Below, piece after piece: positions 1 through 64,000 of a stretch of DNA of 64,000 nucleotides. This stretch comes from Lacticaseibacillus rhamnosus. Its GTDB lineage: Bacteria > Bacillota > Bacilli > Lactobacillales > Lactobacillaceae. Positions within the stretch are counted from its first letter, which is position 1, and each line of letters begins with the position of its first letter. Below the pieces are notes generated by a model. That model had not been told where the DNA came from, searched no databases, and saw nothing but the letters and a program-made list of their open reading frames with translations. Where the stretch lies: positions 2,790,001 to 2,854,000 of the forward strand of contig NZ_LR134331.1 of NCBI RefSeq assembly GCF_900636965.1. Direction: 5' to 3'. Made by a program: the position numbers and the translations under genes.

Positions 1-86
1 GCTTGTTGCAAGGCATCTTGCCAATCTTTTGCCGGTTCGGGCCGAATATCGACCAAATCCTTGCCCAAAAAGTCTTTCAGTAACAT
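1..86 (-). CDS. Probable PTS EIIA of ascorbate (Ula) type, N-terminal fragment
   Basis: Only the first 28 codons lie in the window; the gene runs off the left edge. The ATG at 84-86 follows a good ribosome site (GGTGGGG). The peptide begins MLLKDFLGKDLVDI and continues with a segment containing DWQDAL, which resembles the start of ascorbate/mannitol-class EIIA proteins. It lies 23 bp downstream of the lactonase gene on the same strand. That is the expected place for the EIIA that phosphorylates L-ascorbate during uptake. The assignment rests on context plus a short N-terminus, so another EIIA class is possible. Confidence 0.55.
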   Translation of the reverse strand, partial: MLLKDFLGKDLVDIRPEPAKDWQDALQQ

Positions 87-109
87 TGTTGATCCCCACC
101 TCACCTGTT

Positions 110-1180
110 TTATAGAAATGCCGGGAATGGCGTATCGTTTGGTACCGAGAATGTATCGTGGAAACCGCGGTCATACATGAATTCCATCCGATCCTTGTCA
201 TCCGGAAAAGTGAATTCACCGCCGACTTGCCAGATAAACGGCTTGAACTTGTATTGCAGCCGGTCTTTCCGCATTTTCCATAGCGCTTCGATTTCCTTCG
301 GGTCAGCCATAAAGTTTGTCCAGATATCGTAATGAACCGGAATAACGACTTTTGTCTTCAGTGATTCAGCCATGCGTAAAATGTCAATTGAAGTTACTTT
401 GTCGGTAATGCCACGGGGATTTTCGCCGTATGCCCCTAACGCAACGTCAATTTTGTTTTCGTTACCATGCTTGGCAAATAGGTTGGAGTAATGCGAATCT
501 GCGGCGTGGTATAAATTTCCGCCCGTGGTTTCAAACAGATAGTTGACGGCAATCTTGTTCATATCTTGCGGCAGTTTACCCGCAAGCTGAACATTCGGAT
601 CGTCTTCGGTCACTAATGCGGTCCGATCAAAACTTTCAAGCACTTTGACCTTGGTTTCGCCAATTGTCACAACATCCCCCGGTTTGACAACCACCGTCTT
701 TTCAGCCGGAACGCCCCAGCCTTGCCAAATTTCACAAACTTTTTCCGGCCCATAGAATTTTGCATCCGGGCAATTGGCATTAACTGCTGCCGCCGTGTTG
801 ATGTCGAGATGATCGCTATGAATATGACTCACAAACAATGCGTCCACATTCTTAATGGCAAATGGGTCAATCACAAATGGCTGGTTGCGCAGGTTTGGCT
901 GCATCTGCTGTACCCCGCTCATCCGCATCATCTGGTGACCTTTGCGCATCATCCCGCTACCATGTGACCGCTTACCAGTGCCGCACCACATATCAACTAA
1001 AATGTTGGTTGCTTCTGCCGTCTTCAACCAGATGCCGGTACATCCCAGCCACCACATTGAAAAAGTCCCTGGTTTGACCTGTTTATCCGCGATTTCTTCA
1101 TTCAACCAAGTACCCCATTCTGGAAAAGTGTTAAGAATCCAGTCTTCACGCGTCACGTTATTGATCGTCTTATCTGCCAT
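110..1180 (-). CDS. ulaG: L-ascorbate-6-phosphate lactonase UlaG
   Basis: A 356-residue metallo-beta-lactamase-fold hydrolase, the usual UlaG length. It is expected to open the lactone ring of L-ascorbate 6-phosphate, made by the Ula PTS, giving 3-keto-L-gulonate 6-phosphate in the cytoplasm. The metal-binding HxHxDH signature is visible as SHIHSDHLD near residue 120. Further metal-ligand histidines are plausible in HAADSHYSN and VIPVHYD. It is first in a leftward operon with a PTS EIIA gene. The start is supported by AAGGAGGAAC upstream of the ATG. A possible catabolite-repression site lies just upstream (1234-1247). Confidence 0.9.
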
Positions 1181-1233
1181 GATGTTCCTCCTTAAATTCG
1201 TTTCCCGATTTCACTTTTTATGTTATGGAATAT

Positions 1234-1247
1234 TGATTGCGCTTACA
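1234..1247 (-). promoter_or_regulatory. Candidate cre site upstream of ulaG
   Basis: Read on the minus strand the sequence is TGTAAGCGCAATCA. It matches the Firmicutes CcpA consensus TGWNANCGNTNWCA at all but one position. It lies about 55 bp upstream of the ulaG start, a reasonable place for catabolite repression of ascorbate use. The call is from motif match only. Confidence 0.4.
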
Positions 1248-1689
1248 ACACCGCTATATGCACCTTTTGCGGATTATATGACCTTTTATGAACTTTATAT
1301 GCATCTTAGCAAAGACGATCTGCTTCTTTTTATGAATCAAATCATATTTCATATTGGATAAATACATAAAATACATGTTGAAATAACTGCCGACCTCAAA
1401 ATCGATCCAGAATTCTCGTTGGAAAAATTTGCGACCATGTCTGTAAAAAACATCACAATTTAGTTAAACCTGATTTAATCTATAAACTTTATCTACGGAA
1501 ATTGCCTAATCAGTACCGCCATCCTACGTGCATAAATTTATCCACTTTTACTAGTAGATTTATTAAACGCTATTTGAATTTAAATTAAACAAATTATTCG
1601 GCAAAATAGGGCGCGAACCGTTTCTGAATATTTTGACGATTCTTTAAGATTTCATTACTTTCGCCACCACCCAAAAGCGCCCAGGTTGC
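1248..1689. other. AT-rich intergenic stretch without recognisable gene
   Basis: No reading frame here has both a ribosome site and protein-like composition. The sequence is clearly more AT-rich than the flanking genes. Together with the gene remnant at 1690-1938 it looks like decayed DNA between the ula operon and the proteinase gene. Confidence 0.5.
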
Positions 1690-1938
1690 TAGGGAACCAT
1701 CTACCGATCAAGTAAAATATGCGTCAGTTATATCAACTCATTTTCGCTTCACTATTTTGGGATACCTAACTTTTATTTACCTATCGCATTGGTTCTGATT
1801 GGCAGCAATGAAATGCAAACGAGAAAACGCTACTTTAGCCGCCACTATCAGGAAAAGTTTTCACTGACCGAAATTTTCATTTGGCGCTTGACACAGGCGG
1901 CAGGGGGTTATAAGCTTGCGGTTATTAAGAAGAAATGA
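1690..1938 (+). pseudogene. Decayed 3' end of an unidentified gene
   Basis: An open frame runs about 80 codons from an upstream stop (TAG near 1690) to a TGA at 1936-1938, without a convincing start or ribosome site. The translation looks protein-like: a hydrophobic part (PNFYLPIALVLIGSNEMQ), then a basic amphipathic part, ending in AGGYKLAVIKKK. It is on the same strand as the proteinase gene that starts 98 bp later. I do not recognise the family. It is most simply read as the C-terminal remnant of a membrane-associated protein, but it could be a chance frame. Confidence 0.35.
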
Positions 1939-2035
1939 GATTATTTTGTCTAAAATGTGATTTCTTTGGGTATTTTGGTGTTTTATTTTCAGATTCATTT
2001 TTTCTTAATACCATTTAAGAGGGGGACGGGCGTTT

Positions 2036-5000
2036 ATGAACAAGAATGCGACGATCGAAGCGAAACGTCACTATAAGATGTACAAGGCCGGATCTAGATG
2101 GATGACGGCTGCCATTATCACATTTGGGACGAGTTTAGTTGTTTTAGGCGGTACTGCCACCCAGTCGGTTTCAGCTGATACCAAGACACCGACTGCAGAC
2201 AAAACGACGCAACCTGTCAACCAAGCTCAGACGCAGACGGCGACATCAACGGCAAGTAGTCAAGCGACCACTGCTGATGCCAAGGATAAGACAGCTGAGA
2301 CACAACCAACAACCACCACTACGACTAAGCAAGTAACCGCACAGTCGCAGGCCGCACCATCGACAGCTACCAAGGCTCAATCACAGGCAAGCACAACGAA
2401 CCAGGCGCAACCGGCAGCAGCAACTAAAGTTCAAACCGGTACGCCGTCATCTGGTGCCAACACGCAACCAGCTGCTAACACCGCCACAACCAAAAGCGCA
2501 ACATCCACGGCATCATCTGCTGCAACGCAATCGGCCGCACCGGCTAGCAATGCTGCAACCACGAACGCCGCCAAGACCCAATCTACGGCCGCAACCACAA
2601 CCGATCCAGGACCGGCCAACCAAGACACTTTGACTAAGGGTAACGTTAAGGGTTTATGGAATGAAGGCTATCAAGGCCAGGGAATGGTTGTCGCAGTCAT
2701 TGATTCAGGGGTTCAGGCTCACGACGACTTACGCCTCAGTGATGACAGCACCGCCGCCATCACCAAAGAAAAAGCCGAAGCTGCCATTTCCAAATTAGGC
2801 TATGGGTCGTACGTCAACAGTAAGATTCCATTTGCTTACGATTACGTCAATAACGACAGCGTCAACACCGGGACCACGGTGGCTGGCTCTACCCACGGCG
2901 AACACGTTGCCGGTATCATCGCGGCTAACGGTACGACCGCTGACGGCGCAACCGGCAATGAAAAAGCCACCACTTACGTAAAAGGGGTGGCGCCTGAAGC
3001 ACAAATTCTTGCGATGCAGGTCATCGATGAATTCGCGGATGAAAATGCTAATGATATTTCGCGCGCAATTCGCGATGCCGTAACGCTCGGTGCCAACGCC
3101 ATTCAAATGTCACTAGGCATCGGCGTTACCGAGCAGGATCTCACTGACGAAGAACAAGCAGCCGTGCAGTATGCCACTGATCACGGTGTTTTCGTCTCCA
3201 TTTCTGCTGGGAACAATGCCAACGCAGGCAGCATTATCGGTTCCAAAACGTCCAATGATATCTCCACGGCTTACTCGCCAAAAAATGATTCAACCATCGG
3301 CGATCCAGGTGCAGCGGCTTCTGCAATGACGGTCGCAGCTGAAAAGAGTGCAACCGGTGACAAATCAGAAATGGACGGCTTTTCATCATGGGGGCCAATG
3401 GCGGACTACACCTTGAAACCGGATATTTCCGCGCCTGGTGATAACGTCATTTCCACGGCGATCGATCCAACGACCAATACCCAAACCTATGCCACTGAAT
3501 CAGGAACTTCCATGGCTGGTCCTTACAATGCCGGCGCGGCTTTGCTTGTGATGCAAAAAATCAAAGCAACTCGGCCTGACCTGCAAGGAGCCGACCTTGT
3601 CAAAGCGGTCAAACTCGCGCTCATGAATGCCGCCGATCCAATGAAGGATATCAATTATCCTGATACTTACATCTCTCCTCGACGTCAAGGAGCTGGCCAA
3701 ATCGACGTCTCCAAAGCCGGCGATCTAACCGTTAGCGCTGAAGGCAACAAAGACGCCGGTTCGGTTTCGCTAGGCAAAATTGGTCAAACCACAAGCTTCA
3801 CCGTGACACTGACCAACCATGGTAAGACCGCGCAAAATTACGTTGTCGATACCAACGGCGGTCCGCTCACGCAAGTTCAAGATACCAGCAATGGCAACAC
3901 CGTCCACGATAAGACCCTCATCGGTGCAACTGTGAATACGGACACAGCCAACTTCACGCTTGCTGCTGGCGAAACCAAGACTGTCACCTTTAAGCTATCC
4001 CTCGACAATACTGTCGCGGCTAACCAGCTTGTTGAAGGCTTCCTAACCTTTAAGGCCGGCGATACCTCGCAAACAATCAGCGTGCCGTACTTAGGTTACT
4101 ATGGCGATCTCACCACAGAACAGGTAGTTGATGCGTCTGCCAACAGCGGCGAGTCCATTTTTAATGGCGGCTATTTGGTTGATGGCGCCAACACACCACT
4201 AGGGGTCACCGACTCAGCATCACTCAGCAGCCTTGTGAACACAGATACAACCGGCAAGTATACTTGGACGCTGGTTCCAACCTACGTCGACAACAAAAAG
4301 GTTTCATTTTCACCCAATGGCGATGGTGCCAGCGACACCGTCTATCCATATGTATTTTCCAAGCAGAACCTCAAGTCCGTTACCATCCAGATTCTAGATG
4401 CACAAGGCCATGTGGTTCGCGTGTTGGATAAGGAAAACAACACGACCAAGTCCTATCTGCAAAATGGGAATAGCTACAACTCTGACTTAGGACTGAGCAC
4501 GGATATGCGTCTCGATCCAAATGCCTTCACTTGGGATGGCAAAGTTTACGACCAAGCAACCGGTAAATATGTCACTGCCCCAGACGGCAAATATACTTAT
4601 CGTCTGGTGACCGAACAATACAACACCGGCGCTCAGCAAAATCAGGACTTTGATTTACCGGTCACCGTAGATACGGTTGCACCGACTTTGACAGGTCTGA
4701 GTTATCAAAACGGTCGCGTCACCGTTAACTACAACGATCAAGGTGCGGGTTTCACCAAGTTCAGTGACATCGCGTTGAAGATCGGTGGCAAAGCTTATGG
4801 CGTCAGTCTGAACAACAACGGCCAGAATAACGATGGTACCTTGAGCTTTGACCTCACCGCAGCCCAAAAAGCTGCACTTGAAAGCAGCGATGGCAGTTTA
4901 ACTCTGACGCTAACCGATGTCGCCGGTAATAAAACCAGCAAAACGCTGCAGGCGGTCACCGGTACCCACCAAGCAACAACGCCAACAGCAACAACCGCCA

Positions 5001-6520
5001 ATGTGGCACCGCAGTTCAGCTGGAAAGTTGGCGATGGCCCATACAACCACTGGCGTACAGATGGCTTCGTTCAAGCAGTATCCGATCAAACTAGCTTTAC
5101 GGCCTATGCTCAAGTTCCAGCTGGCGTTGATTGGATTGTCTATGCCACCGACGCCATGACTGGTAAAGTCTTCTCCGGTAAAGTTGACACGAAGACCGGC
5201 AATGTCACCTTTAACTTAACCGCATCCGCTCCATACGGCGACTTTGTGGGTACCGTCCTCGCGCCAACAGCTGATTTTGGTACCTATGAACAAGCCGGCC
5301 GCGCTAACGGAGATGAAATGGTCGTCTTCCTGGATACAGATGGCACCGCGGGATATGGCCACTTCAGCCAGAAGGATCCTCACGTCGCGGTACCGCTGCA
5401 AGATAACGCTAAAGCCGCGGCTAATGTGAAAACAACCAGCGGCGCTCCGGTATTGGGTGGTCGTGCCTTTTCTCAAATCACCACCCACGCACAACCAACG
5501 GAAGGGCTGACGTTTGATAAATTCAACGACAATTCCTTCACCTTGGTCGGCGCCGATAAAGTAGCTGACATCTACAATGCCAAAACAGGTCAATTAACCA
5601 TCACCGGTCATGTTGATCAGCCAGCCGGCAAGACGTTAACCGTCACCAGTGCAACCGAGCCTGCGAAGACGGTCACGATTGGTGCAGACGGCAAGTTCAG
5701 CTTTACCGTGCCATTCAAAGCCGCAGAACAACAAGCGATCGGCTATCGGCTGACCTCGACCGCCACTGATGGGTCCAAAAAGACTCAAACCGCGTATGGC
5801 GAGCTGCAAATTTACCTCGACACCATTTTCCCAACGCTGAATATGCCGCAAGCTGATACGTTGCAGGTTGATGACAAAGGCAATTACGAAATCACCACAA
5901 CCAGCGACACCTTCACCGTTTCCGGAACCGTTAACGACAACATCAATGGCTACCGCCTCTACACAAACGGCGATAACATCGTGCACCAGAAGAATCTAGC
6001 TGGGTTCAACAACCACCTTGATCCGCTGTCAACGACTTCCAACCCATATGGTGCAGCCGCCTTCACGCAAACCTATCAATTAGCAGACGGCGACAATTAC
6101 TTCACCATCACCGCGGTTGATATGGTCGGCAATAAAGTCACCAAGATCTTCCACGTGATTAAGACCAAGGCAACAACGCCAACGACACCAGAAACTCCGA
6201 AGACGCCAACGCCGACGCCAAAACCAGGCACGGGCGATCAAACTGGCACGGAAAATCCTAAAGGGCCTACCACTACTCCGAAAACGGATGAGCAAGGCAA
6301 AACCAATCCGACACCAAAATTCGTTGATTTGACAAACACCACCAAGGGCCAAGACAAAACCGGTACTACTGCTGCAACTGGCAAGAACACCAAACAAACC
6401 GCCGCAGCCAAAACCATGCCGCAAGCTGGTGAAGCGCAAAGTCCACTGGCTGTTCTTGGCCTTGCAATCCTAAGCATGCTCGGCTTGGCAGGATTCGTAT
6501 CACGTAAAAAGCGCGTCTAA
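2036..6520 (+). CDS. Cell-wall-anchored subtilisin-like proteinase (PrtP/PrtR type, no PA domain)
   Basis: A 1494-residue secreted S8 serine protease, expected to cut caseins or other extracellular proteins at the cell surface. Residues 11-50 form a KxYKxGKxW-type signal peptide (HYKMYKAGSRW). Residues about 50-195 are a Thr/Ala/Gln-rich low-complexity stretch. The catalytic domain follows with Asp223 (VIDSG), His287 (THGEHVAG), Asn393 (SAGNN) and Ser492 (SGTSMAGP). His and Ser are only about 205 residues apart, so the protease-associated insert of dairy PrtP is missing. Fn3-like and Ig-like beta modules follow, including FSPNGDG near 760. The C-terminus has a Pro/Thr-rich wall-spanning region, the sorting motif MPQAGE, a membrane helix and RKKRV. 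The ribosome site is GAGGGGGA. Confidence 0.93.
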   Translation: MNKNATIEAKRHYKMYKAGSRWMTAAIITFGTSLVVLGGTATQSVSADTKTPTADKTTQPVNQAQTQTATSTASSQATTADAKDKTAETQPTTTTTTKQVTAQSQAAPSTATKAQSQASTTNQAQPAAATKVQTGTPSSGANTQPAANTATTKSATSTASSAATQSAAPASNAATTNAAKTQSTAATTTDPGPANQDTLTKGNVKGLWNEGYQGQGMVVAVIDSGVQAHDDLRLSDDSTAAITKEKAEAAISKLGYGSYVNSKIPFAYDYVNNDSVNTGTTVAGSTHGEHVAGIIAANGTTADGATGNEKATTYVKGVAPEAQILAMQVIDEFADENANDISRAIRDAVTLGANAIQMSLGIGVTEQDLTDEEQAAVQYATDHGVFVSISAGNNANAGSIIGSKTSNDISTAYSPKNDSTIGDPGAAASAMTVAAEKSATGDKSEMDGFSSWGPMADYTLKPDISAPGDNVISTAIDPTTNTQTYATESGTSMAGPYNAGAALLVMQKIKATRPDLQGADLVKAVKLALMNAADPMKDINYPDTYISPRRQGAGQIDVSKAGDLTVSAEGNKDAGSVSLGKIGQTTSFTVTLTNHGKTAQNYVVDTNGGPLTQVQDTSNGNTVHDKTLIGATVNTDTANFTLAAGETKTVTFKLSLDNTVAANQLVEGFLTFKAGDTSQTISVPYLGYYGDLTTEQVVDASANSGESIFNGGYLVDGANTPLGVTDSASLSSLVNTDTTGKYTWTLVPTYVDNKKVSFSPNGDGASDTVYPYVFSKQNLKSVTIQILDAQGHVVRVLDKENNTTKSYLQNGNSYNSDLGLSTDMRLDPNAFTWDGKVYDQATGKYVTAPDGKYTYRLVTEQYNTGAQQNQDFDLPVTVDTVAPTLTGLSYQNGRVTVNYNDQGAGFTKFSDIALKIGGKAYGVSLNNNGQNNDGTLSFDLTAAQKAALESSDGSLTLTLTDVAGNKTSKTLQAVTGTHQATTPTATTANVAPQFSWKVGDGPYNHWRTDGFVQAVSDQTSFTAYAQVPAGVDWIVYATDAMTGKVFSGKVDTKTGNVTFNLTASAPYGDFVGTVLAPTADFGTYEQAGRANGDEMVVFLDTDGTAGYGHFSQKDPHVAVPLQDNAKAAANVKTTSGAPVLGGRAFSQITTHAQPTEGLTFDKFNDNSFTLVGADKVADIYNAKTGQLTITGHVDQPAGKTLTVTSATEPAKTVTIGADGKFSFTVPFKAAEQQAIGYRLTSTATDGSKKTQTAYGELQIYLDTIFPTLNMPQADTLQVDDKGNYEITTTSDTFTVSGTVNDNINGYRLYTNGDNIVHQKNLAGFNNHLDPLSTTSNPYGAAAFTQTYQLADGDNYFTITAVDMVGNKVTKIFHVIKTKATTPTTPETPKTPTPTPKPGTGDQTGTENPKGPTTTPKTDEQGKTNPTPKFVDLTNTTKGQDKTGTTAATGKNTKQTAAAKTMPQAGEAQSPLAVLGLAILSMLGLAGFVSRKKRV

Positions 6521-6569
6521 GCCAATCAATCTTGGTTAAGGTTGAATAGGAAAGGAAGGAGTTGAGAGT

Positions 6570-6836
6570 ATGCAGCCCGTCACCATTACAAATCTTGATC
6601 GGCTCTTAACGGCGCTGATTCAAGCCAAACAACGCGGTGACCTGGAGCAAACCGTTATTGACTGTCTGCCAGTCGAACCCGGCGATGCCCATATTTTCGG
6701 CGTCCGGGCAGACAACGGTGAAATCAAGCCGCTCATTCGCTTCCGCTTTGATCAACCTTTGCCTGCCGATTATGCTGCCGTACTCAAGCGTCATGGGTTT
6801 CAGCTTACTGTTGAGCATTTTAAGCAAGTGCCATGA
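6570..6836 (+). CDS. Small conserved-looking protein of unknown function
   Basis: An 88-residue soluble, mildly acidic protein starting MQPVTITNLDRLLTALIQAK. It has a strong ribosome site (GGAAGGAG) 8 bp before the ATG and lies 49 bp after the proteinase gene. It is followed by an intrinsic terminator, so it may be cotranscribed with the proteinase. There is no signal peptide, membrane helix or motif I recognise. Composition and codon use look genuine. Function unknown. Confidence 0.6.
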   Translation: MQPVTITNLDRLLTALIQAKQRGDLEQTVIDCLPVEPGDAHIFGVRADNGEIKPLIRFRFDQPLPADYAAVLKRHGFQLTVEHFKQVP

Positions 6837-6893
6837 GTGAATGGCAGCGCATTGAGGCGTAGATTCGGTTGGGATGTGTTTTATCTGTAAATT

Positions 6894-6945
6894 AAAACAG
6901 GCATTGTACCAGTGTTTTGGGCTGGTAGGATGCCTGTTTTTTTCT
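6894..6945. terminator. Intrinsic terminator, likely bidirectional
   Basis: AAAACAGGCAT pairs with ATGCCTGTTTT across a GC-containing loop region and is followed by a T-run. The reverse strand also ends in a T-rich tract. It separates the rightward proteinase unit from the leftward sugK-asnA2-pepV-alfR2 operon. Confidence 0.75.
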
Positions 6946-7036
6946 TTTGAAACACGTCAGGATTAAGTGAACTGAGAAAAAATTAACCAATCTTTTGCAT
7001 ATGAACTAATTTTTCATAATCAATGCCTCACGCTTT

Positions 7037-7933
7037 TTAACGTTCCACCAGCGGCACCACCGCCCCAACTAAATTCGCATCGTTGCGATACTTAGCCGCC
7101 ACAATCTCCGGAAGCTTAATCGTCCTCGCTGCAAGTGGCGTTACCTGCAGATAGGTAGCAACCCGTGCCCGGATTTCGTCGATGACACGTGATTGGACGC
7201 TAATCCCGCCGCCGATGACGATCTTTTCCAGGTCTAGAACGGTTTGTATGTTGTAGATCATCGCCGCCACGCCTTGAGTGAAGGTGGCTAGGATTGCAGC
7301 GGCGGGTGTGTCGGGCTTGAGGGCTTTAAAGACGCGTGGGCCAAGATTGTGGCCGCGAATGTGTTGGGCAGCAGCCATAGCGTTGACGGTTTTGACTGCT
7401 GAAAGTCCGGCGGCAGTTTGCGCGCGGGTGATGGGGTTGAGGCCGTTGGTAATCATAAAACTCGGCTCGCCACTGACATCATGACTGCCGGTATAGAGTG
7501 TCCCGTTTAAAAACAGTGCGGCTCCTACCCCAGTCCCCAGCACGATCATGGCGCTGTTGATGGTGCCGGCGAGCTTGCCTTGCCAATGTTCGGCTAGGGC
7601 AGCAGCATTGCCATCATTTCCGATCACGACCGGTATGTTTAAATGAGCAGCATCCTTAAGTCGCGCAGCCAGTGGCATTGTTTCTAAAAACGGGAGGGCA
7701 GCACAGGTTTTGACGATGCCTTGCTGCTGATTCACAACGCCAGGCAAGGCCAACCCGACGCCAGCAATTTGTCCTTGATATCGGTGGATCAGCGCCGCCA
7801 TGGCTGCCATAAATTCAGCCCGACTGTTGCGCGCAGTCGGCTGTTTATGTTTCTCCGCGAGCTCGCCTTGCTCCGATACTAACGCATATTTGGTCGAGGT
7901 GCCGCCGACGTCAATTGCCAAGTACTGCTTCAT
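7037..7933 (-). CDS. sugK: ROK-family sugar kinase of the alf-2 locus
   Basis: A ROK-family kinase of 298 residues from the preferred ATG, which has AGAGGA upstream; a GTG six codons earlier is the alternative. The N-terminal ATP-binding motif AIDVGGTSTKYALV and the catalytic-Asp region GNDGNAAALAEHW are clear. The usual ROK zinc cluster CxCGxxGC is absent. It is the last gene of the leftward operon, 30 bp after the glycosylasparaginase gene. In L. casei BL23 the corresponding gene sugK is reported as needed for efficient growth on fucosyl-alpha-1,6-GlcNAc-Asn. Phosphorylation of the released GlcNAc is a plausible role but not shown by the sequence. Confidence 0.85.
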   Translation of the reverse strand: MKQYLAIDVGGTSTKYALVSEQGELAEKHKQPTARNSRAEFMAAMAALIHRYQGQIAGVGLALPGVVNQQQGIVKTCAALPFLETMPLAARLKDAAHLNIPVVIGNDGNAAALAEHWQGKLAGTINSAMIVLGTGVGAALFLNGTLYTGSHDVSGEPSFMITNGLNPITRAQTAAGLSAVKTVNAMAAAQHIRGHNLGPRVFKALKPDTPAAAILATFTQGVAAMIYNIQTVLDLEKIVIGGGISVQSRVIDEIRARVATYLQVTPLAARTIKLPEIVAAKYRNDANLVGAVVPLVER

Positions 7934-7963
7934 GGTAATCCTCTCTTCCACAGTGCGCGATTG

Positions 7964-8926
7964 CTACTTAATCGGCGCCTTGATTCGTTTTTCATACGCA
8001 TCCAGCCATGCTTGGGTGACTGGCGTAATCGTGGTCGTTTGATTCGGATCGGGATTTGCCATGAGGATCACCGGTTTCTGGCTGGCAGTGGCGACGCTGA
8101 AGGTAAATTCCACATTCGTTGCGACTCCCCAATTGCCGGCGCGGTCTAAGGCGATGAGCGAAAATTCACCTGCTTTACCATAACGGCGCTTTAACTTTTC
8201 AATAAACGGATAAACCGCTTCATCGCAAGCTTCTTGCGGCGTGCGGCCTTCACCCATGCGGCGGACGATTTCGTAGGACAGACAGCCCTTCATGATATCT
8301 TCGCCTAACCCGGTTGCCGCGGCGCCCCCGATGTCACTGTCAACATAAAAACCGGATCCGGACAGTGGCGAATCACCAACTCGACCCGGGCGTTTCATAA
8401 ATAAGCCTGATGTTGAGGTCGCCGCGGCCATTGATCCTGTTGGTGCCAGCGTAATAGCGCCCACCGTGTCATGGCCATCGTAAGGTTTGATTTTGGCGTC
8501 AGCGAGTTCGGCCCGGCGCTTTTCCCAACGTTTTTTGGCTCGGTCTGTTAACATATTTCGCATTTCGAAGCCATTTAACTGGGCGTACTGGGTGGCACCT
8601 TGGCCGACAAGAAAGCTGTTGTAATGATCATGGCTGAGCGCGCGGGCGACCGAAACTGCATGAAGCACCTGATGAATGCCGGCAACTGCGCCTTGGGCCA
8701 AAGTGTCGCCATCCATGAAGGCCGCATCCATTTCAACTTCGCCATTTTCATTAGGCAAACCGCCATACCCGACCGATTTGTAATAAGGGTATGCTTCAAC
8801 GGTTTTGATCAATGCTTCCACTGCATCCCCAGCTGTGCCGTTTGCTTGCAGCAGCTGGCTGGCTTTCTTCACGCCATCGTGGGCCATGCGCCAAGTGGCA
8901 ATCACGCCCCAAGTTGTTTCGTTCAT
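7964..8926 (-). CDS. asnA2: N4-(beta-N-acetylglucosaminyl)-L-asparaginase
   Basis: A 320-residue N-terminal-nucleophile hydrolase of the glycosylasparaginase (T2) family. It is expected to split GlcNAc-Asn into aspartate, ammonia and GlcNAc in the cytoplasm. The autocleavage site is visible as HDTVG: cleavage before Thr154 would free the catalytic threonine. Other family motifs are RPGRVGDSPLSGSG, with the Arg and Asp of substrate binding, and AATGLGEDIM. The ATG overlaps the pepV stop codon as ATGA, implying coupled translation. Order and neighbours match asnA2 of the L. casei alf-2 cluster. Confidence 0.92.
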   Translation of the reverse strand: MNETTWGVIATWRMAHDGVKKASQLLQANGTAGDAVEALIKTVEAYPYYKSVGYGGLPNENGEVEMDAAFMDGDTLAQGAVAGIHQVLHAVSVARALSHDHYNSFLVGQGATQYAQLNGFEMRNMLTDRAKKRWEKRRAELADAKIKPYDGHDTVGAITLAPTGSMAAATSTSGLFMKRPGRVGDSPLSGSGFYVDSDIGGAAATGLGEDIMKGCLSYEIVRRMGEGRTPQEACDEAVYPFIEKLKRRYGKAGEFSLIALDRAGNWGVATNVEFTFSVATASQKPVILMANPDPNQTTTITPVTQAWLDAYEKRIKAPIK

Positions 8927-10242
8927 TTGTCCATCGCTCCTAACCGAATCATCGCATTCATATCAATCATCATATTTAACTTGAGATCGTGCTCATCCAT
9001 CCACTCGTCCGCGTTATGCGCAATGCCTTTTTGACCGGGAAAAGAAGGCCCGAATGCCACAATGTTTGGCATTTTACGTGCATAAGTCGCCCCAGTTGTG
9101 GTGACCGGTTGACCCTCTCGCCCCGTCACCTGTTCATACGCTTGCGTCAATGCTGCCAGCCGCGGATCGTTTTTGTCATGCAGGATCCCCGGCATGCTGC
9201 GAATCACAGTTATTTGAGTGCGGGGAAAAGCGGCTGCAGTCAGCGCGCGGGTGACGTCATGCTCTTGATAAGTCACAGGATAGCGGACCGCCAAAAGCAG
9301 ACTGATGACCGAGCCGACTTTTTGCAGCTGATAGGGTGTCACAATCAATCGGCCACTTGCGGCATCGGCAAAATCCATCCCTAGCCCTTCGCCGTGGTGT
9401 TGGTTCGCCAGCGTTTGCACCAACCATCGGCAATAGTTGGCAAACTGTCCGCGGATCGCATGTTCGTCTAGCAATTCCTTGGCTAAGGTTGTGATCGCAT
9501 TTCTACCTAACTCTGGGGCATTGCTGGGCGCGCGAATGCCGCTGGCTGTATAGTGCTTGTTGTTGATCGTTGCTTGCAGATGGTCAGGCACATGATCGCT
9601 TGCTTGGTCGCCGGTGATGGTGGCTACTTTGTCGAGAGAATCATCGGTGATGGGCGTGCGCAGGTTAAAATTCACAATGCCGCGTTCGCCGTATACAACC
9701 GGAAATTTGCAGTCTGGCGTGAAACCAAACTCAGGCGGGGCTTCCTTGGCGAGATACAAAGGGACATCCGCCGAACCGCTTTCTTCATCCGAGCCTAAAA
9801 TCAACCGAATCGTCCGCTTAGGCTGAAAACCGGCATCCTTGAGCAGCTTCATCGCAAATAAACAGGCAATACTTGGACCTTTGTTATCAAGAATTCCCCG
9901 CCCGTATAAGCGGCCAGCCTTTTCCGAAAGGTCGTATGGTGGAAAATACCACACCGTTTCGCCCGCGTATACCACATCCAAGTGACCGACGATGCCGATA
10001 TAATGCTGGTCATCGTCACCCCACTGAATATACGCCATTGCCGAATTAACAATCCCGGTTTTAAACCCATAAGCCTTTCCCAGTTCTACCGCAGTGGTTA
10101 AAGCCATCCGCGGACCCCGGCCAAACGGCGCATCGGCTTGTTGCGGCCCGCGAACACTTTTAATTTGCATCATGTGACGCAATGCTTGGATAAAAGTCAT
10201 CCGTTGCGCCTCATATAAAGCTGCCAGCGTTTCATTTTTCAT
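8923..10242 (-). CDS. pepV: M20-family dipeptidase (PepV-like)
   Basis: A zinc dipeptidase-like protein of 439 residues from the ATG after AAGGAAG; an upstream GTG would add two codons. Metal and catalytic residues are recognisable in IGIVGHLDVV, GRGILDNKGPS and SDEESGSAD. It lies between alfR2 (20 bp upstream) and asnA2 (4-bp overlap). It probably trims peptides or aminoacyl-Asn glycans after uptake. In the L. casei study the equivalent gene was not among those needed for use of the fucosylated glycoamino acid, so its substrate in this pathway is open. Confidence 0.85.
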   Translation of the reverse strand: MKNETLAALYEAQRMTFIQALRHMMQIKSVRGPQQADAPFGRGPRMALTTAVELGKAYGFKTGIVNSAMAYIQWGDDDQHYIGIVGHLDVVYAGETVWYFPPYDLSEKAGRLYGRGILDNKGPSIACLFAMKLLKDAGFQPKRTIRLILGSDEESGSADVPLYLAKEAPPEFGFTPDCKFPVVYGERGIVNFNLRTPITDDSLDKVATITGDQASDHVPDHLQATINNKHYTASGIRAPSNAPELGRNAITTLAKELLDEHAIRGQFANYCRWLVQTLANQHHGEGLGMDFADAASGRLIVTPYQLQKVGSVISLLLAVRYPVTYQEHDVTRALTAAAFPRTQITVIRSMPGILHDKNDPRLAALTQAYEQVTGREGQPVTTTGATYARKMPNIVAFGPSFPGQKGIAHNADEWMDEHDLKLNMMIDMNAMIRLGAMDK

Positions 10243-10262
10243 TCGCACTTACTTCCTTAAAC

Positions 10263-10982
10263 TCACACCCGATCCCGCGTTAACGTGGACTTAAACGAAT
10301 ATTTGTCAGCGCGATAGTACGAAATGTCGTAAAGAATCGGCTTGGCATCGGCAGTATAGGTAACGGAATGGACGAGCAGTAACGGATCGCCTTTTTTCCC
10401 GTGGAGTAGTTTGATCATGTCCGGGTCGATCAACACGGCTTCGACTTCCTGATGCGAATAGGCAATCGGCACCCGCTTTTCAATTAAGGCAAAAAGCGAG
10501 CCCTCAAAGTCGTGTGCTTGCAAGCCTTCAATGTATTCATGGCAAATTGCAACATGCTCAACGGTCATCGGTTCTTCATCCCAGAACCGCCGTCGCACGA
10601 GCAGGTCAACGGTTTTGTTTGCCTGCTGATCCCGTCCTAGTACGCGCGCAATTTCTTCCGGGATCGGATCCAGCGGGCCAAAACTCAGCACTTCGGTACG
10701 ACTCTTCTTGCCATATGCGCGCGCGGCTTCGGTAAAGCCTTGTAACCCCATGCGGCCGCTTTCGACTTTATCGGTATACGACATGACATAGGTGCCTTTC
10801 CCCGGTGACTTCACAAGTAATTGCTGCCGAATTAGTAGTTCAATCGCCTTGCGCACCGTGAGTCGGCTGACTGCGAACTCCTTAGCCAAATCATATTCAG
10901 ATGGTAAGCGCTGGCTGGTAGTGTACATCCCGTCACGCACACGGCGGCTTAGTTCATCTGCGACCTGTTCAAATTTTGCCAT
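10263..10982 (-). CDS. alfR2: GntR/HutC-family regulator of the alf-2 locus
   Basis: A 239-residue regulator. An N-terminal winged helix (about residues 4-70, with LPSEYDLAKEFAVSRLTVRKA) is followed by a UTRA ligand-binding domain. It is transcribed leftward, divergent from the transporter and fucosidase genes across a 361-bp gap holding two near-palindromic 10-mers that are good operator candidates. The L. casei AlfR2 protein controls this locus in response to fucosyl-alpha-1,6-GlcNAc-Asn. In the published cluster asdA (aspartate 4-decarboxylase) is part of this divergent group; no such gene is present here. Confidence 0.88.
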   Translation of the reverse strand: MAKFEQVADELSRRVRDGMYTTSQRLPSEYDLAKEFAVSRLTVRKAIELLIRQQLLVKSPGKGTYVMSYTDKVESGRMGLQGFTEAARAYGKKSRTEVLSFGPLDPIPEEIARVLGRDQQANKTVDLLVRRRFWDEEPMTVEHVAICHEYIEGLQAHDFEGSLFALIEKRVPIAYSHQEVEAVLIDPDMIKLLHGKKGDPLLLVHSVTYTADAKPILYDISYYRADKYSFKSTLTRDRV

Positions 10983-11184
10983 TCGTTTTAGCCTCCGTTT
11001 TCTTTAACAACGCTTTTCGTAGGTTCGTTGACGTTACGTTCATTTTGTCATGGTTCATGGATGAAGCAGCGGCTGCTTTAAGGCCACTTTTGCCGTTCAT
11101 TCAGCTGCGACGATTGCGCGCGCTGCTGCGATTGTATGCCCTTCCATTTTTTGCTTGTTTTTCACGTGCTACCAGTTTATGCTT

Positions 11185-11208
11185 AGTATGCACTGAATAG
11201 TATATACT
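11185..11208. promoter_or_regulatory. Candidate AlfR2 operator pair
   Basis: AGTATGCACT (11185-11194) and AGTATATACT (11199-11208) are repeated 14 bp apart. The second is a perfect palindrome and the first has one mismatched pair. They lie between alfR2 and alfH. Read leftward they overlap a possible alfR2 promoter (TTGTAG, 16 bp, CATACT). This is the expected form of a GntR-family operator. Confidence 0.5.
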
Positions 11209-11343
11209 ACAAGTTTTATTTTTTGAAGCGCCTTTTTCCCATGTATCATCGCGAAAAATCCGGTCTGCTAAATTCACTCGTCAGTGGTCTTTTTACGCGT
11301 CTGCTCACAACCTCGTCAAAAATTAAATAAAGGAAGTGTCATC

Positions 11344-12546
11344 ATGCTGTCATCTGCCCATGTTCCCGAAGACAAACGTTCGCCGCTTCTGGCGCTTGGC
11401 ATCTTATCGATCTCATTCTTAATGTCGGTTAGTAACGCGGTTTCCGGAACTATCCCGCTGATGGAAAAATATTTTTCCGATGTTTCGCGGGCCAACGTTG
11501 AACTTCTAATCGTCATCCCTACTGGCGGCGTCCTGCTTGGAACAGTGATTAGCGGCCTGGTTTCTAATCTGCTCGGGAAAAAGTATACGGTCATCGCCGG
11601 CCTGACGATTTCCATGATCTTCGGCATCATCCCGGCGTTTATTTTCAACTACCCTGCCATTTTAATTTCCCGGGCAATGTTTGGCGTGGGGATGGGGGTT
11701 TTCACGCCGCTCAGTGTGTCTTACATCACGGATCTGTTCCCTGAGGAGACGCGGAATCGCCTGCTGGGGTGGCGTAATTCGGTTGGCGCAATTGGTGATG
11801 CCATCATGCTTTTCATCGCCGGCTTCTTGATCAACATCAGCTGGCACACCACTTACTTAGTCTTTCTTTTCTTATTGGTGCCGATTATTTTAGTGATGTT
11901 TCTGGTTCCTAAGCGCTACGACTACATCGTCTCGGAAAACGGTAAAGAAGTCGAAGAAACTGCCAAGGTGAAGCCAACAACCAACGGCGGCGTCATTCAG
12001 CTGGCCATCGTCTTCCTATTTGTCTGCTTGTTCTACTCGGCCATTTCGCTAAAACTCGCTAGCTACATGGTGGATAATCATGTCGGTAGCGCCGCCGCAG
12101 CCACCCATATTTTCGGCTTTCTGGTACTGTGCTCGATCATTTCCGGCATCGCGTTTGAAAAAATTGCCAAATGGTGCGGCAAGTATACCGTGGCCATTTT
12201 CGATATTGTGACCGCCCTTGCGATGATGGCAGTGCCGTTTGTCCATTCAATCCCGGCCTTGTTGGTACTGGTGCTGGCGGCTGGTTTTTGCAACGGAATC
12301 ATCAATCCGGCCTTAACCGCGCGTATGGTCCACTATTCGCCTAAGGGGTCGATGAACTTCACCACTTCGATTATCATCATCGGCATCAACATCGGCTTCC
12401 TCATCGCCCCTTACTTCTTCCAATTCTTCGGCAGCATCATTGGCAATGCTGACCCTGCAACCATGATCTTGTGGAGCGGCATTTTCTATATCCTGTTAGC
12501 CGTTTACGACTTGGTGATCGTTAAAAAAGACCGCTTAAGCATTTGA
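11344..12546 (+). CDS. alfH: MFS permease for fucosylated glycoamino acid
   Basis: A 12-helix major facilitator of 400 residues. The start is the ATG at 11344, 8 bp after AAAGGAAG; an extra 20-codon upstream extension has no ribosome site. The MFS loop motif is degenerate (SNLLGKKYTVIAGL). A second conserved block is DLFPEETRNRLLGWRNSVGAIGD. It is followed by alfC after 25 bp. In L. casei AlfH imports fucosyl-alpha-1,6-GlcNAc-Asn, and the 6'-fucose is needed for transport. The same role is inferred here from synteny. Confidence 0.87.
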   Translation: MLSSAHVPEDKRSPLLALGILSISFLMSVSNAVSGTIPLMEKYFSDVSRANVELLIVIPTGGVLLGTVISGLVSNLLGKKYTVIAGLTISMIFGIIPAFIFNYPAILISRAMFGVGMGVFTPLSVSYITDLFPEETRNRLLGWRNSVGAIGDAIMLFIAGFLINISWHTTYLVFLFLLVPIILVMFLVPKRYDYIVSENGKEVEETAKVKPTTNGGVIQLAIVFLFVCLFYSAISLKLASYMVDNHVGSAAAATHIFGFLVLCSIISGIAFEKIAKWCGKYTVAIFDIVTALAMMAVPFVHSIPALLVLVLAAGFCNGIINPALTARMVHYSPKGSMNFTTSIIIIGINIGFLIAPYFFQFFGSIIGNADPATMILWSGIFYILLAVYDLVIVKKDRLSI

Positions 12547-12571
12547 TCGCAAAGATTAGGAGGCGCTACTT

Positions 12572-13606
12572 ATGAACGACAATGTTACTTGGTTTAAACA
12601 CGCTAAATACGGCATGATGATTCACTGGGGATTATATTCGCTGCTGGCAGGTGAATATCGCGGTGAGTCATCGAGTGCCTACGCAGAATGGATTCAGTCC
12701 AAATTTCAAATACCAAATGCCGAATACGGTAAACTTGCCACCGCCTTCAACCCGTTATACTTTGATGCCGATCAGATCGTGGCTCTTGCCAGAAAGTGCG
12801 GCATGCAGTATCTGGTCGTTACCACCAAACACCACGACGGCTTTGCGATGTATCACTCGCAAGTTGACCGCTACAACGTATACGACGCCACCCCGTTCCA
12901 CCGCGATGTGATTGCCGAACTAGCCCAAGCCTGTCATCACGCAGGCCTCAAGTTCGGGCTCTATTATTCTCAAGACCTCGATTGGCACGAACCGGATGGC
13001 GGCGGCTACAAATCAAACGACCTCGAAACAGCCGGCACCACTTGGGACAACAGCTGGGACTTCCCGGACGAAACACAGAAGAATTTTGACCGCTGCTTCA
13101 ATCGAAAAATACTCCCGCAAATCAAAGAAATCATGACCAACTATGGTGACATCGCCACAGCCTGGTTCGATGTCCCGATGACCCTATCCGAAGCCCAAAG
13201 CCAAACCATTTATGATACCGTCCGTGCCTTGCAGCCCAAATGTCTCATCAACTCGCGCTTAGGCAATGGCAAATATGATTTCGTCTCACTCGGCGACAAC
13301 GAAATCCCCAAAGACAAAGCTGCCATGACCCAAACCGATGTCGACTATAACGACATCACCGGCTTCAAACCGTCACCGCTGGGGTTATACGAAACGGCTG
13401 GCACCATCAATGACTCATGGGGCTTTTCTTATCACGACCAGAACTGGAAAACCCCGCGCACACTCTTCCGCTACAAACAACACCTCAACGATTTTGGCAT
13501 TAACTATCTGCTCAATGTCGGGCTTGATCCACTAGGTCGCGTGCCGATGATGGCAGAAGAGAACTTGCTGGCGGCTAAGGCGTTGGAGGATGAAGCTTTA
13601 AACTAA
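12572..13606 (+). CDS. alfC: Alpha-L-fucosidase AlfC (GH29)
   Basis: A 344-residue cytoplasmic GH29 fucosidase with no signal peptide. It is expected to remove alpha-1,6-linked fucose from core-fucosylated GlcNAc(-Asn). Counting from the ATG, the nucleophile Asp is residue 200 (TAWFDVPM) and an Asp is at 242 (SLGDNE). These are the positions reported for the nucleophile and acid/base of L. casei AlfC. Other GH29 features are GMMIHWGLYS and TTKHHDGFAMY. The ribosome site is AGGAGGCG. It ends the rightward alfHC operon at a strong terminator. Confidence 0.95.
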   Translation: MNDNVTWFKHAKYGMMIHWGLYSLLAGEYRGESSSAYAEWIQSKFQIPNAEYGKLATAFNPLYFDADQIVALARKCGMQYLVVTTKHHDGFAMYHSQVDRYNVYDATPFHRDVIAELAQACHHAGLKFGLYYSQDLDWHEPDGGGYKSNDLETAGTTWDNSWDFPDETQKNFDRCFNRKILPQIKEIMTNYGDIATAWFDVPMTLSEAQSQTIYDTVRALQPKCLINSRLGNGKYDFVSLGDNEIPKDKAAMTQTDVDYNDITGFKPSPLGLYETAGTINDSWGFSYHDQNWKTPRTLFRYKQHLNDFGINYLLNVGLDPLGRVPMMAEENLLAAKALEDEALN

Positions 13607-13616
13607 ATACGACCAT

Positions 13617-13664
13617 AAAAAATGGAACGTCTCAGGCTCACAAATAAAGACGTTCCATTTTTAT
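13617..13664 (+). terminator. Intrinsic terminator after alfC
   Basis: AAATGGAACGTCT pairs with AGACGTTCCATTT around a 13-nt loop and is followed by a T-rich tract. It also sits just beyond the end of the convergent acetyltransferase gene, so it may act in both directions. Confidence 0.8.
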
Positions 13665-13671
13665 TTTCGAT

Positions 13672-14172
13672 CTAAGCAAGCTTCTTCACTAAAAACTGAT
13701 CCATCAACTGATGCTGCGCGTTGACAAGTGGGCGCGGTAAATCAGTGAAACCAAACTCATGATAAACATGAACAGCAGTTTTAAGCGTATGGTAAGTTTC
13801 AAGATAAACCGACTGATACCCGACTTGCCGAGCGTAATCCAAGGCATGCTGCAACAGGCGCTTACCAATGCCATGGCCTTGCAAATCACCGTGAACATAG
13901 AACTTTTGCAATTCAGCAACACCGTGAGTCGGGTCATACTCTGCAATGCCAACCCCACCGAGAACGCGACCATTTTGCGTGGCCACAAAGTAATGCCGCT
14001 TTGGCTCTGCCGCATAAAACTGACTTAAGTGATCCAGTCCAGCATCAAAATACACGGTACCCGGGCGGTCAAGATCGGCGGCTTTCAGACACTCCCGAAT
14101 GAGTGCGGCAACTGGTGCATCGTCTGCAGCTGTCATCGGACGAATCACTTCTTCATGAACTGGCGTTGGCAT
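13672..14172 (-). CDS. GNAT-family N-acetyltransferase
   Basis: About 166 residues with the GNAT fold. Acetyl-CoA binding motif A is visible as GDLQGHGIGKRLLQHALDYA and the late Tyr-containing segment as VHVYHEFGFTD. The start at 14172 is chosen because AGGG lies 6 bp upstream; an ATG two codons earlier is possible. The gene stands alone between converging and unrelated genes. The substrate, a small amine or a protein, cannot be told from sequence. Confidence 0.8.
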   Translation of the reverse strand: MPTPVHEEVIRPMTAADDAPVAALIRECLKAADLDRPGTVYFDAGLDHLSQFYAAEPKRHYFVATQNGRVLGGVGIAEYDPTHGVAELQKFYVHGDLQGHGIGKRLLQHALDYARQVGYQSVYLETYHTLKTAVHVYHEFGFTDLPRPLVNAQHQLMDQFLVKKLA

Positions 14173-14349
14173 GGACATCCCTGCTTTCGAAAAGGTTTAA
14201 GCAAAATCATAGTATTTTTTCAGCTAATTGCAAGGCTTCTCTGTGATGTTCCACGGAAACTGGGCAAATACGAAATGTTTCACGGGGAACACTCTCATCT
14301 CGGGGTTATTAATGATTCCTTGCTATGCACTACCCGCCCTTCACAACAT

Positions 14350-14979
14350 CTAATCAAGCCGCGTCATCCATCCCGCATCCGCATGGGCAGCAAACGCCAT
14401 CTCAATATCCGCCGGTAAATTACGCTGCAGTGACAACGGTAACGCCAACGCCTCCTCACGGGTGAAAGTGCGGACATTTTCGGTTTCGACGCCTGTCTTT
14501 AACGTTTGCGTCACCGGCTGGCAGGCAATGAAAAACTTGTATACATCCTGCGTGCTTTGCGGTGCATAGTCACGCTTCCGGACCGAATAAACCGCGAGCA
14601 GTTGCGTTGGTTTGACCGTCAAGCCAGCTTCTTCGCGGGTTTCTTTGACCGCAATCTCACCAGCACTATAACCCAAGTCCGCCCAGCCGCCGGGAATCGA
14701 CCAAGTGCCACCTGCCCGCTCTTGCACCAGCAAAAGGCGATCCTCGATAAACGTCACTGCCCGCACATCAACCTTGGGTGTTACATAACCGGTATCCTGA
14801 TCCACAAATAAACGCGCTTGCTCAGGGGTCGCATCGCTCAATTGCAGCATCAGTTGCTTGGTGATAGCCGCTAATTGATCGTAACGTTCCCGATCAAACA
14901 CATCTTTTGTATAGTAACGACCAGACTGCGCAATAGCCTGCAGTTGGCCCAATAACAAGTTCAAGTCTTCGCTTGGCAT
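14350..14979 (-). CDS. Nudix hydrolase with N-terminal Nudix-associated domain
   Basis: A 209-residue protein. The N-terminal helical region (about 1-70) resembles the extension found in YjhB-like ADP-ribose pyrophosphatases. The Nudix fold follows with an intact box, GWADLGYSAGEIAVKETREEAGL in sense, where the catalytic REEAG is complete. It likely hydrolyses a nucleoside-diphosphate derivative such as ADP-ribose. The start at 14979 follows AGGAGGCGAGG; an ATG seven codons upstream lies inside that ribosome site and is less likely. Confidence 0.82.
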   Translation of the reverse strand: MPSEDLNLLLGQLQAIAQSGRYYTKDVFDRERYDQLAAITKQLMLQLSDATPEQARLFVDQDTGYVTPKVDVRAVTFIEDRLLLVQERAGGTWSIPGGWADLGYSAGEIAVKETREEAGLTVKPTQLLAVYSVRKRDYAPQSTQDVYKFFIACQPVTQTLKTGVETENVRTFTREEALALPLSLQRNLPADIEMAFAAHADAGWMTRLD

Positions 14980-15047
14980 GCCCTCGCCTCCTGCTATCAT
15001 TGTAGCAAAATTGCAGCTAATGCCGGTTTAAAGCAAAGAAAGCTTAA

Positions 15048-15088
15048 CTTAAAAAGATTGCCGATACACGACCGGCAATCTTTTTAAG
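15048..15088. terminator. Intrinsic terminator, symmetric
   Basis: AAAAAGATTGCCG pairs with CGGCAATCTTTTT around a short loop, with A- and T-tracts on both sides, so it can work in either direction. On the minus strand it ends the unit of the small membrane protein and the XRE regulator. Confidence 0.75.
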
Positions 15089-15104
15089 TTCATGCTTCTG
15101 ACAA

Positions 15105-15317
15105 TCATCCGTGGCGTCTGCTGATCAACAAGTATATGCCTTCCACAATTGCAATAATCAAAATGAAAACGACCAGCACGGCTAATGCCGCTAAACGTGA
15201 TGCCGCGGTCTCAACATGGCCGGCACCATCCACGCGTCTCATCAAGATCGTGATGCCGATACCGCTGATAGCGATTGCCAAAACGATATTCGTGATCCAG
15301 AGTCCCTTATGTTTCAA
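15105..15317 (-). CDS. Small two-helix membrane protein
   Basis: A 70-residue protein with two hydrophobic helices (about 8-25 and 43-63) and a basic end (ISRRHG). It lies 13 bp downstream of the XRE/membrane regulator on the same strand and ends at a terminator, so the two are probably cotranscribed. No family is recognised. A functional link with the regulator's membrane domain is a guess from pairing. Confidence 0.6.
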   Translation of the reverse strand: MKHKGLWITNIVLAIAISGIGITILMRRVDGAGHVETAASRLAALAVLVVFILIIAIVEGIYLLISRRHG

Positions 15318-15330
15318 AGCTATTGCCCCC

Positions 15331-15900
15331 TTATCTCAAGGTTTTGAAAGTACGGCCCAGTTTTTGCAAACTAGCGCCGATTAAGGGAAGCAGTAATGTC
15401 ATCGCAGTTGCCATGTAAACAAGTTGCAACCCAAACGCCATGGCGAATAGATTTTGCCACGCCAGACTGAACAGCACAGCTGCCAGAAAAACGCATAGGC
15501 CATGTAAGACTTGCGGCTTTAACCATTGCTGCCACCAGCTTAGTAAGAGACCTCCCAAAAAGCCGAGTACAAAGTCTGTCAGCAATAACATTTCCGGTCG
15601 CGCAACATAACCCAAGCGGCCAACAATCATGATCGCAAGCGCCGGTCCCAGAAAAGTGACTGGTCGCGCCGAGGTTTTCTTGGTGGCTTTGGATGGGACT
15701 GGCCTCAGCAATTCGTCAACGGTTATTTGGTAAAAATCAGCTAGCTGACAAACCGTTTGCAAATCTGGCTGATGTCGGCCGGTTTCCCACGTTGAAACGG
15801 TTTTTCGCGAAACGAAAAGCTGGTGGGCAACTTGCGCTTGCGTAAGCTGTCTTGTCAGTCGTAACGTCTTTAAGTGATTGCCTAAAACCGAAGTGGTCAT
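15331..15900 (-). CDS. XRE-type regulator with C-terminal membrane domain
   Basis: A 189-residue protein. Residues about 6-60 form a Cro/C1 helix-turn-helix (QAQVAHQLFVSRKTVSTWETGRHQPD region). The C-terminal half has four hydrophobic helices that place the protein in the membrane. Such HTH-membrane fusions are common in lactobacilli, often beside a small membrane protein as here. The inducer and targets are unknown. It could sense a membrane or wall signal directly. Confidence 0.75.
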   Translation of the reverse strand: MTTSVLGNHLKTLRLTRQLTQAQVAHQLFVSRKTVSTWETGRHQPDLQTVCQLADFYQITVDELLRPVPSKATKKTSARPVTFLGPALAIMIVGRLGYVARPEMLLLTDFVLGFLGGLLLSWWQQWLKPQVLHGLCVFLAAVLFSLAWQNLFAMAFGLQLVYMATAMTLLLPLIGASLQKLGRTFKTLR

Positions 15901-16167
15901 TCTGCTCCCCCCTAAACATACACGGCTCCTGTACGAAAATCCTAGCTACACTTGCTAGCACACTTGATATATCAAGGTTTTAAACCATTTTACGATTATT
16001 CAGGAACGTTTAAATAACGGTCGTGGAAATCTGTTTCTATCATTAGATTATCATAATATCATTTGCATCAGAACCCTTGGAGCCTTCGTCCGTTTCTACG
16101 CATAAGCGTTAAGATCGCAAGTGACCACGGATTGTCTGCTTCTGCTTCGACTCCTAACCACAGTCAC

Positions 16168-16212
16168 AAAGAAAAAGGCTGGCACCGTGATTTGCGGTGT
16201 CAACCTTTTATT
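16168..16212 (-). terminator. Intrinsic terminator after the GH31 gene
   Basis: AAAAGGCTGGCACCG pairs imperfectly with CGGTGTCAACCTTTT. The reverse strand runs into a T-tract (CTTTTTCTTTG). It lies just past the stop of the leftward GH31 gene. Confidence 0.65.
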
Positions 16213-16230
16213 GGCCTAAATGGCAACGTC

Positions 16231-19200
16231 TTAATCGTTATTCTTGTGATGTTGACGCAATTTGACGTAACCTAGCAGTCCGATTAAAGTTGCGCCGAGA
16301 ACAGCTAACACCGGTTGAGCCCGATCACCGGCATTCGGCATCTGATCGCGATTCTTAGTTGACTTGTGCGTGTCTGCCGATTCGCCGTTGAACCCCGCAT
16401 GTTGTTGTGGCGTCTTGTCTTTTGGCGGTATGCCTGGTTCCGGATTTGATGGTGTACTTGGATCTTTGCCTGGCCCCGGCGTTGGCACTGGTGGATTGTG
16501 AGGATCCTTACCCGGCTCTGGCGTTGGTGCCGCCTTTACCAGGTGATTGATGGCGGCTTTAAGGTTGGCAACTGCGGCTTCAACCTTGGCCACCGATGCT
16601 TCTGAATCCTTGTTAACCGCCCGCGCTTGGGCCAAAGCTGTTTTCAAGTCGGCAAAACTGGCATCAGTGTATGCCTTCGCTTTAAACTCCGCTGCTTTGG
16701 TGATCAGGCTGACAAGCTCGGTTTTGTCCGGTTGCTTTTCAAGTTGTAGCATTGCCGCCATTAAGGCATCGGCCTGTTTTCCAACTTCGGATTGAGCAGC
16801 ATTGGGATCACTCAGAACCAAACGTGCCGGTTTTAAAGCTGTTTGCAGTTTGGCATAGGAACTTGCGGTATAGTCGCTAGCTTTCAGTTTTTCTGTCGCT
16901 TTGACAAGTGCAGCGAGTGATTGTTTATCGGCCCGTGGTACCAAAGCGTCAATGGCTCCTTGAAGTTGATCGGCCAACTTTTGCTGTGTCGCCGCAGACG
17001 TTGTTGGATCCGTTAGTGCCTTTTTCGCTTCATCCAAAACGGTTGTGAGTTGGGTAAAGCTGTTTGGCGTGTAGTCGGCAGCATTTAGATTGGCCGCTAC
17101 TTTGACCCATTGTTCCAGCGTCGTGACTTGCGGTTGCTGCTTCACTTCCAGTGCAAACCACGCATTGCTAATTGCTTGGATGGCCGCTTGAATTTGCGCT
17201 TGGGTTGCATTTGCATCGGCAGAGACTGGCTTGGCTGCAGCAACAGCATCCGTCAATTTTGCAAAGCTCTCTGCTGTATACTGGTCAGCTTTTAACGCTT
17301 CAGCCGCTTCGATTAACTTTTTCAACTGATCCTGAGTCACGCCGCGGTCAGCCTCGAGTTTTCCCAAAGCGTGCTTCAGGTCCGCATAAGCTTGATTGAG
17401 CGCATCAACCGTTACGTTATCAACGTTGAGAACTTGGCTCGCTTTATCGCGTTGAGCTGTAACTGCCTGCCAACTAGCCGCGGTGAACAACTTCGGATCG
17501 AGCGCGTTAACGCCATCAATTAAGGCGGTTAATTGTGCTTTAGCCTGATCCGGCGCGCTCGTATCCGCTGGCAAAATGGTGATCGGTGCCGGTGCTTGCG
17601 GCAAGCTTTCCGGACCCCATTGATTGGTTAACATTGGATCACTTAACGCAAAGCTGAGTGCCGCTTTTGTCATGCGCGTTTTCGTTCGCAACGTGATGGT
17701 CGCTAACTTTTGGTCGCCTGACAAGCGCTTCTGCTGGCCTTCATTGGCAAAAATCAGATAGAGATCGCGACTGTTATCACCGTGCGTTCGCGTCTTGCTG
17801 AAGTTAACCATCTGGGCCGTTGCTTGGGTCGGTTCGACTTTGACTAACTCGACATTCGGATTCGTGAGCGGTACCCGGGCAAAGAGACTGTTAACGTTGG
17901 CTAGATCCTTGCCAAGCAGATTCAAGGTGATCGTTTCTCCAGGCAGATACGTTTGCTTTTCAGCTTCAAGCGCCAAGGTTCCGGCTGGTGCTTGTTCATC
18001 CGGCTTCGTCACCGGTGTTTTGCCTAGCTTGGTCATGACATAGTTGATGTCAAAAGCGTCAATGACCCCATTGCGATTCAGGTCGCCGTTTTGAACATAA
18101 CCGTTGAAATCACTGTCAATGTTGGCCGTTAAGCCCGCGTAGTTCATAAGCGACGTTTGATCGTCTTCATTCACCCGTCCGTCATTGGTAATATCACCCA
18201 ACACCGCTTTGCTTGAGCCATCCCGTTTAAACAGCAGCAATTCCCGTCCTGAAACAAAATCGCCGCGGCTTGTGCCTTTAGGGATCACAAAGCGGACATA
18301 TTGGGCTTTTTCATTTTTGTCAAAAGTAATCGTCTTATCTTTGCCATCCCACGTCCAACCTTTACCTTCACCCGCTTGATGCCAGTGAATCCCATCAAGG
18401 CTGGTTTCGACTTTCAATGCTGACAAAGTACCGTTGCCGCCGTCTTCACGCGGAACATAAGTCACATGATCCAAGTCGTAAACGCCATCAAGTTCTGCGG
18501 TGATCGTCATCGGTGTTGCTGATTGCTTAGGCGGCGTGGTGAACCAGTTGCTGTGCGCCATCGTAGTCAGATCCTGATCAAAAAGATGGGCCGCGTTGTC
18601 TTTTCCTTGCCAGATAGGCACACCGGTAATCGGCGCTGTGACTTGCGGATTGCTCATTTTGACAGCAAGCCGCAGCGGATTATCTTTGGAACTGAAAGTC
18701 TGCTCGTTACTCCACTTAGAAACCGCTTTGGCCGTTGCCGCGCGTACTTGGAATGTATGCTTGGTTTGGCTCTTCACCGGCGTCAAAAGAAATTCTGGCT
18801 TGGTCAGATTGCGGTAGACAACGCCATCTGCCTTGACGTCATAACTTGTCGCGTCATTCACCGGCTTCCAGTCAATGCCCACGGTTGTATCGGTCGTGGT
18901 CTGATCATTTTGCTTAATCTCGGTCGGCACCGCTACTTCATCGCTCTCGGGTAATGCTTCAGTCGTTGGATCATCAGTAGCATTGATACCGTCCACGGTG
19001 AGCTTAATCGCATTGCTTTTGACATTGGTTTTTTCCAGCTTAACTTGTAAAAAGTTCTGGTCAATCGACTTATCTGCAAGTTGATCCAAGAAATCATTCG
19101 TATGATATTGTTTATTAACAAAATAAACATTTTCGCCGGCAGTAAAGTCTTTAAGGTTATCAACGGCGGTCAGTTTAACCGTTTGTCCGCCAACACTGGC

Positions 19201-21615
19201 CGTAACTTTGGCCGGCTTGCCACTCGTTCGAATGGCAAATTCAGTGGTTCGATCTGGATTTAAGCCGCTGTAATCACCTGTCAGCGGATCAACGTTCACG
19301 GTTAACTGATCCTTTTGCAATTCGCTGGTAACCTTGGTTTGGGCATGCGCACCTTTTAGATACTTTTTCGAAATGCCGTCATCTTCGTAAACGGTAAAAT
19401 CATTTTTGCCACTCGCCGGGAAAATCTGAAACTGCCGCTTGGTTTGGTCAAATGCTTTGGGCGTATTGTGTGCGGGCGTGGTTGGAATCACGGCGCCTTT
19501 TTTAACGAAAACCGGCAGCTTCCAAATCGGCGCTTCGAAGTTGTTTAAGACCTGACCGCCACGATATTCCTTGCCGGTGTAATAATCGACCCAAACTTGC
19601 TGCTTGTTAGGGAGGTAAATGCCGTTACGCACATCGTTTCCCTTCTCATCAGCCGCCGTGTTTTGGTAAATCGGGGCAACAAGGAAGTTATCGCCCCAGA
19701 GGTATTCGTACTTGACGAGATCGGTATACGCCTCGGGAATGTTCGGATAATCAAGGAACAGACCGCGCACCATTGGCTTGCCATCAAAGACACTTTGCGC
19801 AGACGCCGTATAGTTGTAAGGCATCAGCATAGTCTTTTGCTTGTTGTAGGCACGATTGATCGCCGTTGTTTGCTGATCAAACGAGAATGGCGTTTTGGGA
19901 TTAGCGCCCCAGCCATCCATGTTAAGCTGGATCGGCGTGAAGGCTTTCCACTGAAAATCGCGGGTGTTGACGATCGGATTACCGCCGCCAAAAATCCCGT
20001 CCATATCGGAACCTACGTATGGCTGTCCGGATAAACCGGTCCCGATATACGTTGGAATATGAAAGCGAATATACTCCCACTGACCACCCGTTTGATCACC
20101 AGTCCATACGCCGGCATACCGCTGTGTCCCGGCCCAGCCATCAAGCGTAATCGCAAACGGGCGCAACGAATCGCCTTTGACCTGCGTCATCATCGCATCA
20201 GCTTTAGCCAAACCATCTAAGCCAAAAGAATACCCGGACCCGACCCAGGCCACGTCAGTTTTCAGGGCTTTGACGCCAATGGCAACTTCCTTGGCAAAAT
20301 CACGATCATCCGGTTTCGGATTGGCCGGATCAACTGGCGACAAGTTTTGTTGCGTCCACAGCCCGGTTGCAACGCCATGCTGATCCGCATAATCCGCAAA
20401 CGACTTAAGATTTTGCAAGTTGCCCGCTAAGGTATCGGTCTGTCCATAGCCTGCACCATAACCATCGTTTGGCAAAAACCATCCCAGCGGCATATCATTT
20501 TTCTGATACCGATCAATAACGGCGCGGGCGCTAAATTGATAATTATTCAGCTCCCCGTTCAACGATTCTTTGATACCGCTTTGGCCAGCCGGAATTTTCC
20601 CTGGCTGATATTCTTTATAATATTTGCCGTCTTCAAACTTAATCGCACCGCTTGTTCCTTCAGATACCGGAACCCAAGTATCACGGTTATAGGCATTCAA
20701 GTGTGCTTCATAAAGGCCATAACGCGGCATCATCGCCGGTGCACCCGTTAAATCATAATAATCTTTCAATAGGTCATAGGGTTTCGCATCGAAAAAGTAA
20801 ACCGCATCAAATCGATTTTCCTGGTGTGTGGTCTTTACTTGGCCGTCATCGCTAGCCCCAAAGTCATAGTTACCCGGTTTAAACGTGTTCCGCACCACGC
20901 CATAGCCAGCGGTTGACCAATAAAATGGATTCGGTGACGCCACCCCGCCATCGACCCAATTACCCGTGTTTTCAATCTTGACATTTTTACCTGTTAACGT
21001 GAAATTACCATTTTGCGTGCCACCGCCAAAAAACTGGTCAGTGCCGCGTTTTAACACTTGCGTTGCATGATCGTTGGTAATTTCTAACGGCTGACTCTCG
21101 GCCATGACCACCTTTGAGCCTTTGGAAACCTGCAGTGTTGCGTTTGCTTGATTAAATCCAATGGCAATCGCATCGGTCTTGATCGTCCACCCATCACCGT
21201 TATGATCAAGCGTAGCAGCCGCAAACACCTTAGCTGCCGATGCATCAATTTCCTTGGTAAAAATTTTTGCGTTAAGCCCTTTTTCCGATTGGGCAGGCGC
21301 AGCAAATTTACCTGAAGGATCAGCATAAAAGCGAAATTGATTGTTCGCTAATATAAACACCCGTGCCTTCAGGTTGTTGGAGTAAGTAACTTCAAAATAA
21401 TGCGTTTGTTTGGTGACATTCACAATGTTAAGCATGCTTGTACTGGCCTTCTTCACCGCGCTACTTGTAGCCGGTTCGGATCCCTTAGCTGCCGTTACCG
21501 GAACCGTACTACTGACATACACGACAGTCGCAGTCAATGATAAAACTGCGCTGCTATATAACAGTGAACGCGGCACCCGAGGCCGATCCTTCACTGTCTT
21601 CATTCCATTGTGCAT
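16231..21615 (-). CDS. Giant wall-anchored GH31 glycosidase with F5/8, dockerin, cohesin-like and FIVAR modules
   Basis: About 1794 residues. A signal peptide comes first (helix near 20-40). The GH31 barrel follows, with probable nucleophile Asp454 (LKTDVAWVGSG) and acid/base Asp507 (TGDQTGG). Next come an Fn3-like module (about 900-975), an F5/8-type sugar-binding module (990-1130), two dockerin EF-hand loops (1140-1200: DITNDGRVNEDD and GDLNRNGVIDAFD), a cohesin-like beta domain (1210-1330), five FIVAR repeats (1350-1700) and the sorting signal MPNAGD with membrane helix. The nucleophile context resembles the GH31 group that includes alpha-N-acetylgalactosaminidases acting on mucin O-glycans. 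That substrate is an inference and alpha-glucosidase or xylosidase activity is not excluded. The start at 21615 follows GGGGGAG. Confidence 0.88.
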   Translation of the reverse strand: MHNGMKTVKDRPRVPRSLLYSSAVLSLTATVVYVSSTVPVTAAKGSEPATSSAVKKASTSMLNIVNVTKQTHYFEVTYSNNLKARVFILANNQFRFYADPSGKFAAPAQSEKGLNAKIFTKEIDASAAKVFAAATLDHNGDGWTIKTDAIAIGFNQANATLQVSKGSKVVMAESQPLEITNDHATQVLKRGTDQFFGGGTQNGNFTLTGKNVKIENTGNWVDGGVASPNPFYWSTAGYGVVRNTFKPGNYDFGASDDGQVKTTHQENRFDAVYFFDAKPYDLLKDYYDLTGAPAMMPRYGLYEAHLNAYNRDTWVPVSEGTSGAIKFEDGKYYKEYQPGKIPAGQSGIKESLNGELNNYQFSARAVIDRYQKNDMPLGWFLPNDGYGAGYGQTDTLAGNLQNLKSFADYADQHGVATGLWTQQNLSPVDPANPKPDDRDFAKEVAIGVKALKTDVAWVGSGYSFGLDGLAKADAMMTQVKGDSLRPFAITLDGWAGTQRYAGVWTGDQTGGQWEYIRFHIPTYIGTGLSGQPYVGSDMDGIFGGGNPIVNTRDFQWKAFTPIQLNMDGWGANPKTPFSFDQQTTAINRAYNKQKTMLMPYNYTASAQSVFDGKPMVRGLFLDYPNIPEAYTDLVKYEYLWGDNFLVAPIYQNTAADEKGNDVRNGIYLPNKQQVWVDYYTGKEYRGGQVLNNFEAPIWKLPVFVKKGAVIPTTPAHNTPKAFDQTKRQFQIFPASGKNDFTVYEDDGISKKYLKGAHAQTKVTSELQKDQLTVNVDPLTGDYSGLNPDRTTEFAIRTSGKPAKVTASVGGQTVKLTAVDNLKDFTAGENVYFVNKQYHTNDFLDQLADKSIDQNFLQVKLEKTNVKSNAIKLTVDGINATDDPTTEALPESDEVAVPTEIKQNDQTTTDTTVGIDWKPVNDATSYDVKADGVVYRNLTKPEFLLTPVKSQTKHTFQVRAATAKAVSKWSNEQTFSSKDNPLRLAVKMSNPQVTAPITGVPIWQGKDNAAHLFDQDLTTMAHSNWFTTPPKQSATPMTITAELDGVYDLDHVTYVPREDGGNGTLSALKVETSLDGIHWHQAGEGKGWTWDGKDKTITFDKNEKAQYVRFVIPKGTSRGDFVSGRELLLFKRDGSSKAVLGDITNDGRVNEDDQTSLMNYAGLTANIDSDFNGYVQNGDLNRNGVIDAFDINYVMTKLGKTPVTKPDEQAPAGTLALEAEKQTYLPGETITLNLLGKDLANVNSLFARVPLTNPNVELVKVEPTQATAQMVNFSKTRTHGDNSRDLYLIFANEGQQKRLSGDQKLATITLRTKTRMTKAALSFALSDPMLTNQWGPESLPQAPAPITILPADTSAPDQAKAQLTALIDGVNALDPKLFTAASWQAVTAQRDKASQVLNVDNVTVDALNQAYADLKHALGKLEADRGVTQDQLKKLIEAAEALKADQYTAESFAKLTDAVAAAKPVSADANATQAQIQAAIQAISNAWFALEVKQQPQVTTLEQWVKVAANLNAADYTPNSFTQLTTVLDEAKKALTDPTTSAATQQKLADQLQGAIDALVPRADKQSLAALVKATEKLKASDYTASSYAKLQTALKPARLVLSDPNAAQSEVGKQADALMAAMLQLEKQPDKTELVSLITKAAEFKAKAYTDASFADLKTALAQARAVNKDSEASVAKVEAAVANLKAAINHLVKAAPTPEPGKDPHNPPVPTPGPGKDPSTPSNPEPGIPPKDKTPQQHAGFNGESADTHKSTKNRDQMPNAGDRAQPVLAVLGATLIGLLGYVKLRQHHKNND

Positions 21616-21675
21616 CGACAAACTCCCCCTAAAAATTGTTGTGGCTCCTCCGCGTGGTCGGTACCACTCAAGGGG

Positions 21676-21705
21676 ATTGTAACCGCATTCATTTGTTTAC
21701 TTCAA
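21676..21705 (-). promoter_or_regulatory. Candidate promoter with cre site for the GH31 gene
   Basis: On the minus strand TTGAAG (21700-21705) and TACAAT (21676-21681) are 18 bp apart, about 60 bp before the start codon. Within this promoter, TGAATGCGGTTACA (21678-21691) matches the CcpA consensus with one mismatch. CcpA binding there would block the promoter, consistent with catabolite repression of the glycosidase. Confidence 0.45.
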
Positions 21706-22101
21706 CCACAAAATATTGTCTAAAAGTGGCGAAAATCTATTTTCTGGAAATATTTTTCAGAAAATATAAACTAAATTATTGTTAGGGCTGTGAACTAGAT
21801 ATTGACGCAATCGAGTTTCCCGAAGCTTTGCCGGTGCACAATTAAGAACAAGAGTTATACTAGTAGCGCTTAATTATTAATTTTATATGAATGAGAACTG
21901 AACTCATTTCATTCACATAGTACACCATCAACAAAATGTTGACCACCGGACCAGTTTAGATAAGCGCAAAAGACCAGAAACTTGGTAGCCTCTGATTCAG
22001 TTCGCGTTCCTTAGTTAAAGGTATAAAATGGTACTACTCGATAGCACCAAAATATGATGAATACCAATTAAAAAACATTTTAAAAAGAACCGCCGTTATC
22101 A
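21706..22101. other. AT-rich intergenic region
   Basis: No reading frame with a ribosome site and protein-like composition was found in this stretch. It separates the GH31 promoter from the small toxin/antisense locus. Nothing else is recognised. Confidence 0.5.
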
Positions 22102-22130
22102 TTTCAATGTATTTAATGATCATATATACT
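22102..22130 (+). promoter_or_regulatory. Promoter of the small-peptide (putative toxin) mRNA
   Basis: TTTCAA (22102-22107), a 17-bp spacer and TATACT (22125-22130) predict a start near 22137. The transcript would begin exactly at a 16-bp stem (22138-22153 with 22159-22174, one mismatch). A structured 5' end of this kind is typical of stable type I toxin mRNAs. Confidence 0.6.
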
Positions 22131-22137
22131 AAAAATA

Positions 22138-22174
22138 CCGCCAAGTTAAGACGGTAAACGTCATAACTTGGCGG
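22138..22174. other. 5' hairpin of the small-peptide mRNA
   Basis: CCGCCAAGTTAAGACG pairs with CGTCATAACTTGGCGG around a GTAAA loop, a 16-bp arm with one mismatch. On the plus strand it forms the extreme 5' end of the predicted transcript. On the minus strand it is followed by a T-rich tract and could be a terminator for read-through RNA. Confidence 0.65.
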
Positions 22175-22230
22175 CAGCGATTTAGCAAGGCACGCACCCC
22201 TCACCATTCTAACTTCCGGAGGTGATCGCC

Positions 22231-22347
22231 ATGCTAAGAGGAGAGATCGGAGGGTTGGGTTACGCTAGAAATGGCGTTGGCCATCTTGGTTTTAGCCCAG
22301 GCGTACTTGGTTTACGCCAAGGCAACCAAGATACTAAAAGAAGCTAA
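22231..22347 (+). CDS. 38-residue ORF with perfect Shine-Dalgarno, possible leader of the toxin ORF
   Basis: The ATG follows GGAGGTGATC, a 10-base match to the 16S anti-Shine-Dalgarno tail, with 8-bp spacing. The peptide starts MLRGEIGGLGYARNG, is Gly/Arg-rich and not hydrophobic. It overlaps a second ORF in the +1 frame that encodes a hydrophobic peptide. An arrangement in which translation of a leader ORF drives the overlapping toxin frame is known from hok/mok-type systems. Whether this peptide itself has a function is unknown. Confidence 0.4.
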   Translation: MLRGEIGGLGYARNGVGHLGFSPGVLGLRQGNQDTKRS

Positions 22348-22360
22348 CCGTAACGGCTAG
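22271..22360 (+). CDS. 29-residue hydrophobic peptide, putative type I toxin
   Basis: The translation starts MALAILVLAQAYLVYAKA and ends with a charged tail (LKEANRNG). It is a single membrane helix followed by a basic-polar end, the general form of Fst/Ldr/holin-like type I toxins. It overlaps the 22231 ORF in another frame. Its own ribosome site is weak (GGAGGG, about 14 bp upstream), so coupling is likely. Its last codons are complementary to the predicted antisense RNA. I do not recognise the exact family. Confidence 0.5.
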   Translation: MALAILVLAQAYLVYAKATKILKEANRNG

Positions 22361-22428
22361 CTTCTACCACCAGTCTTTCTAACTCGCGTCGAGGTCATCG
22401 GGTCGCACCCCGGTGGCCTCTTTTCACC
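22332..22428 (-). ncRNA. Putative antisense RNA (antitoxin) of about 97 nt
   Basis: A leftward promoter (22435-22464) should start RNA near 22428. The RNA would end at a hairpin (22339-22365: AGAAGCTAGCCG and CGGTTAGCTTCT on the minus strand) followed by TTTT. It would be fully complementary to the 3' end of the toxin mRNA. The overlap includes the toxin stop codon, its last codons and the mRNA terminator. Converging RNAs overlapping at the 3' end are the layout of Fst/Lpt-type systems. Confidence 0.55.
22391..22424 (+). terminator. Terminator of the small-peptide mRNA
   Basis: GAGGTCATCGGG pairs, with G-U pairs, with CCCGGTGGCCTC, and TTTT follows. With the promoter at 22102-22130 it defines a transcript of about 285 nt. 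Confidence 0.7.
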
Positions 22429-22434
22429 TTCTTT

Positions 22435-22464
22435 ATTCTACCTGACAATCAAGCTTGCCGTCAA
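22435..22464 (-). promoter_or_regulatory. Leftward promoter of the antisense RNA
   Basis: On the minus strand TTGACG (22459-22464), an 18-bp spacer and TAGAAT (22435-22440) form a good sigma-A promoter pointing into the toxin gene. It is stronger by consensus than the toxin promoter, as expected for an antitoxin RNA. Confidence 0.55.
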
Positions 22465-22610
22465 ACAAAATCTATCTATCGAAAATCACTTATTGAGATT
22501 AGCACGAAGCGTCGCCCCAACCTATGTGCATCAACCTCAAGCCAACCCGACCACGTTTTGCTATAATCAACTCCGTACATACCCTATCCACAAAAAGGAA
22601 GATTGATGCT

Positions 22611-23321
22611 ATGGCGGATGAATTTATTGCCCATCCTTTGATCACCATTACCAACGTTATCTGGAGCTTTTCGCGTACCACCCGGCAGTTGCAGATCTTA
22701 TTGATTCATCGCGCGGATGATCCTTATGCCGGCTACTGGGCCCTGCCGGAAACGACTTTGCGTGTGCGTGAAAGTGCCGATGCAGCGGCGATCAGGCTAA
22801 TTCGCGATAAAATCGGCGTGCATGTCAATCGCGGATCCACGGAGCAGTTGGCCACGTTTACGGACCCAGCCCGCACACCTGGCGAGCGGGCTTTGGCGCT
22901 GACTTACATGACGTATCTGCCGACAATGCCTAAGTTACGGCCGGGTTATGGTGCAACCGATGCGCGGTGGTTTGCTTTTAGCGCCACTGCCAACGATTAT
23001 CAGTTACAAAATGGTACGCTCACGTTTCAGTTGGATCAACAGGTGGCGCATCTGGCTTTTGATCACGCGCGGATTCTAGGTGTCGCTATTCGTCGGATTC
23101 GCAATAAACTTGATTATCAACCCAGTATTTTGCAAGTGCTCGGCCACACCTTCACCTTAAAAGAAGCACGCGAAGTTTACGCGCCTTTTCTCAATACGAC
23201 CGCGGCTGCCATTGACAACTCTAACTTTAAAAAGACGCACCAGCATCTTTTTGTTGAAGTCGGTACTGCCCATGATCGCACGCGCAGTGGCCGTCCGCCT
23301 AAATTGTTTAAACTTGCCTAG
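22611..23321 (+). CDS. nrtR: NrtR-type regulator of NAD salvage (Nudix domain plus winged helix)
   Basis: A 236-residue protein from the ATG at 22611 (GGAAG upstream; an earlier in-frame codon adds 29 unlikely residues). Residues about 8-145 form a Nudix-like domain whose catalytic box is degenerate: the segment around LRVRESADAAAIRLIRDKIGV lacks the REXXEE glutamates. The C-terminal part is a winged helix ending RSGRPPKLFKLA. This is the NrtR arrangement, in which ADP-ribose-type ligands control DNA binding. It is directly followed by pncA and pncB, the classical NrtR targets. Two dyads in the nrtR-pncA gap are operator candidates. Confidence 0.88.
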   Translation: MADEFIAHPLITITNVIWSFSRTTRQLQILLIHRADDPYAGYWALPETTLRVRESADAAAIRLIRDKIGVHVNRGSTEQLATFTDPARTPGERALALTYMTYLPTMPKLRPGYGATDARWFAFSATANDYQLQNGTLTFQLDQQVAHLAFDHARILGVAIRRIRNKLDYQPSILQVLGHTFTLKEAREVYAPFLNTTAAAIDNSNFKKTHQHLFVEVGTAHDRTRSGRPPKLFKLA

Positions 23322-23359
23322 TTGAAAAATACCCTGAACCCGCGTATCGTAGACAGCAA

Positions 23360-23382
23360 ATAAAAGTCTAATGTACTTTTAT
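23360..23382. promoter_or_regulatory. Candidate NrtR operator, site 1
   Basis: ATAAAAGT and ACTTTTAT form a perfect inverted repeat with a 7-bp spacer, 52 bp before pncA. It lies in the only gap between the putative repressor gene and its target genes. Confidence 0.5.
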
Positions 23383-23395
23383 ACTGCGTGAGTTT

Positions 23396-23410
23396 AAGTA
23401 AGTTTTACTT
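23396..23410. promoter_or_regulatory. Candidate NrtR operator, site 2
   Basis: AAGTAA and TTACTT form an inverted repeat with a 3-bp spacer, 24 bp before the pncA start. It shares AAGT/ACTT half-site features with site 1, and the two centres are about 32 bp (three helical turns) apart. Confidence 0.4.
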
Positions 23411-23433
23411 TAATTAGAAAGGAAGCCTCAAGA

Positions 23434-23994
23434 ATGGCTCATTCGAATGAAGCACTGCTCATCATTGACTATACTAATGACTTTGTTGCCGATAAAGGTG
23501 CTTTGACCTGTGGCGCGGCTGGGCAAGTGTTGGCGCCTCACATTGTCGCTTTGGCTGATGAATTTTTGCAACAAGATGGCTGGGTTTACTTGCCAACCGA
23601 TGTGCATACACCGCACGATCCGTATCATCCCGAAAGCAAACTGTTCCCGCCGCATAATGTTCGCGGGACTTGGGGGCGGGCGTTCTTTGGTTCGCTTGCG
23701 CCTTGGTATGCGGCCCATAAAGATGAAGAACGGGTGAACATGTTTGATAAAACCCGCTACTCCGCGTTTGCCGGAACGCCGCTGGATCTGCGCCTGCGTG
23801 AACGCAAAATCGACACCGTTCATTTAGTCGGCGTCTGCACCGATATCTGCGTTTTGCATACGGCAGTTGATGCTTACAATCTCAACTATCAAATGGTCGT
23901 CCATAAAAATGCAGTTGCGGCCTTGACGCCAGCTGGCCAGGACTGGGCGTTGGACCACTTTGCACATGTTTTGGGTGCCGAAGTAACGGATTAA
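23434..23994 (+). CDS. pncA: Nicotinamidase
   Basis: A 186-residue cysteine hydrolase of the isochorismatase-like family, converting nicotinamide to nicotinate for NAD salvage. The catalytic triad is visible as Asp12 (LLIIDYTNDF), Lys106 (DKTRYSAF) and Cys139 (GVCTDICV). Metal ligands are probably Asp56, His58 and His74 (TDVHTPH, FPPH). The ribosome site is AGAAAGGAAG. It is followed 33 bp later by pncB, whose product uses the nicotinate made here. Confidence 0.95.
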   Translation: MAHSNEALLIIDYTNDFVADKGALTCGAAGQVLAPHIVALADEFLQQDGWVYLPTDVHTPHDPYHPESKLFPPHNVRGTWGRAFFGSLAPWYAAHKDEERVNMFDKTRYSAFAGTPLDLRLRERKIDTVHLVGVCTDICVLHTAVDAYNLNYQMVVHKNAVAALTPAGQDWALDHFAHVLGAEVTD

Positions 23995-24027
23995 TTAACC
24001 ACGGACTGATAAAGAAGGCTTTTAAAG

Positions 24028-25461
24028 ATGAATATGAATCAAGCAATGTTGACGGATCTCTATGAATTTTCCATGGCCAATGGATATTGGGCGACCTTAC
24101 CGCATGAAGACCAGGCAGTTTTCGATATTTTCTATCGCAATGTCCCGGATCATGGCAGTTTTGTGATTGCCGCTGGGTTGCAACAAGTTGTTGAAGCGTT
24201 ACGAGACTTTCACTTCGAGGATGCAGATATCCAATATTTGCGTTCGTTGAAACTTTATTCGGATACATTTTTAGACTATTTAAAAACGATGAAATTAGCT
24301 TGCACAGTGACGGCTTTACCAGAAGGCACCCCCGTCTTTCCACGTGAGCCGTTGTTAACGGTGCAAGGGCCGCTGATGCAGGTCCAGCTACTAGAAACGC
24401 TGCTGCTCAACATTGTCAATCACCAGTCACTCATTGCAACCAAAGCCCGGCGCATCACGGCCGCGGCTGAAGGACGGCCAGTTATGGAATTTGGTGCCCG
24501 CCGCGCGCAAGGACCGGATGCCTCGGTTTATGGAGCGCGTGCTGCTGTGATTGGCGGCTGTGCCAGCACCTCCAACGTCTTGGCTGCACAACGCTTCAAC
24601 ATCCCGGCTGCCGGAACAATGGCCCATAGCTGGATTGAAGCTTTCCCTGACGAGCTCTCTGCTTTTCGCGCTTGGGCTAAAGTCTATCCTGACAACAGTG
24701 CGTTACTGGTCGATACTTATGATGTGCTCAAGTCCGGTGTGCCCAACGCGATTACGGTGTTCAAGGAACTCAAGACAGGCGGCCATCACCCAGTTGGTAT
24801 CCGCATCGACTCTGGTGACATCACCCAGCTAGCGAAACAAGCCCGGAAAATGCTCGATGACGCCGGTTTCCCCGATGCCAAAATCACAGCTTCCAATGCG
24901 CTCGATGAAACCGTCATTCAGTCCCTCCTCAAAGAAGGCGCACCGATTGACAACTTTGGAATCGGCGAAAAGTTAATCACCAGTGCCTCATCTCCGGTTT
25001 TAAGCGGTGTTTACAAAATGGCCGCATTGCAAGTAAATGGCCAGTGGCTTCCTAAAATCAAGGTAAGTGCCAGTCGGGAAAAGACCACTTTACCAAGTCA
25101 TAAACAGGTTTATCGCCTGTATCACCGTGATGATCAAACGGCTTTTGCGGATGTCATTGCGTTGGCTGACGAAAACCTGCCTGCAGAAATTGCCGCGGTC
25201 AATGCCAACCCGCTGGCTACCCAAACGCAAGTCACCTTACGCGATTTCACTGCCGAACCGTTATTAAAACCGGTCTTCCCTCAAGCACAAGAGCCGCTCA
25301 CAACTGATGTTTTTACCATTCAAAAACATATGCGGTCAGCACTCAGCCACCTGCCAGAAGCAACACAACGGCTCGTCAACCCGGACCTCTATCCGGTTTA
25401 CCTCACGCCGAAATTAGCCGCTTTGCAACAGAAACTGATTGATGAACATCATCAAAATTAA
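24028..25461 (+). CDS. pncB: Nicotinate phosphoribosyltransferase
   Basis: A 477-residue enzyme making nicotinate mononucleotide from nicotinate, PRPP and ATP. Family motifs are the start LTDLYEFSMANGYW, FGARRAQGPDAS, GTMAHSWIEAF (containing the conserved His) and GIRIDSGDI. It is the last gene of the nrtR-pncA-pncB unit and ends before a terminator at 25511-25553. Length is typical of the Firmicutes long form. Confidence 0.95.
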   Translation: MNMNQAMLTDLYEFSMANGYWATLPHEDQAVFDIFYRNVPDHGSFVIAAGLQQVVEALRDFHFEDADIQYLRSLKLYSDTFLDYLKTMKLACTVTALPEGTPVFPREPLLTVQGPLMQVQLLETLLLNIVNHQSLIATKARRITAAAEGRPVMEFGARRAQGPDASVYGARAAVIGGCASTSNVLAAQRFNIPAAGTMAHSWIEAFPDELSAFRAWAKVYPDNSALLVDTYDVLKSGVPNAITVFKELKTGGHHPVGIRIDSGDITQLAKQARKMLDDAGFPDAKITASNALDETVIQSLLKEGAPIDNFGIGEKLITSASSPVLSGVYKMAALQVNGQWLPKIKVSASREKTTLPSHKQVYRLYHRDDQTAFADVIALADENLPAEIAAVNANPLATQTQVTLRDFTAEPLLKPVFPQAQEPLTTDVFTIQKHMRSALSHLPEATQRLVNPDLYPVYLTPKLAALQQKLIDEHHQN

Positions 25462-25510
25462 GCAGGCACTTGTTATTAAGCGCGTCTCGGTTTGATCCAT
25501 CATGAAAATC

Positions 25511-25553
25511 AAAAACTGCTTCGAAAGCAAGATTGCTTCCAAAGCAGTTTTTT
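25511..25553. terminator. Intrinsic terminator between pncB and glycerophosphodiesterase genes
   Basis: AAAACTGCTT and AAGCAGTTTTTT enclose a second inner pairing (GAAAGCAA with TTGCTTCC). T- and A-rich flanks allow function in both directions for the converging genes. Confidence 0.75.
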
Positions 25554-25587
25554 AATTTCGTGAATGAAACTTAGTCTTGCGCTGTAC

Positions 25588-26286
25588 TTAAACTGGTGTC
25601 TCGGCTTCCTTAGCCACCAAGTCGCGCATATCCATTGCTTCTTCAAAACGATTGGTAATGATCCCGGTAACGTAACGTTCGCGCATCAGTTGTTTCATTT
25701 TCAGCGGATCATCAACTGTCCAGACGCGCTGGGCTTTGTTGAGGTGGCTGTTGTAATGTTCAATGTGGACGGCTTCCAAATACGATGGTAAGGTGGCACC
25801 GGTTAGAACCCGACTCGTTAACCACGCCGTTTTCATTTTCGGCGCAAGGGTATGAATGACGTTGATACTGTCGTGATTGAATGAGGAGTAGATGACGCGA
25901 TCCTGCATATTGAACTGCTCAACGTAATCTTGCGTCAGCGCCTCAATGCCCGGATAGCGGATCTTGCCGGTTTTAAACTCAATGTTAACCATCACGTCAT
26001 AATGGCTTAAAACCGTCAATGCTTCCCGAAGCGATGGAATGTGTTCGCCATTGGCCAGCCGCATCCCTTTGAGTTGCGTCCGGGTTAAATCCGCAATCCA
26101 GCCAGTGCCATCTGTTGTGCGATCAACGCGCTCATCATGCATGATCACCAAATGCCCATCCGCACTCATCTGCACATCGGTTTCAATGCCATCGATGCCA
26201 TGCTCACAGGCATATTCGAATCCTTGCAAACTATTCTCCGGAAAACGCGCCGGATAACCGCGATGTCCATAAATTGCTACTGTCAT
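25588..26286 (-). CDS. glpQ: Glycerophosphodiester phosphodiesterase
   Basis: A 232-residue cytoplasmic GDPD/UgpQ-type enzyme that splits glycerophosphodiesters into glycerol 3-phosphate and an alcohol. Catalytic motifs are IYGHRGYPARFPENS, GIETDVQMSADGHLVIMHD and VNIEFK. There is no signal peptide. It lies downstream of ugpCAEB-like transporter genes on the same strand. The fit is import of glycerophosphodiesters followed by internal cleavage. The second of two adjacent ATGs is preferred (GGAGG 6 bp upstream). Confidence 0.88.
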   Translation of the reverse strand: MTVAIYGHRGYPARFPENSLQGFEYACEHGIDGIETDVQMSADGHLVIMHDERVDRTTDGTGWIADLTRTQLKGMRLANGEHIPSLREALTVLSHYDVMVNIEFKTGKIRYPGIEALTQDYVEQFNMQDRVIYSSFNHDSINVIHTLAPKMKTAWLTSRVLTGATLPSYLEAVHIEHYNSHLNKAQRVWTVDDPLKMKQLMRERYVTGIITNRFEEAMDMRDLVAKEAETPV

Positions 26287-26342
26287 CATGAGCCTCCATT
26301 TCGCATACTTTACTGATCAAAAACCGTCTGCGCCAAGCTGTA

Positions 26343-26753
26343 TCAGGCATCTGCTTTCAAGGCCCGCACATGAGCTTCAATCTGATCGCGGACTTGGCGA
26401 AAAACCGCCAACACCGCTTCTTGCGAACCACTCGCCGCTGCTGGATCCGCCAGCGGCCAATGCAAGCGGCGAACGGTTAGCGGCGTCACCGGGCACCGAT
26501 CCCGCGCATCCCCGCAAAGTGTCACAATCAAATCAGCCTGCTGCAGTTCGGCTTCGTTGAGCACTTTTGATTGCTGTTGCGAAATATCGATGCCTTTTTC
26601 TGCCATGACCTTAACCGCCAGTGAATTTAGGCCATGCGCTTCGATGCCGGCACTTTTCACCTGCCACTGACGCCCCAGCAATTTTTTGGCAAAACCTTCT
26701 GCCATTTGACTGCGACAGGCATTCCCTGTACAGAGAAAATAGACTTTTGGCAT
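26343..26753 (-). CDS. arsC: Arsenate reductase-like low-molecular-weight phosphatase (thioredoxin-type ArsC)
   Basis: 136 residues from the ATG at 26753. An in-frame upstream extension of 58 residues overlaps ugpB and has no support. The P-loop CTGNACRS carries Cys8 and Arg. Cys80 (TLCGD) and Cys87 (RCPVTP) have the same spacing as the three redox cysteines of thioredoxin-coupled ArsC. The reaction would be arsenate to arsenite. No ArsR or arsenite-pump gene is adjacent. Its place between a phosphodiester transporter and a glycerophosphodiesterase is odd, so a phosphatase role is possible. Confidence 0.75.
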
Positions 26754-26847
26754 GATCACGACCAGCTCCTTTGCGATAATGATGTCTAACGTTGTCTTGA
26801 TCATACGCGGGTTACGGTCGTTGGGCAATATGGGTGCAACTGGCAAC

Positions 26848-28221
26848 TTAACGCTTGTAGTCCAGCAGGTTGCCACTGACGGAATTGGTCTTTGAAATGG
26901 CCGTATTCGTATCGGCTTCCGCTTCATCTAAAGCCTTCTTAACATCGGCACCGCCATAAATCTGTTGCATAGCCAATTCAACATTTTGCCGTTCTTCTTG
27001 GATATTGCTGAAGAACGCACCTGCTGTGGCCGCATTGATATGACCTTGGTTCAGTTGTTCAATCGGAACCGCTAAAGCAGGGTTTTTCTTAATCGCATCA
27101 GCCAGACTCTTCACTTGGTTAGCTTTTTGGTTAACCGCAAAGTAGCCCGTGCCGAGTTGCCATGTTGCTTGAGACTTAGGCGTCATTAGGTACTTCATAA
27201 ACTGCCAAGCCCCTTCTTGGACAGCGGTTGGTTTGTCCTTAGTAATCCATAGACTTGCGCCGCCAATCGCTACACCATTCGCTTTGGTACCATCCGGATG
27301 CGGTGTGAAGGTCACGCCGTACTTAAATTTGGCGTTCGTTTGTAACTGCCCTAACATAGCGGAACTTTGCATGAAGATGCCGACCTTTTGCGCCAAAAAC
27401 GCCGCGCTTTGGTTGTTGCCAGCTGCTGATCCGGTCCCAAAGTTTTGGAAGGCGTTTTGTTTGATCACGTCTTGCAGCCAATTCATGCTTTTGACCATTT
27501 CCGGCGAGTTTAATGTGGCGCTGGTTGCCATCGCTTGGCGGCCGTTATCGTGGTTGACGACAAGTGAATTTTGATTGGCAACCAACTCTTCCGGCAGCCA
27601 GCCATAGATCTGCATCGTCATCCCTTTGACCGCACCTTTACTCTTTTGAGTCAACGCAACCGCTGCCTTGGTCACGTCGCTATACGTCGGTGACAGTGGC
27701 AAATCAGGAATACCATACTTTTTAAATAGGCTCTGGTTGTAGTACATAACCGAACTAGAGGAGTTAAACGGCATGGAAGCTAACTTACCATTGATTTTAT
27801 AAGCGGCTGTCACCCCTGGATACAATTGACTCAAATCATAATGGTCACGATCAATGAACTTTTGTACCGGTACCGTTGAATTCAAGCCGATCATCATAGA
27901 CTGGTTGGCCTGGTCACTTTGAATCAAATCAGGCGAAACATTACTGCCGACCGTATTGGCATATTTCATAATCGACAATTCATAACTGCCGGCATAAATC
28001 GGCTTAACCGTGTATTTGGTCTGACTCTTGTTAAATTGATCGACTAAGCCTTCCAGAACCTTTTCATTCGGGCCATTCATCGAGTGCCAAAACGTGATGG
28101 TCGTGCGCCCGTTGTTATCAGCAGCACTGGCCGATTGTTGGTGGGTGAAGAAAAAGCCAAGTCCGAAAATAACAACAATCGCTGCGACTATCGCAATAAT
28201 CTTCTTATATGTGGTTTTCAA
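26848..28221 (-). CDS. ugpB: Glycerol-3-phosphate/glycerophosphodiester ABC transporter, substrate-binding protein
   Basis: A 457-residue extracellular family-1 solute-binding protein with an N-terminal hydrophobic segment ([20 protein letters not shown]) but no lipobox cysteine, so it may stay anchored by this helix. Key features are [20 protein letters not shown] and the late AWQFMKYL segment. Translation appears to start at a TTG that overlaps the ugpE stop (TTGA), with GGGGGGA upstream. It is the last gene of the ugpC-A-E-B series. The substrate is inferred from the family and the nearby phosphodiesterase. Confidence 0.82.
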
Positions 28222-29033
28222 CCCTTCGTCCCCCCTGCATTCAAATTACGCTTGAAGAATTTCTGGCCAATGAGCAACAATGCCAAGGTTGGTAACAACA
28301 CAATGATCGCCGTGGCCATCACCATCCCCCAGTTGGCGAACGTATCTTCCGCCTGTAACTGCTTCAAGCCGACTTGAACTGGCCGGAAATCATCCGAGAA
28401 GGTCGTAATCAACGGCCATAGGTATTGGTTCCAATGCGTCAGAAACGTGTAAAGGGAAAAGGTAATCAACATGCTGCGACTATACGGCACCGCAATTTTC
28501 CACAGAAACTGCAAGCGGCTAAGGCCAAGATACTTGCCAAAGTCCACCAAGTCGGTTGGAATCTGTAAAAAGGCTTGACGCAACATGAAGACCCCAAAGG
28601 CTGAGGTGAAAAACGGGATCGTCAAGCCAGCATAATTGTTCAGCCAGCCGAGTGCTTTTACCGTCTGAAAATTAGGAATGATCTGGGCTTCAAATGGCAA
28701 CATCATGGTGATCAAAAAGGCAAAGAACAACTGCTTTTTGTAGCGGAAGTTCATAAACGCAAAGGCATAAGCAGCAAGTGTACATAAAACTAATTGGCCG
28801 ATAGTGATTAATCCGGCCGTCACAAACGAGTTAATCATGTAGCGAATAATCGGTGTGGTGACAAATGCCTGCCAATAGTTATTAAGCGAGATATTGGTGG
28901 ATAAGAAATTCCCTGCCGCAATATCTTTTGTCGGTAGTAACGATGCCCAAATCCCCAACAGAATCGGGAATAAAAGTATCACTGCAACCACCGTCAATAA
29001 AAGATAACGTGCTCCGTGTTTGACATGTGTCAT
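28218..29033 (-). CDS. ugpE: ABC transporter permease (UgpE/MalG type)
   Basis: A 271-residue permease with six membrane helices. The EAA loop is visible as DFGKYLGLSRLQFLWKIAVPYSR. The ATG at 29033 overlaps the ugpA stop as ATGA, and the preceding GGAAGG supports it over an upstream in-frame start. It forms the second half of the heterodimeric channel with UgpA. Confidence 0.87.
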   Translation of the reverse strand: MTHVKHGARYLLLTVVAVILLFPILLGIWASLLPTKDIAAGNFLSTNISLNNYWQAFVTTPIIRYMINSFVTAGLITIGQLVLCTLAAYAFAFMNFRYKKQLFFAFLITMMLPFEAQIIPNFQTVKALGWLNNYAGLTIPFFTSAFGVFMLRQAFLQIPTDLVDFGKYLGLSRLQFLWKIAVPYSRSMLITFSLYTFLTHWNQYLWPLITTFSDDFRPVQVGLKQLQAEDTFANWGMVMATAIIVLLPTLALLLIGQKFFKRNLNAGGTKG

Positions 29034-29962
29034 GCGTAATACACCTTCCGTTCTGTGAAATGGAATTGAACCCAAGTGGCCAAGGCAATAATGACGGTTA
29101 GCACAATGGATTCCGCACTGGCCGTTCCAAAGTTGTGGAAAGCAAAGGCATCTTGATAAATCTTATATGCTAGGAAATTCGTGGCATTATTAGGACCGCC
29201 GCCTGTAATTAAGTCAATCTGGGCAAACATTTTGAACCCATCAATGATTTCAACCACAAACAAGAAGAACAGGGTTGGCGAAATCATCGGAACCGTAATC
29301 TTGAGTGTCTGCTTGAATTGTGACCAGCCAGCAATGTCAGCAACTTCATAGTATTCTGGCGGCACACTTTGAAACGCACTCAGAAGAATCAAAAAGGCAA
29401 AGCCCAATGCCATCCAGACACTGGCTAAAACGATGACAATCATGGCACCGGTCGGATCAACCAATAAATTGGCATTGGTGACGCCCATCGCTTTTAAGGC
29501 AAAACTGGCGAGGCCGACAGATGGATTGAATAAGAACAGCCAGAGAATCGAAGCAGCGGCGGCACTGGTGCCCATCGTACCGGCAAATGCCGTTTGGAAC
29601 CAACTGATCCGGCGTAACTTCATCGTTGCCAAACGTGCCAAAATAACGCCAAGAACAATGGTCGCCAAAGCAAAGGCAACGACATAGACTAGCGTTCCCG
29701 TCAAACTCTGCAGGAATAAAGGATCCTTGAAGATATCAAGATAGTTACCCAGTCCGACGAATTTAGCCGATTCACCGCGGATGTTGGTTGCAAAGAAACT
29801 GTTATACACCGTCATGATCATGGGATAAAAAGTAAATAAGGTCAGGATCAGAAGTGACGGCATCAAAAACCAAAAGGCCGGCTTATTATTTTCCCGAATC
29901 GTTTCAGCAAGCTTGCCTTGCGATTTGGCAGTCGATTTATTAAGTTCCTTATTAAGCTCCAT
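29030..29962 (-). CDS. ugpA: ABC transporter permease (UgpA/MalF type)
   Basis: A 310-residue permease. The N-terminal cytoplasmic part is followed by six helices. The EAA loop reads YYEVADIAGWSQFKQTLKITVPMISP in sense. The ATG at 29962 follows AAGGAGG and overlaps the end of ugpC by 11 bp; longer in-frame readings run inside ugpC and were discarded. It pairs with UgpE. Confidence 0.87.
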   Translation of the reverse strand: MELNKELNKSTAKSQGKLAETIRENNKPAFWFLMPSLLILTLFTFYPMIMTVYNSFFATNIRGESAKFVGLGNYLDIFKDPLFLQSLTGTLVYVVAFALATIVLGVILARLATMKLRRISWFQTAFAGTMGTSAAAASILWLFLFNPSVGLASFALKAMGVTNANLLVDPTGAMIVIVLASVWMALGFAFLILLSAFQSVPPEYYEVADIAGWSQFKQTLKITVPMISPTLFFLFVVEIIDGFKMFAQIDLITGGGPNNATNFLAYKIYQDAFAFHNFGTASAESIVLTVIIALATWVQFHFTERKVYYA

Positions 29963-31067
29963 AAGCGGCCGCCTCCTTAACTGGCGCCACGGCAATCCGC
30001 TCACCGTCATCAATATTAAAGAGATGCCATTCATCGGCATTAGCCGGCAGTAATAAATTAAGCTCAGCGCCAACCGCTACGGTGAACTGTTCCGGAACCC
30101 GACTGACCAATGACTGGCCATCAAAGTCGCAGAAAATCAAGGTGTCATTGCCAAGCTGTTGCAAGCTCTTCACCTTGGCTGTAATGGTATCCGGGTTGGC
30201 AATCGAAACCGGTACCAACTTCTCCGGCCGAATGCCAAGATGATAGGAACCAGCCGGCAAGTCAAACGGAAGGACAAACGCATTGTCAGTCCAGAAAGTA
30301 TCGCCAATGCTAAAGCGATCGCCTTCATCGCTAACCGTAATTGGCAGCAGATTCATTTCCGGGCTGCCGATAAACTTGGCAACAAATTCATTGGCAGGAT
30401 GATTATACAAGTCCAGCGGGGTGCCAAGTTGCTGAATCTTTTCATCATCCAACACAAGAATCCGATCGCCCATGGTCATCGCTTCGACTTGATCGTGGGT
30501 AACATAAATCAAGGTCATGCCAATTTCACGATGCAACCGCGCAATTTCTTCACGCATTTCGGTTCGCAACTGGGCATCAAGGTTTGACAACGGCTCATCC
30601 ATTAAAACCACCGGCGCCTTAGTTGCCAAAGCACGCGCCAGACTCACTCGCTGCTGTTGCCCACCAGAAAGCTCTTTTGGTTTCCGCTCACGCAAATCGG
30701 TCAAGTGTACCAAGTCCAACGCCCAATCCACGCGCTTGTTTTTTTCATCATCAGTTAAATCCTGGTTCTCCAAGCCGAAGCGGACGTTTTGGGCAACGTT
30801 CATGAATGGCAGTAGCGCATAGTTTTGGAAAACCATCGCCAATTTGCGATCTTTTGGCGGCAAATCCGTCACATCGCGTTCATTAAAATAAATCCGTCCA
30901 TCCGTGACACTGGTTAAACCGGCAATCATCCGCAACAGCGTACTTTTACCGGAACCAGATGGCCCAACCATGACAAAAAACTCGCCAGGCTCAATCTCGA
31001 CGGAAATGTCGGATAGTACTTTGGTGTTGCCAAAATCCTTTGACACATTTGCTAGTCGAATACTCAT
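29952..31067 (-). CDS. ugpC: ABC transporter ATPase (UgpC/MsmK type)
   Basis: A 371-residue ATPase with Walker A GPSGSGKST, signature LSGGQQQRVSLARALA, Walker B VVLMDEPLSNLDA and the switch His in YVTHDQVEAM. The C-terminal TOBE/OB regulatory domain has the form seen in MalK and UgpC proteins. It is first in the transporter operon and energises UgpA/UgpE. Confidence 0.9.
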   Translation of the reverse strand: MSIRLANVSKDFGNTKVLSDISVEIEPGEFFVMVGPSGSGKSTLLRMIAGLTSVTDGRIYFNERDVTDLPPKDRKLAMVFQNYALLPFMNVAQNVRFGLENQDLTDDEKNKRVDWALDLVHLTDLRERKPKELSGGQQQRVSLARALATKAPVVLMDEPLSNLDAQLRTEMREEIARLHREIGMTLIYVTHDQVEAMTMGDRILVLDDEKIQQLGTPLDLYNHPANEFVAKFIGSPEMNLLPITVSDEGDRFSIGDTFWTDNAFVLPFDLPAGSYHLGIRPEKLVPVSIANPDTITAKVKSLQQLGNDTLIFCDFDGQSLVSRVPEQFTVAVGAELNLLLPANADEWHLFNIDDGERIAVAPVKEAAAYGA

Positions 31068-31227
31068 TCCTCATCAACTCCTTACACTGAGACTACCAAG
31101 CCTTTGTAAAGATCAGTGTCAAGGCGATGTATTAATTATGTAAGCATTCTGTAAAACGTATCGTTCCAGCTTGAAATTTTTCAATTTAACGCTTCATCCG
31201 CGGCCACATTCAGCCTGATAGCCATGC

Positions 31228-31272
31228 AAAAAGCGTTGGTGAACGACTGCTATTCCGCTCACCAACGCTTTT
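31228..31272 (-). terminator. Intrinsic terminator after the MFS gene
   Basis: AAAAGCGTTGGTGA and TCACCAACGCTTTT are perfect arms. On the minus strand the stem runs into TTTTTG, ending the MFS transcript. It lies in the gap in front of ugpC. Confidence 0.8.
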
Positions 31273-31293
31273 CCACGAAAGTACTCTCCACTA

Positions 31294-32583
31294 CTATTCA
31301 ATGCCTTCCTGAACGAACACCCGCAAGATTCGCGGTGTGATCGCAATCATGTAAAGCAACGCCACAATCCCGCTGTATACAAAGACGAGGTAATTCTTCG
31401 CGATGTTTTGAAACAGGAACGTATAAAAGAAGGTTGCCACCGGGGTCACCGAATTATTGATCGTCATCAACGTCGTATTGACCCGGCCCAAAAAAGAAGT
31501 CGGGACCGTTTTTTGGATTTCCACCTGAATGACAATGTTAGGAATCACGATCAAAAAACCTAGTACTACCATCAGAATCGTGCCGGGAATCGTCACGCCA
31601 CTGGCTGTCTTGGCAAAATTAAACACGCCGCCTAATGCGATCAAAAGCACACAATCCGCTAAAACCGGCCCGAGAATCTTAAGGCGAATCCGCTTTTCAC
31701 CGCTGATCGTACTCATAAACAAACTGCCAATCAAAATCCCGATAGCAGAACCGGTTTCCAGATACCCGATCGGTGCACTGCCCAGATGCAGCGTATTCGT
31801 GATGACAAAAGGCATGCCAACCGTGACGCTGGTGAAGCTAAAATTCAAAACCACGCCAACCATGATGACCCCCTTAACCAATGGACGCGTTTTGACATAA
31901 GCCATACCTTGTTTAAACATTGCCAATGGCCGACTGGCAGCAGCATTTTTCGCGGTCGGCTGCCGCTTGGTCACATGAAACTTCATCGTCAGCATAATCA
32001 AAAACGAGACCGTTGACGAAACCATTTCCACGAAAATAAAGGCTTCAAACCCGGCAAGCGTGTAAAGTCCCAAGCCCAACATCGGCGAAAAAATCGAGGA
32101 AATGGAGCCAGCCGTGGATGTTAGTGAACTTAACTTTTGAATTTTCCGCTCATTAACCAATTCATGGACAGAAGCAGCATAGGCTGTTGAGCTAAAATCG
32201 CTGCATATGTAATCAACAATGGCAAAAAGGACAACCGGAACAAGTTTTTGCACGCCGGAAAATCCCGGTAGCGCCCACGCGAACAGCCCTAGTCCCAGCA
32301 AACGCACCAGATTGCTTACGATTAAAATACTTCGATGCGGATAACGATCAACAATGCTGCCCATAGGAACAAACAGAAGCAAACTAACCAGCGGCCCGAC
32401 AATTGTTGATAAACCGAAACTGATCGCCAGGTGCGTTTGATTCAGCAACATCAGCCCCATCCCAAACGAAAACATGCCGCCACTCAACGAGCCAATCAGG
32501 TTGCTAGTAAAATCTTTGCCAATTTGAAGATTGGATTCCCGATCTGTAATCAGAACCGGGCTGGTTGCGTGGGCTACCTGCAT
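31294..32583 (-). CDS. MFS exporter (macrolide/multidrug efflux-like)
   Basis: A 429-residue 12-helix transporter of the MefA/EntS-like branch. Conserved features are GMGLMLLNQTHLAISFG near the start, PMGSIVDRYPHRSILIVSN (motif A form) and RINTTLMTINNSV-like late loop segments. No resistance regulator is nearby. The exported compound is unknown. The ribosome site AGGAG is 12 bp from the ATG, slightly long. Confidence 0.78.
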   Translation of the reverse strand: MQVAHATSPVLITDRESNLQIGKDFTSNLIGSLSGGMFSFGMGLMLLNQTHLAISFGLSTIVGPLVSLLLFVPMGSIVDRYPHRSILIVSNLVRLLGLGLFAWALPGFSGVQKLVPVVLFAIVDYICSDFSSTAYAASVHELVNERKIQKLSSLTSTAGSISSIFSPMLGLGLYTLAGFEAFIFVEMVSSTVSFLIMLTMKFHVTKRQPTAKNAAASRPLAMFKQGMAYVKTRPLVKGVIMVGVVLNFSFTSVTVGMPFVITNTLHLGSAPIGYLETGSAIGILIGSLFMSTISGEKRIRLKILGPVLADCVLLIALGGVFNFAKTASGVTIPGTILMVVLGFLIVIPNIVIQVEIQKTVPTSFLGRVNTTLMTINNSVTPVATFFYTFLFQNIAKNYLVFVYSGIVALLYMIAITPRILRVFVQEGIE

Positions 32584-32654
32584 AGGCTGTCAGCACTCCT
32601 TTATTTTCCTCATTTTTTCGTAATAATTATTAATCATATTATAATAATTTTCGC

Positions 32655-32716
32655 AAAAATAAAACCCCGCCTGCACACAAGGTCATGGAACAAGACGCTT
32701 GTGTCCAGACGGAGCT
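32655..32716 (-). terminator. Intrinsic terminator of the class-A-like serine hydrolase gene
   Basis: On the minus strand CCGTCTGGACACAAG and CTTGTGTGCAGGCGG form a long stem followed by a T-rich tract (GGGGTTTTATTTTT). Confidence 0.7.
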
Positions 32717-32743
32717 TAAGCCGCTGCCAACTCAATTCATTTT

Positions 32744-33529
32744 TCAGTGTAGTCGATTCCGGCGCTGCTGAAAGTCATCCACGATTAGCGCACCAACTTG
32801 TTGATTAAACCGCATGGCCGCTTCACGTTGATGATCAAACGTTGTCAAAACAACTGCATACAATTGTTCCCCTTCAGCCGCAAAGCAAGCCGCATCATGT
32901 TCACAATTTGGCAGTTCACCAGTTTTACCCGCTGTCCAGCCAACAAAATTCTTCATGGTTGGTGCCAGCAGCAACTTGGTACGATTCTGTTGATGACGCA
33001 GGGCACGGGCACACCAGTCACCGTCAGCTGGTCGGCACGGTGGGGTCAATAAGGATCGCAATAAACGCCACGTTGCTGCAGCCGAGATCCAGTTGTCATT
33101 GTCGGTATGCGGCTGCATCAAGGAACGGTTTAATTTGGCACCCGGAAACTGCTGATCCAACCATCGCTCCACCGTTGTTAGCCCATACGTTTTCAACAAA
33201 GCATTGGCCGCTAAATTATCTGAAACCATCAACATTAAAGTCACCAAATCGCGCACGCACCAGGATGAATCGGCCATGAACCGCAGTACCCCCGCGCCGC
33301 CAACCGGCCGTGGTAATACTACTTTCCGCTGCCACTGGCTAGAATCGGCTTGTGCCTGCGCTTTAACATAGGCAGCGATCCCCAACTTAATCAAACTCGC
33401 CGCGGGGAAAAGCACATCGGTTCGCGTCCCAAAAAGCACCTGCCGCTCATCAGCAAGTAACAAAGCGTGCGATTCACCAAACTGTTGCTGCAGCTGATCA
33501 AGTTGTGCAATTAAGTGGTCATGCGCCAT
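32744..33529 (-). CDS. Class A beta-lactamase-like serine hydrolase
   Basis: A 261-residue protein with the three active-site boxes of penicillin-recognising enzymes: SxxK (PAASLIKLGI), SDN (VSDNLAAN) and KTG (TAGKTGELPN). No signal peptide is seen. The Glu166-containing omega loop of true class A beta-lactamases is not evident, so antibiotic resistance is unlikely. A role in handling peptidoglycan or small peptides is possible. It lies near the MurNAc operon but is separated by about 130 bp and may have its own transcript. Confidence 0.72.
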   Translation of the reverse strand: MAHDHLIAQLDQLQQQFGESHALLLADERQVLFGTRTDVLFPAASLIKLGIAAYVKAQAQADSSQWQRKVVLPRPVGGAGVLRFMADSSWCVRDLVTLMLMVSDNLAANALLKTYGLTTVERWLDQQFPGAKLNRSLMQPHTDNDNWISAAATWRLLRSLLTPPCRPADGDWCARALRHQQNRTKLLLAPTMKNFVGWTAGKTGELPNCEHDAACFAAEGEQLYAVVLTTFDHQREAAMRFNQQVGALIVDDFQQRRNRLH

Positions 33530-33658
33530 TTCACATTATCTCCGATCGCAAGCCAGCCACCATCACTTGCGACAAGCGGTGATGACTAACCCAAGTTACT
33601 ATCGATCATACACCCACGCATGGTCGTCCTGCCAAGAGCCAACCAAGTAACGCCCAAC

Positions 33659-34684
33659 CTAATCCGGCCAGGAAGTTTCAATCCCGAAAAATTGAGTCAG
33701 CAGTTCCCGGCGGATGCGTAACCAAGCGCGGTGCGTCCGACTCGGATAAATACGATTGGTTAAACAAACAAAGCCACGCTGCGTATCGCGATCAAATGCA
33801 ATCGAAGTACCTGTGAACCCAGTGTGCCAATATTGATGGCGACCTTGCGCCCAGCAGCGCCAGCCCAACGTCCGCCCACCAACACAGTAACGCTCAAGCA
33901 ACGAAAATGCTGCCGGAGGTAAAACCTTCTCACCATGCGACACTGGCAAACCGGCCAACAGTCGGGTAAAAGTCGTCAGATCGCCTAACGTTGAAAATAA
34001 ACCCGCGTGACCGCTAACCCCGTCAAGCAAAAACGCTTTATGGTCGTGAACCGTCCCACGTAAAACCCCACCGCGTTCTGGCACATTTTCAGTCGGCACA
34101 AAATCGCTTGGTGCCACTGCCTGCGGACAATAACCGGTTGCCTGCATCCCCAAAGGCGCAAAAACATGCTGATGCAAACTGGCGGCAAGTGACCCATCCA
34201 CCGCCGCAATTGCCCAGCCTAGTAATATAAAGTTCAAGTCAGAATACAGGGTGGTGGTGTCTGGCGGGACAACTGCCGCCATCGTTTTAACGGCCTGAAT
34301 CAACCCTGCTTGATCAAGTGCGTGCACATTAGGGACGTCAGCAGGTAACCCGCTGCGGTGCAACATGAGCTGTTCGATGGTGAGCTGTGGGTAGCGCAAT
34401 CCACTGACCAGTGATCCAATCGGCTGATCCAGCTGAATTTTTCCCGCCAGCAGCAATTGCAGCAAGCGCGTTGTCGTGCCAACGACTTTGGTTAACGACG
34501 CCAGATCATACCGATTCTGAGGCATCAGCGGCAAATGGTCGGCTCCGGTTCCTTGAAAGCCTAAAAAATGCACGGCATTCTCGTCCGCTCCGACGACACT
34601 AAACGCCACACCGCAAACCGCCTGCTGCTGAATTGCTGCGGTAATCGGTGCCAACAACGACTGCGACTCAGAGACTTTTGCCAT
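33659..34684 (-). CDS. Class C beta-lactamase-like serine hydrolase of the MurNAc operon
   Basis: A 341-residue protein with SxxK (DLASLTKVVG), a YxN-like box (YSDLNF) and HTG (WHTGFTG). There is no signal peptide. Its start overlaps the end of murQ by 17 bp, so it belongs to the murQ operon. The B. subtilis murQRP operon also carries a penicillin-binding-like hydrolase gene (ybbE/amlB), giving a family precedent. It probably acts on a muropeptide or amide-linked intermediate. Confidence 0.8.
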   Translation of the reverse strand: MAKVSESQSLLAPITAAIQQQAVCGVAFSVVGADENAVHFLGFQGTGADHLPLMPQNRYDLASLTKVVGTTTRLLQLLLAGKIQLDQPIGSLVSGLRYPQLTIEQLMLHRSGLPADVPNVHALDQAGLIQAVKTMAAVVPPDTTTLYSDLNFILLGWAIAAVDGSLAASLHQHVFAPLGMQATGYCPQAVAPSDFVPTENVPERGGVLRGTVHDHKAFLLDGVSGHAGLFSTLGDLTTFTRLLAGLPVSHGEKVLPPAAFSLLERYCVGGRTLGWRCWAQGRHQYWHTGFTGTSIAFDRDTQRGFVCLTNRIYPSRTHRAWLRIRRELLTQFFGIETSWPD

Positions 34685-35588
34685 GTTCTGCCTCCCAAGC
34701 GGTCAAAACATCACTAATCACGCCATCATGAGCAGCCAGCACTTGGGTCGCCGCAGCAGCATCCAGACCGGTTTTGGCCATCACGATCGCAACCGGAACC
34801 TTGTGTGCAGCTGCCTCTAGTAAGGATGCCGCTCGAGTCGCACTGACACCAGTTGTTTCGGCAATAATGCGTTGCGCGCGATCCACCAGTTTGGCATTAG
34901 TCGGCAACACATCAATCATTAAATTGCCAAAAACTTTGCCCGCCCGAATCATCACGCCGGTCGAAAGCATGTTCAGCACCATTTTCTGCGCAGTTCCGGC
35001 TTTCATGCGCGTTGACCCGGTAATGACTTCCGGGCCAACCACGGGGGCAATGGCAATGTCGGCATGGTCGGCAAGTAAACTGGCGGCCACGCAGGTTACG
35101 GATATTGCTAACGCCTTTACTTGTTGCGCATACGTCAACGCCCCAATGGCATAAGGGGTCCGCCCGGAAGCTGCAATGCCAATGACCGTATCGTTGGCAT
35201 TCAGATTCAACTTCCTAAGATCATGTTCGGCAAGCTCAGCTGAATCCTCAGCGCCTTCAACTGATTTAAACATGGCTCCCATCCCGCCGGCAATCAAGCC
35301 CACTGCTCGTTCTGGCGGAATCCCATAAGTTGGTACCAATTCCGCAGCATCCAAAACTCCTAGCCTCCCGGATGTACCGGCACCGGCGTAAATCAACCGC
35401 CCGCCGCGATTATAACGCTGGCTGGCTTCATCAATCGCCGCGGCAATCTGGGCTGTTTGCGTAGCGATGGCCGGGGCGATTTTGGCATCCTCATGGTTAA
35501 TCAGCGCCACGATTTCCGGCGTCGTCATGGTGTCGATGTGCATGCTGGCGGGATTTCGTTGCTCGGTTGTTAAGTCTGCGATTGACAT
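34668..35588 (-). CDS. murQ: N-acetylmuramic acid 6-phosphate etherase
   Basis: A 306-residue SIS-domain lyase that splits the lactyl ether of MurNAc-6-P to give GlcNAc-6-P and D-lactate. Features are RGGRLIYAGAGTSGRLGVLDA, the catalytic-Glu region VEGAEDSAE and GSTRMKAGTAQKMVLNM. The ATG follows GAGGGGAT. The 5' end overlaps murR by 92 bp. It connects uptake by the mannose-class PTS upstream to amino-sugar metabolism. Confidence 0.95.
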   Translation of the reverse strand: MSIADLTTEQRNPASMHIDTMTTPEIVALINHEDAKIAPAIATQTAQIAAAIDEASQRYNRGGRLIYAGAGTSGRLGVLDAAELVPTYGIPPERAVGLIAGGMGAMFKSVEGAEDSAELAEHDLRKLNLNANDTVIGIAASGRTPYAIGALTYAQQVKALAISVTCVAASLLADHADIAIAPVVGPEVITGSTRMKAGTAQKMVLNMLSTGVMIRAGKVFGNLMIDVLPTNAKLVDRAQRIIAETTGVSATRAASLLEAAAHKVPVAIVMAKTGLDAAAATQVLAAHDGVISDVLTAWEAEHGKSL

Positions 35589-36444
35589 ATTTATCCCCTC
35601 GAATCTTCAACGCTCCAGTTAAGTGTGATGTTGCCCGATAATTCTGCTCGGTTTGCTTAATTTCACCATGAACCACGCCGAGGAAAAGAATATTGGCAAC
35701 ATAAGTCTCCGTAAACATTGACGTCACGGCTCCGATTCGTAACAACGGCTCGGTCGGCGGCAAGGCAATCACGCAACTGGCCGCATCGCGCAATGGACTT
35801 GGTTCGGCACGCGTTACGGCAATCACCGGCGTCTGATTCCGCCGCGCTTGCTGGGCTGCCAACACCACTTCTTTCGTCAGCCCGCTATAGGAAAAGACCA
35901 CCACCGCATCAGCCGCCGTTGTATAATACACGCGCTCTAGTGCCGTGTGCGCATCGGCGTCAAAAATGGCCAGATACCCTGCCCGGATGAGTTTTAAATA
36001 TAAATCCTGGGCGACTAACGCCGACGCACTCATGCCGACAAGATAAATATGCCGCGCATGGCGTAACGTGGTAATTGCCTCTTGAACCGCCGCCTGATCC
36101 AGCTCGTCCGGTAAATCGCGAACCGCCGCAATCGCCGTCTGACTCAATTTTCGCATCATCGTTGGCAAATCATCATCATCCTGAACAAGCGGATCGAGCG
36201 GCGTCAGCGCGGGGGCTTGCGTATCCCGCACCAAGGCGAGTTTAAATGATTGCAAGTCCGGATAGTCAAACAACCGGACAAACCGAATCACCGATGCTGC
36301 CGATACGCCGCTAGCCCGGGCAATCTGCGCAGTTGTCTGAGCGATGAAGGCCTCGGCATCGGTTAACACATAGTCGGCCAAAGCGCGATTCACCGGACTT
36401 AATTGCGGCAATCGCGCTTGCACCTTCGTTAAAAGGGCCTTCAT
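35497..36444 (-). CDS. murR: RpiR/MurR-family regulator with extended C-terminus
   Basis: A 315-residue regulator: an N-terminal HTH (about 1-75, with IARASGVSAASVIRFVRLF) and a C-terminal SIS domain (HIYLVGMSASA, VVVFSYSGLTKEV) that binds phosphosugars, presumably MurNAc-6-P. The last 31 residues are read through the start of murQ and form a basic tail (NRRLNNRATKSRQHAH). Family members usually end near residue 280, so a frameshift or lost stop at the 3' end is possible. The start overlaps the EIIB stop as ATGA. It likely controls this operon. Confidence 0.85.
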   Translation of the reverse strand: MKALLTKVQARLPQLSPVNRALADYVLTDAEAFIAQTTAQIARASGVSAASVIRFVRLFDYPDLQSFKLALVRDTQAPALTPLDPLVQDDDDLPTMMRKLSQTAIAAVRDLPDELDQAAVQEAITTLRHARHIYLVGMSASALVAQDLYLKLIRAGYLAIFDADAHTALERVYYTTAADAVVVFSYSGLTKEVVLAAQQARRNQTPVIAVTRAEPSPLRDAASCVIALPPTEPLLRIGAVTSMFTETYVANILFLGVVHGEIKQTEQNYRATSHLTGALKIRGDKYVNRRLNNRATKSRQHAHRHHDDAGNRGAD

Positions 36445-36926
36445 TCGACTTTATCAATAAAAGTAGCAATCGAGGTCTTACTCTCATTGGGCACCATCTG
36501 CGCAGTAATGGTAATCCCTTGTTTGAGTAAGCGCCGAATCATCGCAATATCATCGGCAGTCAACGCCACTGATGGCTTAATCTTCTTTGACCCCGGCTTT
36601 TCAGACAGATTGCCGACATTAAAGGATGTGATCGGCACGCCACCGTCAATTAACTTCGCCATATCCGGAATATTGCGGGTAATGACGAAAACCTGATCAG
36701 CGGCAAACTTGCCATTTTGCAAATTTTCAATCGCCTTGGCAACCGAGCTAATGGCTAACTTTTTCCCTGCAGGTCGGGCGATTTTCAGTCCTTGAATCGC
36801 CATGTCATCACGAACCACCGCATCATTGACGACCATGAGCCGATTAGCGCCAACCGTATTGGTCCACACCATCGCCACCTGGCCGTGAATCATCCGTTCA
36901 TCAACGCGTGCTGCCACAATTGTCAT
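36441..36926 (-). CDS. Mannose-class PTS EIIB (MurNAc operon)
   Basis: A 161-residue cytoplasmic EIIB. The phosphorylated His is expected at residue 14 (RVDERMIHGQVA). Other family features are VVNDAVVRDD and GITITAQMVPNE. It passes phosphate from an EIIA to the incoming sugar. It is coupled to murR by a 4-bp overlap and lies 109 bp downstream of EIID. No EIIA gene is present in this operon. Confidence 0.9.
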   Translation of the reverse strand: MTIVAARVDERMIHGQVAMVWTNTVGANRLMVVNDAVVRDDMAIQGLKIARPAGKKLAISSVAKAIENLQNGKFAADQVFVITRNIPDMAKLIDGGVPITSFNVGNLSEKPGSKKIKPSVALTADDIAMIRRLLKQGITITAQMVPNESKTSIATFIDKVE

Positions 36927-37035
36927 TCGAATCTTCCTTTCACCATAACGTTTGAACTCAGCATGTGTGCTAATCGCCGTTTCACGTTAGTACTTAACAA
37001 GCTGGCGGATCTTCTTTTAAAAAGTGTCCTCATGC

Positions 37036-37872
37036 TTAAACTAAGCTGCCAATCCAGCCGAAAATCGCGCCTAAGTTGCCGAGAACCATGCCGATGAGGA
37101 TTAAAACAAAAATCAGCCGAGTCGAGTTCATATGCTTGCGTCCCAAAATCCAATAAGAGAACAAGGCAATCGCCAGCGGTATCAAAGCAGGCATGATCTT
37201 ATCCAGCATATCCTGCACATTCATCGTGACTTTGCCGACTTTATAGGTTAAATCAAGCTTGTAATTGATAACTGCAGGAATCATCGCACCGACAACGGTT
37301 AAACCAAGAATCGAGGCGCCTTCCGTAAAAATCGCCATGCTATCAGCAAAAGTCGTCGCCAACCGTGTCCCTTGAGCCAGCCCGACATTAAATAACTTCC
37401 ACCGCACCCATAAAATAACCAAACAGCCAATTACAGGAATCAGCAGGCCAATCGGTTGATTCGATAAGGCCAAATATGCCGTAATAGAATAGATAATCGC
37501 ATTATAAATCGCGACAAAAATCGTATCGCCAACGCCGGCAAACGGACCCATCAACCCTGTTTTCAAACCGGTAATCGCTTTTTCATTTTCATCGTTCATG
37601 CCCAATTGATCTTGCAAGGCCACATCCGCACCGACAATCAAGTGTGCCATTTGCGGGGTGGTATTGAAGAAGCCCATTTCCATATTGAGGGCTTGTTTCA
37701 TTTTCGCCGGATCATCTTTGTATAAACGCTTCAGTGCCGGCATGACCGAATAGGCGTAACCCAAGCCTTGCATCTTTTCATAGTTCCAGCCCAGCTGTAG
37801 TCCTAAAACATTGTGAATGAAAATCTGCTTAAGATCTTTTTTGGTTAACTTGCTTAATTTTAACTCAGACAT
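37036..37872 (-). CDS. Mannose-class PTS EIID (MurNAc operon)
   Basis: A 278-residue membrane protein of the EIID family. The start at 37872 follows AGGAGGTCGAG; a longer in-frame reading runs inside the EIIC gene and is rejected. Conserved elements are WNYEKMQGLGYAYSVMPAL, MEMGFFNTTP and GLMGPFAGVGDT. With EIIC it forms the sugar channel. It overlaps the EIIC 3' end by 8 bp. Confidence 0.9.
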   Translation of the reverse strand: MSELKLSKLTKKDLKQIFIHNVLGLQLGWNYEKMQGLGYAYSVMPALKRLYKDDPAKMKQALNMEMGFFNTTPQMAHLIVGADVALQDQLGMNDENEKAITGLKTGLMGPFAGVGDTIFVAIYNAIIYSITAYLALSNQPIGLLIPVIGCLVILWVRWKLFNVGLAQGTRLATTFADSMAIFTEGASILGLTVVGAMIPAVINYKLDLTYKVGKVTMNVQDMLDKIMPALIPLAIALFSYWILGRKHMNSTRLIFVLILIGMVLGNLGAIFGWIGSLV

Positions 37873-38695
37873 CGATCTCGACCTCCTCATCGTCGCTATC
37901 ACCGCTACCGCCATTATCAGGCTTACTTGGGCCATTGCCGCCGTTGCCATTGTGCTTGCGTTCGTTAGCATCTAAGACATGTAACGCCGCGAAGACGAAG
38001 CCAACCAGCGCCGTGCCCAGCAAGGAGAATGACTTCGCAAAGTAAGCCATTAGCACAAAGCCAAGAATAAAGTACGGAAAATACCGTTTAATCGGCAAGT
38101 ACCGCATCAGGATTGCAATCCCCATAGCCGGTAAAATAATCCCGGCCGTCTTCAAACCGGTCATCAACCACGTCGGAATCCAAGCGTTGATCGCCTTGAC
38201 CACTGCAGAGCCAAAGAACAAGCCGACAAAAACCGGTAACATCCGCGAAACCGTCCACGGGATAATACCATAAAGATTGTTACGCTCGACGCCTTTATAA
38301 TCACCTTTAGCCGCCAACCTATCCGCGTGATGCTGGAAAATCGTATTCGTCATCCGCGCTAAAATATCCATCTGGGTCAGCAGCAAACCAATCGGAATCG
38401 CCAACCCGATCCCATACGCAGCCCCGCGTCCTGCCATAATCGCAAACGCACTGCCCATGATTGATCCGGAAAGAAAGTCCGGTATCGTCGCGCCGCCATA
38501 AGTAGCGACCCCCAACGTTGCCAACTGCAAAGTCGCACCGACAATCAAGCCGGTTTTCAAGTCACCCATGACTAGACCAGTTACTGCCCCACCAAACACC
38601 GGTGAAAATAACCCGATCTTCAATGAGAGTGCATCAAGCTGTGCCAAGCCAACATAGATGGTTAGAAAAATAAGTGCAAAAGCAGATATCGCCAT
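37865..38695 (-). CDS. Mannose-class PTS EIIC (MurNAc operon)
   Basis: A 276-residue EIIC with multiple membrane helices. The start at 38695 follows GGGAGGGG; an in-frame ATG 12 codons upstream is less likely. Recognisable blocks are GLVMGDLKTGLIVGATLQLA and YGGATIPD. The C-terminus is a Gly/Asn/Asp-rich hydrophilic tail (GNGGNGPSKPDNGGSGDSDD). As first gene of the operon with murR and murQ, its substrate is inferred to be MurNAc or a close derivative, instead of the usual glucose-class MurP. Confidence 0.87.
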   Translation of the reverse strand: MAISAFALIFLTIYVGLAQLDALSLKIGLFSPVFGGAVTGLVMGDLKTGLIVGATLQLATLGVATYGGATIPDFLSGSIMGSAFAIMAGRGAAYGIGLAIPIGLLLTQMDILARMTNTIFQHHADRLAAKGDYKGVERNNLYGIIPWTVSRMLPVFVGLFFGSAVVKAINAWIPTWLMTGLKTAGIILPAMGIAILMRYLPIKRYFPYFILGFVLMAYFAKSFSLLGTALVGFVFAALHVLDANERKHNGNGGNGPSKPDNGGSGDSDDEEVEIDV

Positions 38696-38748
38696 GATGT
38701 TTCCCCTCCCTACAAAGATTTCATTGCTCAACCTGATTATGGCGCTAG

Positions 38749-38766
38749 ATGAAACTCAATTTCAAG
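38749..38766. promoter_or_regulatory. Candidate MurR operator 1
   Basis: ATGAAACTCAATTTCAAG, a TGAAA...TTTCA dyad. It overlaps the probable leftward promoter (TTGAAA, 18 bp, CATAAT) of the PTS operon. A second copy lies 41 bp away. Confidence 0.5.
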
Positions 38767-38789
38767 TATTTGAGTTAGATAAGTTTACA

Positions 38790-38807
38790 ATGAAATTTTG
38801 TTTCTAG
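38790..38807. promoter_or_regulatory. Candidate MurR operator 2
   Basis: ATGAAATTTTGTTTCTAG matches operator 1 at ATGAAA, the T at position 8, TTTC and AG. The 41-bp distance is close to four helical turns, which suits cooperative binding or looping by an RpiR-family regulator. Confidence 0.5.
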
Positions 38808-38935
38808 GAGGACACGGAAAATTGTGTGTACCAATTCGCAACTGGTAAGCCCGTTGCATTGGTTAAACAGCCATAGAAAACTGTATGCGGTTAAAGTCTA
38901 CGCATTGCCAAATTTGTCAGAGAGCAGCCAACTGA

Positions 38936-38984
38936 CAAAAAAGCGCGGGCTACTTTCCTATAAAACCGGAAATAGTCCGTGCTT
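38936..38984 (-). terminator. Intrinsic terminator after the phosphatase gene
   Basis: On the minus strand AAGCACGGACTATTTCC and GGAAAGTAGCCCGCGCTT pair with a few mismatches and are followed by TTTTTT. Confidence 0.7.
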
Positions 38985-39012
38985 AATCGTATGCAATAAC
39001 TTTGGCGAGGTT

Positions 39013-40080
39013 TTACTTCAACTGAAACTTCAACACCACCGGATTATGGTCAGAATACTGAAATCCGGTCGACACAACATGGACACTTTCCGCTTTGATA
39101 TTTGGCGACAGAATGTAGCCGTCAATTAAGGTCACAAAACTTTTTCCCGGCTTATACGGCTGGTCCAACGCGCGTACTGATGGTACCTTTGCCGCTGCCA
39201 GTCCCATTGTCGGGATATAAAAGCCGGCTGGTAACTTTGACTTAGGAAACAGATGCGTCCAGGTTTCGTCTAGGTCCTTGGTGTGGAAGATTTCGGCGGT
39301 ATTTTTCAAGAGCCGGTGGTTATAATCACCTGCTACCATGACGTAATTGCCTTGCTGATAGGCGTGATTGATATATTTAAACAACTTGGCAAACTGTGCC
39401 TGTTGGATTTTGACATTTGGCGTGAAGGCGGACATGTGGATGTTCACCATGATGAATTGCTTACCGTTTGCCACCGTGGTTTTCGTTGCCGTGAACGCGC
39501 GATCCAAGTCGATAATTTTATTGAAGTCAGTGTCCACCGGTAAACTGTAGCGGCGGGCGCTATCGACTTTGGCCTTACTCAAGGTTAGAATCCCGGACTT
39601 GGCCTTGCCGATCGGTTGATTAAACGGGTAAAACAGATACGCCGAATCGTAATTCTGGCCGTAAACGTTAGCGTATTGCCGTTGCGCATTCGTCACCATC
39701 TCGACTTCATTCACATGCCGCGAGCGATCGCCATCCGGATCAATTTCCTGATAAAAAGCGATGTCCGGCTGCTGCGCCTGCGTGGTTTTGATCACCCCAT
39801 TGATGCTTTTCCGCACGGCTTGTTGGCTATAAGCACGCGAATACTTACCGCCGTCCATGAAAAAACTATAACTGGGCGGATAGGAGCCATAGCCGATGTT
39901 GTACGTCATCGCTGTGTAGGTTTGTCCGGGCTTAAACTGCGCACTTTGCTGATGCTTAACCTTCAACGCTTGATCGTCTGGCAAACGATAATAAGTCGTA
40001 AAAAGATAGATCAAATAACCGCCTGCTGCCAGTACCACCACGCCGATAAGTGCCGCTACCCATTTCAATAGTCGTTTCAA
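39013..40080 (-). CDS. Membrane-anchored endonuclease/exonuclease/phosphatase-family protein
   Basis: A 355-residue protein with an N-terminal membrane helix (LLKWVAALIGVVVLAAGGYLIYLF) and an extracellular EEP metal-dependent hydrolase domain. Motifs are MTYNIGYG, FYQEIDPDGDRS, VAGDYNH and YSDHNPVVLKF. Such anchored members may act on extracellular nucleic acids, sphingomyelin-like or inositol phosphates; the substrate is not visible. It is a single gene with its own terminator. Confidence 0.8.
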   Translation of the reverse strand: MKRLLKWVAALIGVVVLAAGGYLIYLFTTYYRLPDDQALKVKHQQSAQFKPGQTYTAMTYNIGYGSYPPSYSFFMDGGKYSRAYSQQAVRKSINGVIKTTQAQQPDIAFYQEIDPDGDRSRHVNEVEMVTNAQRQYANVYGQNYDSAYLFYPFNQPIGKAKSGILTLSKAKVDSARRYSLPVDTDFNKIIDLDRAFTATKTTVANGKQFIMVNIHMSAFTPNVKIQQAQFAKLFKYINHAYQQGNYVMVAGDYNHRLLKNTAEIFHTKDLDETWTHLFPKSKLPAGFYIPTMGLAAAKVPSVRALDQPYKPGKSFVTLIDGYILSPNIKAESVHVVSTGFQYSDHNPVVLKFQLK

Positions 40081-40227
40081 GCCGCCGCCTCCAATAAGTT
40101 TGCTTGCATTTATTATAGCAGTTGTCTTTTTCCTTGAGACCGGTACGATTAAGGAAGTAAGTGTCAGGCAACGATTTTCGCCAACGGACTGTCACCGCAA
40201 CATTTTTATCAAGGGAGCTTACTCAAC

Positions 40228-41160
40228 ATGTCAACCGAAATCAAACAGATCCTTGCTGCTTTTGAAAAATTCGAGACCATTATCATTCATCGACACATCA
40301 ACCCTGATCCTGATGCAATCGGCTCACAAACCGGACTGACCTTGCTACTGCGCGCGGCCTACCCGCAAAAAACCATCTACACCGCCGGACCAGCCGCACC
40401 GGATCTGGCGTGGATCGGTCCGCAGCAAGACGTCCCCGCCGCTGCGTATCAACATGCGCTAGTCGTCGTGATTGATACGTCCAATCGTGAACGCGTGGCG
40501 GGTTCGCTTTTTGAGCGCGGGGCCATGGTGATTAAAATTGACCACCATCTGGAAGAAGAACCGCTGGGCGCCATCAACTGGGTCGACACGAACGCTTCCA
40601 GTGCATCTGAAATGGTGTGGCTGCTGACTCAACACAGTCAACGCCTGACGCTCACGCAACCAGCCGCCGCAGCTCTGTATGCTGGCATTATTGGCGACAC
40701 CGGCCGCTTCCTGTACGATCTGACCACCGCTCAAACCCATCGTGCCGCTGCTGACTTACTCGCCACCGGCATCGATGCTCCAGCAATCGGCCGCCAAGAA
40801 GATCAATTCCCGGAAAATGTCGGCCGCCTCATCGGTTGGGCACTTGAAAATGTCCACATCACTACAAATGGTGCCGGCTCGTTGATCATCACGCAATCCG
40901 TCCTCCAGCAGTTTGGTTTGCAATATGGCGAAGAACAGCGAGCAGTTGGCAACATCGGCAAACTCGCCAGCATTGATCGCTGGGTCGTGTTCACCGAACG
41001 CCAAGATGGCAAATATCGCGTTGAATTACGCGGAAAAACGAAAGAGATCAATACGCTTGCAGTCCGACACGGCGGCGGTGGTCATCCCTTGGCCAGTGGC
41101 GCTGTGGCTGATGATGAAGCCGAAGTTCAGGCAATTGAAAAGGAATTAGCTTCTGATTGA
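40228..41160 (+). CDS. nrnA: DHH/DHHA1 phosphoesterase (NrnA-type nanoRNase / pAp phosphatase)
   Basis: A 310-residue cytoplasmic protein with the DHH domain (HRHINPDPDAIGSQ, VVIDTSNRERV, KIDHHLEEE) and the C-terminal DHHA1 motif (RHGGGGHPLASGA). It is expected to degrade oligoribonucleotides of 2-5 nt and to dephosphorylate pAp. The start follows AAGGGAG. It stands alone. Confidence 0.9.
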   Translation: MSTEIKQILAAFEKFETIIIHRHINPDPDAIGSQTGLTLLLRAAYPQKTIYTAGPAAPDLAWIGPQQDVPAAAYQHALVVVIDTSNRERVAGSLFERGAMVIKIDHHLEEEPLGAINWVDTNASSASEMVWLLTQHSQRLTLTQPAAAALYAGIIGDTGRFLYDLTTAQTHRAAADLLATGIDAPAIGRQEDQFPENVGRLIGWALENVHITTNGAGSLIITQSVLQQFGLQYGEEQRAVGNIGKLASIDRWVVFTERQDGKYRVELRGKTKEINTLAVRHGGGGHPLASGAVADDEAEVQAIEKELASD

Positions 41161-41302
41161 GGACAACTTGGATCAGGAACCAAACGACTCATTTAACTGT
41201 GGTTCAGGGTTTGAATAACGTATCCTCAATACAGCACATCTGAATGAATGAAGTTTGCACTTGGGTGACCAAAAGGAACTAACAATTCGGTTTAACTTTT
41301 TC

Positions 41303-41333
41303 CTTGCTTTGGAGTGCGCTCCAAGGTTTATAA
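41303..41333 (+). promoter_or_regulatory. MerR-type promoter of the aldo/keto reductase-merR operon
   Basis: CTTGCT and TTATAA are separated by 19 bp that carry the dyad TTGGAG-TGCG-CTCCAA (41309-41324). An overlong spacer with a central dyad is the hallmark of MerR-activated promoters. The dyad resembles NmlR/AdhR sites used in aldehyde stress. Confidence 0.7.
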
Positions 41334-41368
41334 CAAGGGCAGCAAATAAAAGAAAAGAGATTTTATAA

Positions 41369-42226
41369 ATGCAGACTTTTACATTAAACAACGGTGTCGA
41401 GATTCCCGCACTGGGCTTTGGCGTGTTCCAAATTCCGCAAGGTCAGACAAAACAGGCGGTGTTGGAAGCCTTGAATGTCGGCTATCGGCATATTGATACG
41501 GCACAGTCTTATATGAATGAAGCTGAGGTAGGGGAAGCCTTGGCCGCAACCAAGATCCCTCGTGATAAGATTTTCCTGACGACCAAGATCTGGTTAAGCA
41601 ATTACGGTTACGAAGCGACTGCAAAATCCGTGGAAGCCTCACTGACAAAACTACAAACGGATTATTTGGATTTAGTACTGCTCCACCAACCCTATGGCGA
41701 TGTTTTTGGCTCTTTCAAGGCTCTGGCCGATCTCCAAAAAGCGGGAAAGATTCGCGCGATTGGCGTATCAAACTTCAATAGCGAGCGTCTGGCCGATATT
41801 GTGGCTTTTCAAGATGCTCCAGTTCAAGTCAATCAAATCGAAATCAATCCCTTCTACCAACGCGAGCAAGACTTAATGAACGCCAAAGCACGCGGTCATG
41901 TTTTACTCGAAGCATGGGCACCTTTTGCTGAAGGGAAAGACGGCATTTTCTCAAATAAAACTTTAACCACCATTGGAAAAAAATATGGCAAGTCTGCGGC
42001 ACAAGTCATCTTACGCTGGAACTTTGAACGCGGCATCGTCAGTCTTGCAAAATCTGTCAAACCTGAGCGCATGGCTCAAAACATTGACATTTTTGATTTT
42101 GCTTTGACCCATGAGGATAAAGCCCAAATTGCCACACTGGATACCAATACTAGTCAATTCTTTGATCACAACTCTCCTGACTCGGTAGATATGTTTGTGA
42201 AGTTTTTGCAAGAAAGAGACATCTAA
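41369..42226 (+). CDS. Aldo/keto reductase
   Basis: A 285-residue NADPH-dependent reductase. The catalytic tetrad Asp-Tyr-Lys-His is visible in GYRHIDTAQSYMNE (Asp, Tyr), FLTTKIW (Lys) and LVLLHQPYGD (His). The coenzyme loop is AKSVKPERM. The promoter upstream and the merR gene 50 bp downstream point to induction by a reactive carbonyl such as methylglyoxal or formaldehyde. Confidence 0.9.
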   Translation: MQTFTLNNGVEIPALGFGVFQIPQGQTKQAVLEALNVGYRHIDTAQSYMNEAEVGEALAATKIPRDKIFLTTKIWLSNYGYEATAKSVEASLTKLQTDYLDLVLLHQPYGDVFGSFKALADLQKAGKIRAIGVSNFNSERLADIVAFQDAPVQVNQIEINPFYQREQDLMNAKARGHVLLEAWAPFAEGKDGIFSNKTLTTIGKKYGKSAAQVILRWNFERGIVSLAKSVKPERMAQNIDIFDFALTHEDKAQIATLDTNTSQFFDHNSPDSVDMFVKFLQERDI

Positions 42227-42276
42227 GATTGATTGGCCAGTCTTCACAAATCGAAAAATAGTGAGTGATCAAAATT

Positions 42277-42708
42277 ATGAATATCAAAAAAGCTGCTGAC
42301 CTATTTGATTTATCACCAGATACGTTGCGTTATTATGAAAAAACAGGAATTGTGCCGCCTGTTCATCGCGCAGCATCGGGATTTCGTGATTATCAAACGC
42401 GCGATTTAAACTGGATCTATTTAGTGAGAAGTCTGCGCCGCGCAGGCATGGGCATTGATGCTCTCAGGCAATTCACGCAGCTTGCTAAAAAGCGCGAGTC
42501 AAACAACGGTTCATCACTCAAGCAAGTAGATGCTGCACAGAAGGCAATCTTACAAAATCAACTTATTGAGCTTGACGAGAAAATTGTCGAACTCCAACAA
42601 ACACGAAAAATTTTGGCTTATAAGATTGCCACTTACGAAGATCACATCGGCAAATTCAAGAACGGTGAATGGGATGCAGAAAATCAAGAAAAGCTATGGG
42701 AACGCTAA
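42277..42708 (+). CDS. MerR-family regulator (AdhR/NmlR-like)
   Basis: A 143-residue activator: winged HTH (MNIKKAADLFDLSPDTLRYYEKTGIVPP) and a coiled-coil dimerisation helix (residues about 80-120). The start is the ATG at 42277 (GTGAGTGATC upstream). It is the second gene of the reductase operon and probably acts on the 19-bp-spacer promoter at 41303-41333, so it would regulate itself. There is no Cys in the usual sensing position. Confidence 0.85.
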   Translation: MNIKKAADLFDLSPDTLRYYEKTGIVPPVHRAASGFRDYQTRDLNWIYLVRSLRRAGMGIDALRQFTQLAKKRESNNGSSLKQVDAAQKAILQNQLIELDEKIVELQQTRKILAYKIATYEDHIGKFKNGEWDAENQEKLWER

Positions 42709-42806
42709 CTTTTTGACTCTCACTATTATTCAGAGAATGCTAGCCAACTGGCCGCGATTTTTTGTAGACTCGCTGATAAACATCGACTAAGCAACCAACG
42801 CATCTC

Positions 42807-42847
42807 CGTAGCCACTTTCGAATGCAGAAAGTTGGCTATTTTTTTCG
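42807..42847 (+). terminator. Intrinsic terminator after merR
   Basis: TAGCCACTTTC and GAAAGTTGGCTA pair around a 7-nt loop and a T7 tract follows. It overlaps the last codons of the converging methyltransferase gene. Confidence 0.75.
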
Positions 42848-43582
42848 CGCCAAAACAATAAACCGATCCTCAAACGTTGTGACGCTGCCGACACTGGCAA
42901 TCATATCTTGGAGCTGATGCAGCTTTGGCATAGCCTGGTTAACGTCAAAGTTTGGAAACTCCCACGGGATAACCGTTGCATAATAAACAATCGCACCAAC
43001 ATCCGTGAAACGCATTTTGACAAACGCAGCATCTGCCTTCAAGATTTCAAACCCGTGATCCTGCAATTGCGTCAATACTTGCGGAAGGTTATTGTCAGGA
43101 AAAGCGGGTACATACGCGGGATCTAGAAACCGTGACAACGAGTAATTGTTAGTTGCGCCCACCTGCTGCGAAACGAAAATCCCTTTTGAGCGAAGTACCC
43201 GAGCAATCGCCGGAATCGGCAAGCCGCCATGACTGTTGGTCACGATATCAAAATGCTGATCTGGCACCTGCGCCATCTGTCCATCCGGGTCGGCATAAAG
43301 CGTCACCCCTTGTGGCACCAAGGTTCGCTTCAGCAAGTCAATGTTGGGTTGCCAGCCTTCCGTGACCGAGGTTTTAGCAACAGGGTGTTTAAACGTCTGC
43401 ATCAGCTCGCCACCCCCTGTGTCCATATCCAACCACTCATCACTAGACTGGAGATGCTGCTGTACCCACTCACTATAATTCCATGGCAGCGACTCGGTTT
43501 CACAACGACCCTTTAAGTGACTAAAATCCCAACCATGCATTGCTAGGTGACTTTCTTCAAGCCACGATGCTTCTTCATTCAT
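42836..43582 (-). CDS. SAM-dependent methyltransferase (class I)
   Basis: A 248-residue protein. Motif I is LDMDTGGGELMQTF, and a second conserved block (YADPDGQMAQVPDQHFDIVTNSHGGLP) contains the acidic residue that binds SAM ribose and a post-I segment. It resembles UbiE/Met-type small-molecule methyltransferases of unassigned substrate. No partner gene is apparent. Confidence 0.75.
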   Translation of the reverse strand: MNEEASWLEESHLAMHGWDFSHLKGRCETESLPWNYSEWVQQHLQSSDEWLDMDTGGGELMQTFKHPVAKTSVTEGWQPNIDLLKRTLVPQGVTLYADPDGQMAQVPDQHFDIVTNSHGGLPIPAIARVLRSKGIFVSQQVGATNNYSLSRFLDPAYVPAFPDNNLPQVLTQLQDHGFEILKADAAFVKMRFTDVGAIVYYATVIPWEFPNFDVNQAMPKLHQLQDMIASVGSVTTFEDRFIVLARKK

Positions 43583-43650
43583 GTCGTATTCACACCTTTT
43601 TTAATTTGACTCGTTCGTTTCCGCAAACTCACCATTTACAATGTCCCCTA

Positions 43651-43704
43651 TCAGGCTTCAGGAAGAACGACTTGAAGTCTACGCTTAATCCGATTCGGTG
43701 ACAT
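43651..43704 (-). CDS. 17-residue basic micro-ORF with strong ribosome site
   Basis: The ATG follows GGAGGTGAGGTA and the peptide is MSPNRIKRRLQVVLPEA. It lies between the SMR exporter gene (52 bp upstream) and the methyltransferase gene, on the same strand. I know no matching family. It may be a genuine micropeptide, a leader peptide or chance. Confidence 0.3.
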   Translation of the reverse strand: MSPNRIKRRLQVVLPEA

Positions 43705-43756
43705 TACCTCACCTCCAGTTAATGGTTTAAGTCTAGCACGCAAAAGGTGAAAATCC

Positions 43757-44074
43757 TCACCTACTCGTCACTTTAATTCCGATGATGCCAATGACTAACA
43801 AGGCGATGAAAAACCAAGTCGCCGGTTGTAACTGGTCCTTAAATAAAATCACCCCGACAATAATCGATCCCACGGCACCAATGCCAGTCCAAACCGGATA
43901 AGCCAGACTCAACGGTAAATGCTTCACCGCCAATGCCAGAAACCCAAAGCTGAGAATCATCCCGGCTAATGTCGCCAAAGCAAAGCCCAAGCGCGTAAAA
44001 CCGTGAGATAACTTCATAAAGGTTGCCCAAACAACTTCAAATCCGCCTGCTAACACTAAATAAAACCACTGCAT
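43757..44074 (-). CDS. gdx: SMR-family exporter, Gdx/SugE type (guanidinium)
   Basis: A 105-residue four-helix transporter. The essential Glu13 lies in GGFEVVWATFMK, and LAYPVWTGIGAVGS is the Gdx-type helix 3. These match guanidinium exporters more closely than EmrE drug pumps. It should work as an antiparallel homodimer. The ribosome site is AGGAGGAAC. No guanidine riboswitch was recognised upstream. Confidence 0.85.
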   Translation of the reverse strand: MQWFYLVLAGGFEVVWATFMKLSHGFTRLGFALATLAGMILSFGFLALAVKHLPLSLAYPVWTGIGAVGSIIVGVILFKDQLQPATWFFIALLVIGIIGIKVTSR

Positions 44075-44112
44075 TTTCTTGTTCCTCCTGTCATTTAACC
44101 GGTCCGCTACCC

Positions 44113-44176
44113 AATAAAAAAGGCGACAGTATCCGCAACCGCTGCATAGACCTAATGCGGTTGCGATACTGTCACC
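44113..44176 (-). terminator. Long terminator hairpin upstream of the SMR gene
   Basis: On the minus strand GACAGTATCGCAACCGC pairs with GCGGTTGCGGATACTGTC and is followed by CCTTTTTTATT. It lies about 40 bp before the SMR start, so it either ends the abrB transcript or acts as an attenuator for the exporter. Confidence 0.75.
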
Positions 44177-44352
44177 CGGTAGTGACTGGTTATTGAATTG
44201 CGATTAGTAGTTATCTTTTCACATATTTTAGGTGGTGTCAAATGGATGTGCGCGACACAAGCTGTCCGCTTATTAACGCTGAGGTTTGGCCATTCCTTTT
44301 TTGAATCACGACATTGACGGCTATCAATTGTTCCTCGATTAAACATTCCACG

Positions 44353-44616
44353 TTACTTATCCTTCAAATAGTCAATGCCGGTTTTATATTTGTCCATAAG
44401 ATCCTGGATGGTGGTAATTAATTCCTCTTTGCCTTCCATTTTACACCCCTTTATAACACGCATTTGCACTGTTCCATCTTCCATCATGTTGAATCGAACC
44501 TTGGTATTCTTCTTTATACCGCTCCGCCGTCTAATTTCGGCAGGTATCGTTACTTGACCTTTGCTAGTTACGGTTGCTTCTAAGAACTTTTTATGGGACA
44601 AAGACATACGTGCCAC
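44353..44616 (-). CDS. AbrB/SpoVT-family DNA-binding protein, orphan
   Basis: An 87-residue protein with the swapped-hairpin DNA-binding motif (ATVTSKGQVTIPAEIRRRSGI). Such proteins are transition-state regulators or antitoxins. No toxin gene (PemK/MazF or PIN) is adjacent on either side. It may regulate itself or be the remnant of a toxin-antitoxin pair. Confidence 0.75.
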   Translation of the reverse strand: MARMSLSHKKFLEATVTSKGQVTIPAEIRRRSGIKKNTKVRFNMMEDGTVQMRVIKGCKMEGKEELITTIQDLMDKYKTGIDYLKDK

Positions 44617-44893
44617 CCCTAGCTTTATTCTTACTTTTTTCTGACCTTATTTAAGGTTTAACACGAGGCAAGGAAAAAGTAAGCGCTATAGTTTGATTCT
44701 CTTAATCTATTTCTTGGAGCGTTTCACCCGCTTAATCCTTGGCCGTATCTCGTGGCACTGAACAAAGAAAACTCCAGGGATTTCTCCATAAAGCAATTAA
44801 TCGACGGTTTGATTTCCGTTATATTTCTAATCTAACTGATTACCATTAGTCCGCCTGCTCATCGTAAGTAATTTCTTGATTCCACTATAGCAT

Positions 44894-46507
44894 CTATCCC
44901 TCAGTCACATCTCTTATTGTTCCATCGCTCAAGTTCAAATGGCGGTTAAATAATCGTTGCATCTTCGGATCAATATGATGATCGATTTCCAAAATCGTTA
45001 ATGGACTATTTAGCAAAATCATATGAATTTCGTCAGCAGTCTTAGGATCAAGCGATGCAGTACCTTCGTCAATCACTAAGAATGTCTTATTGTATAAAAA
45101 TGCACGAGCTAATTCGATCCTTTTTTGTTCTCCTCCTGATAAGTTCGTTCCATTTTCCGCAACCATATAGTCAATACCATTAACTCGAACAAATTCAGAT
45201 AATCCCGCTTTTTTAAGTGCTATGAGAATCTGTTCATCCGTAAATTCTCTTCCCAATGTTAAGTTCATTCGTATGCTATCCGTAAAGATACTTGAGCTTT
45301 GACGCACCACGCCAAACATGTCGGGTAATGGTGCTACGGTGTCTCCTTGCGTTTCTTTAAGTTGCACTGTGCCTTTTCGTGGCTTGATTTGACCAATGAG
45401 AATATTGATAAAAGTCGATTTTCCAGCACCAGATGGACCTGTCAGTAACACCTTTTCGCCACTGTTAATTTGGAACGAAACATCACGTAGAATACTGGGA
45501 CTATTTTCTGAATGATATGAAAAATCCACTTCATCCATGGCTAAGGTGGCGAAGGGAATCGAGGTCCGTGTACTGCCCGCTGAAGTGAACAAATTAGGAT
45601 CAAGAGGTTGAAAAGATGTAATTTTTGCAATAGAAGGTCGTGCTGCGTTCATCATGCTATTTGCCCGCGCAATACCGAGAAAGACGTTAATAATCCAACT
45701 ACTTGAGTACTGGACAGCCACAAAACCGGCCAAAGAAACATTCCCTTTAATCACCATAACTATACCAATACCAATAGGAATATAAGTCATGGTATATGCG
45801 AGCGCCTCAGCTGCAAAGTTACTATTTGCAATAACGTTGTCTCGTTGTCGTCTGTTTTCGACGCCATTTGCAATAACGCCCTGACCGCGCTTTAAGAAAA
45901 AGGATAGCGCATTATAACTTAAGACAGAGTTTATATTACGCATGAGATCTGTCATGAACGTGACGTAACTCCCCATTGCCGAACTCCAGCTTTGAGATTT
46001 TTTCTCAATCTTAGATTTAAATATTTTAGGAATAAAAGGCGTTACGCTACCAAATAAGACGAAGATTATGGTCAATACCACACTTCCCCGAAGTGCAACT
46101 ACCAGTGTAAAGAGGACCGTTGAGACTGACTGAACCAACGTAAAAGCTTGTCGGATATAGTTATTCTCGATCAAATCTAGGTCATTGTTTAAAAAAGAAG
46201 TACGATCAGAGACCCCTTCCTCATTTGTTTCGATAAAGTTGGATTGAATAAGCCCCACACGGACGTTTTGATTAAAGTCTGCAATATTTTTATTCAAATA
46301 TCGTTGATAAAGCCAGTCAATCGTTGACAGTGCTATCATCCCAAAAATAATGAAGCCAATTGTCTCTATTACCACCACTACCCGCTTTTGGCTCACCAAT
46401 GCAAAGATTTGCGAATAGGCCCATGTATTGAATGGAATCATCAAGCCTGAAAATGCAGATAATATAATACAAACTAAGAGTGACCGCTTATTCATGTATT
46501 TTCTCAT
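44894..46507 (-). CDS. ABC exporter (fused membrane and ATPase domains)
   Basis: A 537-residue half-transporter: six membrane helices (about 10-300), then the ATPase with Walker A GPSGAGKST, signature LSGGEQKRIELARAF, Walker B FLVIDEGTASLD and switch region LEIDHHID. It has no peptidase or bacteriocin-processing domain. The start at 46507 follows GGAGG. Codon use is more AT-rich than the neighbours, which suggests acquisition. The exported compound is unknown; a peptide or lipid is plausible. Confidence 0.8.
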   Translation of the reverse strand: MRKYMNKRSLLVCIILSAFSGLMIPFNTWAYSQIFALVSQKRVVVVIETIGFIIFGMIALSTIDWLYQRYLNKNIADFNQNVRVGLIQSNFIETNEEGVSDRTSFLNNDLDLIENNYIRQAFTLVQSVSTVLFTLVVALRGSVVLTIIFVLFGSVTPFIPKIFKSKIEKKSQSWSSAMGSYVTFMTDLMRNINSVLSYNALSFFLKRGQGVIANGVENRRQRDNVIANSNFAAEALAYTMTYIPIGIGIVMVIKGNVSLAGFVAVQYSSSWIINVFLGIARANSMMNAARPSIAKITSFQPLDPNLFTSAGSTRTSIPFATLAMDEVDFSYHSENSPSILRDVSFQINSGEKVLLTGPSGAGKSTFINILIGQIKPRKGTVQLKETQGDTVAPLPDMFGVVRQSSSIFTDSIRMNLTLGREFTDEQILIALKKAGLSEFVRVNGIDYMVAENGTNLSGGEQKRIELARAFLYNKTFLVIDEGTASLDPKTADEIHMILLNSPLTILEIDHHIDPKMQRLFNRHLNLSDGTIRDVTEG

Positions 46508-46519
46508 AATAGCCTCCAC

Positions 46520-47323
46520 GCGCCGTTAAAGTGATATCATCTCTTACACTGTTTGAACGCCAGCGGGTTTGTGATCCGTAATCCGTAAGCGGTCGTCAAA
46601 AAAGCTAAAGCAATGGACAGAATTTATGCTTATCTATCCGCTCCGCATGATATTGACTATGGATCCTAGCCTCAGTTTTCTAGAACACAATATGTCTTAG
46701 TTTGCAACAAGACTGTTTGACCAGTCCTAAGTCCAGCAGTGAACTGGAATGCTTTAATATTTGCTCTTCTGTATGTTTGACAAATCACCTAGCTAAAAGC
46801 TTCACAGAAGTAGTGATAATTGTTGTATTACCACATGTTGTATTACCACACATTCTTTGTCTTTCTGTTCCATCGCTGAATTAGATGAATTAATTGCGAA
46901 AATCTTCTAATTTTAAAACACGCTACCGCAAATTAGATATAACTAATGATTTGATTGTAACTACATTAAATATCGGTGTCAATTAATTATTTCAACTTAA
47001 CTTGATTTAAATCCGGCATTTAAATCCAGCTTGAACTTGCAATAAATTGTTTGATACTTATTTCAGTTAAAGAAAGCCGAAATCCACGTGCAGCTTGTGA
47101 TTGCAGAATGACATGCCCATGTTGATTTATCGTAAACTCCTGATCTTAACTTTAAAAAAATGGTTCAAGTCTACAACTGCCAATCCGTTCTCCTTCTCTT
47201 TTCTGGTTATTTCAGGTTACAATATGGCGACGAGTCATCAATAGTATCTTCATATTCGATACTGTCTTCCCGCATTTATTCTCCGATGAAGTAACGAACT
47301 TTCTTAAAGTGAGGTCTAATCCT
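46520..47323. other. AT-rich intergenic region with decayed sequence
   Basis: About 800 bp without a convincing full gene. It holds a 15-bp tandem repeat (46821-46850). A leftward open fragment at 47020-47145 reads like a protein C-terminus (TINQHGHVILQSQAARGF). A 22-residue leftward micro-ORF at 47207-47275 (MREDSIEYEDTIDDSSPYCNLK, GGAG upstream) is also present. This fits a patch of degraded, possibly acquired DNA upstream of the ABC exporter. Confidence 0.45.
46821..46850. repeat. Tandem 15-bp direct repeat
   Basis: TGTTGTATTACCACA occurs twice head to tail with no mismatch. It lies in non-coding DNA. A slippage product or a protein-binding repeat are both possible. Confidence 0.6.
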
Positions 47324-47653
47324 ATGCAGACATTTTACAAAAATCGTCCCGCCACGGTTTGGCAAATCAGCAAGACGAACCAACGTCCTGATTGGGTACA
47401 AGAGGCGTTTGATCAAAATTACCTTACGTGGTTAGATGATCGCCTTCGAATTGTCATGGCCGGTTTGTATTCACCCATGATCCCAAGCTTGCAAAACGAA
47501 AAAGCCGATATTTTCCATGATCATGGTGTTATGTTCGGCATCACTTCGATCGGTTATTTAGGAGATTATCTAGACGTTACAAATCATCGTGTTGTCACGA
47601 AAGAACAATTTTCAAAGCACTATCAAATCCATGCGTCAGGTACTTGGACATAA
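47324..47653 (+). CDS. Small protein of unknown function
   Basis: A 109-residue soluble protein beginning MQTFYKNRPATVWQISK. The start is the ATG at 47324, preceded by GTGAGGT. It contains a His/Asp segment (ADIFHDHGVMFG) of unknown meaning and no membrane helix. It ends at a strong terminator, so it is expressed as a single gene. I do not recognise the family. Confidence 0.55.
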   Translation: MQTFYKNRPATVWQISKTNQRPDWVQEAFDQNYLTWLDDRLRIVMAGLYSPMIPSLQNEKADIFHDHGVMFGITSIGYLGDYLDVTNHRVVTKEQFSKHYQIHASGTWT

Positions 47654-47661
47654 TGGGTATT

Positions 47662-47710
47662 TAAAAAGCAATCGCCTCGTCTCCAAAAACTGACGAGCGA
47701 TTGCTTTTTA
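47662..47710. terminator. Strong symmetric terminator
   Basis: AAAAAGCAATCGCCTCGTC and GACGAGCGATTGCTTTTT pair with only a one-base bulge. A- and T-tracts on both sides allow use in both directions. Confidence 0.85.
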
Positions 47711-47760
47711 ATTGCTGCGGGGTCAGTAAATACTGTGGTAACTAAACCCTGTCGAGCACT

Positions 47761-48009
47761 TTAGAAATTCCGTGCAAAAGACCAGAGAATGACCCACTGA
47801 ACAAAAACAAATGAAAGCGTATAGGTCAGTGCCCAGCGGCTGCCGGATTGGACAATGAGGAACCCGGCCAGATTTCCAATGATGATCAAACCGATCACAA
47901 TTGCGATAAGTTCTTTGGTGCGATGATCAATTTTGCCTTTGTAGGTTTTAACGATCCATAAAATAACAACAGACGTAAATAAAACGTTAATGACATCACC
48001 GAACATCAT
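47761..48009 (-). CDS. Small three-helix membrane protein
   Basis: An 82-residue hydrophobic protein with three predicted helices separated by a basic loop (KTYKGKIDHRTKE). The ATG at 48009 follows TTGAGGTGG. No family is recognised and there is no operon partner. Confidence 0.55.
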   Translation of the reverse strand: MMFGDVINVLFTSVVILWIVKTYKGKIDHRTKELIAIVIGLIIIGNLAGFLIVQSGSRWALTYTLSFVFVQWVILWSFARNF

Positions 48010-48194
48010 GGTGACCACCTCAAATTGTGCGAGCCAACTCGTTGTTGCAAATGGCTTGTTAACCTGACATGCGAGCTAAGTTCCTAGTAAAAGTATCGAA
48101 CGGCGCCACGATCCTTTTCCTAGCGTTAATCTACTGCCAATTCGCACTAGACGTCAACTATTAATGCTTCTTCTTTTTCCTAGAGATCATCAAA

Positions 48195-48818
48195 TCACTT
48201 TACCCGTTCAACCACCTGCTGTATCGCCTCCGCAAACGCTTGGGGTTGGGTGATGTTCAACTCATGCCCGCCTGCTAGAACCTCAAGTTGACTTTGCGGC
48301 ATTAACCGGTTCAAGCGCTTGGCTGCACCGCGATTAGCCCAGTCGCGAGACCCGTATAAGATTGTGGTCGGGACGGCAACGGTTGCCAACTTCGCCCTTA
48401 AATCAAGTTGCATCAGCGAATCAGTCAAGGTACGTACTTGCGATTTGGTAACACCTAGATCAGCGAATGCCGAATCTGGTTGAAATCGGAACATCACATC
48501 TTGCGCCTTCATCAATAATCGGTTTGGCGGTGAGTACTGCGGTGCGCTAACTAAGGCCCCGACAATTTTAGTGGCTGGGTGGCAAAGCTGCATTAGCGTT
48601 AAAACAGCACCCAAAGACAAACCGCACAAAATAACCGGGGTTTGATTCTTTTGTAAGTCCCTTGCCAGTTTGTCATTGAGCATCGACAATGTCAGCGAGT
48701 CGTTTGGCGTTAGTCCGGCAAATACATCAAACGTGCGACTGGGCACCCGTAACTGCTTTTGAACCGGTTGCCAAACATCGGCAGACTGCCCTAAGCCCTG
48801 AACTAAGATAATTTCCAT
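48195..48818 (-). CDS. Alpha/beta-hydrolase
   Basis: A 207-residue hydrolase with nucleophile elbow GLSLG (CGLSLGAVL), N-terminal VQGLGQSADVW and the late His in AGGHELN. Asp of the triad is probably in YGSRDW. It resembles small esterases or menaquinone-pathway-like hydrolases. Substrate not determinable. Confidence 0.78.
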   Translation of the reverse strand: MEIILVQGLGQSADVWQPVQKQLRVPSRTFDVFAGLTPNDSLTLSMLNDKLARDLQKNQTPVILCGLSLGAVLTLMQLCHPATKIVGALVSAPQYSPPNRLLMKAQDVMFRFQPDSAFADLGVTKSQVRTLTDSLMQLDLRAKLATVAVPTTILYGSRDWANRGAAKRLNRLMPQSQLEVLAGGHELNITQPQAFAEAIQQVVERVK

Positions 48819-49014
48819 ATGCCCTCCGTCAATAATGATATTAGGATCACTTTTGCATGATAGTTCTAATCTACCTGATGATTGACACTTTGTCTGCCCC
48901 GCGCGCCATTAAGTTCCCTGAGTGGTAGGTAAAAAGATCCCCACTTCCGTTTTCGGGATAGGCGTATGCAAAAAGATAGGCAGTTTATCAGCAGAGGCAG
49001 GTGTTTTCCTCCGA

Positions 49015-49515
49015 TTACTGTGCCGGCTTCCGCACCATAACAAGTTCCCGAATCGTTCCAAATTTCGTCGCATCTTCAAGGACCGTCTTAGTTTCAGTGA
49101 AGCCAAAGCGGCGGTAAAATGCTTGCGCCGCGTGATTGTTGTCAAGTACGCGCACATAGTCATTCGAATAAGCCCCATCAAGTTCCTTGAGCGCGGCGTT
49201 AAGCAAGCGTTCGCCAACATGCTGCCGCTGAAACGCTGGCAAAACATAAATCGAGTAAAGCTCACCCCACCCAGCACGTTCTGCCATGCGCGCCGGTCCA
49301 TAACTACAAACGCCGACAATACCGGCGATGTCGTCAATTGCTAGGAACGTGTTTTGCCAGCGGCGCTCAGGATGCCAGCTGGCCGGACTCAGCTGTTTCA
49401 AAAAGCTCGCAGGAATCAGATCCCAGTAAGCCACTTGCCAAGTCGTATAGTAAATTTGTTTAATTGCTGCAAAATCACTGTTCGGTGTAGCTGCTTGGAT
49501 GCGAATGTTGGTCAT
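49015..49515 (-). CDS. GNAT-family N-acetyltransferase
   Basis: A 166-residue GNAT protein with acetyl-CoA motif VLPAFQRQHVGERLLNAAL and FYRRFGFTETK near the end. It lies 3 bp downstream of the HAD phosphatase gene and is probably cotranscribed with it and with the tyrosine phosphatase gene. Substrate unknown. Confidence 0.8.
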   Translation of the reverse strand: MTNIRIQAATPNSDFAAIKQIYYTTWQVAYWDLIPASFLKQLSPASWHPERRWQNTFLAIDDIAGIVGVCSYGPARMAERAGWGELYSIYVLPAFQRQHVGERLLNAALKELDGAYSNDYVRVLDNNHAAQAFYRRFGFTETKTVLEDATKFGTIRELVMVRKPAQ

Positions 49516-49518
49516 TGC

Positions 49519-50052
49519 CTACCTCGCCTCTTTTTCCTGTTGATTGTACCGAAGAATCCAAGCTGCAGCGGCTGCCAAATCTGCACATTCAACATAGTTC
49601 CCGACAACATCCTGCCGGCCAGCACTTCCGCGACCGGTTGCAACATGAATGCCAAGAATCCCGGCGTTATCAGCACATTGCATATCGGCCCGATAACTGT
49701 CACCGATGATTACCGCTTCCTGATTCTTAAAATGATATTTCAAATGAGCCTGACCAATAAGACCGGTCTTCGGCTTTCGGCAGGTACAACCAGCATTTTC
49801 AGCGTGCGGACAAATAAACGCATCGCTACATCCCAGCTTAAAAAGCGAGCGGCGTAATGCTGCTTCGTCCAACTGACCCGCAGCAATCTTTGTCTGATTC
49901 GTCAAAGCAAAAACCTGAAGCCCAGCCATTTTCAAAGCGCGAATCCCCGCGACACTGCCTGCGAAAGGAACAAATTGACGAATAGGCGTAAAATGACCAT
50001 CGCCTCCAATTGTCCCGTCACGATCAATGAACACGATCTTAATCGGCATCAC
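49519..50052 (-). CDS. HAD-IIIA phosphatase (GmhB/HisB-N-like)
   Basis: A 177-residue phosphatase with the catalytic DxD (VFIDRDGTIGG), motif II Thr in ALTNQT, Lys in CRKPKTG and motif III IGDSYRADM. A zinc loop CPHAENAGCTC (Cys-His-Cys-Cys) is present as in GmhB and HisB phosphatases. The natural substrate is probably a sugar or histidinol phosphate. No heptose or histidine genes are nearby. Confidence 0.82.
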   Translation of the reverse strand: MMPIKIVFIDRDGTIGGDGHFTPIRQFVPFAGSVAGIRALKMAGLQVFALTNQTKIAAGQLDEAALRRSLFKLGCSDAFICPHAENAGCTCRKPKTGLIGQAHLKYHFKNQEAVIIGDSYRADMQCADNAGILGIHVATGRGSAGRQDVVGNYVECADLAAAAAWILRYNQQEKEAR

Positions 50053-50062
50053 ATCGTCACCG

Positions 50063-50812
50063 TCATTTCGTTAAATACAGATCGCGAAACCGGTTAATTT
50101 CAGCTGGTGACAATTGCAGCCCCTCATGTAAATATTGATCAAAAGAGCCAAAATGTTCTGTCACCACCTGGAAAAAACGCTGTAAATACGCTGCATCCAC
50201 CGTTAACGCTTCGCCAATGGCCTGTAGTTTCTGCTCGCCAGACCCTTGCTTTTTTAAGCCAGCGAGAATTTCTTCGTTGGCTTTTTTACGTTCCTGATTA
50301 GTCCGCAGATAATCCGCCATGATGTCTTGATCAGATACACCGAGGATTTCTAAAATAATCGCAGCGCCAACTCCGGTCCGATCCTTGCCGGCAAAACAGT
50401 GAAAAATCGTTGGCCGATCTGGCACCAATAACGCTTGAATCAATGCGCGATAACCAGTTTGAGCCGAACTGCTTACTGCCAGCTGCTCATACGTTGCCAA
50501 CATATTTTCGCGGACACTGCCTTGCTCGGTAATCATACGGCCGAGACTGGCATTATTAGCGGTGGCGTCTTTTAAAATATCCAACACCGCATAATCGGCG
50601 CCCGGCCACACGGTATCCGGAAACTGGGCACGCTCATCGGCACTGCGCATGTCAACAATCTGCTTGATGCCTAGATCCTTAGCTAAATAATGTTCCTGCG
50701 CTTCATCCAGTTCAAACAACTGACCGGAACGATAAATCAAGCCAGCTTTAACCGCTTGCCCGTTCGCATTCCGATACCCGCCAAGTGACCGAAAATTCGT
50801 AATCTTTTCCAT
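50063..50812 (-). CDS. Tyrosine/serine phosphatase (Y_phosphatase3 type)
   Basis: A 249-residue phosphatase with P-loop HCFAGKDRTGVGAAI (CxxGKDRTG) and N-terminal NFRSLGGYRNANG. This form acts on phosphotyrosine or phosphoinositides and is common in lactobacilli and Listeria (LipA-like). It has no signal peptide. It is first in a probable unit with the HAD phosphatase and the acetyltransferase. Confidence 0.85.
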   Translation of the reverse strand: MEKITNFRSLGGYRNANGQAVKAGLIYRSGQLFELDEAQEHYLAKDLGIKQIVDMRSADERAQFPDTVWPGADYAVLDILKDATANNASLGRMITEQGSVRENMLATYEQLAVSSSAQTGYRALIQALLVPDRPTIFHCFAGKDRTGVGAAIILEILGVSDQDIMADYLRTNQERKKANEEILAGLKKQGSGEQKLQAIGEALTVDAAYLQRFFQVVTEHFGSFDQYLHEGLQLSPAEINRFRDLYLTK

Positions 50813-50874
50813 TTCTAATCCGCCCTTTCACTGTGACGCCAACCGATAATAGTTTCAACTCACACAGAACGGTG

Positions 50875-51354
50875 TTAATGCCGCTGCGGAAACTTTTCCA
50901 ATCGATAAAGCTGTTGATCATCCACCGTTGCATCCCCATTTTTAAACGCATACCCCATGTGGCGGTAAAAGTTCACAGCAGTAATCGAAGCAGGAATCTC
51001 AACCCGATGTGCCTTTTTAAAATAGGGATCATGTTCCAATGTCTGAATGATCAATTTTCCAATACCACGCTTTTGATAAGCTGGCAGCACGAAAATGTCA
51101 AAAAAGCTAAATTCCGTCTCACTGCCCCAGTAAGGTCCGATGGCGCCGGTGCCTACAATTTTATCCGCATCACACACTAAGTAAAAATGCGTCTGCTTGG
51201 CCTTTTCAATGAAGAAAGTCGGATTCATTCGCTGAATACTTGCCTCTAAGTAAGCTTGCGAGTAATCCGCGCGATTTGAGATTCTCAGCGTCTGGGCAAC
51301 AACCGCGGCTACTTCTTGGGCATCTTCCGACCGAAACCGCCTGATATTTAGCAT
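50875..51354 (-). CDS. GNAT-family N-acetyltransferase
   Basis: A 159-residue GNAT protein with motif A LPAYQKRGIGKLIIQTLE and late NFYRHMGYAFKNG. The start at 51354 follows GGAGGGGG; a 61-codon in-frame extension reads into the neighbouring gene and is rejected. Substrate unknown. Confidence 0.82.
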   Translation of the reverse strand: MLNIRRFRSEDAQEVAAVVAQTLRISNRADYSQAYLEASIQRMNPTFFIEKAKQTHFYLVCDADKIVGTGAIGPYWGSETEFSFFDIFVLPAYQKRGIGKLIIQTLEHDPYFKKAHRVEIPASITAVNFYRHMGYAFKNGDATVDDQQLYRLEKFPQRH

Positions 51355-51406
51355 ACTGCCATCCCCCTCCAGAAACCTGACGTGTCCATGCGCCCCTTGT
51401 ATCCGC

Positions 51407-52078
51407 TTAATCCTGATCCGGTTCAGACGCCAAGCAAGCAGCCGGCAACTGCAAATTGTGCCAGTCAGTTTCGTGATAGTCTTCCATAAATTGTTCAATA
51501 TACTGGCAGGCATAAATATCCAACAGCCGCCGTCCACCTTCTGTCAGGTACATCAGAAGGGACTTTTGACTGGTAAAGCTGCCAATTAAATCAGTTCCAT
51601 ACAGTTGCCCAAGTGCCTGATTAAGATCGGCTGACAACCCGTTCATCATCACGCGCGGTCGTTTACCCAACTGAATCAGCTGGTAAAAGATCATCGCTTG
51701 CGACTCTTGGGAAAACGTGGCATAGCTGTCATCAATTTGAAAGGTTGTCCGATGGTGATGCCCATATTTTACCAGTGACAAGACGAAAAAATCCCGATAG
51801 CAAAAGGTCAGCCATGGTGCCGTCTTCAGGAACGCCGTCAAATCAGCCGTCAATTGTTCCTGTGAGCGCAAGACAAATGTCGGCACTTTTTGAAACCCGC
51901 TGAAAGAACGATGATTGCTGACCCGAATCGGCAAATATTGGTTCTGCGAATGGCCAAGAATCACATACATGGACTGGCTTTTACGCGCTCGATAGAAACT
52001 AATCATATGATCCCCAGAATCTAATGCCTGGGCAATGGCCGCTTTAACATGCAACTCAAGTTTTTCACTCATCTGCAT
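51407..52078 (-). CDS. Protein of unknown function
   Basis: A 223-residue soluble protein, possibly starting two codons later at MSEKLELHVK. Charged and aromatic residues are evenly spread (SFYRARKSQSMYVILGHS; HHHRTTFQIDDSYATF). No motif I recognise and no membrane helix. It is followed 52 bp later by an acetyltransferase gene on the same strand. Confidence 0.55.
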   Translation of the reverse strand: MQMSEKLELHVKAAIAQALDSGDHMISFYRARKSQSMYVILGHSQNQYLPIRVSNHRSFSGFQKVPTFVLRSQEQLTADLTAFLKTAPWLTFCYRDFFVLSLVKYGHHHRTTFQIDDSYATFSQESQAMIFYQLIQLGKRPRVMMNGLSADLNQALGQLYGTDLIGSFTSQKSLLMYLTEGGRRLLDIYACQYIEQFMEDYHETDWHNLQLPAACLASEPDQD

Positions 52079-52170
52079 CAGCTCACCTCGCTTTCAAAAT
52101 CCCGGTTGCTACTAACTTAACACACGGATTGACTAGCTGGTGACGATTAATGAAAAGTTATGGTTGCTAG

Positions 52171-52287
52171 CGATGTTCTGATGCCAAAAGTGCAACGTTC
52201 TTCGGCCAACAAGTCTTCAACTGCCTGATTGATAACGGGATCATCACTGGCAAAAGATTGGACCTGCCGGCTGTGAAGATCTATTAA
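52171..52287 (+). pseudogene. C-terminal remnant of an unidentified gene
   Basis: An open stretch of 38 codons ends in TAA at 52285-52287 and reads like a folded protein end (TFFGQQVFNCLIDNG, then LDLPAVKIY). It has no start or ribosome site and an in-frame stop just upstream. A terminator follows immediately (52296-52325), as after a true gene. It looks like the 3' scrap of a deleted rightward gene. Confidence 0.35.
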
Positions 52288-52295
52288 CTCGTACA

Positions 52296-52325
52296 GAAAA
52301 AGTCTCCGCAATTGGAGACTTTTTC
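52296..52325. terminator. Intrinsic terminator
   Basis: AAAAAGTCTCC and GGAGACTTTTT form a perfect stem around GCAATT. It can serve the leftward ASCH gene and the rightward remnant. Confidence 0.8.
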
Positions 52326-52350
52326 TTCGGCATCAATAAATACTGCTACA

Positions 52351-52797
52351 TCAAAGCGGATACACCACATGAAAAGACTCAAGCACAATCCGCGCCGTTT
52401 CCGGGTCAAACTGCTTCCCCTCTGCTGCGTATTCGTTTTTGAAAAATGCCAGATGAACGGCGCGCCAATATGCCAGGCTCCGATCGCCTTCACCTTCGCG
52501 ATAAGCGTGATCGGCACTGACAGCTAAAAAGGGCTGCACTTCAACCGCATCTGTATACGTCACACAAACCGGTTCATCTGCACCATTTAAAATCACGCCA
52601 TAAGCGCCAACCTGAGGCAATGGTTCATCTGCTGCGTACAAATCCCGCGCACTGGCTGCTGCTGTTTTTTTGCCTGCAAGGACTAACGCCGCCAACTTAT
52701 CTGCTTCGGCGCCGAATTGATAGGCACTTTGTAAAGTCGTTGGTGCTGGCAGGTTCAAAGCCTGCTTAGCCTTTGTAAAATACGCTTCTGGTGTCAT
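52351..52797 (-). CDS. ASCH-domain protein
   Basis: A 148-residue protein of the ASCH (PUA-like) family. Features are LVLAGKKTAAASARDLY, YGVILNGADEPVCVTYT and GEGDRSLAYWRAVH. Such proteins bind RNA or act on modified nucleosides (amidohydrolase activity is known for some). The start at 52797 follows AAAGGG. It lies 43 bp after rlmH and may be cotranscribed with it. Confidence 0.8.
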   Translation of the reverse strand: MTPEAYFTKAKQALNLPAPTTLQSAYQFGAEADKLAALVLAGKKTAAASARDLYAADEPLPQVGAYGVILNGADEPVCVTYTDAVEVQPFLAVSADHAYREGEGDRSLAYWRAVHLAFFKNEYAAEGKQFDPETARIVLESFHVVYPL

Positions 52798-52840
52798 CAC
52801 ATAACCCTTTCTGTTCATATTCTTTGACGGATCTTCACGC

Positions 52841-53320
52841 TCATTTGTGATATGGACTGCCGATATTAATCATAAAGGCCCGGTAAATCTGTTCCATTAA
52901 TACTAACCGCATTAGCTGATGCGGCATGGTCAGCTTGCCGAAACTAAGCGTATCATTGGCCCGCTTCATCACGGCTGGTGACAAGCCAAGCGAACCGCCG
53001 ATCACGAAGGTAATATCCGAATGCCCGTATGTACCAAGATCGGCAATTTCTTTGGCAAAAACTTCGGAAGGTCGCTGTTTACCTTCAATGGCCAAGGCGA
53101 TTACCCATTCTTTGTCTTTGATCTTATTCAAAATCCGATCGCCTTCCTTGGCTTTTACGTCTGCCATTTCGGCTTCGGAAAGATTCTCCGGCGCCTTTTC
53201 ATCGGCCACCTCGACAATTTTAACTTTTGCAAATTTGTCCATCCGTTTTAAATACTCCGCTATGCCGTCGCGAAAATACTTCTCTTTCAGCTTACCCACA
53301 CCAATGATCTTAATGTTCAT
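52841..53320 (-). CDS. rlmH: 23S rRNA pseudouridine-1915 N3-methyltransferase
   Basis: A 159-residue SPOUT methyltransferase of exactly the usual length. It begins [16 protein letters not shown], has the SAM-binding knot [13 protein letters not shown] and ends [26 protein letters not shown] in sense. It methylates pseudouridine 1915 of 23S rRNA. A housekeeping gene often near the origin of replication in Firmicutes. Confidence 0.97.
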
Positions 53321-53467
53321 ACAACTCAGCCCTTTATCACGTCATTCATCAACCGGTAACTTATCCTTTTCAAGTATACCAGACGTTTTGCGGCGTTTGC
53401 CTATTGTCATCGTTCGGTTTTTAGCGCAAAATATACAAGTTGAGGTTTTTTCAAATGAGGTAAATTG

Positions 53468-54568
53468 ATGATTGTTATTCAGCGTCTGATCAGAGATCGG
53501 GTCCTGCAGATCACCGCCTTGTTGGTTGTCATAAGCTTATTCATCGGACGGCCTAAAGCAAGCGACATAAGTTTTGCCACATTATGGTCAATTCTTGCCA
53601 TGATGACGGTGATTCAAATCTTCGAACACCTACATATTCTTGATTACTGGGCTTATCGGTTAACTTCGCGAGCAAACAACACGCGTCAGTTAACATGGTG
53701 GTTTATTTTTCTGGCGATTTTTGCCAGCATGTTTCTTTCCAATGACGTGACGGTTTTAACCTTGGTGCCGTTATATCTGCGGGTAGCCAAGAAATATCAA
53801 CTGCCGGAAATTCTTCCAGTAACCTTGATCGGGATGGCCGCTAATTTTGGTAGCGCCTTCACGCCATTTGGCAATACGCACAATATCTTCTTGATGCACC
53901 AATTCGAAATCGATCTCCAGCAGTTCTTTAGTTGGTCCATTCCGCTGTTGGGGTGCAGTTTCCTGGTGTTAGTGCTATTGAGTTTATTCTTGCGTAATGT
54001 CCCAGTGCCAAAAGTACCGACTGAACATATTCACATCCAGATGCGTCCGACCCTGTTTGCCATTGCCGTTGCGTGTGTGGTTTTTGCCGGCGTCATTGGT
54101 GTCGTTCCGGCTTGGCTGGGTGCAATTCTAGCCATTGGGTTGTCCGTAGCGCTGGATCCTAAAGACATGAAAGATGTTGATTATGCGGTCGTGCTCACGT
54201 TTGCCGGCTTCTTCATTATCGTCAGTGTGGTGCGGCAAATTCCTTGGGTGACACATTTTCTATCCAGCCTTATCAACTCTGAACCGTCTGTTTATTTCAG
54301 CAGCATCATCACAAGTCAGGCAATCTCCAATGTGCCGTCAACGGTTCTTTTAGCGCGGTTCACTGGTTATGTCGAGGCCTTGTTCTACGGCTCCAACATC
54401 GGCGGCGTCGGAACGCTGGTTGGTTCCATGGCGAATCTGCTTGTCTTCAAACAATACATGATCTATGGCAGCCGACCGCATGCACGCTTTTTTGTCGGCT
54501 TTACGATCTTCAACTTAATTGGTTTATTGATTCTCGGCTGTGCGGGCTACTGGCTGACCATTCGCTAA
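53468..54568 (+). CDS. Ion transporter-superfamily permease (CitMHS/ArsB-like)
   Basis: A 366-residue membrane protein with about 11 helices. Recognisable blocks are SMFLSNDVTVLTLVPL and FGNTHNIFLMHQF, plus the repeat-type SQAISNVPSTVLLA and GSNIGGVGTLVGSMANLLVF. The NDVT and SNVPST hairpins are typical of the IT superfamily (citrate, arsenite or Na+/H+ transport). The substrate is not determinable. The start ATG at 53468 follows GAGG. Confidence 0.8.
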   Translation: MIVIQRLIRDRVLQITALLVVISLFIGRPKASDISFATLWSILAMMTVIQIFEHLHILDYWAYRLTSRANNTRQLTWWFIFLAIFASMFLSNDVTVLTLVPLYLRVAKKYQLPEILPVTLIGMAANFGSAFTPFGNTHNIFLMHQFEIDLQQFFSWSIPLLGCSFLVLVLLSLFLRNVPVPKVPTEHIHIQMRPTLFAIAVACVVFAGVIGVVPAWLGAILAIGLSVALDPKDMKDVDYAVVLTFAGFFIIVSVVRQIPWVTHFLSSLINSEPSVYFSSIITSQAISNVPSTVLLARFTGYVEALFYGSNIGGVGTLVGSMANLLVFKQYMIYGSRPHARFFVGFTIFNLIGLLILGCAGYWLTIR

Positions 54569-54817
54569 AATAGATGATACCGTGACACTAGGTAACCATA
54601 GTGTGCACTGGAAAAAAGTCTTTGGGCACTTACATAATAAATAACACATGAAATGTATGCGTTTTCATTGCTTTTCCCCAAGAACGTGCTAGAATTAGGA
54701 TTTGCTAAAGAACGAAGCGCATTTAATCCGCACGATGGCGTCAGACAAAGTTTTGTCTGGCGTCCTTCATTTCCGCATATGAAGCGGTTCGTTCGCGGAC
54801 TCAGGAGGAAGATAACC

Positions 54818-55675
54818 ATGAAGCGCAGGACGTTGTTTTCGATCATCGTCGTCACGCTGACCGCAGGATGTTTTACCTTATTCTACGGCATGCATAGTAT
54901 GTGGACTGATACCCAATCAGCCCAAGCCGTTCAAGCTGCCACCGAAGAAGTTGACACATTATTCAAGGATAAGGCACACCAATTACCGGCAGACCAGCTT
55001 AGTCAAGAAAAGATCGAAGCGGTCGCGACCAAGTTACACGCAGCGCGGCAAAAGCTCACGGAACCTGAATACGCCGCCAAACTTGCCAGTGCCCAGGCTG
55101 ATGTCGATGCAGCTAAACATATGCTGACCGTTAAAAAAGCGGTTGCACAAACCACCACTAACTTATCCGATTTAAAGACCTTAACAGACGAATCACACCA
55201 GGCCTTATCCGAACTTGCCACCCAAAAGCCCGAGTTTGTTCAGGCCTATCAAAAACGCGTGGCACAGTTATCCGATCAGGAATCGGCGGTTGCAAAGATT
55301 GCCAGTTTATTTGATGATCCCGACTTCAAGGAGCCAAAAGCCGGTCTTAGTGCTTCCCAAGTGCAAACCGCTTTGGCTGCCCTTGAACATGTGAATAATC
55401 AACAGTTTGCCGACCAAATGCTGCCAATCATCGCCACCGCCCAGCAAGCAGCAACTGATGATCAGACAACGAGTGAAGCCAGTTCATCTGAATCATCAAC
55501 ATCAGGCGAATCAAGTTCCGCATCGCAGACAAGCACAAGTAGCACACCGTCAGCATCCACCAGCAGTCAGGAATCGACATCTTCATCAGCTTCTAATAGT
55601 GAATCTGAACAAAGTCAAAGCGTGCCAAGCAACTCAGCCGCCAGTTCGGCTAGCTCCTCAGGCCAATTGCCATAA
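54818..55675 (+). CDS. Surface protein with coiled-coil ectodomain and Ser-rich tail, paralog A
   Basis: 285 residues from the ATG at 54818 (AGGAGG upstream). An N-terminal membrane helix (LFSIIVVTLTAGCFTLFYGM) is followed by an alpha-helical ectodomain (about 35-215) and a Ser/Thr/Gln-rich C-terminal tail from about 220 that lacks a sorting signal. It is homologous along its first 220 residues to the protein at 59719. The shared blocks are the start MKR, LFYGM or VFYGM, AVQAATE, AAxHMLT, KPEF and VExVxNQxFA-like segments. Function unknown; wall or envelope placement is likely. Confidence 0.7.
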   Translation: MKRRTLFSIIVVTLTAGCFTLFYGMHSMWTDTQSAQAVQAATEEVDTLFKDKAHQLPADQLSQEKIEAVATKLHAARQKLTEPEYAAKLASAQADVDAAKHMLTVKKAVAQTTTNLSDLKTLTDESHQALSELATQKPEFVQAYQKRVAQLSDQESAVAKIASLFDDPDFKEPKAGLSASQVQTALAALEHVNNQQFADQMLPIIATAQQAATDDQTTSEASSSESSTSGESSSASQTSTSSTPSASTSSQESTSSSASNSESEQSQSVPSNSAASSASSSGQLP

Positions 55676-55686
55676 AATCGTATCAA

Positions 55687-55748
55687 AATCAAAAAGCCGG
55701 GTACCAGCGCGACCAAATTGTCACCGCGCCGATACCCGGCTTTTTTCG
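55687..55748. terminator. Symmetric intrinsic terminator
   Basis: AAAAAGCCGGGTA and TACCCGGCTTTTTT form the outer stem, with an inner GCGCG-containing pairing. It separates the converging surface-protein and dipeptidase genes. Confidence 0.8.
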
Positions 55749-55824
55749 TTATCCTGATCACAGGGTTGGATCACTTGTCTGCCATTTCTGCTATGACCTA
55801 TGACGGACAGCATGCAGAACGTCA

Positions 55825-57153
55825 CTAAGCTGCTAGTTCGGTCACCAGTTGCGTTAGATAATCGATAAATCCTAAGTAATCCGCAATGGCAACATTTTCG
55901 TTTGGGCCATGCGCGGTCGAGTTAGCATTACCGATGCCACAGGAAATAATCGGCGCATGATTGACATCATAAAAATACTTCATTGGCCCGCTGCCAGGGG
56001 AGTTTAACTCAACTTGGACATCATCATCTCCATAAGTGTCACGCGCCAATGCTAGCGCTGTTTGCACGCGTGGGTCGTCAGGATCGGTGCGAAATGGCGG
56101 TTCGCCGAGAAAGTCCGAGACCTCAATATCCGGGTAACCGCCTGCTATGAGTGCGGCTTTGACCAGTCGCACCGTCTCAGCTGGCGTCTGGTCCGGAACC
56201 AGCCGCAGATCAATCTTGGCCAAAGCTGTATGCGGTAGAATCGTTTTGCCAATGCCTGGGCCTTCATAACCGCTTGAAAGTCCGTTAATGGTCAAGCTAG
56301 GGCGATTATACAGAGCTTCTTTGATCTGATCGTCTGCCACCGTAGCCGGACGGGTGATCCCATAATTCTTGGCAAAGGCTGCATAATCAAAGTCAGCTTG
56401 GTTAATGAGTTGCTTTTGGGTCGCCGTTAAAGGTTTGATCGCATCAAGAAAATGCGGAATGGTGATCTCATCCTGAGCATTTTTCAAGGTTGCCAGTGCC
56501 TGAACTAGCCGCCATGCCGGATTCTCTGTCACCGCGCCGAAACTGGAATGAAGATCGAAATCAGCGGTCTTGACACTCATCTGAAAAGCAACACCGCCTT
56601 TGACGCCCAAAGAGATTTGAAATTTACCTTGCTCATTTCGTCCACCTGATTCCCACAAGCAAAAATCAGAAGCAAGCAGATCGGCATACTGAGTCAGCAG
56701 GTCATCAAGATGGGGACTGCCTTGCTCTTCTCCGCCTTCAACCAGAAACTTAATCGTACATGGCAACCCGCCTTGTGCTTGCAACCGGGCAATCGCTGCC
56801 AGTCGCGCTGCTAATTCACCTTTATCATCATTGATGCCGCGTGCATAGAGATGAGTAGCGGTTATTTTCAATTCAAACGGGTCACTTTTCCAAAGCTGCA
56901 GCGGCTCGGCCGGCTGGACATCGTAGTGATTATAGAAGAGTAATATCGGGGCCTCCGCTGTTTGGCCGGGAAACACTGCATACACTGCCGGATTGGCACC
57001 ATCCGTCCGTAGAATTCGGCTGGTGGTGGCACCTAGGTCAGTAAATTGTTGCTTTAAAAAGGCTGCGGTTTCGGGAATCTGATTTTCAGCCGCCAGTGAA
57101 ACGGACTGCAGTCGAAGATATTGCGTTAAAAAGTCTTGCATGGGAAGCGTCAT
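55825..57153 (-). CDS. M20-family peptidase (dipeptidase)
   Basis: A 442-residue metallopeptidase with LLFYNHYDVQPAEP (His, Asp), ARGINDDKGELAAR (bridging Asp) and LVEGGEEQGSPHLD (catalytic Glu-Glu). It has the dimerisation insert of family members that cleave dipeptides or short peptides. It lies 24 bp after the peptide-binding protein gene, so both are under the T-box leader. It would process imported peptides. Confidence 0.88.
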   Translation of the reverse strand: MTLPMQDFLTQYLRLQSVSLAAENQIPETAAFLKQQFTDLGATTSRILRTDGANPAVYAVFPGQTAEAPILLFYNHYDVQPAEPLQLWKSDPFELKITATHLYARGINDDKGELAARLAAIARLQAQGGLPCTIKFLVEGGEEQGSPHLDDLLTQYADLLASDFCLWESGGRNEQGKFQISLGVKGGVAFQMSVKTADFDLHSSFGAVTENPAWRLVQALATLKNAQDEITIPHFLDAIKPLTATQKQLINQADFDYAAFAKNYGITRPATVADDQIKEALYNRPSLTINGLSSGYEGPGIGKTILPHTALAKIDLRLVPDQTPAETVRLVKAALIAGGYPDIEVSDFLGEPPFRTDPDDPRVQTALALARDTYGDDDVQVELNSPGSGPMKYFYDVNHAPIISCGIGNANSTAHGPNENVAIADYLGFIDYLTQLVTELAA

Positions 57154-57177
57154 CGTGACACCTGCTTTCTGGTTAAT

Positions 57178-58788
57178 TTATTTGAAGTATGCATAGCGAT
57201 ATTCAGCCGGTTGCAACATGCTGTAATGCAAGCCGCCAACTTTCGTGTTAATCAGGCGGCTGTTGGCACTTTGATAAACAGGAATGTAACCGGCCACGTC
57301 AATTACCCGGGCATTGGCAGCAAGTTCTTGTTGATAGCGTGCGGTTGCGCTTTGGCCGTTGGTATCATTCACTTTATTCATTAAAGCTGTATACTCGTGA
57401 TCGCTAAATTTCGAAAAGTTTGAAATATTATCAGCAGTGGCGGTGTTTAGATAATCTGAGGGGTCTTGAATCGTTGAATTCCAGCTCATCAAGACAGCAT
57501 CGAATTTGCCATTCAATGATCGCTGAATCCGCGTCATTTTCGGTAAGCTATTCACGGTAACTTTAAGTTGCGGCAGGACTTTGGTGAGCTGACTTTGTAA
57601 ATATTCGCCCACTTGTTTATCGGTACCAACATCGGAAGTGAGAATCGTAAAGCTGATGCTGTCGGTATGAAGCTCCTTCAAAGCTGCTTTGAGATAGGCC
57701 TTTGCCTTCGTCGGTGAATAGGTTAACGGTGTTTTGGCATCGCTGGTGAAATCTTTACCTGTCGTCGGATTGGTTGCCAATCCTTTAGGGGCAAATGCCT
57801 TAGCCGGTTGCGAACCATCTTGCAAAACTTTGCTGGTGAGAGCTTGGCGATCCAAGGCGGCGGAAATGGCACGCCGTAAGTTGACGTTGTTCAGTTGCGG
57901 ATTCTTGGTGTTGAGCTGCAGGTAATTCATATTCGCAGCCGGCGTTTTGCTCAATGCCGGATTGTCCGCTTCTTTTTGGATCAAGTTGCCTGATAACGGT
58001 GCATCATCCAGCTTGCCTGTAGCGAAAAGATTATCAACGGTACTGGAATCTTTCAAAACATTGACGTGTACATGATTGATTTTCACCGACTTAGCCGCAT
58101 AGAAGTTCGGGTCTTTGACATAATCCCAGCTGTCACTGGTCGTATTAAAATGCTTAATTTTATAAGCGCCATTGGTCACAATTTTGTCGGCAGCCGTGCC
58201 AAACTTCTTGCCGTAACGCTTAACGGCAGCTTCATTGGTTGGATAATAACCGGTCATCTGACTGGAAAAATAAGGCGTTGGCTGGCTCAACTGAATCTTG
58301 AGTACGTACTTACTAGGTGCGGAAACGCCCAAAGTATCCGGCGACTTTTTTCCAGCGACAATATCCTGATAATTCGCGATCGCATCGTATTGATACGCGA
58401 ATTCGGTTTTAGTCTTGGGATCAACAATGCGTTTGAGTGAGTAGACAAAATCCTTGGCGGTCACAGGCGTCCCATCGCTCCATTTGACATCGCGCCGTAA
58501 CGTCAGCGTGTAGGTCTTGCCATTGTTGGTTGGCTTAACAACCTTTGTGGCCATTGCCGGAATGATTTTGCCGGATTGATCGTGATCATAAAGCGGCGTC
58601 ATGATCTGCTGAAGGATCCCGCCGCTGGTTGCATCAACCGCATGAGCCGGATCAAGTGAACTGGCTTCCGTGCTGACTGCAACGTTGAGCGTTCGCCGGT
58701 TGGTTGCTGCTTTTGCTGACTGGCCGCATGCGGCTAAAAGGATGGTGACGCCTAGGAGACTAAGACCTAGTGAGAGCTGCTTCTTCAT
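57178..58788 (-). CDS. oppA: Oligopeptide ABC transporter substrate-binding lipoprotein
   Basis: 536 residues. The lipoprotein signal ends at LLAACGQS. A family-5 solute-binding protein follows, with EASSLDPAHAVDATSG, LTLRRDVKWSDGTPVTAKDFVYS and RRAISAALDRQAL. The start at 58788 follows CACGAGGTG. No permease or ATPase genes are nearby, so it must use an Opp complex encoded elsewhere. A T-box leader lies upstream. Confidence 0.9.
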   Translation of the reverse strand: MKKQLSLGLSLLGVTILLAACGQSAKAATNRRTLNVAVSTEASSLDPAHAVDATSGGILQQIMTPLYDHDQSGKIIPAMATKVVKPTNNGKTYTLTLRRDVKWSDGTPVTAKDFVYSLKRIVDPKTKTEFAYQYDAIANYQDIVAGKKSPDTLGVSAPSKYVLKIQLSQPTPYFSSQMTGYYPTNEAAVKRYGKKFGTAADKIVTNGAYKIKHFNTTSDSWDYVKDPNFYAAKSVKINHVHVNVLKDSSTVDNLFATGKLDDAPLSGNLIQKEADNPALSKTPAANMNYLQLNTKNPQLNNVNLRRAISAALDRQALTSKVLQDGSQPAKAFAPKGLATNPTTGKDFTSDAKTPLTYSPTKAKAYLKAALKELHTDSISFTILTSDVGTDKQVGEYLQSQLTKVLPQLKVTVNSLPKMTRIQRSLNGKFDAVLMSWNSTIQDPSDYLNTATADNISNFSKFSDHEYTALMNKVNDTNGQSATARYQQELAANARVIDVAGYIPVYQSANSRLINTKVGGLHYSMLQPAEYRYAYFK

Positions 58789-58979
58789 TTTGTACACCTC
58801 GTGAAAGTATTTTTGGTGGTGGAATTTGGTACAGGCGAAGGAGGGGGAGTGCGGATGGTGAGGCTTGGGGTAGCTGGGTGCTTTTTGATATAGAGGCCTT
58901 TCGTTTGGTTGCGGTAAAGTGGACCGCGTGTACGAGGGGGAGTTCTATTTTGGGCACTTGGTTGGTTGGGGCTTGCGTT

Positions 58980-59070
58980 CTATAACGCGCTCGCCAGCGC
59001 AGAAGTCTGCGTGTAAGGACCTCAGCCGCAATGGCCAAGGGCGGGCCATCACGCCCGAGGCCGCTTACAC
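58980..59070. repeat. GC-rich palindromic element, copy 1
   Basis: The unit begins ATAACGCGCTCGCCA (58982-58996). It contains GTGTAAGGACCTC and GAGGCCGCTTACAC as imperfect inverted arms around a GC-rich core. A shorter related copy occurs at 61114-61150. Inside the oppA leader it can fold as a large stem. It has the form of an intergenic repeat family. Confidence 0.5.
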
Positions 59071-59104
59071 TCCGATCCCTAACCGCGCTGGCTCGCGCTC
59101 ACAC

Positions 59105-59416
59105 AAAAAAACCGTCCATAACAAACTTCTTGTTAAGGACGGTTTCCCGCGGTGCCACCTTAGTTTGATCATGAGACTGCGCCTAGGTATTGTGTCATTT
59201 GGCAGTTTCTGATCACGCTTAGCCCGGGGCCAACACCCCGGCGACAACTGACGTATGCCAACACGTTTCCCCGTACTTGCGGTGCTTTCGGGGGAACCCT
59301 CAGTGGTCCATTTACTGACTTGCGTTCGGCCGGACTCTCAGCAACGCCGGCTCTCTGTGCGTGCACCATCAGCTTGATCTCCACTTCAAAGGTTTGCATG
59401 AACGGTTATTTGATTA
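59105..59416 (-). promoter_or_regulatory. T-box riboswitch upstream of oppA
   Basis: On the minus strand the leader carries the T-box sequence AGGTGGCACCGCGG (59147-59160) and the stem I elements AGAGAGCCGG and GTTGCTGAGAGTCCGGC. It ends in a terminator (ACCGTCC...GGACGG followed by T7 at 59104-59146). The T-box bases can pair to form the antiterminator. The specifier region reads AAATGGACCACTG. Pairing of AGTGG with CCACT would leave UGG (59308-59310, Trp) in the specifier loop; ACC (Thr, 59305-59307) is the alternative. Uncharged tRNA would allow transcription of oppA and the dipeptidase gene. Confidence 0.88.
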
Positions 59417-59422
59417 CTTGCA

Positions 59423-59452
59423 ACTCTAACCGTTTGTCAGGTTATTTGTCAA
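59423..59452 (-). promoter_or_regulatory. Promoter of the T-box leader
   Basis: TTGACA (59447-59452) and TAGAGT (59423-59428) on the minus strand are 18 bp apart. They are placed so that transcription begins just before the T-box stem I. Confidence 0.6.
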
Positions 59453-59718
59453 GCGATATTTAACTAAAAAGCTTGACAAACTTTTTAAGCTAAAGCGCCA
59501 GACAACAAAATATTGAAAAAATTTTTTTAAATTTAGACAACGTTAATAAAGTCAAGGGCTCGCAAGTTTTGCTTCACCTTACCAAACTTGCATTCAACTA
59601 GTAAACCCCTTATATTACAACTATATTAATGTGTAACAAAAAAGAACCATTTCGTGACCTGTTTGCAATGGTCTTGTTAAGTCCAGCCCGTACCATTAGG
59701 ATATTGGAGGTGGCATCA

Positions 59719-60927
59719 ATGAAGCGAAAACATATTTTCCAAGTCTTGGTCGGCACCTTGATTGCAGGGTACTTGACCGTTTTCTATGGGATGCGGAATA
59801 CGATCGATACCTCATTTACACAACATGCCGTCCAAGCGGCAACGGAACAAACTAACCAACTATACACATCCACGAAACGCGCCTTTCCAGCCAAAAACCT
59901 ATCTAAGAATGCAGTGACATCTACGCAATCCAAGCTTGAGCAATTAGCTCAGAATGTGGATGATCGCGATCAGAAGAAAGTTGTCCTCAAAGATAAACAG
60001 GACGCTGACGCTGCCAGTCATATGCTGACGATTGAAGAAACCGTAAAAACACAAAACGGTAATCTGGCTCAGACTGCTGAAGACGGTTCCCGTGCCAACG
60101 CAGCTTACAAAGCAATCGCGAATACCAAACCTGAATTTGCGGCTGACTACCAACAACAAGTCAATCAGCTTTACAAGAAGTCGCTAGCCATTGCCCAAAT
60201 TCAAAAATTATACCAAGATCAGAATATGCAACATCCAAAGGCAAACCTCAGCAGCGACAGCATTGATCTTGCCGTCAATGCCGTCGAAAATGTTGAGAAT
60301 CAGGATTTTGCCAAAAACGTTCTTCCCCTAGTTCAAGTAGCGAGAAATTCCCAAGAAAGTAACGACTCAAACATTGCGATGGGCCAAAACAGTGCAAGCA
60401 GCCAGAGCAAACAGACGGACCAGCAAACGTCTGCTAGTGGTGTCGAACCAGCTAGTGGCGTAGGAACAACAGCTGCAGCTTCAAGTCAAAAGACGCCATC
60501 TAGCAGCTCCAGCCAAACTCCATCTGAATCAAGCCAGCCGTCCTCAAGTAACCCGGCTGGCAGCAGCACTTCAGCTTCTGATGATCAAGGCCAGTCATCA
60601 TCAACCCCTGCTTCAACGGGTAGCATTGAACCCCTGACAACCGTGCTTAGTGGCGGCCTTTACAAAACTTACGATGATGCTGTCGCCGCTATTAAGGTTC
60701 AAGGCAAATCTGTTGACGACATGACCGTCAAGTCAGTCACCATGAGTGATGGCTCTTACCAGTGGACTTGGGGGCCAAACGGTGATAGCGGCAGTCAAGC
60801 TAGCAGCAGTAGTGCCTCAAGTAGCGGTAGCGATGAAAGTAGCAGTACCGGTACTTCAAGCAGTTCCAGTCGTGCTGCTTCTTCACCAAGTTCCAATGCC
60901 AATCAAGCTTCTAGTCAAGCAAATTAA
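59719..60927 (+). CDS. Surface protein with coiled-coil ectodomain and Ser-rich tail, paralog B
   Basis: 402 residues from the ATG at 59719 (TTGGAGGTGG upstream). An N-terminal membrane helix (FQVLVGTLIAGYLTVFYGM) is followed by a helical domain homologous to the protein at 54818, then long Ser/Thr-rich runs. A small insert absent from paralog A lies at about 303-354 (LYKTYDDAVAAIKVQGKS, then DGSYQWTWGPN). There is no LPxTG-type end. The Ser-rich part could be a glycosylated stalk. Function unknown. Confidence 0.7.
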   Translation: MKRKHIFQVLVGTLIAGYLTVFYGMRNTIDTSFTQHAVQAATEQTNQLYTSTKRAFPAKNLSKNAVTSTQSKLEQLAQNVDDRDQKKVVLKDKQDADAASHMLTIEETVKTQNGNLAQTAEDGSRANAAYKAIANTKPEFAADYQQQVNQLYKKSLAIAQIQKLYQDQNMQHPKANLSSDSIDLAVNAVENVENQDFAKNVLPLVQVARNSQESNDSNIAMGQNSASSQSKQTDQQTSASGVEPASGVGTTAAASSQKTPSSSSSQTPSESSQPSSSNPAGSSTSASDDQGQSSSTPASTGSIEPLTTVLSGGLYKTYDDAVAAIKVQGKSVDDMTVKSVTMSDGSYQWTWGPNGDSGSQASSSSASSSGSDESSSTGTSSSSSRAASSPSSNANQASSQAN

Positions 60928-60944
60928 TTGATCATTCGTTTTCA

Positions 60945-60985
60945 TAAAAATGCTGTCATCTGACTTGGATGACGGCATTTTTCTT
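60945..60985 (+). terminator. Intrinsic terminator after paralog B
   Basis: AAAAATGCTGTCATC and GATGACGGCATTTTT pair around a 7-nt loop with one G-T pair. Confidence 0.8.
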
Positions 60986-61113
60986 TTGTCTGGATCTATC
61001 AATTATCAGTACTGACGAGGGATTAATGGTTCTGTTGTTTTATTTATACTATTTTTCCCGTATGCTTAAGATAGCAATTAAATTTGTTATGATTTCGGAT
61101 GTTTAGATTCTGA

Positions 61114-61150
61114 ATAACGCGTTCGCCAATGTAAGGATCGCGCTTCAGCT
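61114..61150. repeat. GC-rich palindromic element, partial copy 2
   Basis: ATAACGCGTTCGCCA differs at one base from positions 58982-58996 and is followed, as there, by TGTAAGGA. The rest of the 58980 unit is missing. It lies just before the ribosome site of the GH43-AraC gene. Confidence 0.45.
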
Positions 61151-61169
61151 AAGACGAGGAGGTAGTATC

Positions 61170-63242
61170 GTGCCAAGCATTTTCAATGGCGTTCCCTGGT
61201 ATGATCAGCATCAACAAGTCGTTAATGCTTCTGGCGGCTGTTTGATTCAAGAAAATGGTAACTATTATTTATTCGGTGAATATCATCAACCTGATTCAAT
61301 TACCTTTGCCGGATTCTCACGGTACGTGTCAACCGACTTAGAACATTGGAAAGATACCGGTCTCGCACTTTCTCCTCAGCCGTCTGGTCTTTTAGGTCCG
61401 CATCGAATTGGTGACCGTGTCAAAGTGATTCAAGCCAAAACCGGGCAGTATATCATGCTGATGCACACCGATGATGAACGTACATTTGATCCGGTTGTGG
61501 CGTATGCTACAGCCGATCATTTAACCGATACGTTTGAGTTTCAAGGCCCGCTACGTTATGAGAACCAAACAATCCGCATGTGGCATATCGGTAGTTTTAC
61601 AGACGATGATGGTACTAATTATCTGTTAACGCATGAAGGTGACATCTATCGCCTAGCTGCTGATGGAAAAACAGCTGAAGCTAAAGTCATTAGTAATATT
61701 GCTCCTGGCACCGAGGCTCCTGCAATGTTTCACTTCAACGATCATTATTTCTTTCTGGCATCACAAAAAACCAGCTGGGATCATAACGATAATATTTATT
61801 TTACCGCTGACCGTTTAAACGGGCCTTGGACACCACACGGCCCATTTTGCCCATCAGGAACATTGACTTACAACTCGCAAACCGCTTTTGTCACACTCAT
61901 CACGACTGCAAAGGGAACGGTTCCTTTATATTTAGGTGATCGCCACACTTACCCTTACCTGAACAACAGCACCCATGTCTGGTTACCATTAACGGTCAAC
62001 GGTACTGAGTTATCAATTCCTCATTATTGGCCAAGATGGGATTGGTATGAACAAGATGCCCAACCGATGACTTTTAATTCCTTGGCATGGACTGGCCAGA
62101 CAAGTGATGCTAGCGTAACCCTTTCTTTTTATGGCACCAATATTACGATCACCGGACAGACCAGTCCCCAAGGCGGTTTTGCTAAAATGACGCTTCGTGA
62201 TAAAGAAGGGCATATCAGATCTCAAGTTTATACAGACTTTTACAGTATCCTGACCGAGGAGACGGTCTGTTTCCGTTCACCCACTGAGCAACCCGACCAT
62301 TATCAACTATTGATTGAAGCAATGGGCATTCACGGTGACTGGTATGATAAGTCGCGTCGACGCTATGGGAGTGACGGTAATCATGTAACGATCAGCGGTT
62401 ACAGTATTGATAACCCCACTGATAAAGATACTAAAGCCGCTGTGACCTACCACGCTAGTAAACAGGCATTTATGATTCATAAAATGGGCCATCACTGGAC
62501 GCAATCAGCAGTGGCAAGACCTGAAGGCAGTGCTTATTACCAATGGCTGCAAAGTGACATTGGCGAAGGGGAGCTGACCATTGGCGACCAACAAATTCAT
62601 TTGCGACCGGGTCAAGGCATCCTCATTAATCTTCACACTAGTTACGCTTATCACCCGGTTACATCCCTTTGGCAGACCAGTTATCTTAGTTTTGGCGGTA
62701 CGATCATTGACGCAATGATCCCGGGTATTCACACTTCAAATTCAATCTTCTTTCCAGTCCTTGGCTCAGAAGTGTTGGGTTTTATCCATACCCAAATGCG
62801 CCATCGTCATGAACATCATTACCAAGACGAACATGCCTCATCTATCATCCAAGATTTCTTAACCAAGCTAAAACCTTATACCGCACGTTTAAAGGCTGAT
62901 CCTACCAAGCAAAAACTAGCTGAACAGACTCTAACTTTATTACAGCAGCATTTTGAAGAAGACCTAACCAATGACCAGCTTGCGGAAATGACAAATTATA
63001 GTGTGCAATATATGTTGCAAACTTTTCATGAGTTATATCAAACAACACCGCGGCGTCTTCTAACGATCTATCGGATTATTAAGGCAAAACAATTGCTGAT
63101 CGAACAACCTGATCTACCATTATTGCAAGTCGCTTTACAAGCAGGATTTAACTCCGAAACTTATATGATTCGTGCATTTAAACGCCAGGAAAACTTGACA
63201 CCAGGGCAATTTCGCACAGTTGTCCATCAATTACGTTCGTGA
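61170..63242 (+). CDS. GH43-like glycosidase fused to an AraC-family regulator
   Basis: A 690-residue cytoplasmic protein without signal peptide, starting at a GTG with GAGGAGG upstream. Residues 1-290 match the five-bladed GH43 fold of the exo-galactanase-like branch: ASGGCLIQENGNYYLFGEY, STDLEHWKDTGL, SFTDDDGTNYLL, TEAPAMFHFNDHYFF and YNSQTAF. Residues about 300-420 form a beta-rich, sugar-binding-like module. Residues about 430-540 resemble an AraC-type cupin sensor. Residues about 590-690 hold two AraC HTHs (LAEMTNYSVQYMLQTFHELY; VALQAGFNSETYMIRAFKRQ; LTPGQFR). The glycosidase part may act as enzyme or as sugar sensor. No adjacent target operon is visible to the left; the GPH-type transporter gene to the right is a candidate. 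Confidence 0.82.
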   Translation: MPSIFNGVPWYDQHQQVVNASGGCLIQENGNYYLFGEYHQPDSITFAGFSRYVSTDLEHWKDTGLALSPQPSGLLGPHRIGDRVKVIQAKTGQYIMLMHTDDERTFDPVVAYATADHLTDTFEFQGPLRYENQTIRMWHIGSFTDDDGTNYLLTHEGDIYRLAADGKTAEAKVISNIAPGTEAPAMFHFNDHYFFLASQKTSWDHNDNIYFTADRLNGPWTPHGPFCPSGTLTYNSQTAFVTLITTAKGTVPLYLGDRHTYPYLNNSTHVWLPLTVNGTELSIPHYWPRWDWYEQDAQPMTFNSLAWTGQTSDASVTLSFYGTNITITGQTSPQGGFAKMTLRDKEGHIRSQVYTDFYSILTEETVCFRSPTEQPDHYQLLIEAMGIHGDWYDKSRRRYGSDGNHVTISGYSIDNPTDKDTKAAVTYHASKQAFMIHKMGHHWTQSAVARPEGSAYYQWLQSDIGEGELTIGDQQIHLRPGQGILINLHTSYAYHPVTSLWQTSYLSFGGTIIDAMIPGIHTSNSIFFPVLGSEVLGFIHTQMRHRHEHHYQDEHASSIIQDFLTKLKPYTARLKADPTKQKLAEQTLTLLQQHFEEDLTNDQLAEMTNYSVQYMLQTFHELYQTTPRRLLTIYRIIKAKQLLIEQPDLPLLQVALQAGFNSETYMIRAFKRQENLTPGQFRTVVHQLRS

Positions 63243-63301
63243 CAAAGCCGGTGTCGCTTTGGTTCAAGGTCTGTCAACGTTTGATTACTCTGCAGCTAAG
63301 C

Positions 63302-63362
63302 AAAAATCGATCCAGACAGTATGAAAGTTGCTTAAATACTACTGTCAGAATCGATTTTTTAA
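63302..63362 (+). terminator. Intrinsic terminator after the GH43-AraC gene
   Basis: AAAAATCGATCCAGACAGTA and TACTGTCAGAATCGATTTTTT form a long stem with small internal loops and a T-run. Confidence 0.8.
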
Positions 63363-63446
63363 TAATCACGTTCTTTTTAACTTTTTTAAATCGAACACAA
63401 TCTTGCCGTTCTTTTAAGTTTGTTCCGACTATCAACTATGACTATT

Positions 63447-63488
63447 CAAAAAAACCTAGCAACCCTGGGAGTAGACGTTGCTAGGCAT
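63447..63488 (-). terminator. Intrinsic terminator of the GPH-type transporter unit
   Basis: On the minus strand CCTAGCAAC and GTTGCTAGG pair and run into TTTTTTTG. It ends the leftward transcript of the truncated transporter gene. Confidence 0.7.
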
Positions 63489-63583
63489 TTATGATGATCT
63501 AAGCGAATTCATAAGCGTGAAAAGAATGGCTTTTTCGGGGTAGCATCACCTCCTTAAATTAGGTATTTGTGACTGACAAACGC

Positions 63584-64000
63584 TTATTTAGTTGACGTGT
63601 CAGCAGGTGTGCTAGTCTTCTGATCGTTTCTGCGCCAGAATTCAATTGAATCGTATGGTACCCCTGTCAATTGTTCACAAACGCGTTTGGTATCAGGCTT
63701 AACGTCCTTCATGCTGCCGCCTTTTTGTAAACGGGTTAACTCAGCGGCTAAGACATTAAAGGTCTTCTTACTGAGGTGGAACCGGCTCGCAAAGAACATC
63801 GCGATCAGGATCATAATGCCCACGCCGCCAGAAACGATAAACAGAATCATATTTGTGGCACTTGCAGGCTGGCTAACCGCACCGCTTGTGGACTGGCGGA
63901 AACCGGAAACATCAAGCAGGTATCCAGCAACAACTGAGGCCAGGCCTTGACTGATCTGGTTGATGAAGACCATGACTGACGCAAACAAGCCAGCACGGTT
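63584..64000 (-). CDS. GPH-family sugar:cation symporter, C-terminal part (truncated by window edge)
   Basis: The last 138 codons are in the window. They contain membrane helices (FASVMVFINQISQGLASVVAGYLLDVSGF; a second one near MILFIVSGGVGIMILIAMFFASRF) and a hydrophilic C-terminal tail. The start, NRAGLFASVMVFINQ, matches the late helices of glycoside-pentoside-hexuronide symporters. No EIIA-like regulatory tail is present. It is convergent with the GH43-AraC gene and may be in the same sugar pathway. Confidence 0.75.
   Translation of the reverse strand, partial: NRAGLFASVMVFINQISQGLASVVAGYLLDVSGFRQSTSGAVSQPASATNMILFIVSGGVGIMILIAMFFASRFHLSKKTFNVLAAELTRLQKGGSMKDVKPDTKRVCEQLTGVPYDSIEFWRRNDQKTSTPADTSTK

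Follow-up and report, generated by a model that had tools for sequence, protein, structure and literature searches.

Proteins in which an enzyme and a DNA-binding domain share one chain include the PutA-type trigger enzymes. PutA itself is a working redox enzyme as well as a repressor, whereas in the protein described here, likewise a single chain, catalysis is doubtful and activation is what we propose. AraC-GH39 fusions are reportedly known as well, and our literature search found no published description of a GH43-AraC fusion. The nearest precedent that we found for a glycosidase fold employed as the sensor of a regulator, which is the role proposed below, is RsgI6 of Clostridium thermocellum, an anti-sigma factor whose GH10 domain is described as having very low activity while still binding its polysaccharide (PMC4711584). 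RsgI6, however, is a membrane anti-sigma factor that senses outside the cell, with another fold and another signalling route. On the enzyme side, the relevant proteins are the exo-beta-1,3-galactanases of the GH43_24 group, such as Pc1,3Gal43A, BT3683 and Ct1,3Gal43A. The account of these enzymes in PMC7939473 presents them as a group without the usual Asp base, with Gln in its stead, treats Asp158 of Pc1,3Gal43A as the presumed pKa modulator, attributes the recognition of galactose (O4 and O6) to Tyr126 and Glu102, and reports eight subsite -1 residues conserved across the three GH43_24 enzymes compared there.

The window that we analysed, a stretch of 64,000 nucleotides from Lacticaseibacillus rhamnosus (assembly GCF_900636965.1, contig NZ_LR134331.1, positions 2,790,001 to 2,854,000 of the forward strand), contains a gene in which the two kinds of protein are merged (Table 1). 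A first-pass annotation, made from the letters alone, had proposed that a GH43 propeller, a beta-rich module, a cupin and two helix-turn-helix motifs belong to one polypeptide lacking a signal peptide, and the single polypeptide is borne out. The open reading frame runs from a GTG start codon at 61170 to a stop codon at 63240-63242, and the Pfam matches all exceed their cut-offs: GH43 (PF04616) at residues 28-259 (38.6 bits against 32.2), AraC_binding, that is, the cupin, at residues 451-526 (27.5 against 21.1) and HTH_18 at residues 604-682 (71.1 against 33.6), together with two HTH_AraC stretches. Inspection by eye reveals no signal peptide in the N-terminus, MPSIFNGVPWYDQ.

Table 1. Features of the fusion gene and its surroundings. 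Positions refer to the window except where the prefix L034 is given; the limits of the propeller, beta module, cupin and helix-turn-helix region were set by hand and are approximate.
Feature	Position	Strand	Remarks
GAGGAGG ribosome-binding box	61156..61162	+	5' of the GTG start; read in the sequence
GH43-AraC fusion gene	61170..63242	+	690 aa, single open reading frame
GH43 five-bladed propeller	61170..62039	+	residues ~1-290
Codon CAT, His139	61584..61586	+	column of the pKa-modulating Asp (D158 of Pc1,3Gal43A)
Codon GAG, Glu182	61713..61715	+	column of the catalytic acid (E208 of Pc1,3Gal43A), conserved
Codon CAA, Gln237	61878..61880	+	column of the imidic-acid base (Q263 of Pc1,3Gal43A), conserved
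Beta module	62040..62414	+	residues ~291-415; common to BT_2959 (3nqh)
AraC-type cupin	62466..62759	+	residues ~433-530
AraC-type DNA-binding domain	62901..63239	+	residues ~578-690; two helix-turn-helix motifs
MFS_2 transporter gene, 3' part	63584..64000	-	convergent with the fusion; continues beyond the window
GH115 gene	L034:5271-7322		upstream of the MFS_2 gene, outside the window
Predicted operator	L034:7463-7504		upstream of the MFS_2 gene, outside the window

Among solved chains, the phmmer match ranked first is BT_2959 of Bacteroides thetaiotaomicron (3nqh), over fusion residues 4-409 (E 2e-113), followed by exo-beta-1,3-galactanases, for example, 5flw and 7bys, and then by AraC-type DNA-binding domains. 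An AlphaFold2 model of the fusion, computed from 42 aligned, hand-picked proteins of the window and the loci, has a mean pLDDT of 88.0 and a pTM of 0.66, and a VIA-align 2 fold search spanning residues 1-394 again places 3nqh nearest (Z 51.2, rmsd 1.8, 414 residues), with 7byv at Z 38.5 over 383 residues. Given that the match to 3nqh extends over 414 residues, the beta-rich module is part of the BT_2959 architecture, in which propeller and module are combined in the same way, and the kinship to GH43_24 galactanases that had been suggested for the protein is right at the levels of both fold and sequence. The solved chain of BT_2959 (439 residues) nevertheless lacks the AraC half and carries Asp (WDMG) at the position of the His (WHIG) of the fusion; in Pc1,3Gal43A, a CBM35 is found at the place of the beta module. 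Our literature search turned up no paper on BT_2959. We also considered an internal start that would yield a separate AraC protein. In the window gene, in-frame ATG codons occur at residues 435 and 439 and GTG codons at residues 425 and 448; this candidate was set aside, as no clear ribosome-binding box was seen by eye and neither Met is invariant among the five copies of the gene.

The first-pass annotation had pointed to ASGG near the N-terminus, in place of a typical Asp motif, as a reason to test for activity. ASGG is no sign of an unusual enzyme, because the GH43_24 group is described as doing without that Asp (PMC7939473) and the Gln base is present. Indeed, Glu208, Gln263, Glu57, Arg103 and Trp229 of Pc1,3Gal43A all have equivalents in the fusion (in the window protein, Glu182, Gln237, Glu37, Arg83 and Trp203), whereas the window protein departs from that enzyme at three subsite residues, with His139 in the column of Asp158, Thr105 in that of Tyr126 and Asp82 in that of Glu102. 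We followed these columns through an alignment of 81 rows, 63 of them distinct (6 fusions and 57 others), in which labelling the fusions by the string WHIG is circular, their identity resting on separate evidence for both halves: the six WHIG rows are five open reading frames that match both halves and a truncated copy from L. chiayiensis. In the Asp column, His is present in 6/6 fusions and Asp in three close stand-alone relatives, and the 57 non-fusion rows comprise 45 Asp, 2 Arg, 1 Ser and 9 gaps. Of the gaps, three (L082, L083 and L091) are Asp motifs shifted by the alignment and six belong to rows that are partial pieces; the Ser, in 7bys, is an alignment slip, its Asp158 being known from PMC7939473; the two Arg rows (L086 and L087), which are distant two-piece matches, may be true exceptions. 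The flanks of this column, RMWHIG versus KxWDMG, are otherwise alike, and the column is therefore secure for the close relatives. The column of residue 105 holds Thr or Ser in five of the six fusions, the exception being the truncated L. chiayiensis copy, which has Tyr; Tyr is also kept in the three close stand-alone relatives, and the 57 non-fusion rows have 49 Tyr, 6 gaps, 1 Asp and 1 Pro. The Glu102 column retains Glu in 3/6 fusions. The catalytic acid is Glu in 6/6 fusions, the base is Gln in all five that cover its column, and Trp203, Glu37 and Arg83 are likewise unchanged wherever a fusion extends over their columns. Judged from these columns, the true anomaly of the fusion is the replacement of the pKa-modulating Asp by His, not a missing N-terminal Asp.

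Full-length open copies of the fusion, the window's included, were found in 5 of the 397 genomes searched in the family, across three genera of Lactobacillaceae; these five represent approximately three lineages with one origin, so that counts over them are not independent. Identity to the window protein is 78% in L. zeae (G277), 69% in G081, 68% in G108 and 49% in G002. The sixth copy, from L. chiayiensis (G107), is truncated and matches over residues 1-225 only; at this locus (L039:9354-10664), the transporter and GH115 genes that adjoin the fusion elsewhere are gone and a P-type ATPase lies directly next to it, as if the remainder of the fusion and the transporter-GH115 pair had been lost by one deletion. 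The first-pass annotation had allowed that a sequencing frameshift might have joined two genes, or that the halves might always be separate in homologs. The five intact full-length copies exclude such a frameshift, and the halves are fused in all five, though each half also has separate relatives. Close stand-alone GH43 proteins (420-429 aa, 47-49% identity) are encoded in G081, G108 and G109, more distant ones are also present, and the 397 family genomes contain many stand-alone AraC proteins of approximately 270 aa, the best of them at approximately 30-35% identity to the fusion. Among the distinct GH43 open reading frames in fetched loci, only the fusions also match the AraC half at E 1e-8; this check took in the matches with a fetched locus, and some loci cut the gene.

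Further afield, a phylum search by full-length alignment (threshold 1e-30, at most three candidates scored per genome) matched 6 of 368 genomes, with full length attained only in the window's own. A class search of 398 genomes, a sample that overlaps that of the phylum, used the GH43 half alone as the query and returned partial GH43 matches beyond the window genome; among plasmid records, 19 match one half and none covers 80% of the fusion protein. Two genomes harbor both forms of the GH43 domain: G081 encodes the fusion with His (L036:8819-10891) and a stand-alone GH43 with intact Asp (L041:9317-10606), and so does G108 (L037:4982-7054 and L042:9635-10924, respectively). These are natural pairs for a direct comparison of His with the intact Asp.

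The two halves appear to have distinct histories. In a tree of 27 hand-picked AraC rows, from which near-duplicates and some rows with stops were left out, the AraC halves of the fusions form one clade (100/100) that is joined (99/95) with seven stand-alone regulators, and a GH42 beta-galactosidase gene, confirmed with Pfam in each case, lies near five of these seven. Like the fusion, these sister regulators of Lactobacillaceae combine a cupin with two helix-turn-helix motifs, but they have no GH43 domain and, to judge by their neighbours, would control other sugar loci. A simple fusion of neighbouring GH43 and AraC genes of uronate loci is not supported, as the AraC half groups with these regulators and not with the AraC proteins encoded beside stand-alone GH43 genes. 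We infer a single event, in which a regulator half of a lineage that is frequently located next to beta-galactosidases was combined with an enzyme half of BT_2959-like descent.

Selection seems to have weighed most heavily on the propeller, which, between the window and G002, is the most conserved region of the fusion (184/290 identical residues, compared to 43/125 in the beta module, 41/98 in the cupin and 60/113 in the helix-turn-helix region). Compared with L. zeae, the regions of the window gene have dN values of 0.10-0.22; dS exceeds 2 or could not be calculated. Comparison with 19 stand-alone AraC rows, restricted to columns conserved in at least 85% of these, reveals columns in which all fusions differ on the cupin side (5/25, one of the five being an end gap), in the middle (1/4) and on the HTH side (3/17); with the differences so spread, the cupin has changed but is not singled out. 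A pocket under the strongest constraint that has lost one catalytic helper would be the pattern of an enzyme-derived receptor, and a changed enzyme is also compatible with it.

Genes for an MFS-type transporter (529-543 aa) and a GH115 alpha-glucuronidase (683-699 aa) adjoin 5/5 intact fusions, with the GH115 of G002 split across two overlapping frames; the pair is convergent with the fusion in four genomes and co-directional in G002. Pfam (MFS_2, Glyco_hydro_115) was applied to the pair of the window genome, and the other pairs were recognised by phmmer. Of the 397 genomes searched in the family, 22 encode a GH115, namely, the five that have an intact fusion and 17 others in which no fusion was detected, so that the fusion is not needed for GH115 use; G107 is not one of the 22. 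Around 20 other GH115 regions, phmmer detects a transporter homologue in 17, an AraC-like gene in 7 and a UxaC- or UxuB-like gene in 7. Genes for MFS_2, UxaC and a separate AraC protein accompany the close stand-alone GH43 genes (by Pfam in G109 and by phmmer in G081), and UxaC was found in all seven genomes tested, the window's included. Taken together, the neighbours and UxaC make uronate and glucuronide use the setting of this locus. The solved GH115 nearest to the enzyme is BtGH115A, by the small margin of 69.1 bits versus 62.6 for a xylan enzyme; in PMC9063842, BtGH115A is singled out among the characterised members as the sole one that acts on arabinogalactan, and a puzzle over the linkage is noted. 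This closeness hints weakly at arabinogalactan as the GH115 substrate. For one Lactobacillus rhamnosus strain, the count given in PMC11241047 is one GH115 and one GH43.

Several other features of these regions merit mention. In L. zeae, a GDSL-like esterase gene (L035:9099-9899; Pfam Lipase_GDSL_2), the product of which is perhaps a deacetylase for the same sugar, lies between the fusion and the transporter; at that spot, none was seen in the other four intact fusion loci. G083 (L096 / L127) encodes a longer GH115 (open frame of 957 aa), for which the Pfam model gives 392 bits, compared to 172-206 for the other 25 listed, so that the 683-aa GH115 group looks like a divergent branch. Small, mutually similar proteins (for example, L040:8613-8999, 12919-13311 and 13362-13733) recur near the GH115 and transporter genes in many GH115 regions; the two of these three that were scanned have no Pfam match, and they are possibly uronate helpers of a new kind. 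Within the window, the products of 54653-55675 and 59629-60927 have serine-rich tails and, by eye, a similar stretch near the N-terminus; the latter protein has no Pfam match, and in L. zeae and L. chiayiensis a homologue of it lies ahead of the fusion.

A block upstream of GH115 is common to the five genomes with an intact fusion and remains alike even where the fusion proteins are only 49% identical. It is a direct repeat with a 21-bp period, the two copies of which are identical at 14, 14, 13, 13 and 14 of 21 positions in the five genomes, a match attained by 10, 9, 84, 104 and 12 of 100,000 shuffles, respectively. At the same offset in 5/5 genomes, the second copy overlaps TTGGAA, a -35 box, which is followed after 17 bp by TACAAT, TATAAT or TATCAT; a promoter scan of the window genome gives the same pair, but such sites number 2 compared to 1.5 in shuffles. 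A half-site on the -35 box is a common arrangement for AraC-type activators, and a direct-repeat operator next to the -35 is a feature of the family. The half-site profile scores 54 to 58 at the five sites and at most 16.7 elsewhere in 997,488 bases of loci, some of them overlapping. Allowing up to three mismatches, the repeat pattern occurs once in each of the five fusion genomes and in none of 17 others, namely, 16 of the 17 other GH115 genomes (G083 was left out) and G107, and the pattern read backwards, as a control, gave 0 matches; the pattern was built from the five sites, so that its five hits arise by construction, and it is the uniqueness and the absence elsewhere that inform. Alignment of the region upstream of the fusion gene revealed no operator there, and each genome has just the single site; nothing indicates that the repeat also controls the fusion gene. 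At L034:7440-7475, partly on the operator and partly after it, there is a stretch that resembles catabolite-control (cre) sites, with approximately two mismatches to their consensus.

We put at roughly 0.6 the probability that the fusion is a cytoplasmic AraC-family activator of the GH115-transporter operon, with a GH43 galactanase-like domain added to the sensing side of the activator. In this scenario, an oligosaccharide bearing glucuronic acid, for example, one derived from plant arabinogalactan, would enter the cell via the MFS_2 transporter, and either it or a breakdown product would bind in the GH43 pocket, as altered in the fusion, and perhaps in the cupin as well. The AraC domains would then occupy the conserved 21-bp direct repeat, the downstream half on the -35 box, and help RNA polymerase, such that the output of the adjoining transporter and alpha-glucuronidase genes would rise. 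With Asp changed to His, the GH43 domain would function mainly as a sensor, with little or no hydrolysis, and the added sensor is probably a retooled galactanase fold, weakly active or inactive.

The first-pass annotation had left a choice between an enzyme that reports on its own substrate and a sugar sensor made from a glycosidase fold. The evidence tends towards the sensor, because His is present in 6/6 fusions, the propeller is the best conserved region and an AraC-like predicted operator is found at the neighbouring operon; the part of the choice that survives on the enzymatic side is that catalysis would be possible with the acid and the Gln base intact, which a pure sensor would not need. 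Also at odds with the sensor reading are the Tyr105 kept by the truncated L. chiayiensis copy and the presence of the cupin, which could be the sole sensor. A more specific version, tentative and in our estimate rather improbable as it stands, envisages a pseudo-glycosidase receptor in which subsite -1 has been rebuilt from galactose to a uronic-acid-capped galactoside: without the negative Asp (replaced by His) and the Tyr in contact with O6 and O4, the pocket would accommodate a carboxylate, and it would set the specificity of an AraC activator that serves a glucuronide operon.

Considerably less probable than the activator with an added sensor is a trigger enzyme, in which the GH43 half still hydrolyses the imported oligosaccharide and signals to the AraC half through its occupancy or its product. 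The five retained subsite residues, the strong conservation of the propeller and the stand-alone relatives that sit as probable enzymes in uronate loci would all accord with it; they have to be set against the His at the pKa modulator and the Thr or Ser at position 105, two changes that the three close stand-alone relatives have not undergone, and against the consideration that regulators are usually present in too few copies to act as catabolic enzymes. Less plausible still would be a plain AraC regulator that senses the sugar through its cupin only, with the GH43 domain as a passive passenger or an oligomerisation module. The cupin does exceed its Pfam cut-off, and the stand-alone sister regulators manage with a cupin only, but the supposed passenger is the most conserved part of the protein, with nearly two-thirds of its residues identical between the window and G002, and the changes in the cupin do not single it out. 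That the gene is an artefact or in decay, two joined genes with no joint function, is very improbable, for the truncated L. chiayiensis copy, with its neighbouring pair gone, stands alone against five intact copies in three genera with a single AraC-half clade and the low dN relative to dS in the comparison with L. zeae.

If the sensor reading is correct, the fusion would be a cytoplasmic one-component regulator that has borrowed a whole glycosidase as its receptor, complete with a predicted operator and a target operon, and the step from enzyme to sensor would become testable via one residue, His139. For lactobacilli, it would amount to a sugar-specific switch for the use of arabinogalactan or glucuronides.
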